Source of the DNA: Henriciella sp. | Lineage (GTDB): Bacteria > Pseudomonadota > Alphaproteobacteria > Caulobacterales > Hyphomonadaceae | Direction of reading: 5' to 3' | NCBI GenBank assembly: GCA_013213785.1 | Contig: JABSPZ010000010.1 | Coordinates: forward strand, 124,001 to 188,000 | DNA length: 64,000 bases | Shown here: piece after piece, positions 1 through 64,000 of the stretch | Layout: each line of letters starts with the position of its first letter | Position numbering within the stretch: the stretch's first letter is position 1 | Notes under the pieces: generated by a model | The model's database searches: none | Told to the model about the DNA's origin: nothing | What the model saw: only the letters and a program-made list of their open reading frames with translations | Program-made: the position numbers and the translations under genes

Positions 1-14
1 TAACCGATCCAGAA

Positions 15-1013
15 ATGCAAGCAGGTGAGGCCCTCGACCGGGCCCTTCGCCCTCAGAGCTTTGACGACTATGTCGGCCAGGATGAACTGAAAGCAAATTT
101 GCGCGTGTATGTCGAGGCGGCCCGCCGGCGCGGCGAAGCGCTGGACCACACACTCCTATTCGGCCCGCCCGGACTGGGTAAAACGACGCTCGCGCAAATC
201 CTCTCCAAAGAGCTTGGGGTTGGCTTTCGCGCAACGTCTGGACCCGTCATCGCCAAAGCAGGCGACTTGGTTGCGATCCTGACCAATCTTGAGCCGAATG
301 ACGTGCTCTTCATTGACGAGATCCACCGCCTGCCTGCCGCGGTTGAGGAAGTCCTCTATCCCGCCATGGAAGACTATGCTGTCGACATCGTGATCGGCGA
401 AGGCCCGGCAGCGCGCTCGGTGCGCCTCGACCTCAGCCCATTTACTTTGGTCGGCGCCACAACCCGCGCAGGCTTGCTTGCAACGCCGCTGCGCGACAGG
501 TTTGGTATTCCGCTGCGCCTTGAATTCTACACGCCAGAAACCCTCTCCACGATCGTCATGGCCGCAGCGCGAAAACTCGGCGCTCCGATCACGGAAAAAG
601 GCGCCGTGGAGATCGCGAAACGCGCCCGCGGCACGCCTCGGATTGCCCTGCGTCTGCTGCGCCGTGTCCGCGACTTCGCCGAAGCCGATGGCACAAATAT
701 TGACCGTGCCGCCGCTTCTAGCGCGCTGGCCCGGCTGCAGATTGACGATGATGGCTTAGACGCACTCGACCGGCGTTATCTCGACGCTTTGGTCAAGACT
801 TATGCAGGCGGACCCGTCGGTGCCGACACGCTCGCCGCGGCCCTATCGGAAGCGCGCGACGCCGTCGAAGATGTGATCGAGCCATACCTGATGCAAAAAG
901 GCTATATCGCCCGCACGCCCCGTGGCCGCGTCGCCGCGCCAATGGCCTATAAACGCCTCGGCCTACCCGCACCTCAAGATGGACACCAGGGCGGCCTGTT
1001 CGGAGAAGACTAG
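15..1013 (+). CDS. ruvB: Holliday junction branch migration helicase RuvB
   Basis: AAA+ motor of the RuvAB complex, which drives branch migration of Holliday junctions during recombination and repair. Visible motifs are a Walker A GPPGLGKT near residues 50-57, a Walker B box with FIDEIHRL near 99-106, the sensor-1/arginine-finger region GATTRAGLL near 147, and a C-terminal winged-helix part. At 332 aa it is slightly shorter than the usual 335-350. The frame stays open to the left edge of the window (codons for T-D-P-E precede this ATG), so the true start is probably a few codons upstream, outside the window. Identity is secure; the start is not. Confidence 0.96.
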
Positions 1014-1058
1014 CCGCTTTGACTTGAAGAAACGCATTGTTTATATTAGCCATGATTT

Positions 1059-1385
1059 ATGGGTGACACATCTTCTCTTCCAGAATTTGGGGAAAACGGG
1101 TCTGTATTGAACAGTGATACAATGACCGATGAGCTTCGTCAGAAGTATGACGAGGGCGAGAATGGGTTTGGCTGGCGCGGTAGAAGTACTCCGAAAGTCT
1201 GGCCGCTATCCGCAATCTGGATGATCTGCTTTGGATATGCGTTGGCGGGTTACGCAATCGGGAAGGCCCCGAGCCTTAACTCGATCTGGTGGTTCTTAGG
1301 TCTCGCCCTACTCGCGCAAATGATTGTGTGGCTCGGCCAAATCTGGCGCCGCCATTGGGAAAAGCGACAGAAAAAGCGCGCTTAA
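1059..1385 (+). CDS. small two-helix membrane protein, unknown function
   Basis: I do not recognise the family. The 108-aa product has a polar N-terminal half and two hydrophobic stretches (about residues 50-67 and 75-93) ending in a strongly basic tail (RRHWEKRQKKRA), which fits a small inner-membrane protein with a cytoplasmic C-terminus. An alternative ATG at 1122 gives an 87-aa product beginning MTDELRQ; neither start has a clear Shine-Dalgarno sequence. It lies 45 bp after ruvB on the same strand and converges on the next gene with a 2-bp gap. Confidence 0.6.
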   Translation: MGDTSSLPEFGENGSVLNSDTMTDELRQKYDEGENGFGWRGRSTPKVWPLSAIWMICFGYALAGYAIGKAPSLNSIWWFLGLALLAQMIVWLGQIWRRHWEKRQKKRA

Positions 1386-1387
1386 CC

Positions 1388-2029
1388 TCAGCGCTTCAAC
1401 CCATACTTATCCAGGCGCCATCTTAGCGTTTCGATCCGGTCTTGGCCAAAGAAGGGCTCACCGCGCAGCACCATGGTCGGCACGCCCCAATGCCCCGCTT
1501 CCTCCAGCATCTCGTGATTCTTATCGATCTCTGCGAGGTGATCGCCATCCTGTATGGCCTGCTCCATCTCGGCCAAATCTAAGCCCGCCGCAGCGGCGAC
1601 TTTGCTCAAATGATCGCCTTGGTCCCAGCCTTCAGTGCCACCATAAACCAAGTGGGACACTTCTTTTGCGAACGGTATCCCTTTACCGCGACGCTGCGCT
1701 TCGACGCCGAGCTTGGCCATGCGATAGATGAGTGGCTGGTCTTCTGCGACTTCGAGGGTTTGGAAGTCTTGCGTGACGGGGTCTGGCTTTGGCGGGAAGT
1801 GCATTGGCATACCCAGGAACTCTGCCCGTCGAATAGAGTCCATGACGATGTACATGGCGGGCTTTCTGTTCGAGGAATCGAACAAAGAAGATTTCGCTCT
1901 GATCGCGATCGGAAGAACAACACGCAGGCTGAGCTCTACCTCATAATCTGCTTCAAGTTTTAAAAGGTCGGGGGTCGCAAGATAAGAATATGGACTGCGA
2001 AACGACCAATACACATCAATAGGTTCCAT
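1388..2029 (-). CDS. DsbA-fold 2-hydroxychromene-2-carboxylate isomerase family protein
   Basis: Thioredoxin/DsbA-fold protein of the kappa-class GST / HCCA isomerase family. These are glutathione-dependent enzymes acting on aromatic compounds. The N-terminus carries the family SxxSPYSYLA element (residues 9-18), where a serine replaces the DsbA cysteine pair, and there is a late VPTMVLRGEPFFGQDR segment with the cis-proline before the last strand, as in the family. The length of 213 aa is typical. No aromatic degradation genes are nearby, so the substrate cannot be inferred. The family call is firm and the reaction uncertain. Confidence 0.85.
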   Translation of the reverse strand: MEPIDVYWSFRSPYSYLATPDLLKLEADYEVELSLRVVLPIAIRAKSSLFDSSNRKPAMYIVMDSIRRAEFLGMPMHFPPKPDPVTQDFQTLEVAEDQPLIYRMAKLGVEAQRRGKGIPFAKEVSHLVYGGTEGWDQGDHLSKVAAAAGLDLAEMEQAIQDGDHLAEIDKNHEMLEEAGHWGVPTMVLRGEPFFGQDRIETLRWRLDKYGLKR

Positions 2030-2147
2030 ACGACTCTCCCAACGTTTGGTTATGTTTATTTTTCAAACAGATCGGACGCCCAAACAAGCCTGCGGGCTCA
2101 AAAAGTGCGGGCGTGCGGATTGAGACTCTCTGACGATTAACCTCTGA

Positions 2148-2963
2148 TTGCGCCACCCACTCGAAATTTGGCTGGCGAATTATCCTGCCCACAATCTGTC
2201 CTCAATAACGTGGCGCCATAATCAATATGAGCAATTGATGGGCAATCGAGCGAAGCAGACCATTCTCCGCGGGTTTGGCATCACGCTGTTAAGCGTGTGT
2301 CTCAGCGCAGGATTCACGTCTCTCTGGTATGAGATCGACGCAAACGTCACGCGCGGCGACATCCTCCTCGTCGCGACTTTGATCCGGATGATTTGCGCGC
2401 CTTTATGCACCTATATTGGCATGAAGAGCCGACTAAAAATGGAAGCCCTTGCGCTCGAAAACGCGCGTATCGCAAACACAGATGCGCTTACGGGGCTCTT
2501 TAATCGCCGTGCCTTTTTCGACAAAATAGAGGCCCTCTCTCCGCCCTCGAACGAGCCCCTCGGGCCGGTGACCTACTTCGTCTGCGATATTGATCATTTC
2601 AAACACTTCAATGATCAGCATGGGCACGCCACGGGCGATGCAGTTCTGACCCATGTGGCCAGCCTCTTTCGCGGCGCACTGCCACAGCGCGCGCTCATTG
2701 CGCGGATTGGGGGAGAAGAATTTGCTATTCGGCTGACCCATCGCAGCGGTCAGTTCGACGCCAACGTCTTCGCAAATCGACTGATTGATCGGGTCGCAAG
2801 CGAACCCCTTATTCTGGAGGGTCACTGTCACAGCGTGACGCTCAGCGTTGGCCTGTTTGTTGGCGACCAACACACGCCGCCCGCGCAAGCGCTTAAGGCG
2901 GCCGATCAAGCGATGTACGCGGCAAAAGCCAATGGCCGAAATCAGTTTGTCCAGGCGGCTTGA
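2148..2963 (+). CDS. membrane-anchored diguanylate cyclase (GGDEF)
   Basis: Makes cyclic di-GMP from two GTP. Two predicted membrane helices (about residues 45-63 and 75-93) precede a short helical linker and a GGDEF domain of about 160 residues. It contains the DALTGLFNRRAF entry motif, the metal-binding D in FVCDIDHFK, and an intact GGEEF active site (RIGGEEFAI). I see no obvious RxxD inhibitory site directly before the active site. The listed start is a TTG. An ATG at 2238 would remove the first 30 residues; neither has a strong ribosome binding site. Enzyme class is firm; start and input signal are unknown. Confidence 0.87.
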   Translation: MRHPLEIWLANYPAHNLSSITWRHNQYEQLMGNRAKQTILRGFGITLLSVCLSAGFTSLWYEIDANVTRGDILLVATLIRMICAPLCTYIGMKSRLKMEALALENARIANTDALTGLFNRRAFFDKIEALSPPSNEPLGPVTYFVCDIDHFKHFNDQHGHATGDAVLTHVASLFRGALPQRALIARIGGEEFAIRLTHRSGQFDANVFANRLIDRVASEPLILEGHCHSVTLSVGLFVGDQHTPPAQALKAADQAMYAAKANGRNQFVQAA

Positions 2964-2970
2964 ACGACGC

Positions 2971-3861
2971 CTAGTCGCAAAGCTCTCGTAGTCGCTTCGA
3001 CGATCCCACGCGCTCAGGACTGCTGCCATAAACAATATCGCGTGGCTCGAGAGACGCTTTGGTCATGCTGGTGCCTATGATCGCGGCGAGCCAGCTATTC
3101 GGCCACCATCCTTGGATCGGTGCACGCCGTGCTTGATTGATTTGGTCTCGGGTTGGCACCCAATATCGATAGGTCGACCGATACTCAAACCCAGCAAGGC
3201 GGTTACCGCGATTAAGGATCTTTCGTTCATGGCACTGCACGTCTAGCTGATCGAAGGCCTCAGCAAAGATGTTCGGGTCTGCCTTGGTCAACCTCGCGAC
3301 GAATCTTTGATAATTCGAGTGAGCATCGATGCTCGACCAGTCGAGTGGGTCACGCGCTTCATCGAACTCCACTTTCAGAGCATCAAAAGCGATAACACTG
3401 TGATGAAACCCGATTTCGGTCCAAGGCAGAACCGTGACATCGTCTATAAACACTAGAAACTGGGTACATGCGGAGTAACAACGCCTGCTAACCCAAACAC
3501 GAGACTTATTGCGCAGCAGCAAGATCGAGATTCTGCTGGCAATATATCCTGATCCACCAATGCTATCGACAAAGACTTCAGTCTCGCCTTTCAGGACAAG
3601 GTTCGCCTCCGCGACGGCCAGCATCTCTTCATCTATTTCGCCGCACAGGAAAACGCGGCCTTCATAGACGCCGCTCTTCGTGCAGTTTGCCTGAGCAGCT
3701 TGTGCCTGCGCGGCGCCAGGACTGAGGCTGGTCGCTATCAGGCAAAAGCCCAGCGCTATGAGGGATAAATAGGTCGCCCTATCGCTCCAGCACGTCTTTG
3801 ATCCAAGGGCCGAGTGGAGACTGGCCGAGCATCCCGATTTGCGCTTCAGCTGCGACGGCAT
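2971..3861 (-). CDS. secreted ClpP/crotonase-fold protein (COG3904-like), unknown function
   Basis: A signal-peptide-like hydrophobic stretch around residues 31-53 ends in an AQAQA cleavage region. The mature part has a ClpP-like pattern: a glycine-rich DSIGGSG loop, then CYSACTQFLVF with the serine at the nucleophile position, then EIGFHHS where the catalytic histidine would sit. This matches predicted periplasmic ClpP-fold proteins of unknown role. Its only plausible ATG lies 83 bp inside the upstream SDR gene, giving a long basic leader before the hydrophobic segment, and suggests translational coupling. No peptidase activity is established for this group. Confidence 0.6.
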   Translation of the reverse strand: MPSQLKRKSGCSASLHSALGSKTCWSDRATYLSLIALGFCLIATSLSPGAAQAQAAQANCTKSGVYEGRVFLCGEIDEEMLAVAEANLVLKGETEVFVDSIGGSGYIASRISILLLRNKSRVWVSRRCYSACTQFLVFIDDVTVLPWTEIGFHHSVIAFDALKVEFDEARDPLDWSSIDAHSNYQRFVARLTKADPNIFAEAFDQLDVQCHERKILNRGNRLAGFEYRSTYRYWVPTRDQINQARRAPIQGWWPNSWLAAIIGTSMTKASLEPRDIVYGSSPERVGSSKRLRELCD

Positions 3862-4783
3862 TCACCGCCTCTTGCGGACGCGCGACAGGGTGGACCGCCT
3901 TGCGAAGTGGACGCGTGCCTTTTGGCATGGCGATGATGTCAGCAATCGCGCGCGGGACATCCATCGGATCGGTTGAACCGCCGCCTGTGCGCTCACCCAT
4001 ACCTGCTGTCAGCTCTGGATAAGCGGCCAGCAATTCTTCGCTGGTGCGGTCTTTGAGCGGCCCTGAATTGGCATTGTTGTTCGCCCAAATATTGGTTGGG
4101 TAGCCACCCGGTTGGATGATCGTCACATCGACGCCATGCGGGATCAGCTCATAGGCCATTTGCTCACTCATCGCTTCGAGGGCGAACTTGGTGGCGGAAT
4201 ACATGCCGAAGCCAGGAATGATCAGGCGCCCCAATTGCGAGGACACATTAAAGATCTGCCCGCCGCCATTTGCGCGCATGCTCGGCAGCGCGGCGCGCGC
4301 CATGCGATGGCAGCCATAGACATTGGTCTCGAAAATCAGCTCTGTTGCTGCCATGTCTTGGACCTCAACTGGCCCACCAACAGAAATGCCAGCATTGTTG
4401 ATTAAGACGTCGAGCTTGCCATCATTTGCCGCCAGCGCTCCCGCAACACCCGCTTCAACTTGTTCATCAGAAGTGACGTCAATTTCGATGACGCTGATAT
4501 CGAGCCCGTCACTTTCTGCCAGCGCGTTAAGTTCGTCAGCTTCAGCACGGGGGACGTTGCGCATGGTCGCAAACACCTTTGCGCCTTGGCGGGCGTAATA
4601 CTCGGTCCCAAGGCGTCCAAAGCCAGAGGAGGCGCCGGTCACGAGGATCGATTTACCGGACAGGTCTGGTCCATCACTGCCTGCGGGCTCGGTTTGCGCA
4701 CTTGCAGCTTGCCCCGCCAGCGCTGCCGCGCCGGCTCCTAGAGCGAGCATTTGACGGCGGTCGATTTTCAGATGGTCTGACAT
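3779..4783 (-). CDS. Tat-exported short-chain dehydrogenase/reductase
   Basis: The N-terminus has a twin-arginine signal (DRRQMLALG, residues 8-16, then an alanine-rich stretch to about 29), so the folded, cofactor-loaded enzyme is probably exported to the periplasm. The SDR core shows the nucleotide-binding TGASSGFG (49-56), NNAG (129-132), a serine near 181 and the catalytic pair in YSATK (Y195, K199). Substrate is unknown. Export of an NAD(P)-dependent classical SDR is unusual because no free periplasmic NAD(P) pool is expected; a tightly bound cofactor is one explanation. Its 3' end overlaps the next gene. Confidence 0.85.
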   Translation of the reverse strand: MSDHLKIDRRQMLALGAGAAALAGQAASAQTEPAGSDGPDLSGKSILVTGASSGFGRLGTEYYARQGAKVFATMRNVPRAEADELNALAESDGLDISVIEIDVTSDEQVEAGVAGALAANDGKLDVLINNAGISVGGPVEVQDMAATELIFETNVYGCHRMARAALPSMRANGGGQIFNVSSQLGRLIIPGFGMYSATKFALEAMSEQMAYELIPHGVDVTIIQPGGYPTNIWANNNANSGPLKDRTSEELLAAYPELTAGMGERTGGGSTDPMDVPRAIADIIAMPKGTRPLRKAVHPVARPQEAVNAVAAEAQIGMLGQSPLGPWIKDVLER

Positions 4784-4906
4784 GGGAAACTCCTGCGATT
4801 GGGTTGCTGGAAGAAAGGTAAGAGGCCCGCTGAGAATAGCAAACGGGATGAAGACTTTTCTTTCCCGGCAGATGTAACGCTCAGACAGTTTGCTCGAGGC
4901 TTATGC

Positions 4907-5647
4907 CTAGCCATACTCCACACGTTCCAAGAACAAGCCATCTGGCGGGGCGACAGGCCCGCAGGCGGAGCGCTCTTTGGCGTCCAAAATCTGAGCTATC
5001 CAAGCCTCTTCCCGCGCACCGCGCCCGACCTCGATGAGCGACCCAACGATAGATCGTACCTGACGGTGTAAGAAGCTTTTCGCCTCGACCGTGACTTCGA
5101 TGCCATCGGCATATCGCGCCACGTCGATCTTATCGAGCGTTCGGACCGGATGGCGGGCTTGGCATTCAGCGTCGCGAAAGGTCGAGAAATCATGCTGGCC
5201 AATCAGTGCTTTTGCGGCACGGTCCATAGCACTGGCATCCAGCTGATACGGCACGCGCCAGGCAAGGCCTCGATCAATGGTGAGATCCGCACGGCGATTG
5301 ATGATCACATAGCGATAGGCCCGCAACGTCGCATTGAACCGCGCACTCCAATCCTCAGCCACCTCTTCAGCGTGGATCACCGCCACCGGCTCAGGGCGCA
5401 GATGGAAGTTGAGAGCATCCGCAATTTTACGGATCGGTCGCGGCTTCTGTAGATCAAAATGCGCGACCTGTCCGGTGGCATGGACACCGCGATCAGTGCG
5501 ACCCGCTCCCTGCATCAAGACAGGCGCGCCATCGACCTTGGCGGCAGCTTCCTCAAGCGCCTGTTGAACGGACGGCTGACCATCCTGGCGCTGCCACCCA
5601 TAATAGGGCCGGCCATCATATTCGATTGTGATCTTATAGCGCTGCAT
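4907..5647 (-). CDS. truA: tRNA pseudouridine(38-40) synthase TruA
   Basis: Isomerises uridines 38-40 in the anticodon arm of many tRNAs. The catalytic motif GRTDRGVHA is present with the nucleophilic aspartate at residue 52. The N-terminal YDGRPYYGWQRQ and the later RSFLHRQVRSIVGSL-type element are typical. Length (246 aa) is normal. It follows the GNAT gene with a 3-bp gap as the last gene of a def - fmt - GNAT - truA transcription unit. The def/fmt/truA grouping is common in alphaproteobacteria. Confidence 0.96.
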   Translation of the reverse strand: MQRYKITIEYDGRPYYGWQRQDGQPSVQQALEEAAAKVDGAPVLMQGAGRTDRGVHATGQVAHFDLQKPRPIRKIADALNFHLRPEPVAVIHAEEVAEDWSARFNATLRAYRYVIINRRADLTIDRGLAWRVPYQLDASAMDRAAKALIGQHDFSTFRDAECQARHPVRTLDKIDVARYADGIEVTVEAKSFLHRQVRSIVGSLIEVGRGAREEAWIAQILDAKERSACGPVAPPDGLFLERVEYG

Positions 5648-5650
5648 GAC

Positions 5651-6142
5651 CTAAGCCCCGAACGCCGCCGGATAGGTCAGCTCGCCTGAGCTTGGCCCGG
5701 TCTCCGTCAAAGCCTTGGCCATGAAATTAGGTCCCGACCACGGGCCGCTAAATTGCGCTGCGAGATCTGCGGAGAAGCCAAAGCGCGGGTAGTACTCTTT
5801 ATGTCCGAGCAGAAAACAATGTGAGCGACCCGACCCTTCCATCAAAGTGAGACCGAAACGGATCAGTCCAGCCCCGATGCCGCGCTTCTGAACGTCCGGG
5901 CGCGCAGATACAGGGCCCAGCCCGCAGGCAATGTCCTCGCCATCAACCCAGACTTTGAAGAATTGGATATGGCCAAGGATCTCCCGGTCATTATGGGCCA
6001 CCAGGGACGCGAGGCTATCCCCGTCCGCGGCGAGCTGGGTAATGATCTGCGCTTCTTCAGGCGTGCCGAAAGCCGCGTCGGTCAACTCAGTGATCGTTTC
6101 AGCATCGTCTTCGGTGGCGGGGCGGATCCAAAGATTATTCAT
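5651..6142 (-). CDS. GNAT family N-acetyltransferase
   Basis: Acetyl-CoA-dependent acyltransferase of the GNAT fold, 163 aa. The acetyl-CoA loop is visible as [14 protein letters not shown] around residues 84-97 (Q/RxxGxG/A motif), followed by a [15 protein letters not shown] segment typical of the YhbS-like subgroup. Its ATG overlaps the fmt stop codon by four bases (ATGA), showing translational coupling in the def/fmt operon. Acceptor substrate is unknown. A second, similar YhbS-like GNAT is encoded at 34634-35125. Confidence 0.88.
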
Positions 6143-7092
6143 TCGAAAAGGGCTCCGGCTGGCACGGGGAGACCGCGCAAAAGATCCGCAGCGTCCATGG
6201 CTTTAGATCCAGGCTTTTGCGCGCGCAGGAGGCGAACGGCCTTGCCGTCTCCGCATTGGATCAACAGCTCATCGTCGAGCACCGTGCCCGCTGCAGTATT
6301 GGTCCTGCCATCTTCCAAACGGCTCATCAGCGCTTTCATGCGCAGAGGCTCCGTTTCACCCTCCGGCGCGTAATAAAACCAGGCGCTTGGAAACGGCGAC
6401 AGGCCTCGGATTTGGCAATCCACTTCACATGCCGGTTTTGTCCAATCAATACGTTGGTCGTCGGCGGTCACTTTATGAGCGTAATTGACGCCTTCTTCCG
6501 GCTGAGGCTGCGGGACGAGGCTGCCATCGACCAGACCCGCGAGCGAGGTCACAGCTAGTCCCGCCGCTAGATCCGCCAATCGATCATGAACGCTGCCAGT
6601 CGTATCGGTCGGCAGGATGGCCGTCTCTTCTGTCGCGAGGACCGGCCCGGTATCGAGGCCCACTTCCATCATCATCGCCTGCACCCCGGTTTTGGCGTCC
6701 CCAGCGATGACCGCTCGATGGATCGGAGCCGCGCCGCGCCACCGTGGCAGCAGGGAAGCATGCATATTCATACAGCCATGCGTGGGTGCATCGAGCACCG
6801 CTTGCGGCAAGATCAGGCCGTAAGCAACAACAACGGCCGCATCGAGACCGAGGGCAGCAAACGCCTCTTGCTCGGGTTCTTTCTTCAGCGAGCGCGGGGT
6901 GCGCACTTCAAGCCCGCGCGCCTCGGCCCATTGATGCACTGGGGTCGGGCGCAGTTTCTTCCCTCGCCCAGCCGGACGGGGCGGCTGCGAATAGACGCAA
7001 GCAATCTCATGCCCAGCCTCGACCAATGCAGCGAGTACAGGAACAGCGAAGTCAGGACTGCCCATAAAGGCAATGCGAAGTGTATCAGCCAT
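6139..7092 (-). CDS. fmt: methionyl-tRNA formyltransferase
   Basis: Formylates initiator Met-tRNA using 10-formyltetrahydrofolate. Catalytic signature residues are in place: N109 and H111 in [16 protein letters not shown] and D147 in GLDTG. The N-terminal FMGSPDFAV and a C-terminal OB-like domain complete the family layout at 317 aa. Together with def downstream of the same promoter region it forms the formylation/deformylation pair. A 41-aa ORF sits between them. Confidence 0.97.
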
Positions 7093-7113
7093 ACGTGCCC
7101 TTACCCGAACTGA

Positions 7114-7239
7114 TCAGCGAAAAAAACCGAAACCACCAGAAGTGGTTACCCCATTCGCAGCAAGCCAAAGCACAAATGCGCCTGAGATTGATCCCGCCAG
7201 CAACCAACGGAACCAGGCTTTGGTGAAGAGCTTGCGCAT
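7114..7239 (-). CDS. 41-aa single-pass membrane protein between def and fmt
   Basis: A short open frame that was found by reading the reverse strand directly. ATG is at 7239-7237 and TGA at 7116-7114. The product begins MRKLFTKAWFRWLLAGS, has one hydrophobic segment (about residues 13-28, IS-GAFVLWLAAN) after a basic start, and ends in a glycine/phenylalanine-rich tail (GGFGFFR). The positive-inside pattern suggests a cytoplasmic N-terminus. It lies 8 bp after def and 21 bp before fmt in the same direction, so it should be co-transcribed. I know of no assigned function, and expression is unproven. Confidence 0.5.
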   Translation of the reverse strand: MRKLFTKAWFRWLLAGSISGAFVLWLAANGVTTSGGFGFFR

Positions 7240-7247
7240 ATTGAACG

Positions 7248-7772
7248 TTAAGCCGCGTTCTTTTCTTTGAGGCGTTTCGCCTTCTTCACTTTATCAACAG
7301 CGCGTTGACGCTTCAGACGCGACAAGTGATCGATGAACAGTGTGCCTTCGAGGTGATCCATCTCATGTTGGATACAGACAGCGAATAGATCTTTTGCGAC
7401 CTCTTCGACCTCATTGCCATCATAATCGAGACAGCGGACGCGGCACTCCGTCGGGCGCTCCACCTCATCGAAAACGTCCGGCACAGACAAACAGCCTTCT
7501 TCATAAGGCGCGGTGTCTTCGGTGAGCGGCAAGATCTCTGGATTGACGAAGAAACGCGGGTTCTTTTCCTCGTTTTCCTGCAAGTCCATCACGATGACGC
7601 GAAGTGGAACCCCAACCTGAATAGCGGCCAGGCCGATGCCAGGCGCGTCATACATGGTTTCCAACATGTCATCCATGAGCGCGCGAATCTCATCCGTAAC
7701 GCCGCCCTCAACAGGTTTAGACACCTGTTTCAGCCGCGCATCGGGCACTGTGATGATCTCTCGAATAGCCAT
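7248..7772 (-). CDS. def: peptide deformylase
   Basis: Iron-dependent enzyme removing the N-formyl group from nascent proteins. All three family motifs are present: GIGLAA (residues 45-50), EGCLSVP with the metal-binding cysteine (C94), and HEMDH (136-140) with the two metal-binding histidines and catalytic glutamate. I chose the start at MAIREI; an in-frame ATG three codons upstream (7781) is possible. The basic lysine-rich C-terminus ([12 protein letters not shown]) is common in alphaproteobacterial homologues. Confidence 0.97.
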
Positions 7773-7965
7773 GGCCTCCAAGTATGAGCGAGAAGGCGAA
7801 ACGTCAATGTTTGAAGGCGCATAGAGTTTTGTTTGTTTCTAGACCCGCGTAAACTTGATCGCGGCCATCACATTGAGGGGTTTTACCCGCTCAACTTGCA
7901 ACCACCCGGATTCACCCACAAGGTATTCGCCTGATGAGGCTGCGAGACGAGTTGGGGGAAACATC

Positions 7966-9180
7966 ATGAAACGCCGTGCATTTTTGAAAACCGCAGCCGC
8001 TGGTCTGAGCGCTGCGATGCTACCAATTCCCGGCTGCGCTCCGACCCCACTGCGGGCGAAGCGCTATCTGCGCACCAATTGGGGCCAAGACCCGTTCGCC
8101 CTCGGAAGCTATTCCTACATCGCAAAAGGCCTTGATCTGAACGACAACCGCGCGATTGGGCAACCCGTTGGGGATACGCTCTTCTTTGCCGGAGAGGCGA
8201 GCCATCCAAACTATGAGGGCACGGTTCACGCAGCCCACGAAAGCGGGCTGTACGCGGCGGATGCCGTTCTAGAGACGGACAAACAGAATATCGTGATTGT
8301 CGGCGCCGGGATGAGCGGCTTGACGGCGGCCCACAAACTCGCTGCCGCAGGCCGCGACGTGACCGTCTTCGAAGCTCGCGATCGCATCGGGGGGCGCGTC
8401 TGGACATCTGACGCGCTTTCCAGCCCCGTTGATCTCGGCGCGGCCTGGATCCATGGCACGACGGATAATCCGCTCACACGCCTGTCCGACAGGCTGGGCA
8501 TCGAACGGGCCATTGGGGATCCGTCACACATCGTTCGCGACTCAAACGGACGGCGGGTTGAGGACATGCCCGACTGGATCATGGAAGTCGCTATCATTGA
8601 ACAAAATTTTGGCACCGCTCCCGACACGATCAATCACGCCGTATACGAAACCATGGAGGATTATGACGGCGATGATGTCGTTTTCCCGCGAGGATACTCG
8701 CAAATATTTGAGGGGCTTTCGGGCGACTATGATCTTCGCCTGAACTAAATTGTAAGCAAGATTTCTTACTCGGAAACCGGCGCTTCTGTTGAAGTTGACG
8801 ACCAGACTTTTGCCTTGGACGCTGTCATCACAACGCTGCCACTTGGTGTCTTGAAGCAAGGCACGGTTGAGTTCCATCCGCCGCTGCCCGCCCAGAAACG
8901 CCAGTCAATTGATCGCATGGGATATGGCGTCTTAGACAAGCTATACTTGGAGTTCGACCAAGTGTTTTGGGACACGGAAGAAACCTGGATCGGGCTGGTG
9001 GAGACAGGCCTCCCGCGCGGCCAGTTCAACATTTGGCTGAATGTCTTCAAATTCACTGGCGCGCCAATTTTGATGGGCCTGAACGCCGCCGCATCGGCGA
9101 AAACCTTGGCGGACATGGACGATGACGCCGTCGTGGCGCGCGCCATGTCTTTGTTAAACCGCGCCTATCCTCAGGCTTGA
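7966..9180 (+). pseudogene. circularly permuted, interrupted flavin amine oxidase gene
   Basis: The start at 7966 has a strong GGGGGAA ribosome site. A Tat/lipoprotein-like leader (MKRRAFLKTAAAG...GCAP) is followed at residues 33-103 by a block that in monoamine/polyamine oxidases is the C-terminus: NWGQDPFALGSYSY, then FFAGEASHPNYEGTVHAAHESGL. Only after this comes the dinucleotide-binding start NIVIVGAGMSGL (GxGxxG at 113-118) and the FAD motif RIGGRVW. The frame then meets a TAA at 8746-8748 and continues, in the same frame, with TTLPLGVLK and the rest of the substrate domain, stopping at 9180 exactly where the moved C-terminal block would be expected. It is a rearranged gene, probably dead or making fragments. 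Confidence 0.8.
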
Positions 9181-9206
9181 TCGCAGGACGAGTCCAGGAG
9201 CAGGCG

Positions 9207-10523
9207 CTATGCCTTCTTCTTTTGAATAAGCTCGAGCTGCGCGTTTTGGCCGGCGTCGGCGGTCACCTCGATCCGCTTTGGTTCCGGCATGGTTTTATCC
9301 GGCGGCGCGATCGAGAGTTCTTCAAATTTGCGCATGCTTGGCAGGACGCGTTTGTCGAACGAGGCATTCATTTTGTTGTAATTGTCGACAGCGCCATTCA
9401 GCGACTTACCCAGCTTTTCAATATGCCCCGCCATGGTCGCAATGCGTTCATAGAGCTGCTGGCCGAGCTGCGCCGCCTCACGGGCATTCTGGGTCATCTT
9501 CTCCTGGCGCCAGACATAGGCAACGGTTTTGGCGAGCCCGATCAAGGTCGAAGGCGTGGTGACGATGACATTCTTTGAATAGGCGCGCTCCAGCAATTCT
9601 GGCGCATGTTCGAGCGCGGCGGCGAAGAAGTTTTCGCCCGGAATGAACATCGCGACGAAGTCTACGCGCTCATCCAAGTTCGCCTGGTAGCGCTTTGAGG
9701 CGAGCGTATCGACATGGCGCTGAACATTGGCGGCATGAGATTTCAGGTGAACGCTGCGCTGCGTCGGGTCTTCTGCAGAGGCGGCCGCCATATAGGCTTC
9801 CAGAGAGACTTTGGAATCGACCACGATTTGTCGCCCGCCGGGTAGATGGATCACCGCATCTGGACGCTGGCGTCCTTCTTCGGTCTGGTCGTTGACCTGT
9901 TCATTGAAATCGCAATGCCCAGAGAGGCCCGCCTGTTCCATCACATTGCGGAGCGTCATCTCGCCCCAACGCCCGCCGCCTTTAGGCGCGGTGAGCGCAT
10001 TGACCAGTTTGCCCGTCTCTGCGGTGTTGCGGTGCAAGCTTTCACCAATGGCTTTGACTTGCTCTTGGATCGCGGATTTGTCTTCGGCGCGGACTTTTTC
10101 GATATCAGCGACACGCTTTTTGAACTCGGTGAAGTTCTCGCCAATGGGTTTCATCAGCTCGTTCAGTTCGCCCTTCGCACCCTCGCGGTGCTTCTTGAAC
10201 GTCTCGTCCGCCATCGCGATGAAGTGTTGCTGGGTTTGCTGCATCACGCCGCGCGCGATTTCCCCAAACGCTTCTTTCTGCTTCGCGGTTTGCCCGCGCA
10301 GTTCTGCGAGTTGGAGCTTGCTTTCATCCGCCATGGCGCGCTGAGTCTTCAGCTCTTGCTGAGCGTGCGAGAGATCTGCCTCGGCTTCCTCTAGCGTCGT
10401 GCGCTCTTGGATCAGAAGCTCACGAAACTTGTAGCACGCGGCGCCAAGCCCCAAGGCGACCACAATCGCGATCAAGTGAATGAGGTCGAGCCCCGTTTCG
10501 CCAATTTGAATGATGGGTTCCAT
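9207..10523 (-). CDS. rmuC: DNA recombination protein RmuC
   Basis: RmuC-family protein, linked genetically to limiting inversions at short inverted repeats; a nuclease-like domain is predicted for the family. The 438-aa product has an N-terminal membrane anchor (about residues 12-32), a long coiled coil rich in E, Q and R (about 35-170), and a C-terminal core with GGRWGEMTLRNVMEQAG and DAVIHLPGGRQIVVDSK, both hallmark elements. Length and layout match the family. Confidence 0.93.
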   Translation of the reverse strand: MEPIIQIGETGLDLIHLIAIVVALGLGAACYKFRELLIQERTTLEEAEADLSHAQQELKTQRAMADESKLQLAELRGQTAKQKEAFGEIARGVMQQTQQHFIAMADETFKKHREGAKGELNELMKPIGENFTEFKKRVADIEKVRAEDKSAIQEQVKAIGESLHRNTAETGKLVNALTAPKGGGRWGEMTLRNVMEQAGLSGHCDFNEQVNDQTEEGRQRPDAVIHLPGGRQIVVDSKVSLEAYMAAASAEDPTQRSVHLKSHAANVQRHVDTLASKRYQANLDERVDFVAMFIPGENFFAAALEHAPELLERAYSKNVIVTTPSTLIGLAKTVAYVWRQEKMTQNAREAAQLGQQLYERIATMAGHIEKLGKSLNGAVDNYNKMNASFDKRVLPSMRKFEELSIAPPDKTMPEPKRIEVTADAGQNAQLELIQKKKA

Positions 10524-10586
10524 ACAACATCCTATACCCGATTCGGTCTAGAACATATGCAGAACTTTGTCGAGACTGAGGCTTGT

Positions 10587-11189
10587 CTATTTCGAGACCA
10601 TTTGGCGTCGTGCAAAGATCAAGGCGACGAAACAGACACACGCAATCCCCACCGCAGTCGGAAACAAGGCCGTGGTCCAAGAAAGGTTCTCCAAAGCGAG
10701 CAGGACGAAGCCATTTCGAACCGCGCCAATAATGAAAAAGGTGGCGCTTTCTTCTTGTGGGAGCTCATACGCTTTGCGCACGGATGGGCCGAAGCCGAGC
10801 AGATCCACAATCGTCAGAATGATCACTGCGGACAGCGCCGTTGACGTAAAGAACCAGAGTGGCAGAGCGCTTGCGGCCAGGATCAGAAACACCCAGTCCA
10901 TGCGGACAATGCTCGTATCTCCTGCTCGCATCAGCGCGAGCACAGCGACCCCGCCGGTTAGAAGCCCTGACACACCAATCGGCCAAGCGCCAATCCCGCC
11001 GCCATCTGACAATTGCGCCGCAAACACGATGACAGTGCCCGCCGCCCAGATGAACCAGGTGAAAACATGCGGCCGGATCTCGTCGCGCAATATTCCGCGA
11101 TAGTAAGGCACGAAGGCCACGAAAGTGAGGATGAGCGCCGAAGCGCTGAAGAGGGCTTTGAGACCGAAGCCGTCAAAGAGCGCCGTCAA
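10587..11189 (-). CDS. multi-pass membrane protein, PQ-loop/SWEET-like pattern
   Basis: About seven hydrophobic helices in 200 aa. An early [20 protein letters not shown] element resembles the PQ-loop type membrane proteins, in which a tryptophan-rich helix follows a charged loop. I cannot assign a substrate. The start is a TTG that overlaps the ychF stop codon (TTGA), with no ATG nearby in frame, so translation is likely coupled to ychF. It is followed by rmuC on the same strand after 63 bp. Family assignment is tentative. Confidence 0.65.
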
Positions 11190-12283
11190 ACGTTAAACCG
11201 GAACAGCATGACATCGCCGTCTTGGACGACATATTCCTTGCCCTCCGCCCGCATTTTACCAGCCTCTTTCGCGCCAGCTTCACCCTCATTGGCGACATAG
11301 TCTTCAAACGCGATGGTTTCAGCGCGGATGAAGCCCTTCTCAAAGTCGCCATGGATGACGCCGGCCGCTTGCGGGGCAGTCCAACCCTCACGGATGGTCC
11401 AGGCGCGGGACTCTTTCGGTCCAGCGGTGAAGTAGGTTTGCAGGCCAAGCAGCGCATATCCAGCATGGATCAAGCGGTTCAGGCCCGGCTCTTCCAAGCC
11501 AAGTGTTTCGAGAAACTCAGTTTGCTCTTCATCTTCTAGCTGAGAGATTTCAGCTTCGATCTGCGCGGAGATGACCACCGCTTGCGCGCCTTCATCATTG
11601 GCATAATCAAGCACGCGCTGAGAATAATCATTCCCATCCGCGGCGCTCTCTTCGTCGACATTGGCGACATAGAGGACAGGCTTTGCGGTGAGGAGCTGTA
11701 GCATGTTCCAGGCTTTGCGCTCTTCTTCGTCGACATCAGCTCGGCGCGCTGGGCGGCCTTCGTTCAGCTCAGCCAGGGCTTTATCGATCAAGGCGACTTG
11801 GGCTTTGGCTTCCTTGTCGCCGGAATTGGCTTTCTTGACCCAATTCACTTTGCGCTTTTCCAGGCTTTCCAGGTCGGCGAGCATCAACTCTGTCTCAACC
11901 ACAGCGAGGTCCGCAATCGGGTCGACCTTGCCGGAGACGTGCGTGATGTCGTCGTCTTCAAAACAGCGCAGGACATAGATGATCGCATCGGTCTCGCGGA
12001 TATTGGCGAGGAACTGATTGCCGAGGCCTTCGCCTTTAGAAGCGCCTTCGACGAGACCGGCAATATCCACAAAATTCATGCGCGCCGGAATGACTTCTTT
12101 GGAGCCTGCAATCGCAGCAAGCTTACTGAGGCGGGGTTCCGGCACAGCCACTTCGCCGACATTCGGCTCAATCGTACAGAACGGATAGTTTGCCGCCTGC
12201 GCTGCCGCTGTTTGGGTCAGTGCATTGAACAAAGTGGACTTCCCGACATTTGGCAGTCCGACGATCCCGCATTTGAAGCCCAT
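11186..12283 (-). CDS. ychF: redox-regulated ATPase YchF (Obg-related)
   Basis: Universally conserved translation-associated P-loop NTPase that prefers ATP over GTP. The Walker A is GLPNVGKST (residues 9-17). A coiled-coil insertion lies between the G-motifs, and the C-terminal TGS-like domain ([13 protein letters not shown]...[11 protein letters not shown]) ends the 365-aa protein, all typical. It is divergent from the TIR-like gene and overlaps the downstream membrane protein gene. Confidence 0.96.
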
Positions 12284-12422
12284 GTGTGCCTCCGCAAAAG
12301 TGTTTGGCGCGGCTTACCGTATTTTGCGGCGAACACCAGAGGGTTTTCTCTCCTTAAACTGGAATCCACTGGCCAAACCGCAATGGAGATGTAGAAATCG
12401 CTCCGAAGACGGAGGACGCCCC

Positions 12423-13277
12423 ATGGCTCGATATGACGTATTTATGGTGAACGCCCTTGCCGACCGCGAGAAGGCCGATCTGATCGTGCGACGTCTACGC
12501 GCCCTGAAATTCAAAGTTCGCTATGACAAGAAACGCGAGCACACGACCCCGGCACCAAAGGATTATCGCGACGCCGACAATTCCCAAACCGTCCTAGTCG
12601 TCTGGTCCAAAGATTCCTGCGACACGAGCCAAAGCGATAGCGATTGGGTCCATGCCATTGCCCATCATGCGCGCTCCAAGGATGGCGTGCTCTTGCAAGT
12701 TGGCCTCGACAAAACCGTGCCAGATGAGCCGTTCAGTGAGGATAAGCGCTACGCCTTGTCAGGCATGGGACCGCGCAAGCTGGTCAATGGCTATTATGAC
12801 CTGGTCGACGAACTTGGTCGCCGCGATGGACGCAAAGACCTACGCGAGTGGATCGATCTGAAAGCCAGCGATAAGGCGGGCAAGGAGGCATGGAAAGAAA
12901 ACCATCCGACCGATCCTCTATCGCAAACACCGAAACCAAAGACCGCTGCAAAAGCGCCCGCTGCGGCTGTAGCCGCCTCAACCACGACAGGGACGCGCCC
13001 AGCCGCACCGCCTCTGGAAATGAGCCCACCAACGGTTTCAAAACAAACAGAGGATGTGCTCGGCCCGTTCATGCTCGCCGCTGTCGGGGTCATCATTGTC
13101 GGCATGTTGATTATGAGCGCTGCCATGCGGACGAGCGCTGGATTGCCTGCCATTGCAGGCGCGGGCGGCACCGCCTTAGTGGCGCAGTGTCCGGAAGGGC
13201 AGATCCCGGCCTATTTGTTAGAAGAAGAAGCGCCGCGCGTGCTCGAGCCAGGCCCGATCATCGACGATACGGAATAA
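12423..13277 (+). CDS. TIR-like domain protein with C-terminal membrane anchor
   Basis: The start at 12423 has a clear GGAGGA ribosome site; an in-frame upstream start at 12225 would overlap the divergent ychF gene. Residues 3-105 look like a bacterial TIR domain: YDVFMVNALADREKADLIVRR, then FKVRYD, then TVLVVWSKDS, then DWVHAIAHHA and VLLQVGLD. A proline/alanine-rich linker (165-205), one membrane helix (about 215-235) and a short acidic tail follow. Where active bacterial TIR domains usually show W-V-x-A-E, this protein has isoleucine (I79), so NADase activity is doubtful. It converges on pth with a 2-bp gap. Role unknown. Confidence 0.7.
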   Translation: MARYDVFMVNALADREKADLIVRRLRALKFKVRYDKKREHTTPAPKDYRDADNSQTVLVVWSKDSCDTSQSDSDWVHAIAHHARSKDGVLLQVGLDKTVPDEPFSEDKRYALSGMGPRKLVNGYYDLVDELGRRDGRKDLREWIDLKASDKAGKEAWKENHPTDPLSQTPKPKTAAKAPAAAVAASTTTGTRPAAPPLEMSPPTVSKQTEDVLGPFMLAAVGVIIVGMLIMSAAMRTSAGLPAIAGAGGTALVAQCPEGQIPAYLLEEEAPRVLEPGPIIDDTE

Positions 13278-13279
13278 GG

Positions 13280-13873
13280 CTAAGCCTGTTTCGGATCGTG
13301 CTTTGGCGCAGGCGCCAGGCGCATCACTTCGGTTTGAAACCGCTCATCGCCATGCTCAAACAGCATGGGCAACGCGCGTGAGCAGGCGTCAATCATGGCA
13401 TCGCGCCAAGCTTCATCAGCTTTCGCAAAGTCCGCCAAGACATAAGGCATGACCCGGGACTTATCACCTGGATGGCCAACGCCCATCCGAATGCGGCGAA
13501 CCTCTGCACCGACATGCGCGATCATTGAGCGAATGCCATTATTGCCGGAATGACCGCCGCCGCGCTTCACACGCAGGCGTCCTGGCGCGAGATCGATCTC
13601 GTCATGAAAGATGGTCACGTCTTCGGCGCTCAGTTTGTAGAACTTAATCGCCGCCTGGGCAGCGCGTCCGGTCTCATTGTAATACGTCTCCGGCTTCATC
13701 AGCAGGACTTTTTGTCCGCCAACGCGGCCTTCACTGACTTGGCTTTGAAACTTTCCGCGCCACGGGCCAAAGCCATGGTCCGCTGCAATGGCATCTAAGA
13801 CTTGGAAGCCAAAATTGTGCCGGTTGCGTAGATATTTTGCGTCTGGATTACCCTGCCCCACCAAGATGTGCAT
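13280..13873 (-). CDS. pth: peptidyl-tRNA hydrolase
   Basis: Recycles peptidyl-tRNAs released from stalled ribosomes. The N-terminus MHILVGQGNPDAKYLRNRHN carries the catalytic histidine (about H19), and HDEIDLAPGRLRVKRGG with the catalytic aspartate and GGHSGNNGIRS are present. I start at 13873, where the family begins and an AGAGG site precedes; the frame extends 31 codons further upstream but that part has no family similarity. It follows rplY on the same strand, the standard rplY-pth pairing in proteobacteria. Confidence 0.96.
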   Translation of the reverse strand: MHILVGQGNPDAKYLRNRHNFGFQVLDAIAADHGFGPWRGKFQSQVSEGRVGGQKVLLMKPETYYNETGRAAQAAIKFYKLSAEDVTIFHDEIDLAPGRLRVKRGGGHSGNNGIRSMIAHVGAEVRRIRMGVGHPGDKSRVMPYVLADFAKADEAWRDAMIDACSRALPMLFEHGDERFQTEVMRLAPAPKHDPKQA

Positions 13874-13968
13874 TACGGGATCCTCTTCATTTGGCCCATC
13901 AGAATCAATAATGGCGGGACGGCCGCGAAGCCATCCCGCCATTGTTGTTAATAGCGTTTTGATCACGC

Positions 13969-14622
13969 CTATTCTTCGGCGTCGTCGCCAGCCTGCTTGG
14001 TGGCTTCAACTTCGTCTGCTTCTGGGGCGTCTGTCTCTTCCTCAGTGTCGGCAGAGATACCGCGGCCAACAATCGATGCGATGGTGAAGTCGCGATCGGT
14101 AATGGTTGGCTCCGCGCCGTTTGGCAGATTGATGTTAGAGATTTTGACATTGTCACCAATGTCGAGACCTGTGAGGTCAGCGTCCAGAGAATCTGGAATG
14201 CTGTCGGCACGAACGTTCAGCTCAACCGCGAAGCGTACGACGTTCAGCGCGCCGCCCTTCTTGAGGCCTGGTGAGGCTTCTTCGTTGAGGAAGTTCACTG
14301 CGACTTCAACCGTGATGATCTGGTCTTTCTTCACGCGGAACAGGTCAACGTGCTGAGGCTTGTCAGATACAGGGTGCATCTGGATCGCTTGCGGGATCAC
14401 CATTTGCTTCTTGCCGTCGTGGACCAGAGTGGCCGTAGAAGACAGGAACTGACCTGTATTGATCGCTTTGATCACTTCGTTTTGCTTGAGGCTGATCGCA
14501 ACTGGCTCTTCGCCGCCGCCATAAAGAACGCCTGGAACCATTCCCAAACGACGTGCTTCACGGGCACCACCTTTACCAGTGCGCTCGCGCACAGTGACGT
14601 TAAACGTAATATCTGTAGACAT
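13969..14622 (-). CDS. rplY: 50S ribosomal protein L25 (Ctc family, long form)
   Basis: Binds 5S rRNA in the large subunit. The 217-aa product contains the N-terminal L25 domain (about residues 1-95, with RxRTGKGGARxxRR and VPGVLYGG) and the longer Ctc-type C-terminal beta domain, ending in an acidic tail rich in E, D and A. I chose MSTDITFNV as start because a good AAGGA site lies just upstream and upstream codons lack similarity. Divergent from the BlaI-type regulator gene. Confidence 0.95.
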   Translation of the reverse strand: MSTDITFNVTVRERTGKGGAREARRLGMVPGVLYGGGEEPVAISLKQNEVIKAINTGQFLSSTATLVHDGKKQMVIPQAIQMHPVSDKPQHVDLFRVKKDQIITVEVAVNFLNEEASPGLKKGGALNVVRFAVELNVRADSIPDSLDADLTGLDIGDNVKISNINLPNGAEPTITDRDFTIASIVGRGISADTEEETDAPEADEVEATKQAGDDAEE

Positions 14623-14764
14623 GTGTTTTCCTTTCGCCCTGAAGTCCGCCCAATTTTCTGTTTTGGGTGACAGCCTGACAGGTACGGCCTCGCGCCGCCC
14701 TTTCTTTAAGGCGCTGCCTATACGTGAAAGGCATGTGCGCTGCAACACCTGAGTGTCATGTAAC

Positions 14765-14804
14765 TTGACTCCCTTCGCTTTACAGGCGTAGTTTTACACC
14801 TGTA
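14765..14804 (+). promoter_or_regulatory. probable BlaI/CopY-type tandem operator and promoter
   Basis: A TTGACT -35-like hexamer (14765-14770) is followed by two boxes of the BlaI/MecI/CopY type, TACA-GG-CGTA (14781-14790) and TACA-CC-TGTA (14795-14804). The second is a perfect TACAnnTGTA half-palindrome and the first has one mismatch. Their centres are 14 bp apart, and together they form a larger imperfect palindrome. The boxes cover the expected -10 region, so a bound repressor would block the promoter. They lie 31 bp before the BlaI-type gene, which implies autoregulation. The site type is inferred from the family's known operator. Confidence 0.65.
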
Positions 14805-14835
14805 GCGCAAGCAAAGTTACAAACGAGGAAGTGAC

Positions 14836-15216
14836 ATGGCCAATCCGAACCCGTCTGAGCTGGTTATTCTAAAGTATCTCTGGAACAGCGGAGCGAAAAC
14901 GGCCCGTCAACTGCACGAAGCGGTCGGCCCATCGCAAGACTGGCAACTGTCGACCACGCGGACCGTCCTTGGCCGGATGGAAGCGAAAGGCTGGGTCCAG
15001 CGCAATGGCGATGTTGATCCGGTTACGTTTGAGCCTTTGCTGGATCGCGTTGAAACGCTTGGCAGTCTCGTTCGACATCTGGCCCGTAAAGTGTTGGATA
15101 TGGACGGACCTATTCCAGCCACCATGTTCGCGGAAAGCCCGCACCTCTCTGATAGCGAGCTCGACGAACTGGATATGATTATCAACGCTGCAGAAGCTAA
15201 AGAAAACGGGGAGTAA
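14836..15216 (+). CDS. BlaI/MecI/CopY-family transcriptional repressor
   Basis: Winged-helix repressor of 126 aa. The N-terminal domain (SELVILKYLWNSG, then TARQLHEAV, then LSTTRTVLGRMEAKGWVQR) is the penicillinase-repressor fold; the C-terminal part from about 75 should form the dimerisation helices. In known systems a BlaR1/M56 membrane peptidase triggers inactivation of such repressors; here an M56 gene follows after 3 bp. A GAGGAAG ribosome site precedes the ATG. The signal is unlikely to be a beta-lactam as such, because the partner carries a LytM domain rather than a penicillin-binding domain. Confidence 0.9.
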   Translation: MANPNPSELVILKYLWNSGAKTARQLHEAVGPSQDWQLSTTRTVLGRMEAKGWVQRNGDVDPVTFEPLLDRVETLGSLVRHLARKVLDMDGPIPATMFAESPHLSDSELDELDMIINAAEAKENGE

Positions 15217-15219
15217 AGT

Positions 15220-16602
15220 ATGTCAGCCCTCTGGTTCATTGCGTTTTCGCTGATTTGGACCGGGCTTTTGACGGGGGGCGCTCAGGTCTTGAGCCGCGAA
15301 CCCGTGCCAGCCCGTTTTGCGCACACCATTTGGCGCGGCGCTGCCTTTCTCGCATTTCTCCCTTGGATTATTTTCGCGGCCTATGCGGTTCTCCCCGATC
15401 CAATGGCGACCCCGATCCCAGATTTGCCTTATATTGGCGGCGCTGCTGAGGCGCTTTCAACTAACGCAGCTGTATTGGCAGCGAATGAGGCGACCGCGAC
15501 CCCGGTCATCGGGATCGTTTTAGTTGCCCTATTGGTTGCAGGCTGGATGGGCCGGATCGGCGTCAATGTGCTGTGCCAAATCCGCCTTCAGAACATTAAG
15601 TCCATGGCCAGTGAGAACACAGATGTTCGCGCAGATGTGTGGGCGAAAAAGCTGGGTCTGCGACAGACTCCGGCCACGGCGAGTATTCCGCAAGGTTCCC
15701 CTTTCCTCGCGGGTATTCGCCAACGGACCATCTATCTGCCTGAAGCGATTTCAGATCAGAGGGACGCCGACATTATCCTCGCGCACGAATGCACCCACAT
15801 CGCGCGCGGTGATTTGATCACCCGTCCGTTCGAGCGCTTGGTCGCAGATGTGTTCTGGTTCTCTCCGTTTGCCTGGATGATCCGCCGCGAGCTCGATTAT
15901 TGGCGCGAAGCGGCGTGCGATGAGCAGACTGCGGCGCTGACCGGTGACAACTTCGCGTATGCCCGCGCGCTCGCCAACACGGCCCGCGTGACGCGTCCAC
16001 AGCCCACGCAAACGCTTCCAGTAGCGGCATTTATCCTGCCGCGGCACGAGACCTTGAAAAAACGTCTAACCCAATTGCTGGAACGCGACGCCCGGAAACC
16101 CCGCCAGCGCCTCGCAATTTTGGCACTCGCCGCGGGGCTGGTGCTTGCACCGCTCTCGCTCGCGCAGGCCACCAGCATCGTGACCAGTTCGGTTTTCACG
16201 CATCCTGTCCTGATGTCATCTTCCAAGATCTCAGCCCCGTTCGGCGAAGTCTATTATGAGTGGGAAGACGTCAAAAAATGGCATTATGGCGTTGATCTTA
16301 AAGGCAAGCACGGCACCGCTATTTACAGCCCCGCAGACGCGAAAGTCCTCTGGGTCGGTAAGAAAGACGATTATGGCTATACCGCCGACATCCTGGTCGA
16401 AGATGGCCGTAAGATGCGCTTCTCTTCCATGTCCAAAATTCTCGTTGAGAAGGGCCAGAAGATCAAAGCTGGAGACGTGATCGGCAAGATCGGTAAATCC
16501 GCCTCTGGCGCCACCGGTCCGCACCTGCATTTGGAAGTCTACAAAGACGGCGAGCACGTGAACCCAGAAAAGGTCAAAGGCTTGGTTTTGTATAAGTCTT
16601 AG
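15220..16602 (+). CDS. M56 (BlaR1-type) membrane metallopeptidase fused to a LytM/M23 domain
   Basis: Candidate sensor-transducer paired with the repressor gene 3 bp upstream. Hydrophobic helices occur near residues 3-24, 38-58 and 94-118. A cytoplasmic zinc peptidase domain follows, with HECTH at 189-193 and a downstream glutamate in AACDE (231-235). A fourth helix lies near 298-318, and the extracytoplasmic end (about 338-460) is an M23/LytM domain. Its metal ligands are present (H355 and D359 in HYGVD, HLH at 435-437), but the usual H of the FAHLS/YGHLS element is replaced by serine (FSSMS, 401-405). The fold may therefore bind peptidoglycan without cutting it. BlaR1 itself has a beta-lactam-sensing domain in this place. 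Confidence 0.85.
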   Translation: MSALWFIAFSLIWTGLLTGGAQVLSREPVPARFAHTIWRGAAFLAFLPWIIFAAYAVLPDPMATPIPDLPYIGGAAEALSTNAAVLAANEATATPVIGIVLVALLVAGWMGRIGVNVLCQIRLQNIKSMASENTDVRADVWAKKLGLRQTPATASIPQGSPFLAGIRQRTIYLPEAISDQRDADIILAHECTHIARGDLITRPFERLVADVFWFSPFAWMIRRELDYWREAACDEQTAALTGDNFAYARALANTARVTRPQPTQTLPVAAFILPRHETLKKRLTQLLERDARKPRQRLAILALAAGLVLAPLSLAQATSIVTSSVFTHPVLMSSSKISAPFGEVYYEWEDVKKWHYGVDLKGKHGTAIYSPADAKVLWVGKKDDYGYTADILVEDGRKMRFSSMSKILVEKGQKIKAGDVIGKIGKSASGATGPHLHLEVYKDGEHVNPEKVKGLVLYKS

Positions 16603-16620
16603 ACAAAACGACGCAAATAA

Positions 16621-16636
16621 AATTCGTAAACGAATT
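16621..16636. promoter_or_regulatory. AATTCGT-AA-ACGAATT palindrome in AT-rich leader
   Basis: Perfect 7-bp arms separated by two bases, lying 18 bp after the M56 gene and about 80 bp before the LytM gene in a strongly AT-rich 115-bp interval. No T-run follows in the plus direction, so it does not look like a terminator. An operator is possible; nothing identifies the protein. Confidence 0.35.
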
Positions 16637-16676
16637 CTTATCAATAAGTTTTAAATTATTCTAAGTTTCTATCAAA

Positions 16677-16714
16677 AACCTCCTATGCTTCAACAGACTG
16701 AAGCATAGGAGGTT
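16677..16714 (+). promoter_or_regulatory. RBS-sequestering hairpin in the leader of the LytM gene
   Basis: Two perfectly complementary 16-base arms (16677-16692 and 16699-16714) enclose a 6-base loop (ACAGAC). The right arm contains the consensus ribosome site AGGAGG (16707-16712), five bases before the ATG at 16718. In RNA the site would be fully paired and the start codon would lie four bases after the stem. This is the arrangement of a thermosensor, a protein- or small-RNA-controlled leader, or a translational coupling element. On the opposite strand the same hairpin is followed by TTTTT and could act as a terminator, but there is no minus-strand gene to terminate. Confidence 0.7.
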
Positions 16715-16717
16715 CTC

Positions 16718-17233
16718 ATGGGACGCACGTTTTCACTTCTCAGTTCGGTAATCGGAGCTGGGGCATTGCTCCTCGGCGCCGGCGCCCAAGAAATCCCCAC
16801 GGTTGCCGATATCTCTTTCGAGGCCTCAATTTTCGAGGAAGCTCGACTGGTCAGCCCGTTTGGAATGCGCACCGATCCCTTCCGTAACAGGCCCAGTTGG
16901 CATTCCGGGATAGACATTCACGCCGCCTGGGACTCACCAATTCGCGCGCCAGCGACCGGTGAAGTCATCCTCGCAGATCGAGAGCCAGGGTATGGCAAGA
17001 CGATTGATCTGAAAATCTCAGATAAGTGGACCCTGCGGTTTGCACATCTAAGCACTCTGTCGGTGGAGGTCGGAGATAAGGTCGACGCTGGCAATGTCAT
17101 TGGTGAAGTCGGCAGCACCGGGGGTAATGCCGAACCGCATCTTCACTTAGAGGCGCGCCATGGCGACAAGCGGTATGACCCTGTCCTTTTGTCGGGATTG
17201 CAATTTTTCGAGACCGAAAAGCCTAAGAACTAG
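16718..17233 (+). CDS. secreted M23 (LytM-type) endopeptidase
   Basis: A hydrophobic N-terminus (residues 5-23) acts as signal peptide. The M23 core is complete: H62 and D66 in WHSGID, H110 in RFAHLS, and H141/H143 in HLHLE, so zinc binding and peptidoglycan peptide cleavage are expected. At 171 aa it is little more than the catalytic domain, with no LysM or SPOR module. It lies 115 bp after the M56/LytM fusion, and its ribosome site is inside a long hairpin, so synthesis is probably controlled after transcription. Its stop overlaps that of prs, which converges on it. Confidence 0.88.
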
Positions 17234-18162
17234 TCGAACAGTTTCGAGACGCTCTCATTGTTCGCAATGCGGCGGATCGCTTCGCCAAGCAGAGGCGCGA
17301 CAGAGAGCACGCGTAGCTTCTTAGACTTCAGATCGTCGGCTTCAGGCTGGATCGTATTGCAGATCACGAGCTCGTCCATCACCGACTTCTCGATCCGGCC
17401 AACCGCATTGTTCGAAAGAACGCCGTGCGTGATATAGGCGCTGACCGAGGTCGCGCCTTTTTCTTTCAGCGCCGCCGCCGCGTTACACAAGGTGCCGCCT
17501 GAGTCGCAGATATCGTCCACGAGGATACATTTACGGCCATCGACATCGCCGATGATGTTCATAACCTCTGACTTTCCAGCTTCCGGACGGCGCTTATCGA
17601 CGATGGCCAGGTCAGCGCCAATCCGCTTCGCGAAGGACCGCGCGCGAACGACACCGCCAACATCTGGGGAGACCACCATCAGGGGATCTTTGCCTGCGCT
17701 GCGCTGGATATCATCCACCATGACCGGCAGCGCGATCATATTGTCGGTGGGAATATCAAAGAAGCCTTGGATCTGACCGGCATGCAAATCCATGGTCAAA
17801 ACCCGGTCTGTGCCGGCGGCTGAAATCAAATTAGCGACCAGTTTCGCTGAAATCGGTGTCCGCCCGTCTGTCTTACGGTCCTGACGCGCATAGCCGAAAT
17901 ACGGAATGACCGCTGTGATACGCGCCGCCGACGCCCGGCGCAGCGCATCAATACAGATCAGCAATTCCATCAAATTGTCATTGGCCGGGCGAGAGGTCGA
18001 TTGGATGATGAATACATCCTCGCCGCGAACATTCTCATTGATCCGGACGAAGATCTCATTGTCTGCGAAGTTTTTAACCTCGGCATCTGTGAGGGGACAA
18101 TCGAGATGGTCCGCAATCGCCTCAGCCAGAGGACGATTTGCATTGCAGGAAATGAGTTTCAT
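17230..18162 (-). CDS. prs: ribose-phosphate pyrophosphokinase
   Basis: Makes PRPP from ribose-5-phosphate and ATP for nucleotide, histidine and tryptophan synthesis. The 310-aa protein starts [17 protein letters not shown] and contains FGYARQDRK, the PRPP-binding loop [14 protein letters not shown], and [12 protein letters not shown]. The frame continues 51 codons upstream of the chosen ATG, but those codons have no family similarity. It follows mtnP at 37 bp on the same strand, which places phosphorolytic sugar recycling next to PRPP synthesis. Confidence 0.96.
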
Positions 18163-18199
18163 CGGATTGCCGCCTTTGCCCTGATCACCTGTCTCAGGC

Positions 18200-19150
18200 T
18201 TAAAGACGAAGGCCCGCTGAGTCGCAAGATGACTCTTCTGTGAAGCTGCGGGTTTTGTCAGTCGGTGTGACTTGGTTGCCGAGCACGCGCCCTGCGACCG
18301 CGTCGAGTTTTGCAACCACGGTTAGATCCCGCGCCTCTGGAGCGGTGATCATGGCATAGTCGAGACAGGTCTCGATACCCTGAGGTGACGGTGTCCGCGG
18401 GACACCCTGCAACGCGGCGGCGAGTTGTCCGACAGTGGCTTTCGCCTTGGCGGTGTTTGCCGCCATGATTTCCAGGACATTGGTCACTTCAACGTGATCC
18501 TCATCGGCGCGCCAGCAATCATAATCTGTGACCATCGCAATCGTCGCATAAGGCAGCTCAGCTTCGCGGGCGAGCTTGGCCTCGGGCATATTGGTCATGC
18601 CGATGACGTCGCAATTCCACTGGCGATAGAGCTGGCTCTCGGCGCGGGATGAAAATTGCGGGCCTTCCATCGTAAGATAGGTCCCGCCCGTATGGACATT
18701 TGCACCCGCGTCTTTCGCGGCAGCCTCGGCAAGGCCAGAGAGTCGCGAGCAAATCGGCTCCGCCACAGACACATGTGCGACCATGCCCGGACCAAAGAAA
18801 GTCTTCTCCCGCGCGAATGTGCGATCGATAAACTGATCGACCATGACGAAATCACCTGGCGCATATTGCTCTTGTAGGGATCCGCAAGCCGAGATGGAGA
18901 GCACATCGGTGCAGCCGAGGCGCTTCAAGGCATCAATGTTGGCTTGGTAAGGCACGGTTGAAGGCGTCAGCCTGTGGCCTTTGCCGTGGCGCGGTAGAAA
19001 AACAAATTCCACATCGCCGACATGCCCTCGGACCAGCGTGTCAGACGGGTCGCCCCACGGGGTTTCGACCGTAACTTCTCTGGCCTCTTCTAGGCCATCA
19101 ATCTCATATAGGCCAGAGCCACCAATGACTCCGATCACCCAATTGCTCAT
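18200..19150 (-). CDS. mtnP: S-methyl-5'-thioadenosine phosphorylase
   Basis: Cleaves methylthioadenosine to adenine and methylthioribose-1-phosphate. Family marks are the GVIGGSGLY phosphate loop at the N-terminus, [34 protein letters not shown], and [19 protein letters not shown]. Start at MSNWVIG; the frame extends 19 codons further upstream without similarity. At 316 aa it carries a roughly 20-residue polar tail ([14 protein letters not shown]) beyond the usual end, which runs up to the prs leader. Confidence 0.94.
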
Positions 19151-19171
19151 GTCTATCCCCAAATGCAACGA

Positions 19172-19200
19172 CCCCACTCTTGGAGCAATCCAGAGCGGGG
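19172..19200 (-). terminator. GC-rich hairpin after petC
   Basis: Imperfect stem CCCC/GGGG plus CTC/GAG plus TGGA/TCCA, closed by a GCAA (GNRA) tetraloop, located 36 bp after the petC stop. The T-rich tail is weak, so factor-independent termination is uncertain; it may instead protect the pet mRNA 3' end. Confidence 0.4.
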
Positions 19201-19235
19201 CCGTCAATTCACATCACTGTGTTAGATTAGAACAC

Positions 19236-20177
19236 TTAGTGCGCAACGTTTCTCCAGATCCGCTTGTAAGAGAACCAAAGCAGGATCGATAGAAGCACGA
19301 GATAGATCATAACAGGCAGCGCCAAAGACTTACGCTGGCCTTGTTTTGGATCGCCCGCCCATTGCAGGAACTGAGCAACGTCATACGCCATTTGCGAGGT
19401 CGTTGCTTCGGTTCCGTCAATATACTCAACGCGGCCTTCTGGCAGCTGCGGTGCCATGGCGAGGAAGCCGCCATAAGGCACGTGGCGTGGATCACCATCC
19501 CATTGCGGGGTCGCGTCACCGGCAAAGTACGGGTTGTAGTAGAGACCGGTTGGCTGGGTCAGCGTTCCGACCGTTTCGCCATCGTCGAACTCGATATAGT
19601 TCACGTTCAGGCCGTCTTCGCCGACTTTGGTTTTGATCTTGTCGTCTTTGTACCCGGTCATCAGTGAGTAGATGTAAGACGCGCCTTCGCCTTCAGCACC
19701 GTGACCACGGGCCTTGGTGATGACGGAGAGGTCTGGTGGCATCGCGCCGCCATTCGCAGCCATCGCCGCTTGATCGTTCGGGTATGGCGACCGGAATGTG
19801 TCCGCTGGGATCGCTGGGCGATAAACTGGGTCGCCATTCTCATCCGGATTTGGATCGAGAATTTCAACTTCAGCCGCAATCGCTTTTACGAGCGGGTTGT
19901 CATTCGCGTTTGGATACTCATCGCTATAGAATGGGCCACCTTTCTCACCGAGGTTCCGGTAAGAGAGAAGCTTCATGCCGTGGCAAGACGAGCAGACTTC
20001 TTTGTAGACCTGGAAGCCGCGCTGGACGCTTTCGCTATCAAGCTGACCAGCTGGGACCTTCGCAAAAGGCCAACCTTCGTCTGGACCATGCGCATGCTTA
20101 GCGCCGCCAGCTGCGTGAGCGGTCAGGCCAAGAGCCATCGCGCCAAGACCTACGAGGAGAGGACGGAAGAGTTTCAT
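19236..20177 (-). CDS. petC: cytochrome c1 of the bc1 complex
   Basis: Membrane-anchored c-type cytochrome that passes electrons from the Rieske protein to soluble or membrane cytochrome c. It has a Sec signal peptide (about residues 1-23), heme attachment CSSCH (62-66), a later methionine-bearing MPPDLS element, and a C-terminal anchor helix (about 285-304). Length (313 aa) is a little longer than mitochondrial forms, with an insertion in the middle rich in D and N. Last gene of petABC. Confidence 0.95.
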   Translation of the reverse strand: MKLFRPLLVGLGAMALGLTAHAAGGAKHAHGPDEGWPFAKVPAGQLDSESVQRGFQVYKEVCSSCHGMKLLSYRNLGEKGGPFYSDEYPNANDNPLVKAIAAEVEILDPNPDENGDPVYRPAIPADTFRSPYPNDQAAMAANGGAMPPDLSVITKARGHGAEGEGASYIYSLMTGYKDDKIKTKVGEDGLNVNYIEFDDGETVGTLTQPTGLYYNPYFAGDATPQWDGDPRHVPYGGFLAMAPQLPEGRVEYIDGTEATTSQMAYDVAQFLQWAGDPKQGQRKSLALPVMIYLVLLSILLWFSYKRIWRNVAH

Positions 20178-20189
20178 ATCCGTATATCC

Positions 20190-21632
20190 TTATTCGGCTG
20201 GCGCCGCCGCGGGCGCATCATGTCCTAGAATGGACTGGTGGATGGAGTCAGGCTCGCCTTTTGGACGTTCTCTCAGACCCAGGATTGGCAGGATCAAGAG
20301 GAAGTAGGCGAAATAGTAAGCCGTCATGATTTGCGACAGGTGCAGGAAGCGGAACGCAGGAGCGGCCTGAACGGCGAGCGATGCGGTTGCGCCTGCAGCT
20401 GTTTGCTCATCGCGGAACTGCGCAGCCGGTGCGTACTCTTCAAAGACACGGGTGCCTTCGATGCCAGCGACATCTGTGTAGCTAACCACGAGCTTGTCTT
20501 CGCCCATAGAGATCACAGGATCGTCTGGGTTCGACGCGCCGCACCAGCTCAGCAATAAGCAGGCGACGACAAAGCCGAAGAAGAACTGCTTTGCGACAGG
20601 GCGATAGCGCATGGACTTCACTTTAGACGTGTCGAGCCATGGCAGCAGGAACAGAACTGCGATCGCACCGAACATAAAGATCACACCGAGCAGTTTCGCT
20701 TCGATCGGACCGATATTGAACGTGATCGCCCGCAGGATCGCGTAGAATGGCAACAGATACCATTCCGGCACGATGTGCGCTGGCGTGACCAGTGGGTTCG
20801 CTTCGATATAGTTATCTGCGTGGCCAAGAACGTTTGGCGCGTAGAAGACAAACACTGCGAAGATGATCAGGAAGACCACGATCGCGAAACCGTCTTTCAC
20901 CGTGTAATACGGGTGGAACGGGATGGTGTCTTTCTCGACGTCCTGAACTTCTTTACCGGTTGGGTTATTGTTCCCTGGAACGTGCAGCGCCCAGATGTGC
21001 AGGATCACAACACCCGCAATCATGAACGGCAGCAAATAGTGCAGTGAGAAGAAGCGTTGCAGCGTCTGGTTGCCAACAGATGGTCCACCCATCAGCCAGC
21101 TTTGGATGCCTTCGCCAACCAGTGGGATTGCGCCAAACAGGTTGATGATCACGTTCGCACCGTGCAGAGACATTTGTCCCCATGGGAGCATATAGCCAAG
21201 GAATGCTGTCGCCATCATCAGCAGGAAGATTACACAGCCAAGCAGCCACAGAACTTCGCGCGGTGCTTTGTAAGAACCGTAATATAGACCGCGGAACATG
21301 TGCACATAAACTGCGAGGAAGAACATCGACGCGCCGACCATGTGAATGTTACGGATCAACCAGCCAAACGGCACGTCCCGCATAATCCGTTCAACTGAGC
21401 CAAAAGCCTCGTTGACGGTGGCGGTATAGTGCATGGCCAGGACCACGCCGGTAATGATTTGAATGGCCAGACAGACTGCGAGAATTCCGCCGAAAGTGTA
21501 CCAGTAGTTCAGGTTTTTCGGGGTTGGAAAATCGACAAAGCTGTCATGGGCGAGGCGAATGATCGGCAGGCGATCATCAAGCCATTTTTCGATGCCAGTA
21601 TTTGGCTTGTAGGTGGACTCGTGTCCGCTCAT
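20190..21632 (-). CDS. petB: cytochrome b of the bc1 complex
   Basis: Quinol oxidation/reduction subunit carrying the two b hemes. Family hallmarks include the histidine-bearing helices ([10 protein letters not shown] and the later [20 protein letters not shown]), [10 protein letters not shown], and the [13 protein letters not shown] quinol site motif. At 480 aa it is longer than typical alphaproteobacterial forms of about 430-445. The extra length is a polar, acidic stretch of roughly 50 residues between the last two hydrophobic regions (after WCGASNPDD, before FRFLHLSQI). Middle gene of petABC, 18 bp after petA. Confidence 0.96.
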
Positions 21633-21650
21633 CGGTCTCTTGTCCTTCCT

Positions 21651-22220
21651 TTAGAGTGAAATCTTTACGAGCGTCGAGCTGACCCACTCGTAATCTGGAA
21701 CGGGTAGGTTGGACGGCGCTGGGCCTTTCCGGATCCGGCCAGAAGTATCGTAATGCGAGCCGTGACATGGGCAGTACCAACCGCCATATTCACCGACGCT
21801 GCCTTGTGCTGGGCCAACCGGCACACACCCGAGGTGGGTACACGCGCCAGACGTAATCAGAATGGCTGGGTTCCGCGTTCCATCTGGAAGTTGGACCAAG
21901 CGATCTTCGTCTGACTCGGGATCTGGAAGCTTTGCGACGTCGGTATTGACCGCCGCAGCAACCTCTTCCGGGGTGCGGTGACGCAAGAAGAACGGCTTAC
22001 CGCCGATCAGCACGCGAATTTCGCCGCCCATTGGGATTTTCGAGATATCGACTTCCAGGCTAGACGCCGCCTTGGTGTCGCCTGCCGCATTCATCTGGTC
22101 GATGAGTGGGTAAGCCACCAGGCCGGCACCGCCGACAGTCGCTGCAATTGTTGCGATATGGATGAAATCCCGGCGGTCTTCATCAACCTGTTCCGGGGCC
22201 GTCGTATCAGATGCGCTCAC
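21651..22220 (-). CDS. petA: Rieske iron-sulfur subunit of the bc1 complex
   Basis: Carries the mobile [2Fe-2S] cluster that oxidises ubiquinol. Cluster motifs CTHLGC (127-132) and CPCHGSH (150-156) are intact. The N-terminus has the DRRDFIH twin-arginine-like start and a single hydrophobic helix (about 23-43), as expected for the Tat-dependent anchor of this protein. Start codon is GTG at 22220 behind an AAGGA site. First gene of petABC; divergent from hemF. Confidence 0.95.
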   Translation of the reverse strand: MSASDTTAPEQVDEDRRDFIHIATIAATVGGAGLVAYPLIDQMNAAGDTKAASSLEVDISKIPMGGEIRVLIGGKPFFLRHRTPEEVAAAVNTDVAKLPDPESDEDRLVQLPDGTRNPAILITSGACTHLGCVPVGPAQGSVGEYGGWYCPCHGSHYDTSGRIRKGPAPSNLPVPDYEWVSSTLVKISL

Positions 22221-22280
22221 GTCTTCAATTCCTTCGGCACTGCTTTGCAGCCTAAATACACAGATTGGGTAAAAGCATCA

Positions 22281-22299
22281 TTGCGGCGCAGCGCCGCAA
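22281..22299. promoter_or_regulatory. 9+1+9 palindrome upstream of petA
   Basis: TTGCGGCGC and GCGCCGCAA flank a single A, about 60 bp before the petA start and 170 bp before hemF. With a one-base centre it is better suited to binding a protein dimer than to forming an RNA hairpin. A second dyad, GCGGTT-GA-AACCGC, lies at 22352-22365. The regulator is unknown. Confidence 0.4.
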
Positions 22300-22468
22300 G
22301 TCTCCTCCCCGATATTCTTGCCCGCCTAGCCTGCCTCGCGTCTGATTTCAAGCGGTTGAAACCGCGCAGGATGCGACACAATTTCCTAAGCAGCTAAGGG
22401 ACTTTACCGATAGGGTTCCGCACAACACAGTTCTAGCGCTGCCGCAGACTTAACAGTAGAGACCCCTC

Positions 22469-23347
22469 ATGACCGAGCTAGAAACCCAAAAGCAACGTGC
22501 AGCGACCTGGTTTAAAAGCCTTCAGGACGACATCATCGCCCGCTTTGAAGCCTTGGAAGACGAAGCAGACCGGCCACTTTACACCGGCGCCCCAGGCCGG
22601 TTTGAAAAGACAGAATGGTCCCGCGGCGACGGCAGCGAAGATCTGGGCGGCGGCCGTATGGCAATCATGCGCGGCAAATTTTTCGAGAAAGTCGGTGTCC
22701 ACTTTTCCGAGGTCTATGGATCATTTTCCGAAGCCTTTCGAGCGCAAATTCCAGGCGCGCACGAATCAGATGGGCGCTTCTGGGCGGCTGGCGTTTCGCT
22801 GATCGCGCACTTGCACAACCCCCGCGTTCCAGCCGTGCATATGAACACACGCATGCTGGTGACATCCGAAAGCTGGTTTGGCGGCGGCGGTGATCTCACC
22901 CCACTCCTCGATCATCAGCGAAAGCCAGACTTCCCGGATACGGTCGACTTCCACGCCGCAATGAAAGCGGCTTGCGACCCTTATGATGAAAGCTGGTACC
23001 CAGACTTCAAAGAAAGATGCGACGCCTATTTCCACTTAGCGCACCGCGATGAGCCGCGCGGAACGGGCGGAATCTTCTATGACCGTCACAATACCGGCGA
23101 TTGGGAACGTGACTTTGCCTTTACGCAGGGGGTCGGAAAACAGTTCGCAGAGATCTACCCCAAACTGGCGCGCCGCCGCATGAATGAAGGCTGGACCGAA
23201 GCGGAGCGTGATGAGCAGCTGATCCGGCGCGGGCGCTATGTTGAATTCAACTTGCTCTACGATCGCGGCACCACGTTTGGTCTTAAGACCGGCGGCAATG
23301 TAACGAGCATTCTCTCCTCCATGCCCCCCGTTGTGAAATGGCCGTGA
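22469..23347 (+). CDS. hemF: oxygen-dependent coproporphyrinogen III oxidase
   Basis: Converts coproporphyrinogen III to protoporphyrinogen IX in heme synthesis using O2. The 292-aa protein shows the family signature FGGGGDLTP, the conserved [19 protein letters not shown], and the [15 protein letters not shown] block near the C-terminus. It is followed 44 bp later by tspO, a porphyrin-binding membrane protein, and lies opposite the heme-rich bc1 genes. Confidence 0.97.
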
Positions 23348-23391
23348 AACACCCCGCTGACGAATCTAAAGTGAGCTGATACGCTTGGACG

Positions 23392-23877
23392 ATGACCCAA
23401 GCTCGCCCTGCTACCGTAATGACTGTTTTGATTGCAATCATGACGGCGGCAACCGCTGGGCTTGGCGCAGCGGTTTCAGGCGGCAGCGCAGATGTCTGGT
23501 ACTTCGCGCTTGAAAAACCTGGCCTCACGCCGCCCGATATTATCTTTGCGGTGGTTTGGCCGATCCTGTTCGTTTTGATGGCGTTCGGCGCGGTCTTGGT
23601 GCGGATCAAAGCCGAGAGCTTTGCCGCATGCTCAGCAGCGCTCGGCCTTTATTTCACGCAACTCGCGCTGAACCTGTCCTGGAGCTGGCTTTTCTTCGGA
23701 TTCCACCAAGTGCTGATCTCGATGATCGTCTTGGCGGCGCTTTGGGTTCTTATCCTCGCGATGATGCGATCTTTCTCTAAACACTCGAAAGCCGCCGCAA
23801 TTTTGCAGACACCCTATCTGCTGTGGGTCACCTTTGCGGGATATTTGAACGGTTCAATCCTGCTGCTCAACCAATAG
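23392..23877 (+). CDS. tspO: TspO/MBR family membrane protein
   Basis: Five-helix tryptophan-rich protein of the translocator family, which binds porphyrins and steroids and is tied to tetrapyrrole control in alphaproteobacteria. Typical elements are WYFALEKPGLTPPDIIFAVVWPILF and LSWSWLFFGFH. At 161 aa the length is normal. Likely co-transcribed with hemF. Its 3' end overlaps the convergent CCA-transferase gene by 24 bp. Confidence 0.93.
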   Translation: MTQARPATVMTVLIAIMTAATAGLGAAVSGGSADVWYFALEKPGLTPPDIIFAVVWPILFVLMAFGAVLVRIKAESFAACSAALGLYFTQLALNLSWSWLFFGFHQVLISMIVLAALWVLILAMMRSFSKHSKAAAILQTPYLLWVTFAGYLNGSILLLNQ

Positions 23878-25092
23878 CGGCAATAGCGCATCGCGCTCGA
23901 GATAAAAGTCACTCTCGACCCAAATCTTCGCAACACGGCTAAGCGCTTCGCCAATGTCTCGGCCTTTTAGACCTGCCGCCAGCGCATCATCCCCATTGAT
24001 CGGAAACTCTGGCCGACGCCACATTCGGACCGCCGCTAGCAGATCACGCACATCAGCACCGGCAAGCATCGCCCGGTCCACAACGGCTTGTTTGCCGTGC
24101 CAGTACAAGGTTGCCCGCAACTCTTTGGACCTCATGCCGACCGGCTCGGGCAGATTGTCCGCCGCCCACATGGTTAGGCGCGCCGCCTCATCATTCGAGA
24201 GACGCAAAGCCTGCCCGGTTTGCTGAACCGCCAGGGCGGATCGCGGCAGCAAGGACATAATACGCAGCATCGGATCTGGTTGCACGCCCGTGAGCTGCTC
24301 GGTGAGCTCCAAATCATGCAGGCCATCAGCGCCGCGATGCTCGGGCAATACTTCGTCTAGCACGCCGCTAACGCTCATCGCGGTGACGGCCCCGCGCGGC
24401 ATCTCAGCAGCGAGGAGTTTCTTGAACTCTTTCCAAGTCCGCTCTTTCGCGATTTTAGCGAGACCGCTGCGCTGACGTTCACAGGCGGCCAGGCCTTCAG
24501 CATCTATGCCCGCACCATACCAAGCATTGAACCTGAAAAAGCGTAAGATCCTGAGATAATCTTCGCGGAGGCGCTGATCGGCGTCACCGATGAAGATGAC
24601 CCGTCCGGCGAGCGCATCATCAAAACCGCCCCCGACGGGATCAAAGACCTCTCCACTCGGCGCCGCATAAAGCGCGTTCAGGCGGAAGTCACGGCGCTGC
24701 GCATCCTCAGCCCAGTCTTCGGTAAACGCGACCACCGCCCGGCGCCCATCGGTTTCGACATCCCGGCGCAGGCTGGTAATCTCGAACGGTCGATGTTCGA
24801 CAATTGCTGTGACGGTGCCGTGTTCAATCCCGGTTGGGATGGCCCGAATGCCAGCTGTCTCAAGGGCTGCGAGCGTCTCTTCCGGTTTGAGCTGGGTTGC
24901 CAGATCTAGATCGTCGACCGGACGTTCCATGATTGTGTTGCGCACACAACCGCCGACGAAGCGCACGCACTCTTTGCGGGCAGCCTCAAGCGCAGCGATA
25001 ACAGTTTGTGTGGCGTCAGCACGCAGCCAATCAGCGTTCAGAGTCTTCAAGGGTTTCCGCCGTGTCTTCGTCAATCTCAATCGGCGTCCCAT
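23854..25092 (-). CDS. CCA-adding/poly(A) polymerase-type tRNA nucleotidyltransferase
   Basis: Class II nucleotidyltransferase. The active-site region RFVGGCVRNTIMERPVDDLDLAT holds the glycine loop and the two catalytic aspartates (DxD-like), followed by the RRD-type RRDFRLNALY motif and the ERTWKEFKKLL element. Start is uncertain: ATG at 25092 overlaps the upstream gene by 62 bp, while a TTG at 25050 (MKTLNADWL) matches where homologues begin. Cluster with DUF6111, NUDIX and DUF1285 genes is typical of alphaproteobacteria. Whether it adds CCA or A only is not decided by sequence reading. Confidence 0.9.
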   Translation of the reverse strand: MGRRLRLTKTRRKPLKTLNADWLRADATQTVIAALEAARKECVRFVGGCVRNTIMERPVDDLDLATQLKPEETLAALETAGIRAIPTGIEHGTVTAIVEHRPFEITSLRRDVETDGRRAVVAFTEDWAEDAQRRDFRLNALYAAPSGEVFDPVGGGFDDALAGRVIFIGDADQRLREDYLRILRFFRFNAWYGAGIDAEGLAACERQRSGLAKIAKERTWKEFKKLLAAEMPRGAVTAMSVSGVLDEVLPEHRGADGLHDLELTEQLTGVQPDPMLRIMSLLPRSALAVQQTGQALRLSNDEAARLTMWAADNLPEPVGMRSKELRATLYWHGKQAVVDRAMLAGADVRDLLAAVRMWRRPEFPINGDDALAAGLKGRDIGEALSRVAKIWVESDFYLERDALLPLLVEQQD

Positions 25093-25438
25093 CAAAATTA
25101 CGCCGCTCGCCCACGCCTTCTGCGGTCCCGCCTGGGTCTTCGTTGCGTGGAAGTCCGATAGAGCCCAGATTTTTCTCGCACGGATAGGTTTCCCCTGGAA
25201 CGACAACGCCGTCGACAATCTGGCTCGGTCGGTAACATTCATCCCGGCCACCGCGATCAAGCAGGATCAAAATGAGCCAGGATCCAATCGCCAGCACCAG
25301 GCCAGCGCCGAACAAGACGCGAATGGGCCAAGGCTTGCGCCCCTCTTGCTGCGCTTCAGAGATCGCGAGTCGATAGAGCGCGAACAGAATGAACGGAAGC
25401 GCAAAGAGGACAAGCTGAAGTAAGATACGGGGTGCCAC
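25031..25438 (-). CDS. DUF6111-type small membrane protein
   Basis: 135 aa with two hydrophobic helices (about residues 4-25 and 42-62) and a long acidic C-terminal tail ending in DEDTAETLEDSER. The position between the NUDIX and CCA-transferase genes matches a conserved alphaproteobacterial arrangement, where the protein of unknown function is called DUF6111. I assign it by layout and N-terminal pattern (MAPRILLQLVLFALPF). Its 3' end overlaps the CCA gene start. Confidence 0.7.
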   Translation of the reverse strand: MAPRILLQLVLFALPFILFALYRLAISEAQQEGRKPWPIRVLFGAGLVLAIGSWLILILLDRGGRDECYRPSQIVDGVVVPGETYPCEKNLGSIGLPRNEDPGGTAEGVGERRNFDGTPIEIDEDTAETLEDSER

Positions 25439-25450
25439 GCGGCAGTCTCC

Positions 25451-26071
25451 TCAAGAGTCGTATAGATTTGCGTATAGATCACGAATGATCCCCGCCGTCA
25501 CACCCCAGATCCGAAAGCCTTGCCATGGCATTTCGGTGTAGGACCGGTGTTTGCCTTTATAAAAGGCGGTCCCGGTTTGGTGATTGGCGGCATTGAATAA
25601 GAAATCGAGCGGCGCTTCGAACACGTCTGCCACTTCGGTCGGATCGGGCTGGGCTTGGAAATCTGGCGGCAGTACACCGATCACAGGCGTGATCCGAAAC
25701 GCTGTGCCCGTCACATAAGGGGCGGAGCGGGCAACGAGATCCACCGTTTCTGGTACCACGCCCACTTCTTCTTCGGCTTCGCGCAAAGCGGCGGCAACTT
25801 CATCAACATCAACCGGATCTACTTTGCCACCCGGAAAAGCCACTTGGCCGGGATGCGAGGCCATCGTGTCCGGGCGTTTGGTGAGCAAAGCGGTCGGGCC
25901 CTCAAGACGCGGAATGACCGGAATTAAAACCGCCGCCGGACGAATCGATTGGATCCGATCCTCATCGACAAAATCGAGATCACCAACCTCATCCAAACGG
26001 CCATCGCCTTGAATGGGGTCTAAGCGGTCGCTCGCCCGCTGCAAGAAGTCATCGAGGGTTGTAAAACTCAT
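25451..26071 (-). CDS. NUDIX hydrolase, CoA pyrophosphatase type
   Basis: Hydrolyses nucleoside diphosphate derivatives, most likely coenzyme A and its derivatives. The Nudix box is present as GGKVDPVDVDEVAAALREAE followed by EEVGV, preceded by the UPF0035-type lead-in LTKRPDTMASHPGQVAFPGG, which marks the CoA pyrophosphatase branch. Its ATG overlaps the stop of the DUF1285 gene (one base shared), so the two are coupled. Confidence 0.9.
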   Translation of the reverse strand: MSFTTLDDFLQRASDRLDPIQGDGRLDEVGDLDFVDEDRIQSIRPAAVLIPVIPRLEGPTALLTKRPDTMASHPGQVAFPGGKVDPVDVDEVAAALREAEEEVGVVPETVDLVARSAPYVTGTAFRITPVIGVLPPDFQAQPDPTEVADVFEAPLDFLFNAANHQTGTAFYKGKHRSYTEMPWQGFRIWGVTAGIIRDLYANLYDS

Positions 26072-26655
26072 CAGGCGGCAGGCCCTAACGCAAAAAACCG
26101 GCCTTGTGACCAGACGCCAAGCTGTTCAGCGCACCCTTCATAGGCTTCGGCCATATCTGCCAGCTCATAAAAGACCGGGCGGGTGAGTTTGGCTTCCAAC
26201 CCGCCGCGCACCAACACATACGGGCTTGGCTCCTGCGTTTTCGGATCCGTTTCGATCCGCAAAGGCAGGTCCTCACCCGCAAGCACAACGTCGCCGAGGT
26301 TCGTTGTGAAGGCCAATCTCTGGTTCATGCCGGGCTCGCCCACGCGGTCCACGCGGATCGCCGTGAACGGGGCGTCTTCAACATGGACGATGACTTTTTC
26401 ATACGGTGTGACGAGATAAATTTCGCCATCTGGATCCTTGCGCAGGATCCGCGAGAACAGCTTGACCAGGCGCTCACGCTTGATTTTTGAGCCTTCGTGC
26501 CACCAGCTGCCATCGCTGCGAATTTCCATTTGGATATCGCCGCAATTCTGCGGATTCCACAGGTGAACGGGCGGCAAAGGTCCATCAATGCCATCCGGCG
26601 CGATGGCTTTCAAAACCTCTTCCAAGGAAATGACAGATTTTCCATCTGTTTTCAT
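26071..26655 (-). CDS. DUF1285 domain protein
   Basis: 194-aa soluble protein of unknown function. Typical features are PPVHLWNPQNCGDIQMEIRSDGSWWHEG near the N-terminus and RERLVKLFSRILRKDPDGEIYLVTPYEKV. Start at 26655 has a GGAG site; the frame runs upstream into the divergent MoxR gene but without similarity. It heads the DUF1285 - NUDIX - DUF6111 - CCA operon and is divergent from the MoxR gene with 67 bp between. Confidence 0.85.
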   Translation of the reverse strand: MKTDGKSVISLEEVLKAIAPDGIDGPLPPVHLWNPQNCGDIQMEIRSDGSWWHEGSKIKRERLVKLFSRILRKDPDGEIYLVTPYEKVIVHVEDAPFTAIRVDRVGEPGMNQRLAFTTNLGDVVLAGEDLPLRIETDPKTQEPSPYVLVRGGLEAKLTRPVFYELADMAEAYEGCAEQLGVWSQGRFFALGPAA

Positions 26656-26722
26656 GTGGCACTCCGCCTTTTTCTCGCCTAGACCTAATGCGACTGATGT
26701 AGATAGTGAAGATGGAGTGCTC

Positions 26723-27712
26723 ATGGCAGCCGACAATCCGGCCATAGTGGCGCAGGCAGAAGCCGCTGGCGATACGCTCGACAAAGTGAAGTCTGAGATT
26801 GCAAAAGCCGTTTTCGGACAAGAGCGCGTCATCGAATTGGCCTTGTCCGCGATTTTGGCCGGCGGTCACGCGCTTTTGATCGGCGCCCCGGGCCTCGCGA
26901 AGACGCGGTTGGTGGAGGCGATCGGCACCGCGCTTGGCCTCGACAATGCCCGCATTCAATTCACGCCAGATCTGATGCCGGGCGATATTCTTGGTTCGGA
27001 AGTCCTGGATGAAGGCGCCGATGGCAGCCGCGCCTTCCGCTTTATCAAAGGCCCGATCTTTACCTCGCTCTTGATGGCGGATGAGATCAACCGCGCCTCA
27101 CCGCGGACGCAGTCTGCGCTGTTGCAAGCGATGCAGGAAAAGCATGTGACCGTGGCCGGTGTTCGCTATGACCTGCCAGCGCCGTTCCATGTGCTCGCAA
27201 CTCAGAACCCGATTGAGCAGGAAGGCACCTATCCGCTGCCGGAAGCCCAGCTCGACCGCTTCTTGCTCAAGATTGATGTGACCTATCCAGATCTCGACAC
27301 AGAACGGAAAATTCTCGTCGAAACGACGGGCGGAGAAGAGAAAGCCGTTCAGACCGCGCTGTCCGCACAAGACCTGATCGCGTTACAGGCTCTGGTTCGC
27401 AAAATGCCAGTCGGCGAAAGCGTCCTTAACGCAATTCTGGGCTTGGTTCGAGATGCGCGTCCTGAGCAAACCGAAGATGAGCGCGTTCGTCGCTTTGTCG
27501 ATTGGGGTCCAAGTCCCCGCGCTGGACAAGCGCTCATGCTGGCTTGCCGCGCCCGTGCGCTGCTACGCGGCCGCCTTGCGCCAAGCCTCGAAGATGTTGA
27601 AGCGCTCGCCGAACCATGCCTCGCGCACCGCATGGGCATGCGCTACGATCCAACCGGTGAAGCGCCTGGCCTGCAGCATCTGATCGACGACCTTGTGAAG
27701 AAGGCTGCCTAA
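26723..27712 (+). CDS. MoxR-family AAA+ ATPase
   Basis: Chaperone-like ATPase that typically acts with von Willebrand A (VWA) proteins in envelope or cofactor maturation. The Walker A is GAPGLAKT (53-60 or so), the Walker B is LLMADEINRA near 119-128, and the sensor region reads ATQNPIEQEGTYPLPEAQLDRF. Start at 26723 (MAADNPAIV) with a GGAGTG site. It heads an operon with a lipoprotein, DUF58, BatA/DUF4159 and VWA-like genes, an aerotolerance-type arrangement. Confidence 0.93.
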   Translation: MAADNPAIVAQAEAAGDTLDKVKSEIAKAVFGQERVIELALSAILAGGHALLIGAPGLAKTRLVEAIGTALGLDNARIQFTPDLMPGDILGSEVLDEGADGSRAFRFIKGPIFTSLLMADEINRASPRTQSALLQAMQEKHVTVAGVRYDLPAPFHVLATQNPIEQEGTYPLPEAQLDRFLLKIDVTYPDLDTERKILVETTGGEEKAVQTALSAQDLIALQALVRKMPVGESVLNAILGLVRDARPEQTEDERVRRFVDWGPSPRAGQALMLACRARALLRGRLAPSLEDVEALAEPCLAHRMGMRYDPTGEAPGLQHLIDDLVKKAA

Positions 27713-27717
27713 TCTCG

Positions 27718-28110
27718 ATGCGTCTTGCCTTGTTTGCCTCGGTATTGGCGTTGACCGCAGCCTGCAGCCCGGTGGACCCAATCTCTGAGGCAGAGAAAAC
27801 CGATATCGATTGCTTGGCGTCACAAACCGTGATCGCAATCATGGCGGCCATTCGAGATGGTACGGCAAATGGCGCATCCGCCGAAGATCTCGCGGCGATC
27901 CCAGATGCGAAGATCAACGATGCTCGTGTTAAGCTGAAGGCGAAATACTCGAAACGCATGGATGATGCGTTCCTGGAATATGACATCAATCATCGCCTTC
28001 AAAAAATCGAAACGGCGCTGCGTCATCCAGACGAGGATTCAGAAGCCGCCGAGATCATGACAGAGACACTCGCGCTCGGAGAGAGCTGCGAGTTTGGGAG
28101 CCAAAGCTAG
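27718..28110 (+). CDS. small putative lipoprotein
   Basis: 130 aa. The N-terminus MRLALFASVLALTAAC is a lipoprotein signal with the lipobox LTAAC (C16). The mature part is helical and charged, without a family I recognise. It lies 5 bp after the MoxR gene and one base before the DUF58 gene, so it is part of the operon and probably contributes an envelope component. Two further cysteines (residues about 32 and 123) could form a disulfide. Confidence 0.65.
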   Translation: MRLALFASVLALTAACSPVDPISEAEKTDIDCLASQTVIAIMAAIRDGTANGASAEDLAAIPDAKINDARVKLKAKYSKRMDDAFLEYDINHRLQKIETALRHPDEDSEAAEIMTETLALGESCEFGSQS

Positions 28111-28111
28111 C

Positions 28112-28975
28112 GTGATCACTCTCACCACCCTCCGTGCGGATGCTGAAGCCCTCGTCCGCCAATTGCCCGGCCTGTCTTTGCAGGCCGCGGCCGCCGACGT
28201 GATCCATCCGGGCGCAGCGGGGCGCAAGCGCGCGGGCTCCGGGGAACAATTCTGGCAGTATCGGCGCTACGCGCAAACCGATGCCGCGGACCGGATCGAC
28301 TGGCGGCGTAGTGCCAGAGGCGATGAATATTTCGTCCGCGAGACTGAACTAGAAACTGCGCGCACCGTTTTATCCTGGGTGGATCCACATCAAGGCTTTG
28401 ACTGGTCCAGCGACCCTGGCCGCGAAACCAAAGCCGATCGGTCGCGCACGGTTTTGCTCGCGCTCAGCATTTTGCTCGCCAAAGAAGGCGAACGTATTGG
28501 TCTCATCTCCGGCAGCCGGGCGCCAAGTCTTGGCAAAGCCGCGCCAGATAAGCTCGCAGAAGATATGCTCGGCCCAGTACAAAACGCTCTACAGCCTCCT
28601 CGTGCGGAGGCCTTGGCGCTGATCGCTAGTGACTTTTATGATGGCGTGGAGGTCTGGCGCAAACGCCTGGCGCCGCTCGCCCAAAGATGCCGCCATGGCG
28701 TATTGTTTGCGGTGACAGATCCCATCGAACACGCATTCCCCTTTAAAGGCAGAACCAAGTTTTCGCGTCCGGGATCGACCCTCGACCGCCTTTTCGGGCG
28801 CGCCGAAACGGTCCGTGATGAGTATCTGGCAAAACTTCAAGCCCATGAGGCAGCTCTGTCAGAGCTCGCCATTAGCATGGGCTGGGCACTGGTCAAACAT
28901 CGCACCGACGAAACCGCTCTGCGCGGCGCTGCGGCGATGCAAGCCGCTCTTGAACAGTTTGGGGGTAAAGCGTGA
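28112..28975 (+). CDS. DUF58 domain protein
   Basis: Soluble VWA-related protein of the MoxR partner family. Recognisable parts are GRKRAGSGEQFWQYRRYAQ, then DRIDWRRSARGDEYFVRE, the standard DUF58 signature for which metal-dependent interaction is proposed. A GTG start at 28112 immediately follows the lipoprotein stop; a TTG at 28094 is an alternative. The 3' end overlaps the next start (ATGA-like, GTGA). Confidence 0.9.
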   Translation: MITLTTLRADAEALVRQLPGLSLQAAAADVIHPGAAGRKRAGSGEQFWQYRRYAQTDAADRIDWRRSARGDEYFVRETELETARTVLSWVDPHQGFDWSSDPGRETKADRSRTVLLALSILLAKEGERIGLISGSRAPSLGKAAPDKLAEDMLGPVQNALQPPRAEALALIASDFYDGVEVWRKRLAPLAQRCRHGVLFAVTDPIEHAFPFKGRTKFSRPGSTLDRLFGRAETVRDEYLAKLQAHEAALSELAISMGWALVKHRTDETALRGAAAMQAALEQFGGKA

Positions 28976-31737
28976 CCCTCGGCCCCTTCCTCTTCATAGC
29001 GCCGCTGACCTTGATCGGCTTGATCGCCCTGCCGATCATCTGGTTCATCCTTCGCGCAACACCGCCTTCCCCGAAGACGGCACAATTGCCGAGCCTTCGC
29101 CTTCTGGACGATGTCGAGCCGAATGAAGAAACCCCGGACCGGACACCATGGTGGATCCTAATCTTACGGCTCGGCGCAGCAGCGCTCGCCATTCTAGGTC
29201 TCGCGCAGCCCATTTACGCGCCAAATGCGTCTCCACCCGGCAGTGAGACCGGGCCGGTTCTCGTGGTCGTGGATGATGGCTGGACAAGCGCCCAGCGTTG
29301 GGGCGAGATCCGTTCAGCAGCGCTCTCGGCTTTGACCGGCGAGAGCCGCGATACACCCGCGCACATCTTACTCACAGCGCCCCGCGCCCTTCCGACGGAT
29401 CCTAGCGAGCGCTTGGATCGCGCCGCCTTTGAGGCCCGCATACGTTCTCTACAACCACAGCCTTGGGGCATAGACCGCGACGAGGCCCTGACCCGCCTTG
29501 AAGACAGTCAGCTCAGACCAGGCCGCATCCTCTGGCTCAGCGACGGTCTCGACCCGGAGAGCGCGGCGCCGTTCGCCCGCGCGCTCAACGAGCTCGCGCC
29601 GCTCAGCATCTATGCCGCCACACCGCGCGGACCGGCAGCGCTCACGCGTTTACGCGGTGACGCTCAAGGCGTCGCCATAACGGCGCAGAGAGCACGGACA
29701 GAGGAAGCTTCCGACCATTTCGTATCTGCCCTGACGCTGGACGGTGCCGCCCTGGCGACGGCGGATCTCAACTTCAGCGCCGGTGATAAAGCGGCCACCG
29801 CCACCTTCACGCTGCCCCCTGCAGCCCTCGCGCGCGTCGCACGGTTCCAGGTCACCGGCGCCGCATCAGCTGGGACAGTATGGCTCTGGGACAGCGCGGA
29901 TCGAACGCGCCGCGTGGGTCTGGTTAGCGGCGACAGCACGGCGCAGCCGCTGCTCTCCGACATCCACTATGTTCGCAAAGCGCTTGAACCCTTCGCGACG
30001 ATCTCGGAAGGCGAACTCACCGATTTGATCGATGAGAACCCAGACGCGATCATCCTCACAGATATTGGTCAGACCGATGCCGATTCCCGCGACGCCTTGG
30101 GCCAGTGGATCGAAGAAGGGGGCGCTCTGATACGATTTGCAGGTCCGCGCATGGCCGGACCACAAGCTATGGCAGGATCAGATGATCTGGTCCCGGCACC
30201 GCTGAGACGGTCATCTCGGGCGATTGGCGGAACGCTGACCTGGGAAGAGCCGCAACCGCTCGGCACATTCCCCGAGATATCGCCCTTTGCGGGCCTTAGC
30301 GCCCCAGATGATATTCGCGTACGCCAACAAGTGCTCGCACGCCCTGGTCCAGACCTGGCAGGGCGAACTTGGGCGCGCTTGGCCGATGGCAGCCCGCTGG
30401 TCACCGCGGATCGCCGCGGCAAAGGCACGCTCATTCTATTCCACGTGACGGCCGGACCCGATTGGTCGGACCTGCCTTATGCAGGCGTCTTTGTGGACAT
30501 GCTCCGCCGCTCTATCGCAGCCGGACGCGGCGAAGCGATTAGCGACGAAGAAGGGCTCTACTCACCGGCCCTCACCTTGAATGGCACCGGCCGCCTGACA
30601 CAGCCAAGTGCTGGAGCAACACCGCTCCGGGCCGCCGACTTTGGAACAGTGCTGCCATCTGAGATCCACCCACCAGGGCTCTATCAAGGGCCAGCTGGAA
30701 CACGCGCTTTGAACATTGCCGCAAAATATACGCCCATCGCTGTGACCAACTGGCCTGCAGGCACGACGCTGCTCGGGGATGCTGAAGCTAAATCAATGCG
30801 GCTTGGCGGAATTCTTCTGGCCCTCGCCATCCTCTTATTCTGCTTAGATTTGCTCGTCGCGCTCGGGATTGCCGGTCGTTTGCCGGGCTTCAAACGCGCC
30901 GCCGCAGCCTTGGTCATTATGCTTGGGGCAGGCACCATAGTCGCGCCTGGTGAGGTCTATGCCCAAGACGAGCTCGATAAAGAAATCGCCGCCGCGCTGG
31001 AAATGCGCCTCGCCTATATCGAAACCGGCGATGAGCGCACAGATCGCGCCACGAAAGCCGGATTAGAAGGCTTGAGCCTGGTCTTGTTCCGGCGCTCAAG
31101 CGTTGAACCTGCCGCCCCGCACGCGGTCGATCCGGAAACCGACGCGTTGGATGTCTATCCGGTCCTGTTCTTATCCCTTCCAGAAAACCCAGAACCGCTT
31201 AGCAGCACCGCGGTCGCGCGCATCAATGCCTATATGCGCAATGGCGGCGCTCTGTTCATCGATACGCGCAAAGGCGGAACGATTGGCGGACGCAACAGCT
31301 TTGAAGGTCTGGACCAGATCCTGCCCGGACTCGATACGCCGCCACTCTCCCCGGTCCCTGTCGATCATGTACTGACGCGGTCCTACTACCTGATCCAAGG
31401 CTTTCCTGGCCGTTATGAGAATCGCAATCTGTGGATCGAAGCCACCGGCGCAGCGGATAAGACCGAGCGCCGCGGCGATGGCGTCAGCCGCCTCTTCGTG
31501 GGCGATGCTGACTATCTCGCCGCCTGGGCCGTCGATGAGCGCGGTCGCCCAATCTATTCGGTTGATGGCGGCGATGTGCAGCGCGAAATGTCGACCCGGT
31601 TTGGGGTCAATCTGATCATCTACATTCTGACCGGCAACTATAAGGAAGACCAGGTTCATATCCCTGCTCTCTTGGAGCGGCTCGGAGAAGATGAGGGCGT
31701 CGGCGACTTTGATGTGGAAGAGGAGGACGCGCCATGA
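28972..31737 (+). CDS. BatA-type membrane protein with C-terminal DUF4159
   Basis: 921 aa, apparently periplasm-facing. It begins with the BatA-type anchor (FLFIAPLTLIGLIALPIIWFILR, residues 6-28) and a second helix near 61-78. A large middle region with VWA/Rossmann-like segments follows, then hydrophobic helices near 610-655, and a DUF4159 domain (DVYPVLFLSLPENPEPLSS, then RNGGALFIDTRKGG). This fused layout is common in alphaproteobacterial MoxR/DUF58 operons. Start overlaps the DUF58 stop and the end overlaps the next gene. Exact role in stress tolerance is inferred from the operon type. Confidence 0.87.
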   Translation: MTLGPFLFIAPLTLIGLIALPIIWFILRATPPSPKTAQLPSLRLLDDVEPNEETPDRTPWWILILRLGAAALAILGLAQPIYAPNASPPGSETGPVLVVVDDGWTSAQRWGEIRSAALSALTGESRDTPAHILLTAPRALPTDPSERLDRAAFEARIRSLQPQPWGIDRDEALTRLEDSQLRPGRILWLSDGLDPESAAPFARALNELAPLSIYAATPRGPAALTRLRGDAQGVAITAQRARTEEASDHFVSALTLDGAALATADLNFSAGDKAATATFTLPPAALARVARFQVTGAASAGTVWLWDSADRTRRVGLVSGDSTAQPLLSDIHYVRKALEPFATISEGELTDLIDENPDAIILTDIGQTDADSRDALGQWIEEGGALIRFAGPRMAGPQAMAGSDDLVPAPLRRSSRAIGGTLTWEEPQPLGTFPEISPFAGLSAPDDIRVRQQVLARPGPDLAGRTWARLADGSPLVTADRRGKGTLILFHVTAGPDWSDLPYAGVFVDMLRRSIAAGRGEAISDEEGLYSPALTLNGTGRLTQPSAGATPLRAADFGTVLPSEIHPPGLYQGPAGTRALNIAAKYTPIAVTNWPAGTTLLGDAEAKSMRLGGILLALAILLFCLDLLVALGIAGRLPGFKRAAAALVIMLGAGTIVAPGEVYAQDELDKEIAAALEMRLAYIETGDERTDRATKAGLEGLSLVLFRRSSVEPAAPHAVDPETDALDVYPVLFLSLPENPEPLSSTAVARINAYMRNGGALFIDTRKGGTIGGRNSFEGLDQILPGLDTPPLSPVPVDHVLTRSYYLIQGFPGRYENRNLWIEATGAADKTERRGDGVSRLFVGDADYLAAWAVDERGRPIYSVDGGDVQREMSTRFGVNLIIYILTGNYKEDQVHIPALLERLGEDEGVGDFDVEEEDAP

Positions 31738-33770
31738 TCGAAGCCTCTCGCCTGTCTTTCGATCCGCTGATCGGTTGGCCTCTTTTCTGGGGCCTCGCCG
31801 CACTCTTTGTAATTGCACTCCTCATTTATATCATCGCATTTCGGAAAGCCTGGCTGACGCGGACACTCGCCGCCGCCTTCGGACTATTCGCCCTCGCCAA
31901 TCCCGCCATTATTGAAGAAGAACGCGAACCCTTGCCCTCGGTCGCCGCGATCGTGGTCGACAGGTCTGACAGTATGGATTTCGGCGCTCGCGAGGAGATT
32001 GCCACAGCGGCCTATGCGAGCCTGCAATCCGAACTGGAAGCCAATCCATCCATAGACTTACGCGTTGTCGAAGTTGAAACCCAGGGCGATGGCACACGTC
32101 TGATCGGCGCCCTGGAAGGTCTCATGGCGGATGTTCCACGTGACCGGATTGCCGGCGCCATCCTGATCACGGATGGGCAAGTCCATGACCTCCCAACCGA
32201 TCTTAGCCGTGTGCGCGAGCTGGGCCCGATCCACGCCTTGATCACAGGCGACCCAGACGCCAGCGATCGTCGGATTACGCTGGTCGAGACGCCGAATTTC
32301 GACATTGTCGGCGATGAGGCGGAGTTCGTCATCCGCATCGATGATCCTGAAGGCGGAACGGTGCCGCTGACCTATGCGATGAATGGTGGCCGCTCGCAGG
32401 CCCGATACGTTGAGGCCGGCGAAGACACCAGTATCTTCATCGAGGTGGAGCGGCGCGGCGACAATATTATCGTCTTTGAGACCCCGGAAGGCCCGCAAGA
32501 GCTGACGCTCGCAAATAACCGGACCGCAGCAACCATTTCCGGCGTTCGCGACGGTCTGCGCGTGCTCTTGGTCACGGGGCGTCCAAACGCCTCTGGCCGG
32601 GTCTGGCGTGATCTCCTCAAGTCAGACCCATCCGTCGACCTAGTCCACTTCACGATCCTCCGCCCGCCTTACAAGCGAGATGTAACCCCGCTTGAGGAAA
32701 TGGCGCTAATCGCTTTCCCAACCGAGGAGCTGTTTGAAGAAAAGCTCGACGGCTTTGATCTGATCATTTTCGACCAGTATGAGCGCCGCGGCGTGATCAC
32801 GATGGGCTATCTCGCCGATGTTGCTCGCTATGTGGACGAAGGCGGCGCCTTACTTGTGGTGGCTGGGGAAAGTTTTGCCGGGCCTGCCAGCCTCGCGCGC
32901 ACGCCCCTTGCCGGCATTCTCCCGGCGCTACCCACCGGCGAGATCATCAACACAGACGTCATGCCAACCCTCTCGCCTGAGGGGATGCGCCACACGATCA
33001 CGGAAGACTTCACCGGCCGGACTTGGGGCAAATGGCTGCGCTATATCCAGGCACGCTCCGATACCGGTGACGTGCTGATGCGGACCGAAGATGGAGCGCC
33101 TCTGTTCGCTGTTGACCGCGTCGGCGATGGCCGCGTCGCGCAATTGCTCTCTGATCAAATCTGGCTCTGGGCGCGCGGATATGATGGCGGCGGCCCGTTC
33201 TCTGACCTGATCCGCCGCTCGGTCCACTGGCTGATGAAAGAGCCGGAATTGGACGAACGGCAACTCCAACTCATTGCGCAAGGCGACACCGTTCGCGCCA
33301 ATCTTCGAACGCTGGCCGATCGCGCTGCGCCGCTGATCATCGAAACACCGGATGGCAGTTTCTTAGAACCCGCTTGGCGCGTCGACGGCCCCGGGACCTA
33401 TAGCGCAGAGGTCCCCGTCGATCAGCTTGGCCTGTACCGCGCTCAATCCGGCGGATTGGACGCCGTCGCCCTAAATGGCCCCGCAAACCCAAAAGAGTTC
33501 GCGGCTTTGGAAGCCACCGGCGAGGTCCTACAGCCGCTGACCACGCTTTCCGGTGGCAGCGTTTTTGGCCTAGAGCGCCCCGATCAGCGCCCGGACGTCC
33601 GCATGGTCGCCCGCCGCGCCGATGCCAGTGGCAATAATTGGCTGGGCCTCAGAGAACGCGGCGCCTATGCCGTGCGTAGCTCAACAAGCTTGCCGCTTCT
33701 GCCGGGCATCTTTGCGATTGGGTTGATATTGCTTGCGCTCCTCTTCGCTTGGCGGCGAGAGGGGCGTTAA
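31734..33770 (+). CDS. membrane protein with VWA-like domain and glutamine amidotransferase-like region
   Basis: 678 aa. Two N-terminal helices (about 16-36 and 42-60) precede a VWA-like segment with a DxSxS metal site (DRSDS, residues 76-80). A later region (LVTGRPNASGRVWRDLLKSDPS..., LIIFDQYE, GGALLVVAGESFAG) resembles class I amidotransferase-fold domains found in this family without a clear catalytic cysteine. A C-terminal helix (about 652-672) ends in RREGR. Last gene of the MoxR operon; it converges on the phosphoesterase gene with a 4-bp overlap. Confidence 0.83.
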   Translation: MIEASRLSFDPLIGWPLFWGLAALFVIALLIYIIAFRKAWLTRTLAAAFGLFALANPAIIEEEREPLPSVAAIVVDRSDSMDFGAREEIATAAYASLQSELEANPSIDLRVVEVETQGDGTRLIGALEGLMADVPRDRIAGAILITDGQVHDLPTDLSRVRELGPIHALITGDPDASDRRITLVETPNFDIVGDEAEFVIRIDDPEGGTVPLTYAMNGGRSQARYVEAGEDTSIFIEVERRGDNIIVFETPEGPQELTLANNRTAATISGVRDGLRVLLVTGRPNASGRVWRDLLKSDPSVDLVHFTILRPPYKRDVTPLEEMALIAFPTEELFEEKLDGFDLIIFDQYERRGVITMGYLADVARYVDEGGALLVVAGESFAGPASLARTPLAGILPALPTGEIINTDVMPTLSPEGMRHTITEDFTGRTWGKWLRYIQARSDTGDVLMRTEDGAPLFAVDRVGDGRVAQLLSDQIWLWARGYDGGGPFSDLIRRSVHWLMKEPELDERQLQLIAQGDTVRANLRTLADRAAPLIIETPDGSFLEPAWRVDGPGTYSAEVPVDQLGLYRAQSGGLDAVALNGPANPKEFAALEATGEVLQPLTTLSGGSVFGLERPDQRPDVRMVARRADASGNNWLGLRERGAYAVRSSTSLPLLPGIFAIGLILLALLFAWRREGR

Positions 33771-34567
33771 GCAGCGACTGACCGAAGCTTGAGTTCAGGT
33801 GTCTTGATCATAACGTCTGGTGTGTGTTCGACGAGTTCCCAGCGCCCATCATGATGCTCGACAAGGGCGGTGCAGCTTTCCACCCAGTCGCCATCATTCA
33901 TATAGGTAATGCCGTCGATCTCACGCATCTCGGCAACGTGGATGTGGCCGCATATGGCGCCGTCAAAGCCTTTACGACGGCAATAGGCAGCAACATGCCC
34001 CTCGTAATTGTGGCTGTGGTTCAAGGCGCGCTTGGTCTTTTTCTTCAAAGCTTGGGAGAGAGACCAATAGGGTAAGTTGAACCACCGTCTTACCGTGTTC
34101 AGTTTCGTATTGGCCCAGAGCAGAAGATTGTAGGCGTGATCACCAAGGTGCATGATCCACTTACGATCAGCCCGCATCATGCCGTCAAACATGTCTCCGT
34201 GGACAACGAGGTATCGCTTGCCATCCTCGCCTAAATGAACGGCGCGATTACGGATTTTGATACGTCCAAAGCTGACTTTGAACTGAAGGAAGGCGCGCAA
34301 GAATTCATCATGGTTTCCAACGATGTAGATCACTTCTGTCCCGCGCTTCGACGCTGTTAGGATACGCCTCACGACATTGGTATGAGACTGCGGCCAGTGC
34401 CACTTTTTCTTGAGGCGCCACCCATCAATGATGTCACCAACGAGATATAAGCGCTCGGCGGTGTTATGTTTGAGAAACTCGGCGACGGCCTCCGCCTGAG
34501 CCCCTTTCGAACCGAGATGCAGATCCGATATAAATACGCTGCGATATTTGGGTGCGACTTTGGTCAT
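33767..34567 (-). CDS. UDP-2,3-diacylglucosamine diphosphatase-like metallophosphoesterase
   Basis: Calcineurin-like phosphoesterase of the LpxH-related group. Metal-binding blocks are ISDLHLGSKG, LVGDIIDGW, VGNHDEFLR, VVHGDMFDG and CGHIHVAEM. The 266-aa form with the long basic middle (KKWHWPQSHTN..., KKKTKRALNHS) matches the UDP-2,3-diacylglucosamine diphosphatase family annotation used for alphaproteobacteria, but another phosphoester substrate cannot be excluded since no lpx genes are adjacent. Confidence 0.83.
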   Translation of the reverse strand: MTKVAPKYRSVFISDLHLGSKGAQAEAVAEFLKHNTAERLYLVGDIIDGWRLKKKWHWPQSHTNVVRRILTASKRGTEVIYIVGNHDEFLRAFLQFKVSFGRIKIRNRAVHLGEDGKRYLVVHGDMFDGMMRADRKWIMHLGDHAYNLLLWANTKLNTVRRWFNLPYWSLSQALKKKTKRALNHSHNYEGHVAAYCRRKGFDGAICGHIHVAEMREIDGITYMNDGDWVESCTALVEHHDGRWELVEHTPDVMIKTPELKLRSVAA

Positions 34568-34633
34568 CTCACTGCCGCTAATTTGATTTGGTGAGACTTT
34601 TGTGACGCCCAGGCCGCGCGGCTCGTTGCGTCC

Positions 34634-35125
34634 CTAAATCGCGCTGAGCGCACCCGACAAAGCATCCGCGCTGCCCGCCAGGTCTCGGACCATGACGCGG
34701 GCCATGTCTTGCGGGCCTGGGAAGGTGAAGCGGTCCGGAGCGACGGGGGTGAAGCCCAATTCGCCGAAATAGGTCCGCGAGCCGATAATGATGGCGGCGC
34801 CCCAGCCAGCTTTGGTCGCGGCTTCAAGGGACTCACCCGTGATTGTCAGGCCGAGCCTTTGGCCTTGGAAGTCGGGAGACACGGCCACGGGTCCGATAAA
34901 GACGGCGGGGGTGCGGTCTGCACCGACAAAAATCGACCAGACGCGGCACACGCCGACCATCTTGCCGTCTGACACCGCAACGCGCGTGACCTCTGGCAAA
35001 GAAGCATTTCCTTCGCGCAGCCGCTCGGCGGTTTTGGCAAAGTGTCCTGGCCCAAACGTCCGATCATACAGCGCCTCAATGGCGGCGGCGTGCTTGTCCG
35101 GGGATTCAGGAATGATTTCGATCAT
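34634..35125 (-). CDS. GNAT family N-acetyltransferase (YhbS-like)
   Basis: 163 aa. The acetyl-CoA loop is SPDFQGQRLGLTIT near residues 84-97, followed by AAIIIGSRTYFGELGFTPV. It resembles the GNAT at 5651-6142 in length and layout, and the two may be distant paralogues. Stands alone between the phosphoesterase and the hydrolase genes. Substrate unknown. Confidence 0.87.
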   Translation of the reverse strand: MIEIIPESPDKHAAAIEALYDRTFGPGHFAKTAERLREGNASLPEVTRVAVSDGKMVGVCRVWSIFVGADRTPAVFIGPVAVSPDFQGQRLGLTITGESLEAATKAGWGAAIIIGSRTYFGELGFTPVAPDRFTFPGPQDMARVMVRDLAGSADALSGALSAI

Positions 35126-35170
35126 GGCGCGCGGTGTTTAACCGGGCAGGCCTGAAACGCAATCTCTAAA

Positions 35171-36121
35171 TCAATAGTCCCAGCGATTTAGTTGGTCTTT
35201 GACCGCATCGATGAAGGCGAGCGGCTGGTCGAGCATCACGTGGTGCTGTGCGTTCGGGATCGAGACCATGTCCATGCCTTCGCGAAGCGAGCGCATATGA
35301 TCCCAAATCCGATTGGTCACGAGGACCGAATCCTCCCCGCGCATCATCGCGACGCGGCAAGTGATGTTTTCGAGCATATTGGTCGACATCTTGCTGAACT
35401 CGAAATTGAAGAAAATCTGCGGATCGAACTTCCAGATCCAGCCGGTTTGCCCGGCCTCATTAGAGGTCTCTTTCAGGCTGTGCCGCGCAATATAGTCAGC
35501 AATATAATGGTTCTCGCAGGGCTGCGGCGGGGCGAGGCGAAAGCGCGCCAAAGCGGCGTCTAGGCTGGCATAAGCGCGGTTGCCTCGGGCCCGGCGTGGC
35601 GGCCCGTCCCATTCGTCTTCCGGAGGGCGGAGGCCACTGTCGACGATGACAACTCCAGCAAAGCGATCAGAGTGATTTTGCGCGGTGTGCAGCGTGATGA
35701 AGCCGCCAAATGAGTGCGCGACGATGACAGGCTTGCGGCCATCTTTGAACAAGCCGGCATGCTCACAGACCACCATTTGCTCATCTGCAAAGCGTTCGAA
35801 GCTGTACTTTTCACGCCAGTCGCTGTCGCCCATGCCGGAAAAGCTCGGCGCGATGACGCGGTATTGGCTCGCGAGCGCTGGGGCGATGAAATCGAACCAA
35901 TGGGCGTGCGCGCCATTGCCGTGCGAGAGCATCAAGCCAGGCAGCGCCGGATCGCCCCAGGCCTGATAGCGCACAGTAATCCCGTCAACGTCGACAAAAT
36001 GCTCTTCATTGGGCGTCTTAACCGCCTCATTGAACCAAGCTGGCGCTTCGGGTTTTGCGCCGCGATAGCGGGCGAGCAAATTGGCCTCTTCCGGGCTCAT
36101 TTCTTTGAAATCATCAGCCAT
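35171..36121 (-). CDS. alpha/beta hydrolase
   Basis: 316 aa. The fold is marked by the oxyanion-region LSHGNGAHAHWFDF, the nucleophile elbow VAHSFGG (GxSxG variant A-H-S-F-G), and a late histidine in PNAQHHVMLDQP. A cap-like insert lies between. It precedes a PaaI-type thioesterase at a distance of 3 bp in the transcription order thioesterase then hydrolase, so both may act on related esters or thioesters. Substrate is unknown. Confidence 0.88.
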   Translation of the reverse strand: MADDFKEMSPEEANLLARYRGAKPEAPAWFNEAVKTPNEEHFVDVDGITVRYQAWGDPALPGLMLSHGNGAHAHWFDFIAPALASQYRVIAPSFSGMGDSDWREKYSFERFADEQMVVCEHAGLFKDGRKPVIVAHSFGGFITLHTAQNHSDRFAGVVIVDSGLRPPEDEWDGPPRRARGNRAYASLDAALARFRLAPPQPCENHYIADYIARHSLKETSNEAGQTGWIWKFDPQIFFNFEFSKMSTNMLENITCRVAMMRGEDSVLVTNRIWDHMRSLREGMDMVSIPNAQHHVMLDQPLAFIDAVKDQLNRWDY

Positions 36122-36124
36122 GTC

Positions 36125-36559
36125 TTAGGTTCGTTTCTCAATGATTTTGAATATGCCAGAGCCCGTCATCAGCGTTTTATCCCCGCTCCAAATGCGGCCT
36201 TCGACCGTGTAGATATTATCGACGACAGACAGGACCTCACCGCGCCCCTCAATCCAGGACCCATGTTTTGCCCCGGACAGGAAATCGCACACCAAGCGGA
36301 TCGTGACCCACCAGGTATCTTCGTCTTTTTCGACCGCCGATCCCCAAGCCATGTCCGCGAAGGTCATGAGCATGCCGCCATGCGCATTCATCATGCCATT
36401 GGTGTGATGCTCCCCGACACGGAATGCCCGCGTGAAGCCGGTTTCATCCCGCTTTTCAAAGAGCGGGCCAACCTGGCGGCCAAACCCTCTATGCCAAGGC
36501 AGAGGCGCGTAACCGGGAGGAATATCGTATATTTGTTCTTTGGTGAGATCGTCGCTCAT
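36125..36559 (-). CDS. PaaI-family hotdog thioesterase
   Basis: 144-aa acyl-CoA thioesterase-like protein. The hotdog helix motif NAHGGMLMTFADMAWG contains the conserved HGG, and the following strands (TIRLVCDFLSGAKHGSWIEGRGEVL) fit the PaaI subgroup. It is 3 bp upstream of the hydrolase gene. The physiological acyl-CoA is unknown. Confidence 0.88.
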   Translation of the reverse strand: MSDDLTKEQIYDIPPGYAPLPWHRGFGRQVGPLFEKRDETGFTRAFRVGEHHTNGMMNAHGGMLMTFADMAWGSAVEKDEDTWWVTIRLVCDFLSGAKHGSWIEGRGEVLSVVDNIYTVEGRIWSGDKTLMTGSGIFKIIEKRT

Positions 36560-36598
36560 GCGGGTGACATGACGCTAGAACCGGTCCTCGGCAACCCC

Positions 36599-37330
36599 TC
36601 ACGTTGGGGGATTGGACGCGATCCAGTTGAGGAACAAGACGTTCGCATTCGCCGTCATATGCGCAATGATTGGGACGATCACCGTCCCGCTCATCATCCG
36701 AAGGACGCCAAACCCGACGCCGCTCAAGAAGACGACAAACATGGCGGCTGGGGAGTATTGGAGGTGGCTGAAGGCAAACGCCAAACTGGACAGCGTGATC
36801 GCCGCAACAGGGCTGAGCCCCCGCGCAATAATGGTTCCGAAGGCGACACCCCTGAACGCGACTTCTTCAACAATGGGCGCCATGATGACGGCAACGAAAA
36901 CGTAAGCGAGCGACCAGTTTTGCGGCGCGAAGACAGCCTCATTCACCTCGCCGCGATACTGCCAGCCCTCCTCACTCATGAAACTGCCGACCAACAGGCT
37001 CGGGATGATCAAAATGAGCGGCCCCAGGATCGCACCGACCACGAGCCAAGGCGTCTCGGCCCGCATCTCACCCGCAAAGGGCCCTGCCCCAATCGCGCTG
37101 GACCATAAGCTCATTGTGGCAAACCAACCTGCCATCGCAACGCAGGAGACGAGCCATAGTGTTTGGTAGGCGCCGATCTCTTCGATCGATCCAGGACTAA
37201 AATTCGGCACAAATTCGAGCGCGATCAGCACCGCACCGGTGAGGAATAGAACCGGTGCGAGGACGACCCAGAAAACGGCCATCCATGGCTCGCGCGCAAG
37301 GGCTTGAGGCGTCTTGTATGGGCCAAGCAT
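36599..37330 (-). CDS. CPBP-family intramembrane protease
   Basis: 243-aa membrane protein with about seven helices. The CPBP (CAAX protease/bacteriocin-processing) signature is intact: EEVAFRG (EExxxR) and later the histidine in FAFSHLQYSP. These residues form the active site in the membrane. Substrate unknown; in bacteria such proteins serve in immunity to peptides or envelope processing. Confidence 0.88.
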   Translation of the reverse strand: MLGPYKTPQALAREPWMAVFWVVLAPVLFLTGAVLIALEFVPNFSPGSIEEIGAYQTLWLVSCVAMAGWFATMSLWSSAIGAGPFAGEMRAETPWLVVGAILGPLILIIPSLLVGSFMSEEGWQYRGEVNEAVFAPQNWSLAYVFVAVIMAPIVEEVAFRGVAFGTIIARGLSPVAAITLSSLAFAFSHLQYSPAAMFVVFLSGVGFGVLRMMSGTVIVPIIAHMTANANVLFLNWIASNPPT

Positions 37331-37387
37331 AGTGTCGGCTTAAGACTCGTCGGTCTCAGAGACAAGCACTGAATAAGACAGGTGCGT

Positions 37388-38020
37388 TTAGCTCTCGTCG
37401 GCAGGGCGCAAGGCGACCAATTCATCGGTCATGCTGTTGATCTTTGCGATCAGCGCATCAGACGAACCGTTATTCTGATCCAAAATCGACAGGAATTGCG
37501 CTTGCTGCTCAATCGCCAGCCAGATCAGATTGCCTTCGGCGTTCAAAGCCACATCAACAACTTGGTACTTGCCACCACGATTCAGAACGCGCCAGCGTAC
37601 TTCCAACTCTTGGCCGTCAGCGCGGACGATTTCTGTATCGACAATTGAATCGCGCGCATTGCGATCGGTTGAGCCGACAACTTTTACGTCACGTCCGCGA
37701 TACTCATTGAAGTAAAACTCATACACAGCGAGGGCGTACGCGCGAAAGGTCGCCAAATAGGCTTCCATCTCTTCATCTGAGAAGCGTTTGGCATATTTGC
37801 CGATCACAAATTTTGCGACGGCGTCGAGATTCGCAAACTCATCCATATAGGATTGAAACTGGACGCGGCGCTCAGCGGCTGTGAGACCTGGCGCGTTCAG
37901 CGAGGCCAAAACATCATTGGCGTTGCTGCGCACATATTCTTCTGTTTGCGTATCTGCGAAGGCTGGCAGGGCCGTAAAAGCCAGCATCGCGGCGGACAAT
38001 ATCCACTTGCGAGAGATCAT
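37388..38020 (-). CDS. mlaC: MlaC-type phospholipid-binding periplasmic protein
   Basis: Shuttles phospholipid between the outer-membrane MlaA complex and the inner-membrane MlaFEDB transporter. A signal peptide (ISRKWILSAAMLAFTALPAFA, residues 2-22) is followed by the Ttg2D/MlaC fold with FVIGKYAKRFSDEEMEAYLATF, typical of the family. 210 aa from the ATG at 38020. It follows mlaA with a 4-bp gap; the ABC transporter genes are not in the window. Confidence 0.9.
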   Translation of the reverse strand: MISRKWILSAAMLAFTALPAFADTQTEEYVRSNANDVLASLNAPGLTAAERRVQFQSYMDEFANLDAVAKFVIGKYAKRFSDEEMEAYLATFRAYALAVYEFYFNEYRGRDVKVVGSTDRNARDSIVDTEIVRADGQELEVRWRVLNRGGKYQVVDVALNAEGNLIWLAIEQQAQFLSILDQNNGSSDALIAKINSMTDELVALRPADES

Positions 38021-38024
38021 GATT

Positions 38025-38798
38025 CTATTCCTCTGACTCGAATTCATCTTCATCGCCGAAATCATAAGCATCGAAATCGGGCAAATCTTTGAACGGGTCT
38101 TCTTGCTCTCGGCCATCGCGTATCGCGGCGGCTCTTTGTTGTGTATAATTTCGGCGTAGAGCCACATAAGGCTCAGGCTGGTCACGCAGGACTTCCACGG
38201 CCTCGATCACGCGCTCGCGCGTCGAAACAACATTGGTAACCTGACGGGCAATTCGAAACTCTGTGTCGCCTTCGAAGCGCGCATAGTTCAGGGGATCAAA
38301 CGCCATATCGACGCCGAACCCGACTGTGTCGCGAAGGTTTGATGCGCCGAGCAAAGGCAGAACAATGTAGGGTCCGTTGGGCACGCCCCACGTTCCGAGC
38401 GTCTGCCCGAAGTCTTCTTGGTGCTTCGGAACATCGAGGGCGGTCGCAACATCAAAGATCCCAGCAACGCCGACGGTTGAGTTCACAAAAAACCGGGTCG
38501 CCGTGTCAAAAGATGCCAGCGGCTTGCCTTGCAAGAGCGTGTTCGCGAACACGACGGGTTGGCCGAGATTGGTCAACACGTTGTTGACGCCGCCGCGGAC
38601 AGGCTCATTCGTAACCGCACGATAGCCTTTTGCCACCGGCTCTAAGACCGCTCGGTCTACACCGTCATTGAAGGCATATACGCCGCGATTCCAGCCCTCG
38701 AGCGGATCATACACCGCTGTTGAACTCGCATCCTCGTTCGTCGTCGCGCAAGCTGCAAGCGCGAGCATCGAACCTGATAGAGCGAAAGTTCGTTTCAT
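38025..38798 (-). CDS. mlaA: MlaA-family outer membrane lipoprotein
   Basis: Removes phospholipids from the outer leaflet of the outer membrane. Lipobox LALAAC near residues 13-18, then YDPLEGWNRGVYAFNDGVDRAVLEPVAKGYR, the standard VacJ/MlaA opening, and GTWGVPNGPYIVLPLLG later. The C-terminus is an unusually acidic tail (DFDAYDFGDEDEFESEE). First gene of mlaA-mlaC, divergent from the ArsR-methyltransferase gene. Confidence 0.95.
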   Translation of the reverse strand: MKRTFALSGSMLALAACATTNEDASSTAVYDPLEGWNRGVYAFNDGVDRAVLEPVAKGYRAVTNEPVRGGVNNVLTNLGQPVVFANTLLQGKPLASFDTATRFFVNSTVGVAGIFDVATALDVPKHQEDFGQTLGTWGVPNGPYIVLPLLGASNLRDTVGFGVDMAFDPLNYARFEGDTEFRIARQVTNVVSTRERVIEAVEVLRDQPEPYVALRRNYTQQRAAAIRDGREQEDPFKDLPDFDAYDFGDEDEFESEE

Positions 38799-38931
38799 AT
38801 TATCCGATCCTTCTTATCGGCGGACGATATGAGTGCGCATATGCCCGAAATCAAATAAACCTAATGTGAATATTCAGACAGATGTTAAAAGTGTGTCGCC
38901 CGAGGCACAATTTTAAGACGCAATTCAACCC

Positions 38932-38964
38932 TTGCAAATCATATAAATGATCGTTTATATGATT
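38932..38964 (+). promoter_or_regulatory. leaderless promoter overlapped by a 28-bp palindromic operator
   Basis: A -35-like TTGCAA (38932-38937) and a -10-like TTATAT (38955-38960) are 17 bp apart, which puts the expected RNA start at or next to the ATG at 38967. There is no Shine-Dalgarno sequence, so the mRNA may be leaderless. The promoter is covered by an inverted repeat with 11-bp perfect arms, AATCATATAAA (38937-38947) and TTTATATGATT (38954-38964), the size and AT-rich type bound by ArsR/SmtB repressors. The gene that follows encodes such a protein, so autorepression is likely. Confidence 0.65.
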
Positions 38965-38966
38965 AT

Positions 38967-39944
38967 ATGTCAATTCCAACCGATCACCTTGTAGACACCC
39001 TTAAGGCGGCCGGAGAGCCAACGCGCCTGCGTATCCTGGCGCTTTTGCGCCGAGGTGACCTTGCTGTTGGCGAGCTGGTGCAGATCCTGGAACAGAGCCA
39101 GCCGCGCCTGTCACACCACCTGAAAACCCTCGCGACGTCCGGGCTGGTTGAGCGCCTCCCCGAAGGCGCTTGGGTGTTTTATCGCGCCCGCTCTAAAGAC
39201 TGGGCAGGACGTGTCCTGAACGCTTTGTTCGACGAGATCGATCTGAATGCGGAGCCCTACAAGACCGACGCAGAGGCGCTGCAAACTGTCCGACGCGCCC
39301 GGGCGACATCGGCAGAAGCCTATTTCTCAGAGATCGCTGAAGACTGGGACCGGTTACGCGCCCTCTATTATCCAGAAGATGCAATCGAACACGCTATTCT
39401 CGATCAAGTGGCCGGGCAAACTTTTGAGCGCGTTATTGATCTCGGCACAGGAACAGGGCGGATGCTGTCTTTGCTCGCTGCGCAGGCTCAGGAAGCGGAA
39501 GGGCTAGACCTATCGCACCACATGCTGACGGTCGCCCGCGCCAATCTCAATCGCGCTGAGATCCGCAACGCGCGGGTTCGGCAAGGCGATGTCACAGCAA
39601 CGCCGTTTGACGCGGCCAGCGCCGACTTGGTCCTTGTGCACCAAGTGCTCCACTATTTGGAAACGCCAGAGGACCTCCTCACAGAGGCGGCGCGCATTCT
39701 ACGCCCCGGCGGACGCCTCTTGGTGATTGATTTTGCCCCGCACGATTTAGAATTCTTGCGGGAAACCCAGGGCCATCGCCGCCTCGGTGTCCGCGAAGAA
39801 GACATGACCGAATGGGCGGATGCTGCCGGACTCGCCCTGGAAGCCCCTCTCCGGTTCGATCCTCCTGCCTCCCTTGATCAAGGCCTAAGCGTTCTCATTT
39901 GGAGCGCCACCCGCCCAGCCAACCAACAAGAAGTTGCCGCATGA
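38967..39944 (+). CDS. ArsR-type regulator fused to a SAM-dependent methyltransferase
   Basis: 325 aa. Residues 1-85 are an ArsR winged helix (EPTRLRILALLRRGDLAVGELVQIL, then QPRLSHHLKTLATSGLVERLPEG). Residues about 110-310 are a class I methyltransferase with the SAM loop VIDLGTGTGRML and motif III-like VLVHQVLHYL. I see no metal-binding CxC pair. This fusion regularly precedes metF and metH in alphaproteobacteria; sensing of SAM, homocysteine or SAH is a reasonable inference. Its stop overlaps the metF start (ATGA). Confidence 0.9.
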   Translation: MSIPTDHLVDTLKAAGEPTRLRILALLRRGDLAVGELVQILEQSQPRLSHHLKTLATSGLVERLPEGAWVFYRARSKDWAGRVLNALFDEIDLNAEPYKTDAEALQTVRRARATSAEAYFSEIAEDWDRLRALYYPEDAIEHAILDQVAGQTFERVIDLGTGTGRMLSLLAAQAQEAEGLDLSHHMLTVARANLNRAEIRNARVRQGDVTATPFDAASADLVLVHQVLHYLETPEDLLTEAARILRPGGRLLVIDFAPHDLEFLRETQGHRRLGVREEDMTEWADAAGLALEAPLRFDPPASLDQGLSVLIWSATRPANQQEVAA

Positions 39945-40855
39945 ATACGCTCGCTGTCGCCGCCCAACAGACCACCCCTGCCCCGAATGTTTCGTTCGAG
40001 TTCTTCCCGCCGAAGACCGACAAGATGGAGGCGAAACTCTGGGAATCGGTCGCGCGCCTCTCGCCAATGGCGCCGAAATTCGTCTCGGTCACATATGGCG
40101 CAGGCGGATCAACCCGCGACCGTACGCAAAAAACCGTAGCTAAGATTGCCCAAGACACGCCTCTGGCTCCGGCGGCGCACCTGACCTGCGTCGGGGCGAC
40201 GAAAGAAGAAGTTCTAAAGGTCGCTGAAGACTTCTGGGATGCCGGTGTCCGTCATCTGGTTGCGCTGCGCGGCGACCCGCCATCGGGCATGGGTGAGAAA
40301 TTCGAACAGCATCCTGGTGGTTACAAAGACAGCGTCGACCTCATCGCCGGCATTCGCGATCACTATGTCGGCCCAAATGTCCGCTTTGAGATCAGCGTCT
40401 CTTGCTATCCTGAGCAGCACCCAGACAGCCTCGGCTGGGACGAGGACATCGCGTTCCTGAAAGCCAAGCAAGACGCAGGCGCGGACCGCGCGATTACGCA
40501 ATTCTTCTTTGAGCCGGACGTCTATCTGTCCTTCCTGGAACGTGCCCGCGCCGGCGGCGTCACCATGCCGATTGTGCCTGGCATCATGCTGCAACCAAAC
40601 TTTAACGGCCTCGCCCGCATGGCAAAGGTCGTGGAAACTTCCGTCCCCGATTGGTTGTTCAAGCTCTATGAAGGCACTGAAGACGATCCAGAAACGCGCG
40701 AGCTCATCACCGCCAATGTCGCGGTCGAGCTTTGCCACAAACTGTCAGAGCAAGGCGTGAATGATTTCCACTTCTACACGCTCAACCGCGCCAACCTCGC
40801 GCTCTCCACGTGCCGTTTGCTCGGCTTGAAACCAAAGGCAGCCGTCGCATCATGA
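39941..40855 (+). CDS. metF: 5,10-methylenetetrahydrofolate reductase
   Basis: Flavoenzyme reducing methylene-THF to methyl-THF, the methyl donor for MetH. It has VSFEFFPPKTDKME near the N-terminus, VSVTYGAGGSTRDRT, HLVALRGDPP, and DRAITQFFFEPDVYLSF, all family blocks, in 304 aa. ATG overlaps the upstream stop by four bases and its own stop overlaps metH part 1, so the three genes are translationally coupled. Confidence 0.97.
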   Translation: MNTLAVAAQQTTPAPNVSFEFFPPKTDKMEAKLWESVARLSPMAPKFVSVTYGAGGSTRDRTQKTVAKIAQDTPLAPAAHLTCVGATKEEVLKVAEDFWDAGVRHLVALRGDPPSGMGEKFEQHPGGYKDSVDLIAGIRDHYVGPNVRFEISVSCYPEQHPDSLGWDEDIAFLKAKQDAGADRAITQFFFEPDVYLSFLERARAGGVTMPIVPGIMLQPNFNGLARMAKVVETSVPDWLFKLYEGTEDDPETRELITANVAVELCHKLSEQGVNDFHFYTLNRANLALSTCRLLGLKPKAAVAS

Positions 40856-41928
40856 CCGACCGTAAGACTCGTATCGAACAGCTCCACGCCGCCGCCAAAG
40901 AGCGCATCCTTCTACTGGATGGGTCTTGGGGCGTGATGTTCCAAAAAATGGGACTCAGCGAAGATGATTTTCGCAACGAGCACTTCAATACCGAGACCTA
41001 TCCCGGCCAGATGAAGGGCAATAATGATATCCTCTGTCTGACCCGCCCGGATCGAGTGTCCTATCTGCATGACGCCTATTTCGAAGCCGGTGCAGATATC
41101 ACAGAGACCAACACATTCTCAGCGACGACGATCGCGATGGATGATTATGACCTGACGCTTCAGGACGTGATCGACATCAATTTTGAGGGGGCCAAGCTGG
41201 CCCGCGCCTCCGCCGATGCCTGGACGGAGAAAGAACCGCATAAACCGCGCTTTGCCGCGGGCTCCATTGGACCGCTCAACAAGATGCTCTCGATGAGCTC
41301 GGACGTGAACAATCCTGGGGCGCGCGAAGTCGTCTTTGATCAAGTCTATCAGGCCTATCGCGAACAGATCAAAGCCCTAAACGAGGGCGGCGTTCATATG
41401 TATTTGGTCGAAACGATCACCGATACATTGAACTGCAAAGCCGCGATTAAAGCGATGATGGATCTCGAAACCGAAGGCATGGACAAGCTCCCGCTTTGGA
41501 TTTCCGGGACAATCACCGACCGCTCTGGCCGCACACTTTCAGGACAGACCGTAGAAGCGTTCTGGAACTCTGTACGCCATGCGAAACCGTTTGCGATTGG
41601 CTTTAATTGCGCGCTCGGCGCAGAACTCATGCGCCCGCACATCTCATCACTCTCGCGCATCTCAGACACATTGGTTGCGGCCTTTCCGAACGCTGGACTG
41701 CCGAACGAGATGGGCGAATATGATGAAGAGCCGCACGAGACATCCAACAAGCTTAGCGGTTGGGCGCATGATGGCATGGTCAACATTGTCGGCGGTTGCT
41801 GCGGTACCACGCCCGCGCATGTGAAAGCGCTGGCGAAATCGATCGAAGGCATTAAACCGCGCGAAGTCGTGCCGAGCAAAAACACAATGCGCCTGGCTGG
41901 CCTCGAACCCTTCGAACTGGCAAATTAA
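40852..41928 (+). CDS. metH: methionine synthase, homocysteine-binding subunit (split MetH, part 1)
   Basis: The homocysteine S-methyltransferase module, 358 aa. The zinc-binding cysteines are in FNCALGAE and GGCCGTTPAH near the C-terminus. The N-terminus ILLLDGSWGVMFQKMGL matches the start of full-length MetH, and the protein ends where the pterin-binding domain would begin. The remaining MetH modules are in a separate gene at 42901-45534. A split MetH is known in Caulobacter-like bacteria; the two extra genes between the halves here are notable. Confidence 0.94.
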   Translation: MTDRKTRIEQLHAAAKERILLLDGSWGVMFQKMGLSEDDFRNEHFNTETYPGQMKGNNDILCLTRPDRVSYLHDAYFEAGADITETNTFSATTIAMDDYDLTLQDVIDINFEGAKLARASADAWTEKEPHKPRFAAGSIGPLNKMLSMSSDVNNPGAREVVFDQVYQAYREQIKALNEGGVHMYLVETITDTLNCKAAIKAMMDLETEGMDKLPLWISGTITDRSGRTLSGQTVEAFWNSVRHAKPFAIGFNCALGAELMRPHISSLSRISDTLVAAFPNAGLPNEMGEYDEEPHETSNKLSGWAHDGMVNIVGGCCGTTPAHVKALAKSIEGIKPREVVPSKNTMRLAGLEPFELAN

Positions 41929-41959
41929 GCACCCCACTAACGGACAGGAGGAATACGAA

Positions 41960-42511
41960 ATGAAAGTCTATGACCAGCTTGATGATCGCATCATCAAATT
42001 CATTGAAAAGCAGAAGATGTTTTTCGTCGCCTCCGCTCCGCTTTCCGCTGACGGCCATATCAACCTGTCTCCAAAAGGCTATGACGCGTTCAAAGTGCTG
42101 GATGACACGACGGTCGCTTGGCTCGACCTTGGCGGCTCTGGCATCGAGACGCAGGCCCATGTGCAAGAAAATGGCCGCATCACGATCATGTTCTGTGCCT
42201 TTGAGGGCCCGGCCAACATTCTCCGCCTGTTCGGGACCGGTGAGATTATCAATCCTCACCATGCCGAATGGGATGAGATGATGAGCCTGTTCCCGGGCTT
42301 TGAGCGCGCACGCGGGGTCTTCAAAGTGAAGCTCACCCGGATCCAGGACAGCTGCGGCTGGGGCGTGCCGTTCTATGAGTTCAAAGGCGAGCGCGATCAA
42401 CTCACGCGCTATGTCGACAATAAGACCAAGGAAGAGTGGATCGAGAGCCGATACGCGAAGAACTCTGAAAGCATTGATGGTCTCAAAGGCCTCGTTCGGG
42501 AGTACAGCTAA
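41960..42511 (+). CDS. pyridoxamine 5'-phosphate oxidase-fold protein
   Basis: 183-aa flavin-binding split-barrel protein. Blocks are KMFFVASAPLSADGHINLSPKGYD and FCAFEGPANILRLFGTGEI, as in the PNPOx-like family of general flavin-dependent oxidoreductases. It has a very strong ribosome site (AGGAGG, 41945-41950). It sits between the two halves of metH and overlaps the DUF1428 gene by one base. Not the biosynthetic PdxH, whose signature is different. Confidence 0.88.
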   Translation: MKVYDQLDDRIIKFIEKQKMFFVASAPLSADGHINLSPKGYDAFKVLDDTTVAWLDLGGSGIETQAHVQENGRITIMFCAFEGPANILRLFGTGEIINPHHAEWDEMMSLFPGFERARGVFKVKLTRIQDSCGWGVPFYEFKGERDQLTRYVDNKTKEEWIESRYAKNSESIDGLKGLVREYS

Positions 42512-42864
42512 TGACCTATATTGATGGTTTCGTCTGCGCCGTGCCGGTCGAAAACAAAGAGGCCTTTATCGAGCATTCGCGCATCACCTCGCCTGTTTTC
42601 AAAAAGTATGGCGCGCTGCGCGTCATGGACAATTGGGGCGATGAGGTTCCGGACGGCAAGCACACCTCGTTCCCGATGGCCGTCAAAGCTAAGCCGGGCG
42701 AAGTGATTGTGTTTTCCTGGATCGAGTGGCCGTCCAAAGAAGCCCACGAAAAGGGTATGGAAGCCTGCATCAAGGACCCGGTTTTCAATGATGAGAACAT
42801 GACCATGCCGTTCGACGGCGCCCGGATGCTGATCGGAAGTTTCGAGAACATTTTCGAAGAATAG
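42511..42864 (+). CDS. DUF1428 family protein
   Basis: 117-aa dimeric ferredoxin-like-fold protein of unknown function. MTYIDGFVCAVPVENKEAF at the start, then VFSWIEWPSKEAHEKGM, and the C-terminal MPFDGARMLIGSFE are characteristic of DUF1428. It shares the last base of the preceding stop codon as its start, so it is co-translated with the PNPOx-like gene. Location within the methionine cluster does not by itself imply a role there. Confidence 0.9.
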   Translation: MTYIDGFVCAVPVENKEAFIEHSRITSPVFKKYGALRVMDNWGDEVPDGKHTSFPMAVKAKPGEVIVFSWIEWPSKEAHEKGMEACIKDPVFNDENMTMPFDGARMLIGSFENIFEE

Positions 42865-42900
42865 GCGTCATCGTCAAAACTGCGAGATAACAAAAATAGC

Positions 42901-45534
42901 ATGACCACCTCAGCCTCCCAGAGCTTCGTCAATATTGGCGAGCGCACCAATGTCACCGGATCTGCACGATTTCGGAAACTGATCGTCAATGGCGATTATG
43001 CGACCGCCGTGGAAGTGGCGCGCCAGCAAGTCGAGAATGGCGCTCAGATCATCGACATCAACATGGATGAAGGCATGTTAGATGGCGCTGAGGCGATGAC
43101 GACTTTCCTCAATCTGATCGCAGCCGAACCGGATATTGCCCGCGTGCCGATTATGATTGATAGCTCCAAATGGGAAGTCATCGAAGCCGGCCTGAAATGC
43201 GTTCAGGGCAAGGCGGTCGTGAACTCGATCTCGATGAAAGAAGGCGAAGACCAGTTCCGCGAGCAAGCCCGCAAATGCTTGTCTTATGGCGCGGCTGTCG
43301 TCGTCATGGCGTTTGATGAAGTGGGGCAGGCCGATACCGCGCCGCGCAAGATTGAGATCTGTCAGCGCGCCTTCAAAATCCTCACTGAGCAGGTTGGCTT
43401 CCCAGCCGAAGACATCATTTTCGATCCGAACATTTTCGCCGTTGCCACCGGGATTGATGAGCACAATAGTTACGCCGTTGATTTCATCGAAGCGACCAAG
43501 GTGATCCGCGAAACTTGCCCGGGCTGTCATATCTCTGGCGGGCTCTCAAATGTGAGCTTTAGTTTCCGGGGCAATGAGCCGGTGCGCCGGGCTATGCACT
43601 CGGTCTTTCTTTACCATGCGATCCCAGCGGGCATGGATATGGGTATCGTTAATGCGGGCCAGCTCGACATCTATGACGAGATTGAACCAAAGCTGCGTGA
43701 GCTCGTCGAAGACGTGGTGCTCAACCGCAATGATGAGGCAACGGAAGCCCTAGTCGATTATGCCGAACAATTCCGCGGCCAGAAAGGCAAGACAGCCGAG
43801 AAAGACCTGTCTTGGCGCGAGCTGCCGGTCAATAAGCGCCTCGAACATGCGCTGGTAAATGGGATCACGGAGTTTATCGACGCGGATACTGAAGAGGCCC
43901 GCGCCGAAGCAGCCCGCCCGCTGCACGTGATCGAAGGACCGTTGATGGATGGTATGAATGTCGTCGGCGACCTGTTCGGCTCAGGAAAAATGTTCCTGCC
44001 GCAAGTGGTGAAATCAGCCCGCGTGATGAAAGCCGCGGTCGCCTATCTCGACCCCTTCATGCAGGCCGAAAAAGAAGAGCTCGGCACCGTCGATATCTCG
44101 AACGGCAAAGTCCTGATGGCCACGGTCAAAGGCGACGTCCACGATATCGGCAAGAACATTGTCGGCGTCGTACTCGCCTGTAATGGCTATGAGATTGTCG
44201 ATATGGGCGTCATGGTCCCGTGCGAGGACATCCTCGCCAAAGCCGAGGAAGAGAAGGTCGACATTATCGGCCTATCCGGGCTGATCACGCCAAGCCTGGA
44301 CGAGATGGTCTATGTTGCGCGCGAGATGCAGCGCACGGGCATGAAGCAGCCGCTATTGATAGGCGGCGCGACCACTTCGCCTGCGCACACAGCCGTCAAA
44401 ATTGACCCCGCCCGCGACAATGGCCCGACCATCCACGTGACCGATGCAAGCCGCGCGGTGGGCGTCGTCTCCGCTCTGTTGTCGGATGAGGAGCGTCCCC
44501 TTTTCGTTGAAACAGCGCAGGCTAAGTATCAGCGCATGCGCGATAGCCGCGCTGGCGGGCCGCCAAAGCCGCGCCACCCAATCAAAGTCGCGCGCGCGCA
44601 CGCCCACACGCTGGAGGCCCCTGCCCCGCAAGCGCCGAGTTTTACAGGTACGCAGGTGTTCGAGGATTTCGATCTGTCCGAACTCGCCCGCTATATTGAT
44701 TGGACGCCTTATTTCTCGAGCTGGAACCTCGCCGGGCGCTTCCCGCAAATCCTGGATGATGAGATTGTTGGCGAGGCCGCGCGCGACCTTTGGCGCGATA
44801 CCGAAAACATGATGCAGCAAATCCTGGGTCAGGATTGGTTCAAGCCAAAAGCGGTGATTGGCTTCTGGGGCGCCGAGCGCAAAGGCGACGATATCAAGCT
44901 AGAAACCGGCGATACGTTCCATACGCTTCGCCAGCAAATGGTCAAAGACAATACGCGCGCCAATTTCGCGCTGTCCGACTTTGTCGCCGAGAAAGGTGAC
45001 CATATTGGCGGGTTTGCTGTGACCGCGGGGCCAGAAGCCGAAGAGATCGCCAAACAGTTCGAAGCCGAGGCCGATGATTACTCCGCCATCATGGTCAAAG
45101 CTTTGGCCGACCGCTTCGCTGAAGCCATGGCCGAATATATGCACGAACAAGTGCGCAAACATCATTGGGGCTATGCCAGCGATGAAACGCTCTCAAATGC
45201 GGAGCTAATCAAGGAAAGCTATACCGGCATCCGCCCTGCACCGGGTTATCCCTGCCAGCCGGATCACACCGAGAAAGAGACATTGTTCAAACTCTTGCAA
45301 GCGGATCGCATTGGGATGGAGCTCACCTCCAGCTTTGCGATGACGCCGGCCGCGTCGGTCTCTGGCCTTTATATTGGCCATCCGGAGAGCGTCTATTTCG
45401 CGGTCGGCCGGATCGAGCGCGATCAGGTCGAGGACTATGCCCAGCGCAAAGGCATGGACCTGCGCACAGCCGAGCGCTGGCTCGGTCCGATCTTGAACTA
45501 TGACCCAAGTGAAGTGGAAGAGGTCGCGGCGTGA
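42901..45534 (+). CDS. metH: methionine synthase, pterin/cobalamin/activation subunit (split MetH, part 2)
   Basis: 877 aa in MetH module order: pterin-binding domain ([16 protein letters not shown] at 9-24, [11 protein letters not shown]), cobalamin cap and Rossmann domain with the axial-ligand motif DVHDIGKN (412-419, H414), and the SAM-dependent reactivation domain ([16 protein letters not shown]). It methylates homocysteine via cob(I)alamin using methyl-THF, together with part 1. The ATG has no clear ribosome site (an A-rich leader precedes it), unlike the gene 36 bp upstream, so translation may be limited. Confidence 0.96.
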
Positions 45535-45917
45535 CCCAAACCATCGCGAATGTAACGCTGCTTGTCCCCGACTATGACGCCGGCATCGCGTTTTATGTTG
45601 ATCAGCTTGGCTTCGACTTGCTGGAAGACACAAAGCTCAGCAAGACCAAAAGATGGGTCCGTGTGGCGCCTTAAGGCGCGGCGACGGCGCTGCTACTCGC
45701 CAAGGCGGATGGTGCGGCGCAAGACGCGGCCATTGGCCACCAAACCGGTGGCCGCGTGAGCTTCTTTCTGCATACGGATGATTTCGCCCGCGACTATGCC
45801 GCAATGCAAGCCAAGGGCGTCACTTTCAAGGAAGAGCCGCGTCATGAAGCCTATGGGTCTGTGGTCGTTTTCCAGGACCCGTTCGGCAATCTTTGGGACT
45901 TGATAGAGCCCAAATAA
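45531..45917 (+). pseudogene. VOC-family (glyoxalase-like) gene with premature stop
   Basis: Starts with a GTG that overlaps the metH stop (GTGA). The frame reads [25 protein letters not shown]..., a typical VOC beginning, then hits TAA at 45672-45674 (codon 48) after VRVAP. The same frame continues for 80 more codons, from GAATALLLAKADG to the canonical end DPFGNLWDLIEPK with a stop at 45917. One nonsense change thus breaks an otherwise complete 128-aa gene. A sequencing error is the alternative. Confidence 0.8.
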
Positions 45918-45918
45918 A

Positions 45919-45944
45919 AAGGCGGCGCTCGCAAGCACCGCCTT
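45919..45944 (-). terminator. rho-independent terminator of katG
   Basis: An 11-bp stem (AAGGCGGTGCT with AGCGCCGCCTT on the minus strand, one G-U pair) has a four-base loop and is followed on the minus strand by TTTTTATTT. It lies 25 bp after the katG stop. The plus-strand tail is weaker, but it could also serve the metH operon. Confidence 0.75.
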
Positions 45945-45969
45945 CTCAATTTCAAATCAATTCAGACGC

Positions 45970-48429
<2,460 letters not shown>

Positions 48430-49092
48430 ATGTCGATTTGGAACAAATTGTTCGCGCCCTTGGCCGTCGCTGCGCTGTTTGCTGCGCCAGCGCTTGCAGA
48501 TGGCACACCCGGAAAGCGCGTCAATCGCGGACCTGCGCCCGTGGTTGCGCATCAACCGACACCGCCAGAACCGGGTTGTTACCTCATCGAGGGCGGTAAG
48601 GCTTGGTCTTGCCCGGCGCGCCCAACACAGCATGCCCCAAAGCCTGTTCAAAAGGTTCATAAGCATTCTGCGCATCAGCCCGCGCACCAACCATGTTGCG
48701 GCACGCACACGCGAACCGTCGTGAGAGAGCACGCACCGGTCGTCACAAAGCGGACGGTCACCCATCGTTCAGCGCCGGTCACACGCCGGACCGTTCAGCA
48801 ACCGACTCGCACTGTGCGTACCGTTAAGCGCTCCGCTCAGCGCGCGACACGCAGCTCCGACGTCCAGCTCGATCTTGCAAGCTTTAGCGGCGGCGTCGGC
48901 AGCGGCGTGGATGGTGGTTTCTATGGCGGCGGTGGCGGCGCGGTGACTATCGGCAGCAGCCGAAGCTTCTCTGGCGTTCTTTCGCACTCAGCCTCGAGCT
49001 TCACTTTCCGTAGCCGCGGAGGTGGCAAGAAACGCCGTCGCGGTGGCGGTTGTAATTCTTGCATGGGCGGCGGAATGGGTGGCGGGGACTAA
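48430..49092 (+). CDS. secreted low-complexity His/Thr/Arg- and Gly-rich protein
   Basis: 220 aa, with no family I recognise. It has a signal peptide (about residues 1-23, ending ALA). A short segment with two cysteines (GCYLIEGGKAWSCP) follows, then a basic stretch rich in H, T, R, P and V (about 65-140, repeated TRTV/RRTV/KRTV units), a glycine/serine part, and a tail GGGKKRRRGGGCNSCMGGGMGGG with a CxxC. The AGGAGG ribosome site is strong. The layout suggests a surface, matrix or metal-binding structural protein; that is inference only. Confidence 0.65.
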   Translation: MSIWNKLFAPLAVAALFAAPALADGTPGKRVNRGPAPVVAHQPTPPEPGCYLIEGGKAWSCPARPTQHAPKPVQKVHKHSAHQPAHQPCCGTHTRTVVREHAPVVTKRTVTHRSAPVTRRTVQQPTRTVRTVKRSAQRATRSSDVQLDLASFSGGVGSGVDGGFYGGGGGAVTIGSSRSFSGVLSHSASSFTFRSRGGGKKRRRGGGCNSCMGGGMGGGD

Positions 49093-49097
49093 GTCGC

Positions 49098-50051
49098 TCA
49101 ACGCTTTCCCGATTGGCTTTTCCAGTAACGTAAGTTCGCAAGCAGGGTTTCCTTCAACCCCTCTTTCGTGACCGCCTCGACTCGCGTCGGAAAAGGCGCG
49201 GCGCGGGTCATTACTTTCGAGAGATCCACCAAGATTTGTAGCCGTTGGCGCTGACGCGGGCGCAGCGCGGGCAGGATTTCTGCCTCCACCTGCTGCGGCG
49301 ACATCCAAGACACTTGGTTGAGGTCACGGCCCATTTCAGCGGCGAAGGCGCGTCCGCAGTCCATCATCTCACCAATCGTCAGAGCATTGGTGCCTGAGGT
49401 GAGCCAATAGGTCTGCCCCCAATCAGGGGCGGCGACCACGTCTGCAATGCCCTTCGCAACCCAATCGACCGGGATGAAATCGCATTGCGTCTCGCGCTCC
49501 AGCGGGATGATCGGCAAGCGCCCATTCAGCACTGTCGCGATAAAGAGGTGGAAGCCTTGAAAGCTCGCTATCTCTCCGGTTTGCGAGTGTCCTGAAATGA
49601 TGGAGGGACGGATGATCGTCCACGGAATTGCGCTCTCTCGGACCAGGGCTTCCGCATCCCGTTTTGAGGCAACGTATTCTGATACGACCGGCGCGGCTGG
49701 ACCATACTCTATCGAACAATAAGCGGTCGAGACAAAGTGGAGCTTCGCCTCGGCGGCCTCAGCGAAGGCGATCATATTGCGGACGCCTGAAATATTCGTC
49801 GCGCTGAGCTCGGGCACATCGCCGCTCATATCCGTGATCGCGGCACAATGGATGACCGTATCGACCTCTTCGCAGAGCGCCGCATAGTCAGCGTCCGAAA
49901 GACCAAGGTTTGGCTCACGAATATCAATCGCGACTTGCCGCGCCGTGCCGCCAGGCCGGGCCCGATGACGCGCGAGGATCAGCCGGTCCTGGGGCAGACG
50001 CGGCGCAAGCTCACGCCCGACAACGCCGCTCGCGCCGGTCAGAAGGATCAT
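49098..50051 (-). CDS. NAD(P)-dependent epimerase/dehydratase-like extended SDR
   Basis: 317 aa. Nucleotide-binding LTGASGVVG at residues 4-12, VIHCAAITDMSG, and the active-site YVASKRDAE (YxxxK). The part after it (IRPSIISGHSQTGEIASFQGFHLF, then CDFIPVDWVAKGI) resembles the NAD-binding domain of thioester/fatty-acyl reductases (male-sterility type). No carrier-protein genes are nearby. It converges on the preceding gene with a 5-bp gap. Confidence 0.83.
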   Translation of the reverse strand: MILLTGASGVVGRELAPRLPQDRLILARHRARPGGTARQVAIDIREPNLGLSDADYAALCEEVDTVIHCAAITDMSGDVPELSATNISGVRNMIAFAEAAEAKLHFVSTAYCSIEYGPAAPVVSEYVASKRDAEALVRESAIPWTIIRPSIISGHSQTGEIASFQGFHLFIATVLNGRLPIIPLERETQCDFIPVDWVAKGIADVVAAPDWGQTYWLTSGTNALTIGEMMDCGRAFAAEMGRDLNQVSWMSPQQVEAEILPALRPRQRQRLQILVDLSKVMTRAAPFPTRVEAVTKEGLKETLLANLRYWKSQSGKR

Positions 50052-50135
50052 AGGGTTGGCCTCATGCCAGGCGCCATCTCACGCGCGGCAGAGCGCGGTC
50101 AATTCAAAATCACGCGAGCGAAGCGCGCATAAAGT

Positions 50136-51053
50136 CTAACTCAAACGCCCGCAGCGCTGTTCGTACATCTCGATGGCCGCGGGCATCCAGCGGCGGAAAT
50201 TGTTGGCGCGAGTTTCAGAGGCAGGGTGCGTGCTCAGCCATTCCGGGGGACGCTGACCGCCGCCAATCTGGCCCATACGCTGCCAGAGCTCCGGTGCCTC
50301 ACGCGGGTCATAGCAGGCGCGGACCAGCAGTTCTAAGCCGATCTTATCAGCCTCGGTTTCGTGATCGCGGGAAAAGGCCATCAAGCCGCCTTGCGCCGCC
50401 ATGCCCATCGCTTGGCGCACCATTTGGGCCTGGCCAGGATCCATATCACCGAGCCCAACGCCCACCGCCAGCGTGCCCATTTGCGCGAGGCGGGCATTGC
50501 TCATCCGTTTCGCGCCATGGTGAGCGAGTGCGTGTCCGATCTCATGGCCCATGACCACAGCGAGCTTGTCGACATCGGAAATGTCATCGAGCGTCACGCG
50601 CTTATCGTAATTGCCGGTAATATCGAGAATGCCGGTATAAACCGCCACATAGCCGCCCGGCAGGCAGAAGGCGTTTGGCTGTTCGGATTGGATGACGTTG
50701 AAGGTCCAATCAAACTCGGTCGCGACGAGTTGGAAGTCATAGCCCGCCTGGAGATAGTCTCGCTCCATCTCAATCGCCGCGATCCGCAGGCGTTCGCCAA
50801 TCTCATTGACCGTTTCATAGACCTCTCGCCCCGCGCCGTCACAACTCGAGGTGCCGCCGCCGCAAATCACATTGCCGCCCTCTTGGCGCAGCATCTGAAC
50901 GTAGGATTGCGCGCCGAGCTTGGTCGCTTGCTCGATTGAGATCGTGTTGAACTCTTTCTTGCCCGAATACGGGTTCACCTGCTGGTTTGAGAAATAGTAC
51001 ACAGCGAGGCCAATCAGGCCGATAATGATAACTCCGAAGCGTCCACCTGGCAT
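50136..51053 (-). CDS. M48-family membrane-anchored metallopeptidase
   Basis: 305 aa. An N-terminal helix (about residues 7-22) anchors a peptidase with the zinc site VVMGHEIGHALAHHGAKR (HExxH) and a third ligand glutamate in DHETEADKIGLELL. This resembles BepA/LoiP-type proteases that act in the periplasm on outer-membrane assembly. The helix is not an evident lipoprotein signal. Substrate unknown. Confidence 0.88.
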   Translation of the reverse strand: MPGGRFGVIIIGLIGLAVYYFSNQQVNPYSGKKEFNTISIEQATKLGAQSYVQMLRQEGGNVICGGGTSSCDGAGREVYETVNEIGERLRIAAIEMERDYLQAGYDFQLVATEFDWTFNVIQSEQPNAFCLPGGYVAVYTGILDITGNYDKRVTLDDISDVDKLAVVMGHEIGHALAHHGAKRMSNARLAQMGTLAVGVGLGDMDPGQAQMVRQAMGMAAQGGLMAFSRDHETEADKIGLELLVRACYDPREAPELWQRMGQIGGGQRPPEWLSTHPASETRANNFRRWMPAAIEMYEQRCGRLS

Positions 51054-51158
51054 ATCGACGGTCTCCCACCCGCTAGTCTCGATGTATCACCTCTACCCTT
51101 AAGCCAGGGCGCAGGAAAGGCGTTGACCCCAGTCATCCGGCTCGGCATCACTAGATCC

Positions 51159-51674
51159 ATGACGGAACCTGCGACGCCAACACCCCAATCAACAGCCGCC
51201 GGCCAGAAGCCTCTGCCGATCTGGGACGTGCTGAGCGAGATGGCGCTCTACGCCTCAACTGCATTGATCATTACAGGTCTGATCCTGCCCTCGATCTGGA
51301 AGCCGAACACGTTTGGCTTTGGCGGGCAGGAGTATAATCTCTACGGCATCGTCCAGACCCTGTTTGAGAGCGGCTTGCCCTTTCTCGGCTTGGTGGTGAT
51401 TTTCTTCTCCGGCGTCTTCCCGCTCGCGAAGACCCTGACCGCCGCGATCATCTTCCGCCAAGGCGCAGAGCCGAGCCCGAAGCTCACCACCTTGCTGAAT
51501 ATCCTCGGCAAGTGGTCGATGCTGGATGTCTTCCTCGCCGCGCTGCTGATCGGGATCAGCCAGATCAGCATCTATATCGGGTTTGAAACCCGCGCTGGCC
51601 TCTACTATTTCGCGCTCGGCGTGCTGCTGAATAATGCGGCTACGATGCGCCTCACTTTTACGCGTTTCAAATAG
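51159..51674 (+). CDS. PqiA-type integral membrane protein (single domain)
   Basis: 171 aa from the ATG at 51159 (a TTG at 51123 is a less likely start). Four hydrophobic helices and the PqiA elements LPSIWKPNTFGFGGQEYNLYGIVQTLFESG and GKWSMLDVFLAALLIG. Full PqiA of enterobacteria has two such domains; this is one. PqiA works with PqiB/MCE proteins in lipid transport, but no pqiB is next to it. Confidence 0.85.
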   Translation: MTEPATPTPQSTAAGQKPLPIWDVLSEMALYASTALIITGLILPSIWKPNTFGFGGQEYNLYGIVQTLFESGLPFLGLVVIFFSGVFPLAKTLTAAIIFRQGAEPSPKLTTLLNILGKWSMLDVFLAALLIGISQISIYIGFETRAGLYYFALGVLLNNAATMRLTFTRFK

Positions 51675-51690
51675 GCCCTATCTAGGCCCC

Positions 51691-52365
51691 ATGACCGATC
51701 AACAAGCACCAGAGCCGAAGCTCGACATTCGCATCATTCCCGTCACCCCGCTGCAGCAGAACACCTCGCTGATCTGGCACCGTGAGACCATGGAAGGCGT
51801 CTTCGTCGATCCCGGCGGTGAGATTGACCGGCTGATGGCCGCCGCGGACCAGTTTGGCGTGAAGATTGTGGCGGTCTGGCTGACCCATGGCCATCTGGAC
51901 CATGCCGGCGCGGCCACCGCCGTGAAAGAGCGGACGGGCTGCCCGATCATTGGCCCGCACAAGGATGATCAGTGGCTGCTCGACGATATTGAGGCCCAGG
52001 GCGCGAAATATGGCATTGCCGACGGCAAGAATGTGATGCCAGACCGCTATCTCGAGGAAGGCGACACGCTGACCCTCGGCACAGAGACGTTTGGCGTCAC
52101 CCACTGCCCCGGCCATACGCCCGGCCATGTCGTGATCTATCACCAGCCCGGCCAGCTCGCCTTTGTCGGCGATGTCCTGTTCCGCGGCTCCATCGGCCGC
52201 ACCGATTTCCCAAAAGGCAATCACCAACAGCTGCTCGACAGCATCGTGCAAAACCTCTGGCCCCTCGGCGACGGCATGCGCTTCGTCCCCGGCCACGGCC
52301 CGATGAGCACATTCGGTCAGGAACGGAAGGACAATCCGTTCGTGGCGGATGCTGTTTTGGGGTGA
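51691..52365 (+). CDS. MBL-fold hydrolase, glyoxalase II-like
   Basis: 224 aa. Metal-binding motif THGHLDHAG (HxHxDH), then the histidine in CPGHTPGHVV, the aspartate in FVGDVLFRGSIGRTD, and the terminal FVPGHGP. This is the YcbL-like branch of glyoxalase II proteins, which hydrolyse glutathione thioesters. It follows the PqiA-like gene by 16 bp. The exact thioester is not predicted. Confidence 0.9.
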   Translation: MTDQQAPEPKLDIRIIPVTPLQQNTSLIWHRETMEGVFVDPGGEIDRLMAAADQFGVKIVAVWLTHGHLDHAGAATAVKERTGCPIIGPHKDDQWLLDDIEAQGAKYGIADGKNVMPDRYLEEGDTLTLGTETFGVTHCPGHTPGHVVIYHQPGQLAFVGDVLFRGSIGRTDFPKGNHQQLLDSIVQNLWPLGDGMRFVPGHGPMSTFGQERKDNPFVADAVLG

Positions 52366-52380
52366 AGTCGAAAACGCGGT

Positions 52381-52505
52381 CTAGCTTTCTACTGAATGAC
52401 GAAGATGATCCTTAATATCCCACAGATTGACTTGAAACTGCTTGGCATCCTCCGGACGAACTACAATCACCAGTCTGCTGGAAAATACTGCATCATTTGA
52501 AGCAT
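52381..52505 (-). pseudogene. C-terminal fragment of a small gene cut by the IS3 element
   Basis: On the minus strand a frame emerging from the IS end reads NASNDAVFSSRLVIVVRPED followed by KQFQVNLWDIKDHLRHSVES and stops at 52381. The composition looks protein-like, but I know no family. On the other side of the IS an ATG at 53755 with a GGGGA site opens MAYRNKTY before running into the element; it could be the 5' end of the same gene, though the frames join only if a few bases were lost. Weakly supported. Confidence 0.3.
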
Positions 52506-52532
52506 TGATGTGCCCCACGAATTGTAGACGCC
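52506..52532. repeat. IS left terminal inverted repeat
   Basis: Starts TGATGTGCCCC and ends GTAGACGCC; pairs with the right repeat at 53705-53731 with four mismatches. It ends directly at the orfB stop codon. Confidence 0.85.
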
Positions 52533-53357
52533 CTACGTCTTCATGATTGCCGTCTTTTCAAACTCTGCGGGTGACAGCATCCCGTTCTTAGCAAGCCTTC
52601 GCTTCGGATTATAGAACAGCTCGATGTAGTCGAACACATCCTGGCGGGCCTCTTGCCTTGTTTTGTATATCTTTCGCCTGATCCGTTCGGTTTTGAGTGA
52701 GGCGAAGAAGCTCTCGGCGACGGCATTGTCGTAGCAATTACCACGGCGGCTCATGCTGGCGTCCAGATTGTGGTCTTTCAGGAAGTCACCCCATTCCTGG
52801 CTGGTAAACTGTGATCCCTGATCGGAATGGATCACGACCTTGCCCTTCGGCTTGCGCCGCCAGACGGCCATCAACAGTGCGTTCAGCACCAGAGATGTGT
52901 GCATCCTCGAATGCATCGACCATCCGACAACTTTGCGGGCGTACAGATCAATGACGATAGCGAGGTAAAGCCAGCCCTCATACGTGCGAATGTAGGTAAT
53001 ATCTGTCACCCAAATCTGATCGGGCTCAAAGACATCGAAAGCCTGATCCAGCTGGTTGGTGGCCACAACAGACGGCTTGCCGCCATGTTTGCCGGGACGA
53101 CGCTTGTAGCCCACTTGCGCGCGTAAACCCTCTGCCCGCATGAGCCTGGCTACTGTGTTCTCGGCGCAGCGCTCACCAAGGCTGAGCAGATCATGATGGA
53201 CCTTGCGATAGCCATACACACCCCCGCTCTCCAGCCATGACTGCTTGATCAGCCCGGTCAGGTGACGGCGGCGCCGGGCCTGCGGCTTTAGTTCAGCCTT
53301 CAGCCACGCATAGAACCCGCTGAAATGAACCCCGAGCACACGGCACATCGCCCGCAC
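52533..53357 (-). CDS. IS3-family transposase OrfB (DDE integrase domain)
   Basis: 274 aa shown from its first internal start. The DDE catalytic triad is visible: D in VTDITYIRT, D in HSDQGSQFTS and E in NAVAESFFASLK. An HTH_21-type start (FSGFYAWLKAE) and the end FYNPKRRLAKNGMLSPAEFE are standard for IS3. The same frame extends upstream to the orfA overlap (YAFIKDHRAEFSVRAMCRVLG), so the functional protein is probably the OrfAB fusion made by a -1 shift on an A6G run at 53430-53435. Confidence 0.93.
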   Translation of the reverse strand: MRAMCRVLGVHFSGFYAWLKAELKPQARRRRHLTGLIKQSWLESGGVYGYRKVHHDLLSLGERCAENTVARLMRAEGLRAQVGYKRRPGKHGGKPSVVATNQLDQAFDVFEPDQIWVTDITYIRTYEGWLYLAIVIDLYARKVVGWSMHSRMHTSLVLNALLMAVWRRKPKGKVVIHSDQGSQFTSQEWGDFLKDHNLDASMSRRGNCYDNAVAESFFASLKTERIRRKIYKTRQEARQDVFDYIELFYNPKRRLAKNGMLSPAEFEKTAIMKT

Positions 53358-53395
53358 CGAAAACTCAGCGCGGTGATCCTTAATGAAGGCGTACT

Positions 53396-53668
53396 TTAGC
53401 CGTGGTCCTTCGCGAAGTACGCCGTTGCCTTTTTTAGGATGTCACGCTCCTCAGTGACGCGTCTGAGCTCAGCCTTGAGCCGTCTGATCTCGGCGGCGTC
53501 CTCAGCGCCCGTGTCGGGTTCGCCCCCGAACCGCTTCACCCAGTCATATAGCGACTTACTGCTGACACCGATCCGCTTGGCCACTGATGTCGCGCTATGA
53601 CCACGCTCTGTGACCTGCGCCACAGCCTCGCGCTTGAACTCTTCTGTATATCTAATCCGTCCTGACAT
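53396..53668 (-). CDS. IS3-family transposase OrfA (helix-turn-helix)
   Basis: DNA-binding partner of OrfB, about 90 aa from MSGRIRYTEEFKREAV; an in-frame ATG at 53704 is possible but lies on the terminal repeat side. A helix-turn-helix (SATSVAKRIGVSSKSLYDWVKRFGG) is followed by a leucine-zipper-like helix (AAEIRRLKAELRRVTEERDILKKA). An AAGGAG site precedes 53668. The CCTAAAAAAGG run near its end is the likely frameshift site to OrfB. Confidence 0.9.
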   Translation of the reverse strand: MSGRIRYTEEFKREAVAQVTERGHSATSVAKRIGVSSKSLYDWVKRFGGEPDTGAEDAAEIRRLKAELRRVTEERDILKKATAYFAKDHG

Positions 53669-53704
53669 GGACCATAACTCCTTGCTTCCAGTTTTACCTT
53701 GCAA

Positions 53705-53731
53705 GGCGTCTACCGTTCTAGGGGCACATCA
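53705..53731. repeat. IS right terminal inverted repeat
   Basis: Reads GGCGTCTAC at the inner end and GGGGCACATCA at the outer end; reverse complement of the left repeat except for four positions. The last 11 bases recur exactly at 54017-54027. Confidence 0.85.
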
Positions 53732-54590
53732 GTATGTTTTATTTCTATACGCCATTAAATTCCCCTTCAGGTTACAATAATTGATTCGAAACTGTAAATC
53801 GAATTTATTTTTCACTTATTCATCTCATATTGAGTATTGCCTTGGTTGCGATTTCCCTCAGTTTAGCCCGAAATAGCCGCGCGCTTCGCGTTTACTTCCC
53901 ACACCCAATCCGACCCAGTTTCGCGCCCGGTACAGTGCTGCGCATCTCCTCCTGATGAGAGGCTTGTCCGGATCGGCTTGGCAGAGGGGGAGAGTGGCGG
54001 TCTGGTGGCTGGGCTTGGGGCACATCAGGGCTCCGAACCTCATTTGCTTGGTGCCAGTCGGGGGAGCTCAGCCCATTGTTCCGATGACAGGCGGCGAGGG
54101 TCGAACCTGTAAGAGCAATCCCCCCGGAGTTGTCCCGGACTAGATCCGTGAGACCAAAGTTGAAAATATGCCGCCATGGGCGCGCTTTGACCAAGCGCAT
54201 CTGCGCCGTCTCGAGAGAGCGGCAGTTCGCTTCGCGTTTGTTCCAAGCGCGCCCAGTCTCTTATCTCCAGACGCTGAAAGGCGGTCTGGGTGTTGGTGTT
54301 GCCTAAGAGAAAAGATCGGCGGTCACGAGGCAATGGGGTATCGTGTAAGTGACCGCCGACAAGGCTCAGGCGAAACTCGCAGCTCGGATGGGGACGTGCG
54401 TAGACTTCGACTGTTGCCTTCATCTCGCAAACCGCAATCCAATTAGAATAATGCAATATTATCAGTGCTTTATATATTCTATCGCACAGAGCATATTGCG
54501 GATTGCAAGGGCTGGTATTGCAGCCTGCGACGCAGGTCTTGCATTTTGCCTGCGCATCGCGGTCGGAGCCGGTAGGCCAGCGCCGCCCAT
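53732..54590. other. gene-poor region beside the IS, nothing recognised
   Basis: About 860 bp with no gene I can support. Short overlapping frames exist on both strands (for example 54040-54456 minus) but have no recognisable domain, poor codon pattern and no ribosome site. The first 120 bp are AT-rich and the rest GC-rich. I looked for tmRNA, RNase P RNA, SRP RNA and tRNA signatures and found none. It contains an exact 11-bp copy of the IS end (54017-54027) and an 11-bp inverted repeat (54316-54359). It may be a decayed mobile remnant or hold an unrecognised RNA. Confidence 0.5.
54316..54359. repeat. inverted repeat with 11-bp perfect arms
   Basis: TCGGCGGTCAC (54316-54326) and GTGACCGCCGA (54349-54359) enclose 22 bases. 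A competing smaller hairpin (CACGA with TCGTG) is possible inside. No T-run follows on either strand, so it is not a simple terminator. It could be a structural part of an RNA or a protein site. Confidence 0.45.
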
Positions 54591-54622
54591 AAAAAAAGAG
54601 GTTGCGCCCGGCAGCCTCTTTT
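54591..54622 (-). terminator. rho-independent terminator
   Basis: Minus-strand stem AAAAGAGGCTGC with GCAACCTCTTTT, five-base loop, followed by a run of seven T. It lies 21 bp after the stop of the secreted protein gene at 54644 and so ends its transcript. The tail on the plus strand is short. Confidence 0.8.
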
Positions 54623-54643
54623 CAAATCGGATAGACTTCTGTC

Positions 54644-55201
54644 TTAGCCAGAAGAGTATGGCAGAGACGAGTGGTGCAGATTGATTTTCAACGCACCCTC
54701 ATCATCGAGAACATAGCCGAACGTGTACTCAACTTTGGTTTCGCTGCCGTCTGGACCCGTGAAGTAATAGTTGCACATTGCGGTGGCGGAGTCATTGTCG
54801 GTGTAGATGCCGTTGCTTTCCCAGCGAACATTGGTCCAGCCTTTGATCGCAAAACCGGAATCCTCAGTGCCTTCGGTGCCGATGAAGTAAGATAGAGCTT
54901 CGTCAAACGTTTCGCGGAACTGGTCTTCAGCGGCGAGGGTTGGTTTGAACATGACGGCTGTGTCGCCATAGGCATAGAGCGTGTTGATGTGCTCGGTTGC
55001 GCGGGCTGCGAAATCGCCGCCTTCGCTATGAACTGAGGCGATGGCGACAATCCCGTTGCCCCACTCTGTCTGCGCAGCGACGACGTCAGCTTCTATGATG
55101 CCGGTGGCTTCTGCATCATCAGCAGACGCGGTGGTTGCACAAGCCGCCATTGCAATTGCGGCGCCGCCGCCAACAGCGGCTTTGATAATGGTTCTCATCA
55201 T
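54644..55201 (-). CDS. secreted SnoaL/NTF2-like protein (tentative)
   Basis: 185 aa from MMRTIIKAAVGG at 55201, with an AAAGGA site. The leader ends in MAACATTASA; the cysteine could be a lipobox (MAAC) or the signal may be cut after ASA. The mature part (EHINTLYAYGDTAVMFKPTLA, then VRWESNGIYTDNDSATAMCNYYFTGPDG, then YVLDDEGALKINLHHSSLPY) resembles NTF2/SnoaL-type proteins. The final HHSSLPY is characteristic of this subgroup, which is sometimes mislabelled as phosphoribosyl-AMP cyclohydrolase. Function unknown. Confidence 0.65.
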   Translation of the reverse strand: MMRTIIKAAVGGGAAIAMAACATTASADDAEATGIIEADVVAAQTEWGNGIVAIASVHSEGGDFAARATEHINTLYAYGDTAVMFKPTLAAEDQFRETFDEALSYFIGTEGTEDSGFAIKGWTNVRWESNGIYTDNDSATAMCNYYFTGPDGSETKVEYTFGYVLDDEGALKINLHHSSLPYSSG

Positions 55202-55548
55202 AAATTTCCTTTTGAGGGGGAGGTCGCGAGGACCCGAGGGCCCTCGCTTTGGAAGTGACATTCGCGACTAGTGCTTAAGGCGCAGATGTCTTGGTGGCAC
55301 TAACTTGGGAGACGTGCCGCCAATTCTGTCGTCCTACCGTTCGAGCGAGACCCGCGACCACCGAGAGTTGGCTTCACCGTCGCAAAATCGCTGACGGCGG
55401 CGCTGAGACTGTTTGAGTCGAGTTTCAGTGATTAATTCACCGGACATGACTCGCTCGCATTGGTGACTGTATAACATAACATGTAGGTTGAGACTAGAGC
55501 CCGGCAAGGGCAATATGCTAAAAACTGAGTCGAAAAATTGCGCTGATC
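55202..55548. other. intergenic region upstream of the DUF1826 gene
   Basis: About 345 bp between divergent genes with no supportable gene. An AT-rich segment at 55468-55485 (TGTATAACATAACATGTA) has the general look of a Zur-type site, which would fit zinc control of the DUF1826/DUF3299 pair, but its symmetry is poor and the assignment is weak. Confidence 0.3.
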
Positions 55549-56220
55549 ATGCTGACCTCCGAGACCCCGAAGATAAACCAGGACAGAGCGACAAAACCGT
55601 CCGTAAATCGCGTGTCTACTTGGGCAGAATTTCAAGCCCAATCACGCCCCCTAGAGGACGCTGTTTTGTGGCAAAGGGCGATGCCAAAAAGCGTTCGAGA
55701 CTGGTTGGATCAGATACCTGACGCTCACTTACCGACGGGGCGCTTTCGATTGGCGTCTGTTGAGATTGGGGCATGCCTCGAAGAGATATTCGCCGAGGTC
55801 GGCATCGCGAACCATCCAGCTTTATCTTGGCTGCGTCAGGATGCAGAACGGCTCGCTTCGCTGGTTGCAAAAATGCATGATGTTTCAACCGTTCGCCTTC
55901 GGGTTGAGGCCGTTTTCGACAATGCGTGCCGTAAGTTTCATATCGACAATGTCGTGGCCAGATTACTCTGCACGTATCGCGGACCAGGCACGCAACTGAG
56001 CATGTGCCAGGGCGAAACGGGTGAGATTGAAACAGTCCCGACAGGGGCTCCAGTATTGCTAAAAGGCAAGAAATGGCCGCAAGCCGATGACGTCACTCTG
56101 CATCATCGCTCACCCCCGATTGAAGGGACCGGGATGTCTCGCCTGGTGCTCGTGCTTGATCCTGTCCACGAAGATGACGAAATTGGAACTTCTTATGAGC
56201 GAAGATTCAAACCAAACTGA
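55549..56220 (+). CDS. DUF1826 family protein
   Basis: 223 aa. The family is recognisable by KFHIDNVVARLLCTYRGPGTQ and the C-terminal LHHRSPPIEGTGMSRLVLVLDP, in which H/D residues give it a cupin/oxygenase-like look. In other proteobacteria DUF1826 genes are found beside zinc-stress genes (COG0523 GTPases). Here the neighbour is a DUF3299 lipoprotein 31 bp downstream. No clear ribosome site precedes the ATG. Biochemical function unknown. Confidence 0.8.
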   Translation: MLTSETPKINQDRATKPSVNRVSTWAEFQAQSRPLEDAVLWQRAMPKSVRDWLDQIPDAHLPTGRFRLASVEIGACLEEIFAEVGIANHPALSWLRQDAERLASLVAKMHDVSTVRLRVEAVFDNACRKFHIDNVVARLLCTYRGPGTQLSMCQGETGEIETVPTGAPVLLKGKKWPQADDVTLHHRSPPIEGTGMSRLVLVLDPVHEDDEIGTSYERRFKPN

Positions 56221-56251
56221 ATCAGATCTTCGGTAAAAAGGCAGGGCCGTT

Positions 56252-56986
56252 ATGACACTGCGAAGTTTTTGGGTTGGCGCCGCGGTGGCGATTGTCTCTG
56301 CGTGTGGCGGGCAGACGGTTGCACCTGCTCAGAACACTGCGCAAGCGGAGGCGCCGCCGCCGATCCCTGAAGGTGCCGAGACCGTTGCGTTCGAGCGCGT
56401 CGCAGATGCGGTTCCGGAAGCTGAAAAGGCGAGCACCCAAACAGTGACGGAAGCGACGCAATATTGGGGGGTGAAGGACGGCGACCCTCTTCCAATCATG
56501 TGGGAAGATCTGATGCCGGAGGGCAGCGAAGAGGCGTTGATGAAAGAGTATGAAGAATTCTACGCCATGCTCGAGAAACGCTACGCCGCAAATGCCAAAT
56601 CTTTGGTGGATGCAGACCCATATGCGAAAATTGAAGAAGGGTCTGAGTTTGATTACATGCCGCAACTCGGCGGCTTCGAAACGGTTGAGGATTTAGACGG
56701 CGTCTTGATCCGCATGCCGGGTTATGTCGTCCCGTTTGATTTTTCGACTGACAGCAAACACCGCGAGTTTCTATTCGTGCCGTATATGGGGGCATGCATC
56801 CACACGCCGCCGCCGCCACCCAACCAGATCGTATTCGTTCGCGCCGATCCAGCTATCAAAATCGCTGATATCTGGGCGCCTTATTGGATTGAAGGTACGC
56901 TGATGACAGAGAAAACAGAAAACGAACTGGGCGATACGGCATACGCCCTCACAATGTCCAAGATCGAAGACTATACGACGCCATAG
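56252..56986 (+). CDS. DUF3299 domain lipoprotein
   Basis: 244 aa. The N-terminus MTLRSFWVGAAVAIVSACGG has a lipobox-like VSAC. The DUF3299 core contains DGVLIRMPGYVVPFDF and FLFVPYMGACIHTPPPPPNQIVFV. The conserved cysteine and histidine of ACIHTPPPPPNQ suggest metal binding. It probably sits in the envelope. Such proteins recur next to DUF1826 and zinc-uptake genes. The first half of the mature protein is an acidic linker with no domain. Confidence 0.82.
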   Translation: MTLRSFWVGAAVAIVSACGGQTVAPAQNTAQAEAPPPIPEGAETVAFERVADAVPEAEKASTQTVTEATQYWGVKDGDPLPIMWEDLMPEGSEEALMKEYEEFYAMLEKRYAANAKSLVDADPYAKIEEGSEFDYMPQLGGFETVEDLDGVLIRMPGYVVPFDFSTDSKHREFLFVPYMGACIHTPPPPPNQIVFVRADPAIKIADIWAPYWIEGTLMTEKTENELGDTAYALTMSKIEDYTTP

Positions 56987-57011
56987 GACTCGGATTGTTG
57001 GCTAAAAAAAT

Positions 57012-57031
57012 AGGCGACCCGAAAGTCGCCT
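57012..57031 (-). terminator. rho-independent terminator of the peptidoglycan-binding protein gene
   Basis: Perfect 7-bp stem AGGCGAC/GTCGCCT with a six-base loop. On the minus strand it is followed by ATTTTTTTAG, 65 bp after the stop at 57096. It may also act on the plus-strand DUF3299 gene, where the tail is less T-rich. Confidence 0.7.
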
Positions 57032-57095
57032 TCAGTCCCCTTTGTTTAGAGAGGCGTGCGGGATCTCTTTCCCCGCATCACCCCGGAGGTCTGTC

Positions 57096-58058
57096 TTAGG
57101 ACAGTGACAAGCCCAAAGCGTCTACCGTCGACATTGTCAGGTAGCCAATAGGCAGTCCGTTTGCGCGCTGGAATGCTTCCATAGCTTGCAGAGTTGCCGG
57201 GCCAAACTGGCCGTCTGCAGGAACTTGATATCCGGCATTCGTAAGCGCTGCTTGGATAGAGCTGATCGTACCGGAAGTTGCGTTGGTCTCACACAGAACC
57301 TGACGCCATTCTAGGCCACCGGCATTCGTTACAACCCGTTTCTCGACAGACTTATACGTCGCCGGGATTTCGATACGCTCTTCGAACGCCTCTGTTACGA
57401 GTTGTTGGCGCGTCACGGTTTCATAGACGGCCGGTACGATTTCTTCTTCCACACGAGCTGGTTCAACCACCACTTCCTTGGTCACTGTTTTGGTGACAGC
57501 AGGAATGATTTGAACTTCTGTACGCTCCGCAGACACGAGACGGGTTTTCGTCACCGTTTCGTACTCAGCAGGTACTTCAACGCGGCAAAGCAATTCGCCG
57601 GTCGCAAGTGCGATTGTGTCGTTTGCAGAAACATTCTCGCGGTCACGTCCGTAAAGGCCGTCACCTTTTTTCCAAGTTGTGTAAGCTTCACGAACCAAAA
57701 CTTGCTCCGTGTAAGTCTCATACTGTGCAGGAACGACAACGCTCTCTTCGCGCTCTGGCTCTACGATGATGGTCTCAGTGACCGTTTCATAGACAGCAGG
57801 GACCATTTTGTAGATGGTCGACGCTTCTTTCACCAGGCGTTCCTCAGTGACGGTTTCATAAGTCGCTGGAACAAGTTTGAGTTCGTATGAAGCTTCGCGG
57901 TCTACGACCTGCTCAGATTGAACTGAAATTGTGTCTGGAACCAGCACGCGCGCATAACACTCTCCAGCGTTTGCATTTGGTGGCATGTCAGCCGCTTGGC
58001 CATGAGCCACCATCGCGATCGCCGCAGTGGCGACCGATACGCATAGATACTTTCGCAT
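57096..58058 (-). CDS. secreted protein with seven YETVT-type repeats and a peptidoglycan-binding domain
   Basis: 320 aa from MRKYLCVSV, with an AAGGGGA site. A signal peptide (about residues 1-23) is followed by a CYARVLVP start and seven roughly 20-30-residue repeats of the form VPAxYETVTxxxLVxxA (variants IPAVTKTVTKEVV and IPATYKSVEKRVV). A PG_binding_1 domain closes the protein (SIQAALTNAGYQVPADGQFG, then LQAMEAFQRANGL, about 255-310). Cysteines occur in CYARV, LLCRVEVP and VLCETN. It probably forms an elongated periplasmic or outer-envelope strut attached to the wall. A BlaI-type box lies about 230 bp upstream. Confidence 0.85.
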   Translation of the reverse strand: MRKYLCVSVATAAIAMVAHGQAADMPPNANAGECYARVLVPDTISVQSEQVVDREASYELKLVPATYETVTEERLVKEASTIYKMVPAVYETVTETIIVEPEREESVVVPAQYETYTEQVLVREAYTTWKKGDGLYGRDRENVSANDTIALATGELLCRVEVPAEYETVTKTRLVSAERTEVQIIPAVTKTVTKEVVVEPARVEEEIVPAVYETVTRQQLVTEAFEERIEIPATYKSVEKRVVTNAGGLEWRQVLCETNATSGTISSIQAALTNAGYQVPADGQFGPATLQAMEAFQRANGLPIGYLTMSTVDALGLSLS

Positions 58059-58287
58059 TTTATTCCCCTTTGTTTCGCGGGACATTTACGTCTGGTCGGT
58101 CTTTCTGACCCAGCGCCACCCCCATAACGATCACTGTTAACCATAAGCATCACCGGCACGGTGAGTTCTGAGCGCGAAAATGAACGGAATATGAATATTG
58201 CATGTATGCACGCAGGGATCGGAATTCCGACCCGATCTAATGCTTTGATAATACGAGATTATTTTATGCAGCCTGATTGCGGCGTGC

Positions 58288-58297
58288 TACACCTGTA
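58288..58297. promoter_or_regulatory. candidate BlaI/CopY-type operator box
   Basis: Perfect TACA-CC-TGTA, extended to GCTACA/TGTAGC arms. It is identical over 13 bases (TACACCTGTAGCG) to the distal box upstream of the BlaI-type gene (14795 onward). It lies in the promoter region of the repeat protein gene at 57096-58058 and suggests shared control. A single short box could be coincidence. Confidence 0.45.
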
Positions 58298-58317
58298 GCG
58301 CGGCAAAACTTGAAAAG

Positions 58318-58333
58318 AATCAATCTCTTGATT
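58318..58333 (-). terminator. weak hairpin terminator
   Basis: Stem AATCAA/TTGATT with a four-base loop, five bases after the stop of the gene at 58339, followed on the minus strand by CTTTTCAAGTTTT. The stem is short and AT-rich. Confidence 0.35.
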
Positions 58334-58338
58334 GCGTG

Positions 58339-58833
58339 TTAAGGCGCAGAATAAGTCGCCTTAAAGCTGTGGCAAGTGTCTCCTGGGGCCGGCGTATCCA
58401 TACCGAAAACAATCTTCCACTCACCGCCGGTTTGCGCGAGGGTCATCGTGTTCACACCGCAATTGGCGATTGCCCCATTCACGCGAATAACGAACGGCGC
58501 CCAAACGGTTGCCATATTGCCGAATTGCTGAGTTCTAACCTCAAACAACTCCTCGTGCGCGGTGCCAACCTCAAGGGTTCCGACCCAGGTTCGCCAGTCG
58601 GGCAATCCATCTTGGGTTATACGGCCGTCAGGTAGGGCTCGTCGAAACACACCATCTTCGAGCATGACGCGATCGATCATATCCGGATCGCCCTGATACA
58701 TCCCGCGCATCAGCGAGTAGACGGCGCCTTCCGGTGTCGACAAATCAACCGGGCCAAGCATTTCATCAGCCGACTGGGCCGTGCTCACGCCAGATGCAAT
58801 CACAAAGACTGTTGAGAGTATGAACAGACGCAC
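58339..58833 (-). CDS. secreted NTF2-like protein
   Basis: 164 aa. A signal peptide (about 1-21, ending STAQSA) precedes an NTF2/SnoaL-like domain: STPEGAVYSLMRGMYQGDPDMIDRVM at the start and ATVWAPFVIRVNGAIANCGVNTMTLAQTGGEWKIVFG at the end, the usual W-x-I closing strand. Such domains bind small ligands, but no substrate can be assigned. Divergent from the VOC gene. Confidence 0.75.
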   Translation of the reverse strand: MRLFILSTVFVIASGVSTAQSADEMLGPVDLSTPEGAVYSLMRGMYQGDPDMIDRVMLEDGVFRRALPDGRITQDGLPDWRTWVGTLEVGTAHEELFEVRTQQFGNMATVWAPFVIRVNGAIANCGVNTMTLAQTGGEWKIVFGMDTPAPGDTCHSFKATYSAP

Positions 58834-58894
58834 GATGATCCTCCGATCGATTTTGTTTGAGGCATTGGATTTAACCTAACGCCGAAGAGCTAAG

Positions 58895-59341
58895 ATGACA
58901 AAACCTACCGTCATTGTTAGTCCGTTCGGCATGCCACCGTTTCATCTCGCATTCCCCGTCCATGATTTGCAGGCCGCGCGTCAGTTTTATGGCGAGTTAC
59001 TCGGCTGCGCCGAAGGGCGCAGCAGTGAGCATTGGGTCGATTTCGATTTCTTTGGACACCAAATCGTTGCGCACCTCGCCCCCGAGGATTGTGGCGCTGC
59101 AAGCCGGTCTGGGGTCGATAACAAAAAAGTGCCGGTTCGACACTTTGGTCTTGTGCTTGATTTGCCGACCTGGCGCGAACTCGCAAAACGGTTGCGAGAC
59201 CAAGTCGATTTTATAATCGAGCCCTATACGCGGTTTGAAGGAGAGCCCGGTGAGCAGGCCACTATGTTCTTCGCGGACCCCTCTGGGAACGCGATCGAGC
59301 TGAAGGCGTTTGCAGATATGGATCAGCTGTTCGCGACTTAG
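58895..59341 (+). CDS. VOC-family (glyoxalase/dioxygenase-like) protein
   Basis: 148 aa made of two beta-alpha-beta-beta-beta modules. Metal-ligand-like positions occur at H in PFHLAFPVHDLQAARQFY, H in VRHFGLVLD and E in GNAIELKAFAD. The end FFADPSGNAIELK is the standard VOC closing motif. Related proteins are annotated as glyoxalases or extradiol dioxygenases; the reaction is not predictable here. Confidence 0.88.
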   Translation: MTKPTVIVSPFGMPPFHLAFPVHDLQAARQFYGELLGCAEGRSSEHWVDFDFFGHQIVAHLAPEDCGAASRSGVDNKKVPVRHFGLVLDLPTWRELAKRLRDQVDFIIEPYTRFEGEPGEQATMFFADPSGNAIELKAFADMDQLFAT

Positions 59342-59365
59342 ATCAGTAACCCTGGAAACGAGTTC

Positions 59366-59707
59366 TTAGTCGCCTTCACCCGGAGCCGGGCTGAAAAACT
59401 CGGCCAGTTTGTTTGTCTTCTGCGCAAACTCTTCGCGGTCAGCAGGCGGCTCTTTCATCCGCGTGATGTTTGGCCAGACTTTGGCATAATCCGTGTTCAG
59501 CTTGAGCCATTTCGCATCCGGCTCATCCTCGGTGTCTGGCTTGATCGCCTCGACCGGGCATTCCGGTTCACACACGCCGCAATCGATGCATTCATCTGGA
59601 TGGATGACGAGCATGTTTTCGCCCTCATAGAAGCAGTCCACGGGACAAACTTCGACGCAGTCCATGTATTTGCATCGGATGCACGCATCCATCACGATAT
59701 AGGTCAT
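59366..59707 (-). CDS. fdxA: 7Fe ferredoxin FdxA
   Basis: Small electron carrier with one [3Fe-4S] and one [4Fe-4S] cluster. Cysteine pattern [14 protein letters not shown] (C9, C12, C17, C21) and [12 protein letters not shown] (C40, C43, C46, C50) is that of the Azotobacter FdI type, with the longer C-terminal tail (113 aa). Its location after the Suv3-like helicase and S4 genes is a common alphaproteobacterial arrangement. Confidence 0.95.
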
Positions 59708-59780
59708 TAGAGGGCTCTGTATTCCTTAGTGCAGCGCAGCACATGGCTTTGGTGCTCTAACAAGTCAATGCACCGGACTG

Positions 59781-60224
59781 TCACGGTGCCTTTAGTTCTG
59801 CTCTTTTCTTCGCATGAGCGCGGGTCACATCATCGACGTGGAGCAAGCTCGCAACATGGCGAATGAACGATTCTTCGTACTTGCACGCCTCGCCATCAGC
59901 GAAAGAAACGCGATAAAGCCCCTCAACAACACTGGCCCGCTCAGCTTCTTGGAGCGTCTTTACGTGACGGGTCAGAGCATGAGTGTCGGTGGCTTCTTCT
60001 GCGATCATTTCACCGCGTTGCAACACCTCGTCCGCGCGGTCTGCGTTCATGTTAAAGCTCGTCACGAGGATCTCTGCGATCATGTCGCTTTCGAGATTGG
60101 CATAAACGCCATCGACGAGGGCTGCCTCAACTAAAAGCGCTGCAGCAGCTTCGTGTGGGTCGAGGTCGCGAACCGGGGCTTCAGGGCGATCACCGCCAAA
60201 CATGCGAGAGAGAAATCCAAACAT
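59781..60224 (-). CDS. TerB-like (tellurite resistance-type) protein
   Basis: 147 aa, mostly alpha-helical. The pattern AAAALLVEAALVDGVYANLESDMI and later YRVSFADGEACKYEESFIRHVASLLHV is the TerB/YjgJ-type tandem of acidic metal-binding-like helices. Start at MFGFLSRMFGG; the frame continues upstream into the S4 gene without similarity. It lies 7 bp after the S4-domain gene. A role in tellurite resistance is not implied. Confidence 0.82.
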   Translation of the reverse strand: MFGFLSRMFGGDRPEAPVRDLDPHEAAAALLVEAALVDGVYANLESDMIAEILVTSFNMNADRADEVLQRGEMIAEEATDTHALTRHVKTLQEAERASVVEGLYRVSFADGEACKYEESFIRHVASLLHVDDVTRAHAKKRAELKAP

Positions 60225-60231
60225 GACCGCC

Positions 60232-60525
60232 TTATGCGCTTTGTGGCAGGCGTCTGTAAAGAGTCTGAGCTTCAGCCGCCGGTCCTCGCCGCTCTCCAAT
60301 CTCTAGGATTTCGACCGTTTCGATCGCTTTTGCTTTATAGAAGGTCAACACATCGCCAGGACCAACGCGCTGTCCGGCTTTATCGGTTTTTCGCGTTTGG
60401 CTATGTTTGGTGATGCGTACGCCTTTGCGGCTCACATAATCTGTCGCGATTGCGCGTGTTTTGAAGAACCGTGCCCGCCAGAGCCAGATATCGACCCGCA
60501 CGCCCTCGGCGCTGTTATCACTCAT
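60232..60525 (-). CDS. RNA-binding S4 domain protein (HSP15-like)
   Basis: 97 aa. The S4 RNA-binding fold is seen in VRVDIWLWRARFFKTRAIATDYV followed by KGVRITKHSQ and a basic C-terminus. It resembles heat-shock protein 15, which binds free 50S subunits with stalled nascent chains. The ATG overlaps the 3' end of the helicase gene by 8 bp, showing translational coupling. Confidence 0.9.
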   Translation of the reverse strand: MSDNSAEGVRVDIWLWRARFFKTRAIATDYVSRKGVRITKHSQTRKTDKAGQRVGPGDVLTFYKAKAIETVEILEIGERRGPAAEAQTLYRRLPQSA

Positions 60526-63289
60526 TGGCTGGCTTTTCAGCTTGCGGGGTCGGCGCAGCTTCAGCGACCGCAGCCCCAGCGTTGGCCTCTGGGGCAGCTT
60601 GTTCCGGAGCAGGTTTAGCCTTCTTTGGCTTGCGCTTTTTCGGCTTCGGTTTCGGCTTTTCCTTTTCAGGAAGCAAAGCTGCGAGCGCCGCGAAGGGGCT
60701 ATCCGGATCGGGTTCTCGGCGCGCAGGTCGGCGATTGTTTCCGCCGTGCGGACTCGGTTTGCCGGATCCGCGATCAGAACGCTTGCGCTGGTCGCCTTGC
60801 GGAGGCCCATTGCGAGACTTGTTCTGAGGCCGGCTTTGTTTCCGCGCTGCGCGTCTTTGCTCTCGAGCCTCAAGATGCGCTTTGGATTGGAACCGCCATA
60901 GTTTTACCGCGCCCGTTTCGGGATCCTTTTCGGCCGGCGCGATACGGAAGCCTTTCAGCACATTGTGAAAATCTTCCAGCGGGCAAGACACCATGGAAGC
61001 GAGTTCCGGCGGGATTTCGAATTTGGCCTGATCTGCTTCTTTGCGGCGTTTGGACAGCTCCCATCCGAGACGCTCGGCTAGGTCCGCACGCACGGCGCGT
61101 TTGCCAAATCTAAGATAGCCTTGGGCTGCCAGATCCTCATCCGGCCAAGAGCCATCAAGTTCGAAGCTTCCCGCCCCTTCAGGCGCGGTTTTGCGATCGC
61201 GACCATCGGCCAATGTTTGCAGCAGTGCGACCAAGCGCTGAGCCGCAGGCTTTTGCGCATCCGGCACGTGCGCAGCGATCCGTCCGGACCGAATGCCTGC
61301 GTCTTTCAATTTTGAGCGATCTTCGGGCCCTGGCAGCAGCGCGCGATCTTCACCGCGCAAATCACAGGCGGCGCCAGCTTCCAATAATCGGAAAGCAAGT
61401 CCGCGCGCTAGGCCTTCAAGTTGCGTCTCATCAGGCGCAAACTTGAGCTTGAAGTGTGTTGGCAGGCGTTTTTGGATTTCCGCGCCGAGCCATTCATTTA
61501 GCCGAGTTTTGGCGGCGTCTTGTTGATGGGCCTCGGCATCCTGACCACCGATCAACTTGGCCGAAGGTGCGAGCCAGTGCGGCCCTGCGACGAGCTGCGC
61601 AACCGGGGCGTCGTTCCAGACGATCTGCGACGCGTCATTGATGCTCAGAGCAGCTTCCGAAGCGCCCGAGATGGCTTTCAAACGCTCTGCAATAATAGGC
61701 TCGAGCGCCTGTATCGCGGCGCTGCGTAGGGTTTTGCCTTCTAGCGTAGAGGCATTCGAATCTGGCTCGAAAGTAAGGCCGACAAGCTTGCCGACCATAT
61801 GGCCTTCGATGGTTACTTCCCCAGTATCGGCAACGTCAGTACTCAAGAGGTCTTCCCTTTTTAGCCCTGCAATCAAGGCTGTTGTGCGTCGATCTACAAA
61901 CCGCTGCGTCAGCGCTTCATGCAGCGCATCAGACAGACGGTCCTCAATATCACGCGTTCTTTCGCGCCAATAGGCGGGATTTTCAAGCCAGTCAGAGCGA
62001 AAACTTGCGTAAGTCCATGTTCGGATCATTGCCAGACGTTGTTGTAACAGCCCGATATCCCCAAGCGTATTGTCGAGCGCATTAAGGCGCTCATCCATCG
62101 CTGTGTCGCCGAGGCGGGCATCTGGATCGGCGAGTGTTTCTGCGAGGCCCAAGACGAGGCGACCATGCCCCTCGTGACCAGCCTTTCGAAAATCAGGCAG
62201 CCGTGCGAGATCCCAAAGACGATGAATGTTGCGTCGCCCGCGGACCTCCGGGCCAATCGCTTCGTCTTCTGCCATGCGGCGCAAAACCCACTCGTCCAAA
62301 CCGTGCGGGTTCTGCCGTAGACTTGGATGCGGGCTCGGGCGAGCAAGACTGGCGATCAAAGTTTTGATCGAACGATAGTCGAGATCGCTGTTCCGCCAGC
62401 TAAGATCCACGACGGAGTCATAGCGATGATCTTCGATGGCGCGCACCAGCTCATCTTCGAATGGCGGGCAATCATTCGTCTCGCCAAACTCACCATTGTC
62501 GCGGAACCGTCCGGCGCGTCCGGCGATTTGACCGAGTTCGGCAGAGCTCAACCAACGATGACGCCGGCCATCAAATTTTGCTCTGCCGGCAAAAGCCACG
62601 CGGTCAACATCGAGGTTGAGGCCCATTCCGATGGCGTCGGTCGCAACGAGATAGTCCACTTCTCCCGACTGATAGAGGCCGACCTGGGCGTTGCGGGTGC
62701 GCGGACTAAGGCCGCCCATAACAACGGCGCAGCCCCCTTTTTGGCGTCGCAGCACTTCGGCAATCGCATATACCTTATCCGCGCTGAACCCGACAATTGC
62801 GGTCCGCTTGGGAAGCTTGGTGATCTTCTTCTGCCCCGCATATGACAGCGTCGAAAAGCGCTCCCTCACATCTGTCGAGATGTCAAAGTCGAGATCGCGT
62901 AACACGTCTCGCATCGTTTCAGCCCCGAGCAGAAGGGTCTCCTGCGTCCCGCGTGCATTTAGGATCCGGTCTGTGAAGACGTGGCCGCGATCTTCTTCTT
63001 CGGCAATTTGGATTTCATCGACAACGAGGCATTCCACGCGAACATCTGTCGGCATGGATTCGACAGTGCAGACCCAATAGCGCGCCTGATCAGGAACGAT
63101 CCGCTCTTCGCCAGTTACGAGGGCGACCGCGCGCTCGCCCTTGGCCTTCATGACTCGGTCGTAGACTTCCCGAGCAAGGAGGCGAAGCGGCAAGCCAATC
63201 ATACCCGTCGTGTGCCCCATCATACGCTCCAGCGCATAATGGGTTTTCCCGGTATTGGTCGGGCCGAGGACGGCTTTTAGGTTGGCCAT
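60518..63289 (-). CDS. Suv3-like DExH-box RNA helicase
   Basis: 923-aa SF2 helicase related to mitochondrial SUV3. Motifs are the Walker A GPTNTGKTH (9-17), DEIQ near 113-116 (in LVVDEIQIAEEEDRGH), YLVATDAIGMGLNLDVDRV, and the motif VI GQIAGRAGRF. The last 200 residues form a long basic low-complexity tail (QRRAARKQSRPQNKSRNG, KPKPKPKKRKPKKAKP) ending in an alanine-rich acidic part, as in other alphaproteobacterial homologues. Probable RNA remodelling or decay role, by analogy. Confidence 0.93.
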   Translation of the reverse strand: MANLKAVLGPTNTGKTHYALERMMGHTTGMIGLPLRLLAREVYDRVMKAKGERAVALVTGEERIVPDQARYWVCTVESMPTDVRVECLVVDEIQIAEEEDRGHVFTDRILNARGTQETLLLGAETMRDVLRDLDFDISTDVRERFSTLSYAGQKKITKLPKRTAIVGFSADKVYAIAEVLRRQKGGCAVVMGGLSPRTRNAQVGLYQSGEVDYLVATDAIGMGLNLDVDRVAFAGRAKFDGRRHRWLSSAELGQIAGRAGRFRDNGEFGETNDCPPFEDELVRAIEDHRYDSVVDLSWRNSDLDYRSIKTLIASLARPSPHPSLRQNPHGLDEWVLRRMAEDEAIGPEVRGRRNIHRLWDLARLPDFRKAGHEGHGRLVLGLAETLADPDARLGDTAMDERLNALDNTLGDIGLLQQRLAMIRTWTYASFRSDWLENPAYWRERTRDIEDRLSDALHEALTQRFVDRRTTALIAGLKREDLLSTDVADTGEVTIEGHMVGKLVGLTFEPDSNASTLEGKTLRSAAIQALEPIIAERLKAISGASEAALSINDASQIVWNDAPVAQLVAGPHWLAPSAKLIGGQDAEAHQQDAAKTRLNEWLGAEIQKRLPTHFKLKFAPDETQLEGLARGLAFRLLEAGAACDLRGEDRALLPGPEDRSKLKDAGIRSGRIAAHVPDAQKPAAQRLVALLQTLADGRDRKTAPEGAGSFELDGSWPDEDLAAQGYLRFGKRAVRADLAERLGWELSKRRKEADQAKFEIPPELASMVSCPLEDFHNVLKGFRIAPAEKDPETGAVKLWRFQSKAHLEAREQRRAARKQSRPQNKSRNGPPQGDQRKRSDRGSGKPSPHGGNNRRPARREPDPDSPFAALAALLPEKEKPKPKPKKRKPKKAKPAPEQAAPEANAGAAVAEAAPTPQAEKPANE

Positions 63290-63325
63290 GTGGATGAATG
63301 CTGTGGAGAGGGATTCGCAGGAAGG

Positions 63326-64000
63326 CTAGGATTTAGGGCAGCGCTCAGGACGATCTATGTGTGTGTTCTGTAGATTTCCATCTTCATCTTCAATTTTAAA
63401 TCGCCGGACCCAGTCTGAATTTCGCTCAAGCGGTTGGTACTCGCTGGTCAAATAGAGGCGGAGCTCTCGGCGCAGTGGACAGCCATTTGATCGATGACCC
63501 AAATCGACTCCGACAAAGCCTTCTGGTTGCCAGGTCTCGAAATCGGCCTGAATACGCGGGCGCAAATGAGATCGATTGCTGGCAACGAGAACACGCGAAT
63601 GATCGAGGTCAGCGAGATCCACACCTTCCGCGTAATTCTTCGGTCCTGAATTGAAGCGCCATAAGATCAAGGGAATCTCAAGCTCGTCCTTCAAGTAATA
63701 GTCTAGCCCATGCCAAAGCTCGCGCTCGTCGACCACAAGGGCCGTCGGTTGCAGGCGTTCAACTTCACGGGCGAGTTGCTCGCTCAGATCTTCCCAACCG
63801 CGAACGCGCTTTAGGTCATTGTCTCGCCCAAGCGTCGCGCTCCAGCTTGGCGGGGCCATCGCGAGTGTGATTGCGAGAGTGCCAACGATGACCTGTAACC
63901 CAATCCCAGCCCAAAAGGCGGGGCGCCACCCTTTGGCGCGAAGTAAAAAGCCGCCAATGAAGATGCTAGCGGCGGGATACGCAGTGGCCGCCCAATTGGC
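63326..64000 (-). CDS. GT39/ArnT-like membrane glycosyltransferase, 5' part outside the window
   Basis: Truncated by the right edge. The frame is open from 64000 leftward with PNWAATAYPAA-like ANWAATAYPAASIFIGGFLLR and a further helix (IGLQVIVGTLAITLAM), then a soluble tail (GRDNDLKRVRGWEDLSEQLAREVERL..., LVVDERELWHGLDYYL, GHRSNGCPLRRELRLYLT) and a stop at 63326. This is the C-terminal part of a dolichyl-phosphate-mannose-type (PMT family) glycosyltransferase. The internal ATG at 63859 is not the true start. The acceptor is unknown. Confidence 0.8.
   Translation of the reverse strand, partial: ANWAATAYPAASIFIGGFLLRAKGWRPAFWAGIGLQVIVGTLAITLAMAPPSWSATLGRDNDLKRVRGWEDLSEQLAREVERLQPTALVVDERELWHGLDYYLKDELEIPLILWRFNSGPKNYAEGVDLADLDHSRVLVASNRSHLRPRIQADFETWQPEGFVGVDLGHRSNGCPLRRELRLYLTSEYQPLERNSDWVRRFKIEDEDGNLQNTHIDRPERCPKS

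Follow-up and report, generated by a model that had tools for sequence, protein, structure and literature searches.

Gene content and domain order

The window, a 64,000-nucleotide stretch of a Henriciella genome, carries at positions 7966-9180 a gene of the flavin amine oxidase family, flanked by two genes which, named from their sequence, we take to be def and rmuC (Table 1). The translation starts with MKRRAFLK..., continues through YLRTNWGQDPFALGSYSY...FFAGEASHPNYEGTVHAAHESGLYAADAVLETDK into QNIVIVGAGMSGL... and ends with RAYPQA, followed by TGA. In a piecewise scan along the window, the Pfam profile Amino_oxidase (PF01593, 443 positions) was matched in the order 374-443 (E value of 3.3e-13), 1-76 (6.1e-23) and 225-366 (1.1e-22). 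The initial annotation had placed the former C-terminal block between the leader and the GxGxxG start and had ended the gene with RAYPQA, and both descriptions were confirmed. Its reading of 7966-9180 as a single open frame was not, since an in-frame TAA at codon 261 had been overlooked. This stop splits the gene, and the frame ahead of it comprises 260 codons from the ATG at 7966 or 297 codons from an upstream TTG at 7855. Its further statement that all parts are present needs qualifying: each block occurs once, and the middle (about profile positions 77-188) has the reduced length also found in the permuted relatives.

Table 1. Features of the flavin amine oxidase locus in the window
Feature	Positions	Strand	Basis or remark
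Peptide deformylase gene def, left flank	7248..7781	-	Match in 29/29 genus genomes, own included
GGGGGA, ribosome-binding-like	7954-7959		5' of leader
Leader with twin arginine (Tat-type signal peptide), MKRRAFLK...	7966..8064	+	Sequence; both arginines invariant in relatives
Displaced C-terminal block (W..DP..GSYSY ... FFAGEA ... TVHAA)	8065..8280	+	PF01593 374-443, match 8062-8280
N-terminal FAD-binding block, GAGMSG from 8302, EARDRIGGRVW	8281..8560	+	PF01593 1-76
Middle block, interrupted by TAA	8653..9171	+	PF01593 about 189-366
In-frame TAA, codon 261	8746-8748	+	Translation (one assembly)
Lysine invariant across the permuted branch	8938-8940	+	Within middle block
TGA, about where permuted relatives end	9178..9180	+	Sequence; ends of relatives
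rmuC-like gene, right flank	9207..10523	-	Beside def in 24/28 relatives

With X at the position of the stop, the window protein scored 222.6 bits against PF01593 (gathering cut-off, 19.8), compared with 241.3 bits for the complete relative L010 described below. It retains the GxGxxG FAD motif and the GE motif of the C-terminal block (G113, G115, G118, G76, and E77). The canonical linear order of N-terminal, middle and C-terminal blocks (N-M-C) was absent: both copies in this genome (G000) and 19 other proteins have the order C-N-M. The two parts are homologous to those of the canonical protein, swapped and each present once, as expected of a circular permutation. Because of this noncanonical order, the gene was classed as a permuted variant and not as an ordinary PF01593 member. 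Chance was excluded as the cause of the order, which recurs in 19 other genomes.

Permuted relatives and their distribution

The 19 other genomes with the permuted order are those of Nitratireductor sp. XY-223, 14 members of an alphaproteobacterial family (f27) and four members of another alphaproteobacterial family (f20). Eighteen of the 19 genes are complete, and the remaining one (L109, from f27) is cut by a contig end. The Nitratireductor gene (L010) has 407 codons and the same order (PF01593 376-440, 1-71, and 193-366) and lies on a contig of 1,058,888 bases, whose title gives a cov of 69.650639. Another permuted copy, that of G954, lies on a contig of 4,595,413 bases. With the L010 protein as the query, near full-length matches were obtained in 14 of 394 f27 genomes (393 genera), the 14 genomes representing 14 genera, and in 4 of 17 f20 genomes. 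A second search of the 17 f20 genomes added two weak matches, both in canonical order.

The phylum-wide draw of 349 genomes (E ≤ 1e-40, at most five candidates scored per genome) gave only three matches, all within the same class: the window's own and two from f27. The search of the class (385 genomes) yielded four genomes, namely, that of the window, G207, G384 and G183, the last with a canonical gene, and a search with the N-M part (372 genomes) yielded seven, among which G164, G244, G398 and G183 are canonical. Few candidates per genome were scored in the wide searches, and their counts may be lower bounds. No match at E ≤ 1e-20 was found among 60 relatives from the genus, family and order of the window's genome. 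The plasmid search (tblastn, E ≤ 1e-20) returned four Synechocystis records with 30% identity over query residues 134-406, none of which covers 80% of the query, and no relative was found in the viral contigs searched.

All three blocks were found by BLAST in 50 proteins from the retrieved loci, a count that leaves out loci duplicating others and the 29 def loci; 19 of them have the order C-N-M and 31 the order N-M-C. An exact peptide pattern search kept 80 loci, of which 29 contained all three blocks, L010 in permuted and 28 in canonical order. In the gene neighborhoods (18 regions plus that of the window), no clear functional or substrate clue was detected. Among the 25 widest clusters listed, an ABC-type ATPase occurred in five neighborhoods and a dehydrogenase-like gene in three; the clusters also included the gene itself, its antisense frame and several pairs (L167/L168 and L159/L167).

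Breakpoint, junction, and middle region

In the permuted proteins, the leader comes first, and the opening of the chain falls within the loop ahead of an RTNW/ITRW-type strand (RTxW type in canonical proteins), the strand being a feature of the structural model. Several proteins retain part of a PxPxG-like linker at the opened loop, and the permuted chains stop shortly past the helix that precedes it. The breakpoint falls within a few residues across the complete permuted members. Members of the branch begin with the leader, followed by the C-terminal FAD/active-site block, then the N-terminal Rossmann block and finally the middle block. At the new junction, the canonical terminal helix (residues 87-103 in the model) appears to be joined to the first beta strand (modeled at 108-112) by about four residues, and no trace of a second or leftover leader was found there.

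Measured from one landmark to another, the middle region spans 77 to 82 residues in 21 permuted rows versus 120 to 131 residues in 21 of 26 canonical rows. The other five canonical rows, all mycobacterial, read 95 residues; since the N-M lengths of the mycobacterial proteins hardly differ, the landmark pattern probably matched an earlier site in these rows. The N-M length, a measure that takes in a linker of a few residues, was 295 to 302 residues in complete permuted rows versus 340 to 378 residues in 29 canonical rows. The permuted middle is about 40 to 45 residues shorter than that of canonical relatives, and alignment A1 shows the gap near residues 200-222 of P0002. The shortened region is presumably part of the substrate domain.

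Comparison with known structures

In a phmmer comparison of L010 with LSD1 (4bay_A), residues 106-181 aligned to 108-183, residues 234-404 to 393-569 and residues 36-107 to 582-665. At the level of sequence comparison, such a three-stretch pattern is a textbook sign of circular permutation. A model of L010 was built from 30 rows, comprising its own sequence, two pieces from the window and fragments of canonical relatives; it had a middling pLDDT of 72.3 and a pTM of 0.77. The structural aligner placed model residues 105-407 on LSD1 residues 277-739 (Z up to 16.9), residues 102-407 on LSD2 residues 378-744 (Z = 17.0) and residues 106-407 on murine polyamine oxidase residues 5-407 (Z = 15.9). 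The best Foldseek match was also LSD2 (E value of 2.8e-17, TM-score of 0.53 by query). The N-M part (about 102-407) thus aligns to LSD1 and the polyamine oxidases, and the displaced block falls outside the aligned range, as expected of a sequential aligner.

The amine oxidase domains of LSD1/KDM1A and LSD2/KDM1B (PDB 2dw4, 4fwe, and others) gave the best matches in both sequence and structure. The Rossmann FAD block, the lysine of the middle block and the W..DP..GSYSY...AGE block align, but LSD1 has the canonical order N-M-C. In the bacterial permuted branch, a leader is present and the middle is short. The tower and SWIRM parts of the LSD enzymes are absent from this branch. Plant and animal polyamine/spermine oxidases (PDB 1b37, 5lae, and 7oxl), whose chains we take to be in canonical order, share the fold over the N and M blocks and match in sequence; the aligned range ends short of their C-terminal part. 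Canonical bacterial relatives, including L121 of the alphaproteobacterium G398, L027 of Spirulina and mycobacterial L011-L034, belong to the same superfamily but have the C block at the C terminus and a longer middle. The canonical proteins L121, L027 and L123 likewise start with an RR-containing leader.

Conserved positions and predicted function

Fifty-nine columns are invariant in the 18 complete permuted members, including R3, R4, W39, Y49, G76, E77, G113, G115, G118 and K328. The twin arginine R3 R4 lies in the N-terminal leader of 18/18 complete relatives. K328, also invariant in 18/18, aligns with the lysine in the LSD1 stretch "gnlnk", which we take to be K661, the conserved lysine near the FAD; W39, Y49 and K328 presumably correspond to active-site residues of LSD1. 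Because the complete enzymes retain W39, Y49 and K328 as well as the positions that bind FAD, these proteins most likely fold as normal noncovalent FAD amine oxidases. They would most likely be exported in the folded state by the Tat system and would oxidize an amine outside the cytoplasm, yielding H2O2. These sequence features predict a Tat-exported, noncovalent FAD amine oxidase resembling LSD1 and the polyamine oxidases.

In a leave-one-out comparison of the complete members, each differed at 0 to 7 of the columns that are invariant in the remainder. The window copy keeps 58 of the 59 invariant columns, and the truncated L109 departs from 1 of 55. The second copy in the window's genome, on contig C3, departs from none of the 39 invariant and none of the 14 nearly invariant columns that it covers. 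These few departures from invariant columns make both broken copies look like genes that were constrained until recently. At 7 of the 24 nearly invariant columns, however, the window copy differs, and therefore its divergence or decay may predate the stop codon.

Second copy, locus, and decay

The genome G000 (3.36 Mb, 50 contigs) contains a second match across the same junction, on C3. This copy is 55% identical to the window copy over the 222-residue query and also has the order C-N-M. It has a TGA within the leader (L002:1399-1401) and a frameshift near L002:2270-2286, after which the other frame runs to ...LKLEYE and a stop. Both copies in the genome are broken, by different lesions. Directly after the second pseudogene, at L002:2611-2830 (G000:C3), inspection by eye revealed what appears to be the C-terminal end of a TonB-dependent receptor, the rest of which is absent.

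The def gene was matched in 28/28 other species of the genus, and rmuC was also within the flank in 24 of them. In these 24 loci, the gap between def and rmuC, extrapolated from alignment ends, was 37 to 173 bases in 18 cases and 297 to 1,324 bases in six. Three of the remaining four loci are cut by contig ends, and in the fourth (L129) other reading frames are present. At E ≤ 1e-5, the permuted gene had no match in any of the 28 def loci. Since no match occurs in 28 species, and rmuC and def adjoin without the gene in 24, the window gene was probably acquired and then lost its function. The GC content of the gene (0.576) is similar to that of the flanks. The patchy distribution suggests acquisition by transfer. 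Two diverged copies reached this genome, probably by this route, and both have since decayed: a single stop codon interrupts the window copy, and the C3 copy has the leader stop and the frameshift.

Different genes seem to occupy the def-rmuC gap in G028, G007 and G002: a 228-codon frame in G028, a frame in G007 that is presumably cysteine-synthase-like and frames in G002 that we take to be TetR-like and Rieske-like. Given these different occupants, the gap is possibly a small hot spot for insertions. In L131 and L133, the gap contains stretches that by eye resemble short dispersed repeats with self-complementary parts.

Origin of the permutation

Two maximum likelihood trees were built. One comprised 19 permuted and 16 canonical rows, without L099 and L117, which did not pass a motif filter; the other included both (21 permuted and 14 canonical rows). 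The C3 row represented only the part ahead of the frameshift. In the 19-plus-16-row tree, canonical rows fell among the permuted rows and well-supported branches force two changes of order. In the 21-plus-14-row tree, the canonical rows were nested among the permuted rows (support, 94/92) and the fewest changes were again two, although here the well-supported branches do not force them. Among 200 bootstrap trees, those with one change made up 0% in the 19-plus-16-row set and 2% in the 21-plus-14-row set. The best tree of the latter set with the permuted rows united was 3.6 log units worse and was not rejected (p-AU = 0.31). The trees did not include L093 (G183, minus strand); this relative has the canonical order and a C block interrupted by a stop codon, and it is perhaps another decaying copy.

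We favor a single origin of the permutation, as a matter of judgment, because the breakpoint and the shortening are the same. A repeated origin at the same loop, for example, in an f27-type and an f20-type clade, or a reversion in one canonical lineage, agrees with the position of the canonical rows in both trees (two forced changes in one; nesting at 94/92 with a minimum of two in the other). This scenario appears quite unlikely, as the AU test on the fuller set did not reject a single permuted clade, the complete members share the shortening and a breakpoint within a few residues and the trees contain long branches (L122 and L123) and remote outgroups.

The literature names two main models of permutation, one by duplication and one by fission with fusion (PMC3320104); under the former, intermediates with two C blocks are expected. 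Each of the 50 proteins with all blocks has exactly one C block, so that no such intermediate was present in this sample, which was not drawn to find them. An internal block swap could have preserved the leader ahead of the moved block, or the leader could have been regained.

That the gene is a circularly permuted flavin amine oxidase, as the initial annotation proposed, is borne out by the profile order, the three-stretch match to LSD1 and the same order elsewhere. The mechanism proposed there, a fresh tandem duplication of a canonical gene in this strain followed by partial deletion, accounts for the order and the end points in the window. It is nevertheless very unlikely: the order, the breakpoint and the shortening are shared with 19 genomes, among them other genera, and with the second copy; a search of this locus in the 28 congeneric species, with rmuC and def adjoining in 24, gave no copy of either order; and the C-to-N junction is short and without a leftover leader. 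An intact or tandem canonical gene collapsed or misjoined during assembly, the other possibility raised initially, is conceivable in a genome of 50 contigs. The junction, however, recurs in independent assemblies, where complete permuted genes lie on contigs of 1.06 Mb (L010, coverage of 69.65) and 4.6 Mb (G954), as well as in the C3 copy, making such an artifact extremely improbable.

A functional window gene, with the TAA being a sequencing error or read through, would fit the intact appearance of the remainder (start, twin arginine, 58 of the 59 invariant columns, and end). Yet the stop is present in the assembled sequence, and the next in-frame starts (TTG 8815, TTG 8851, and ATG 8917) have no ribosome-binding site evident by eye. 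A restart at these codons would omit two blocks, and the C3 copy is likewise disrupted. Continued function is thus improbable. Very probably, the window gene belongs to an old branch of LSD1/polyamine oxidase-like flavin amine oxidases that is circularly permuted by nature, and it was inactivated recently. The best reading of the data is that an old natural circular permutation founded this branch of presumably Tat-exported flavoenzymes. A more far-reaching version, in which a permutation of the LSD1/polyamine oxidase-like fold, possibly occurring twice at the same loop, founded a scattered exported alphaproteobacterial branch, with the trimmed middle giving a new substrate range and the whole constituting an undescribed case, seems rather unlikely.

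Significance

The flavin amine oxidase family holds drug targets and biocatalysts. The case concerns a circular permutation within a large two-domain flavoenzyme family that has been kept in many genera with its active-site positions intact. Among the titles obtained in searches of the open-licence PMC literature, none concerned a permuted flavin amine oxidase. The nearest described case found is that of the FMN-bind1 proteins, circularly permuted bacterial flavoproteins described from models (PMC11334425). These proteins differ from the permuted amine oxidases in having another fold and covalent FMN, and the term "amine oxidase" does not appear in the text of that paper.

If the interpretation as an old permuted branch is true, it would reveal where the amine oxidase fold tolerates opening and joining and would supply a naturally occurring template for permuted oxidases. 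With complete, decayed and canonical relatives available for direct comparison, the ways in which permutations arise could also be tested. Domain annotation that is blind to order hides such permuted cases.

Elsewhere in the window, the plus-strand region 12426-13277 showed a weak match to TIR_2 (E value of 2e-5; 25.5 bits, below the cut-off of 28). Its protein has a C-terminal hydrophobic stretch by eye and is possibly a TIR-domain membrane protein.
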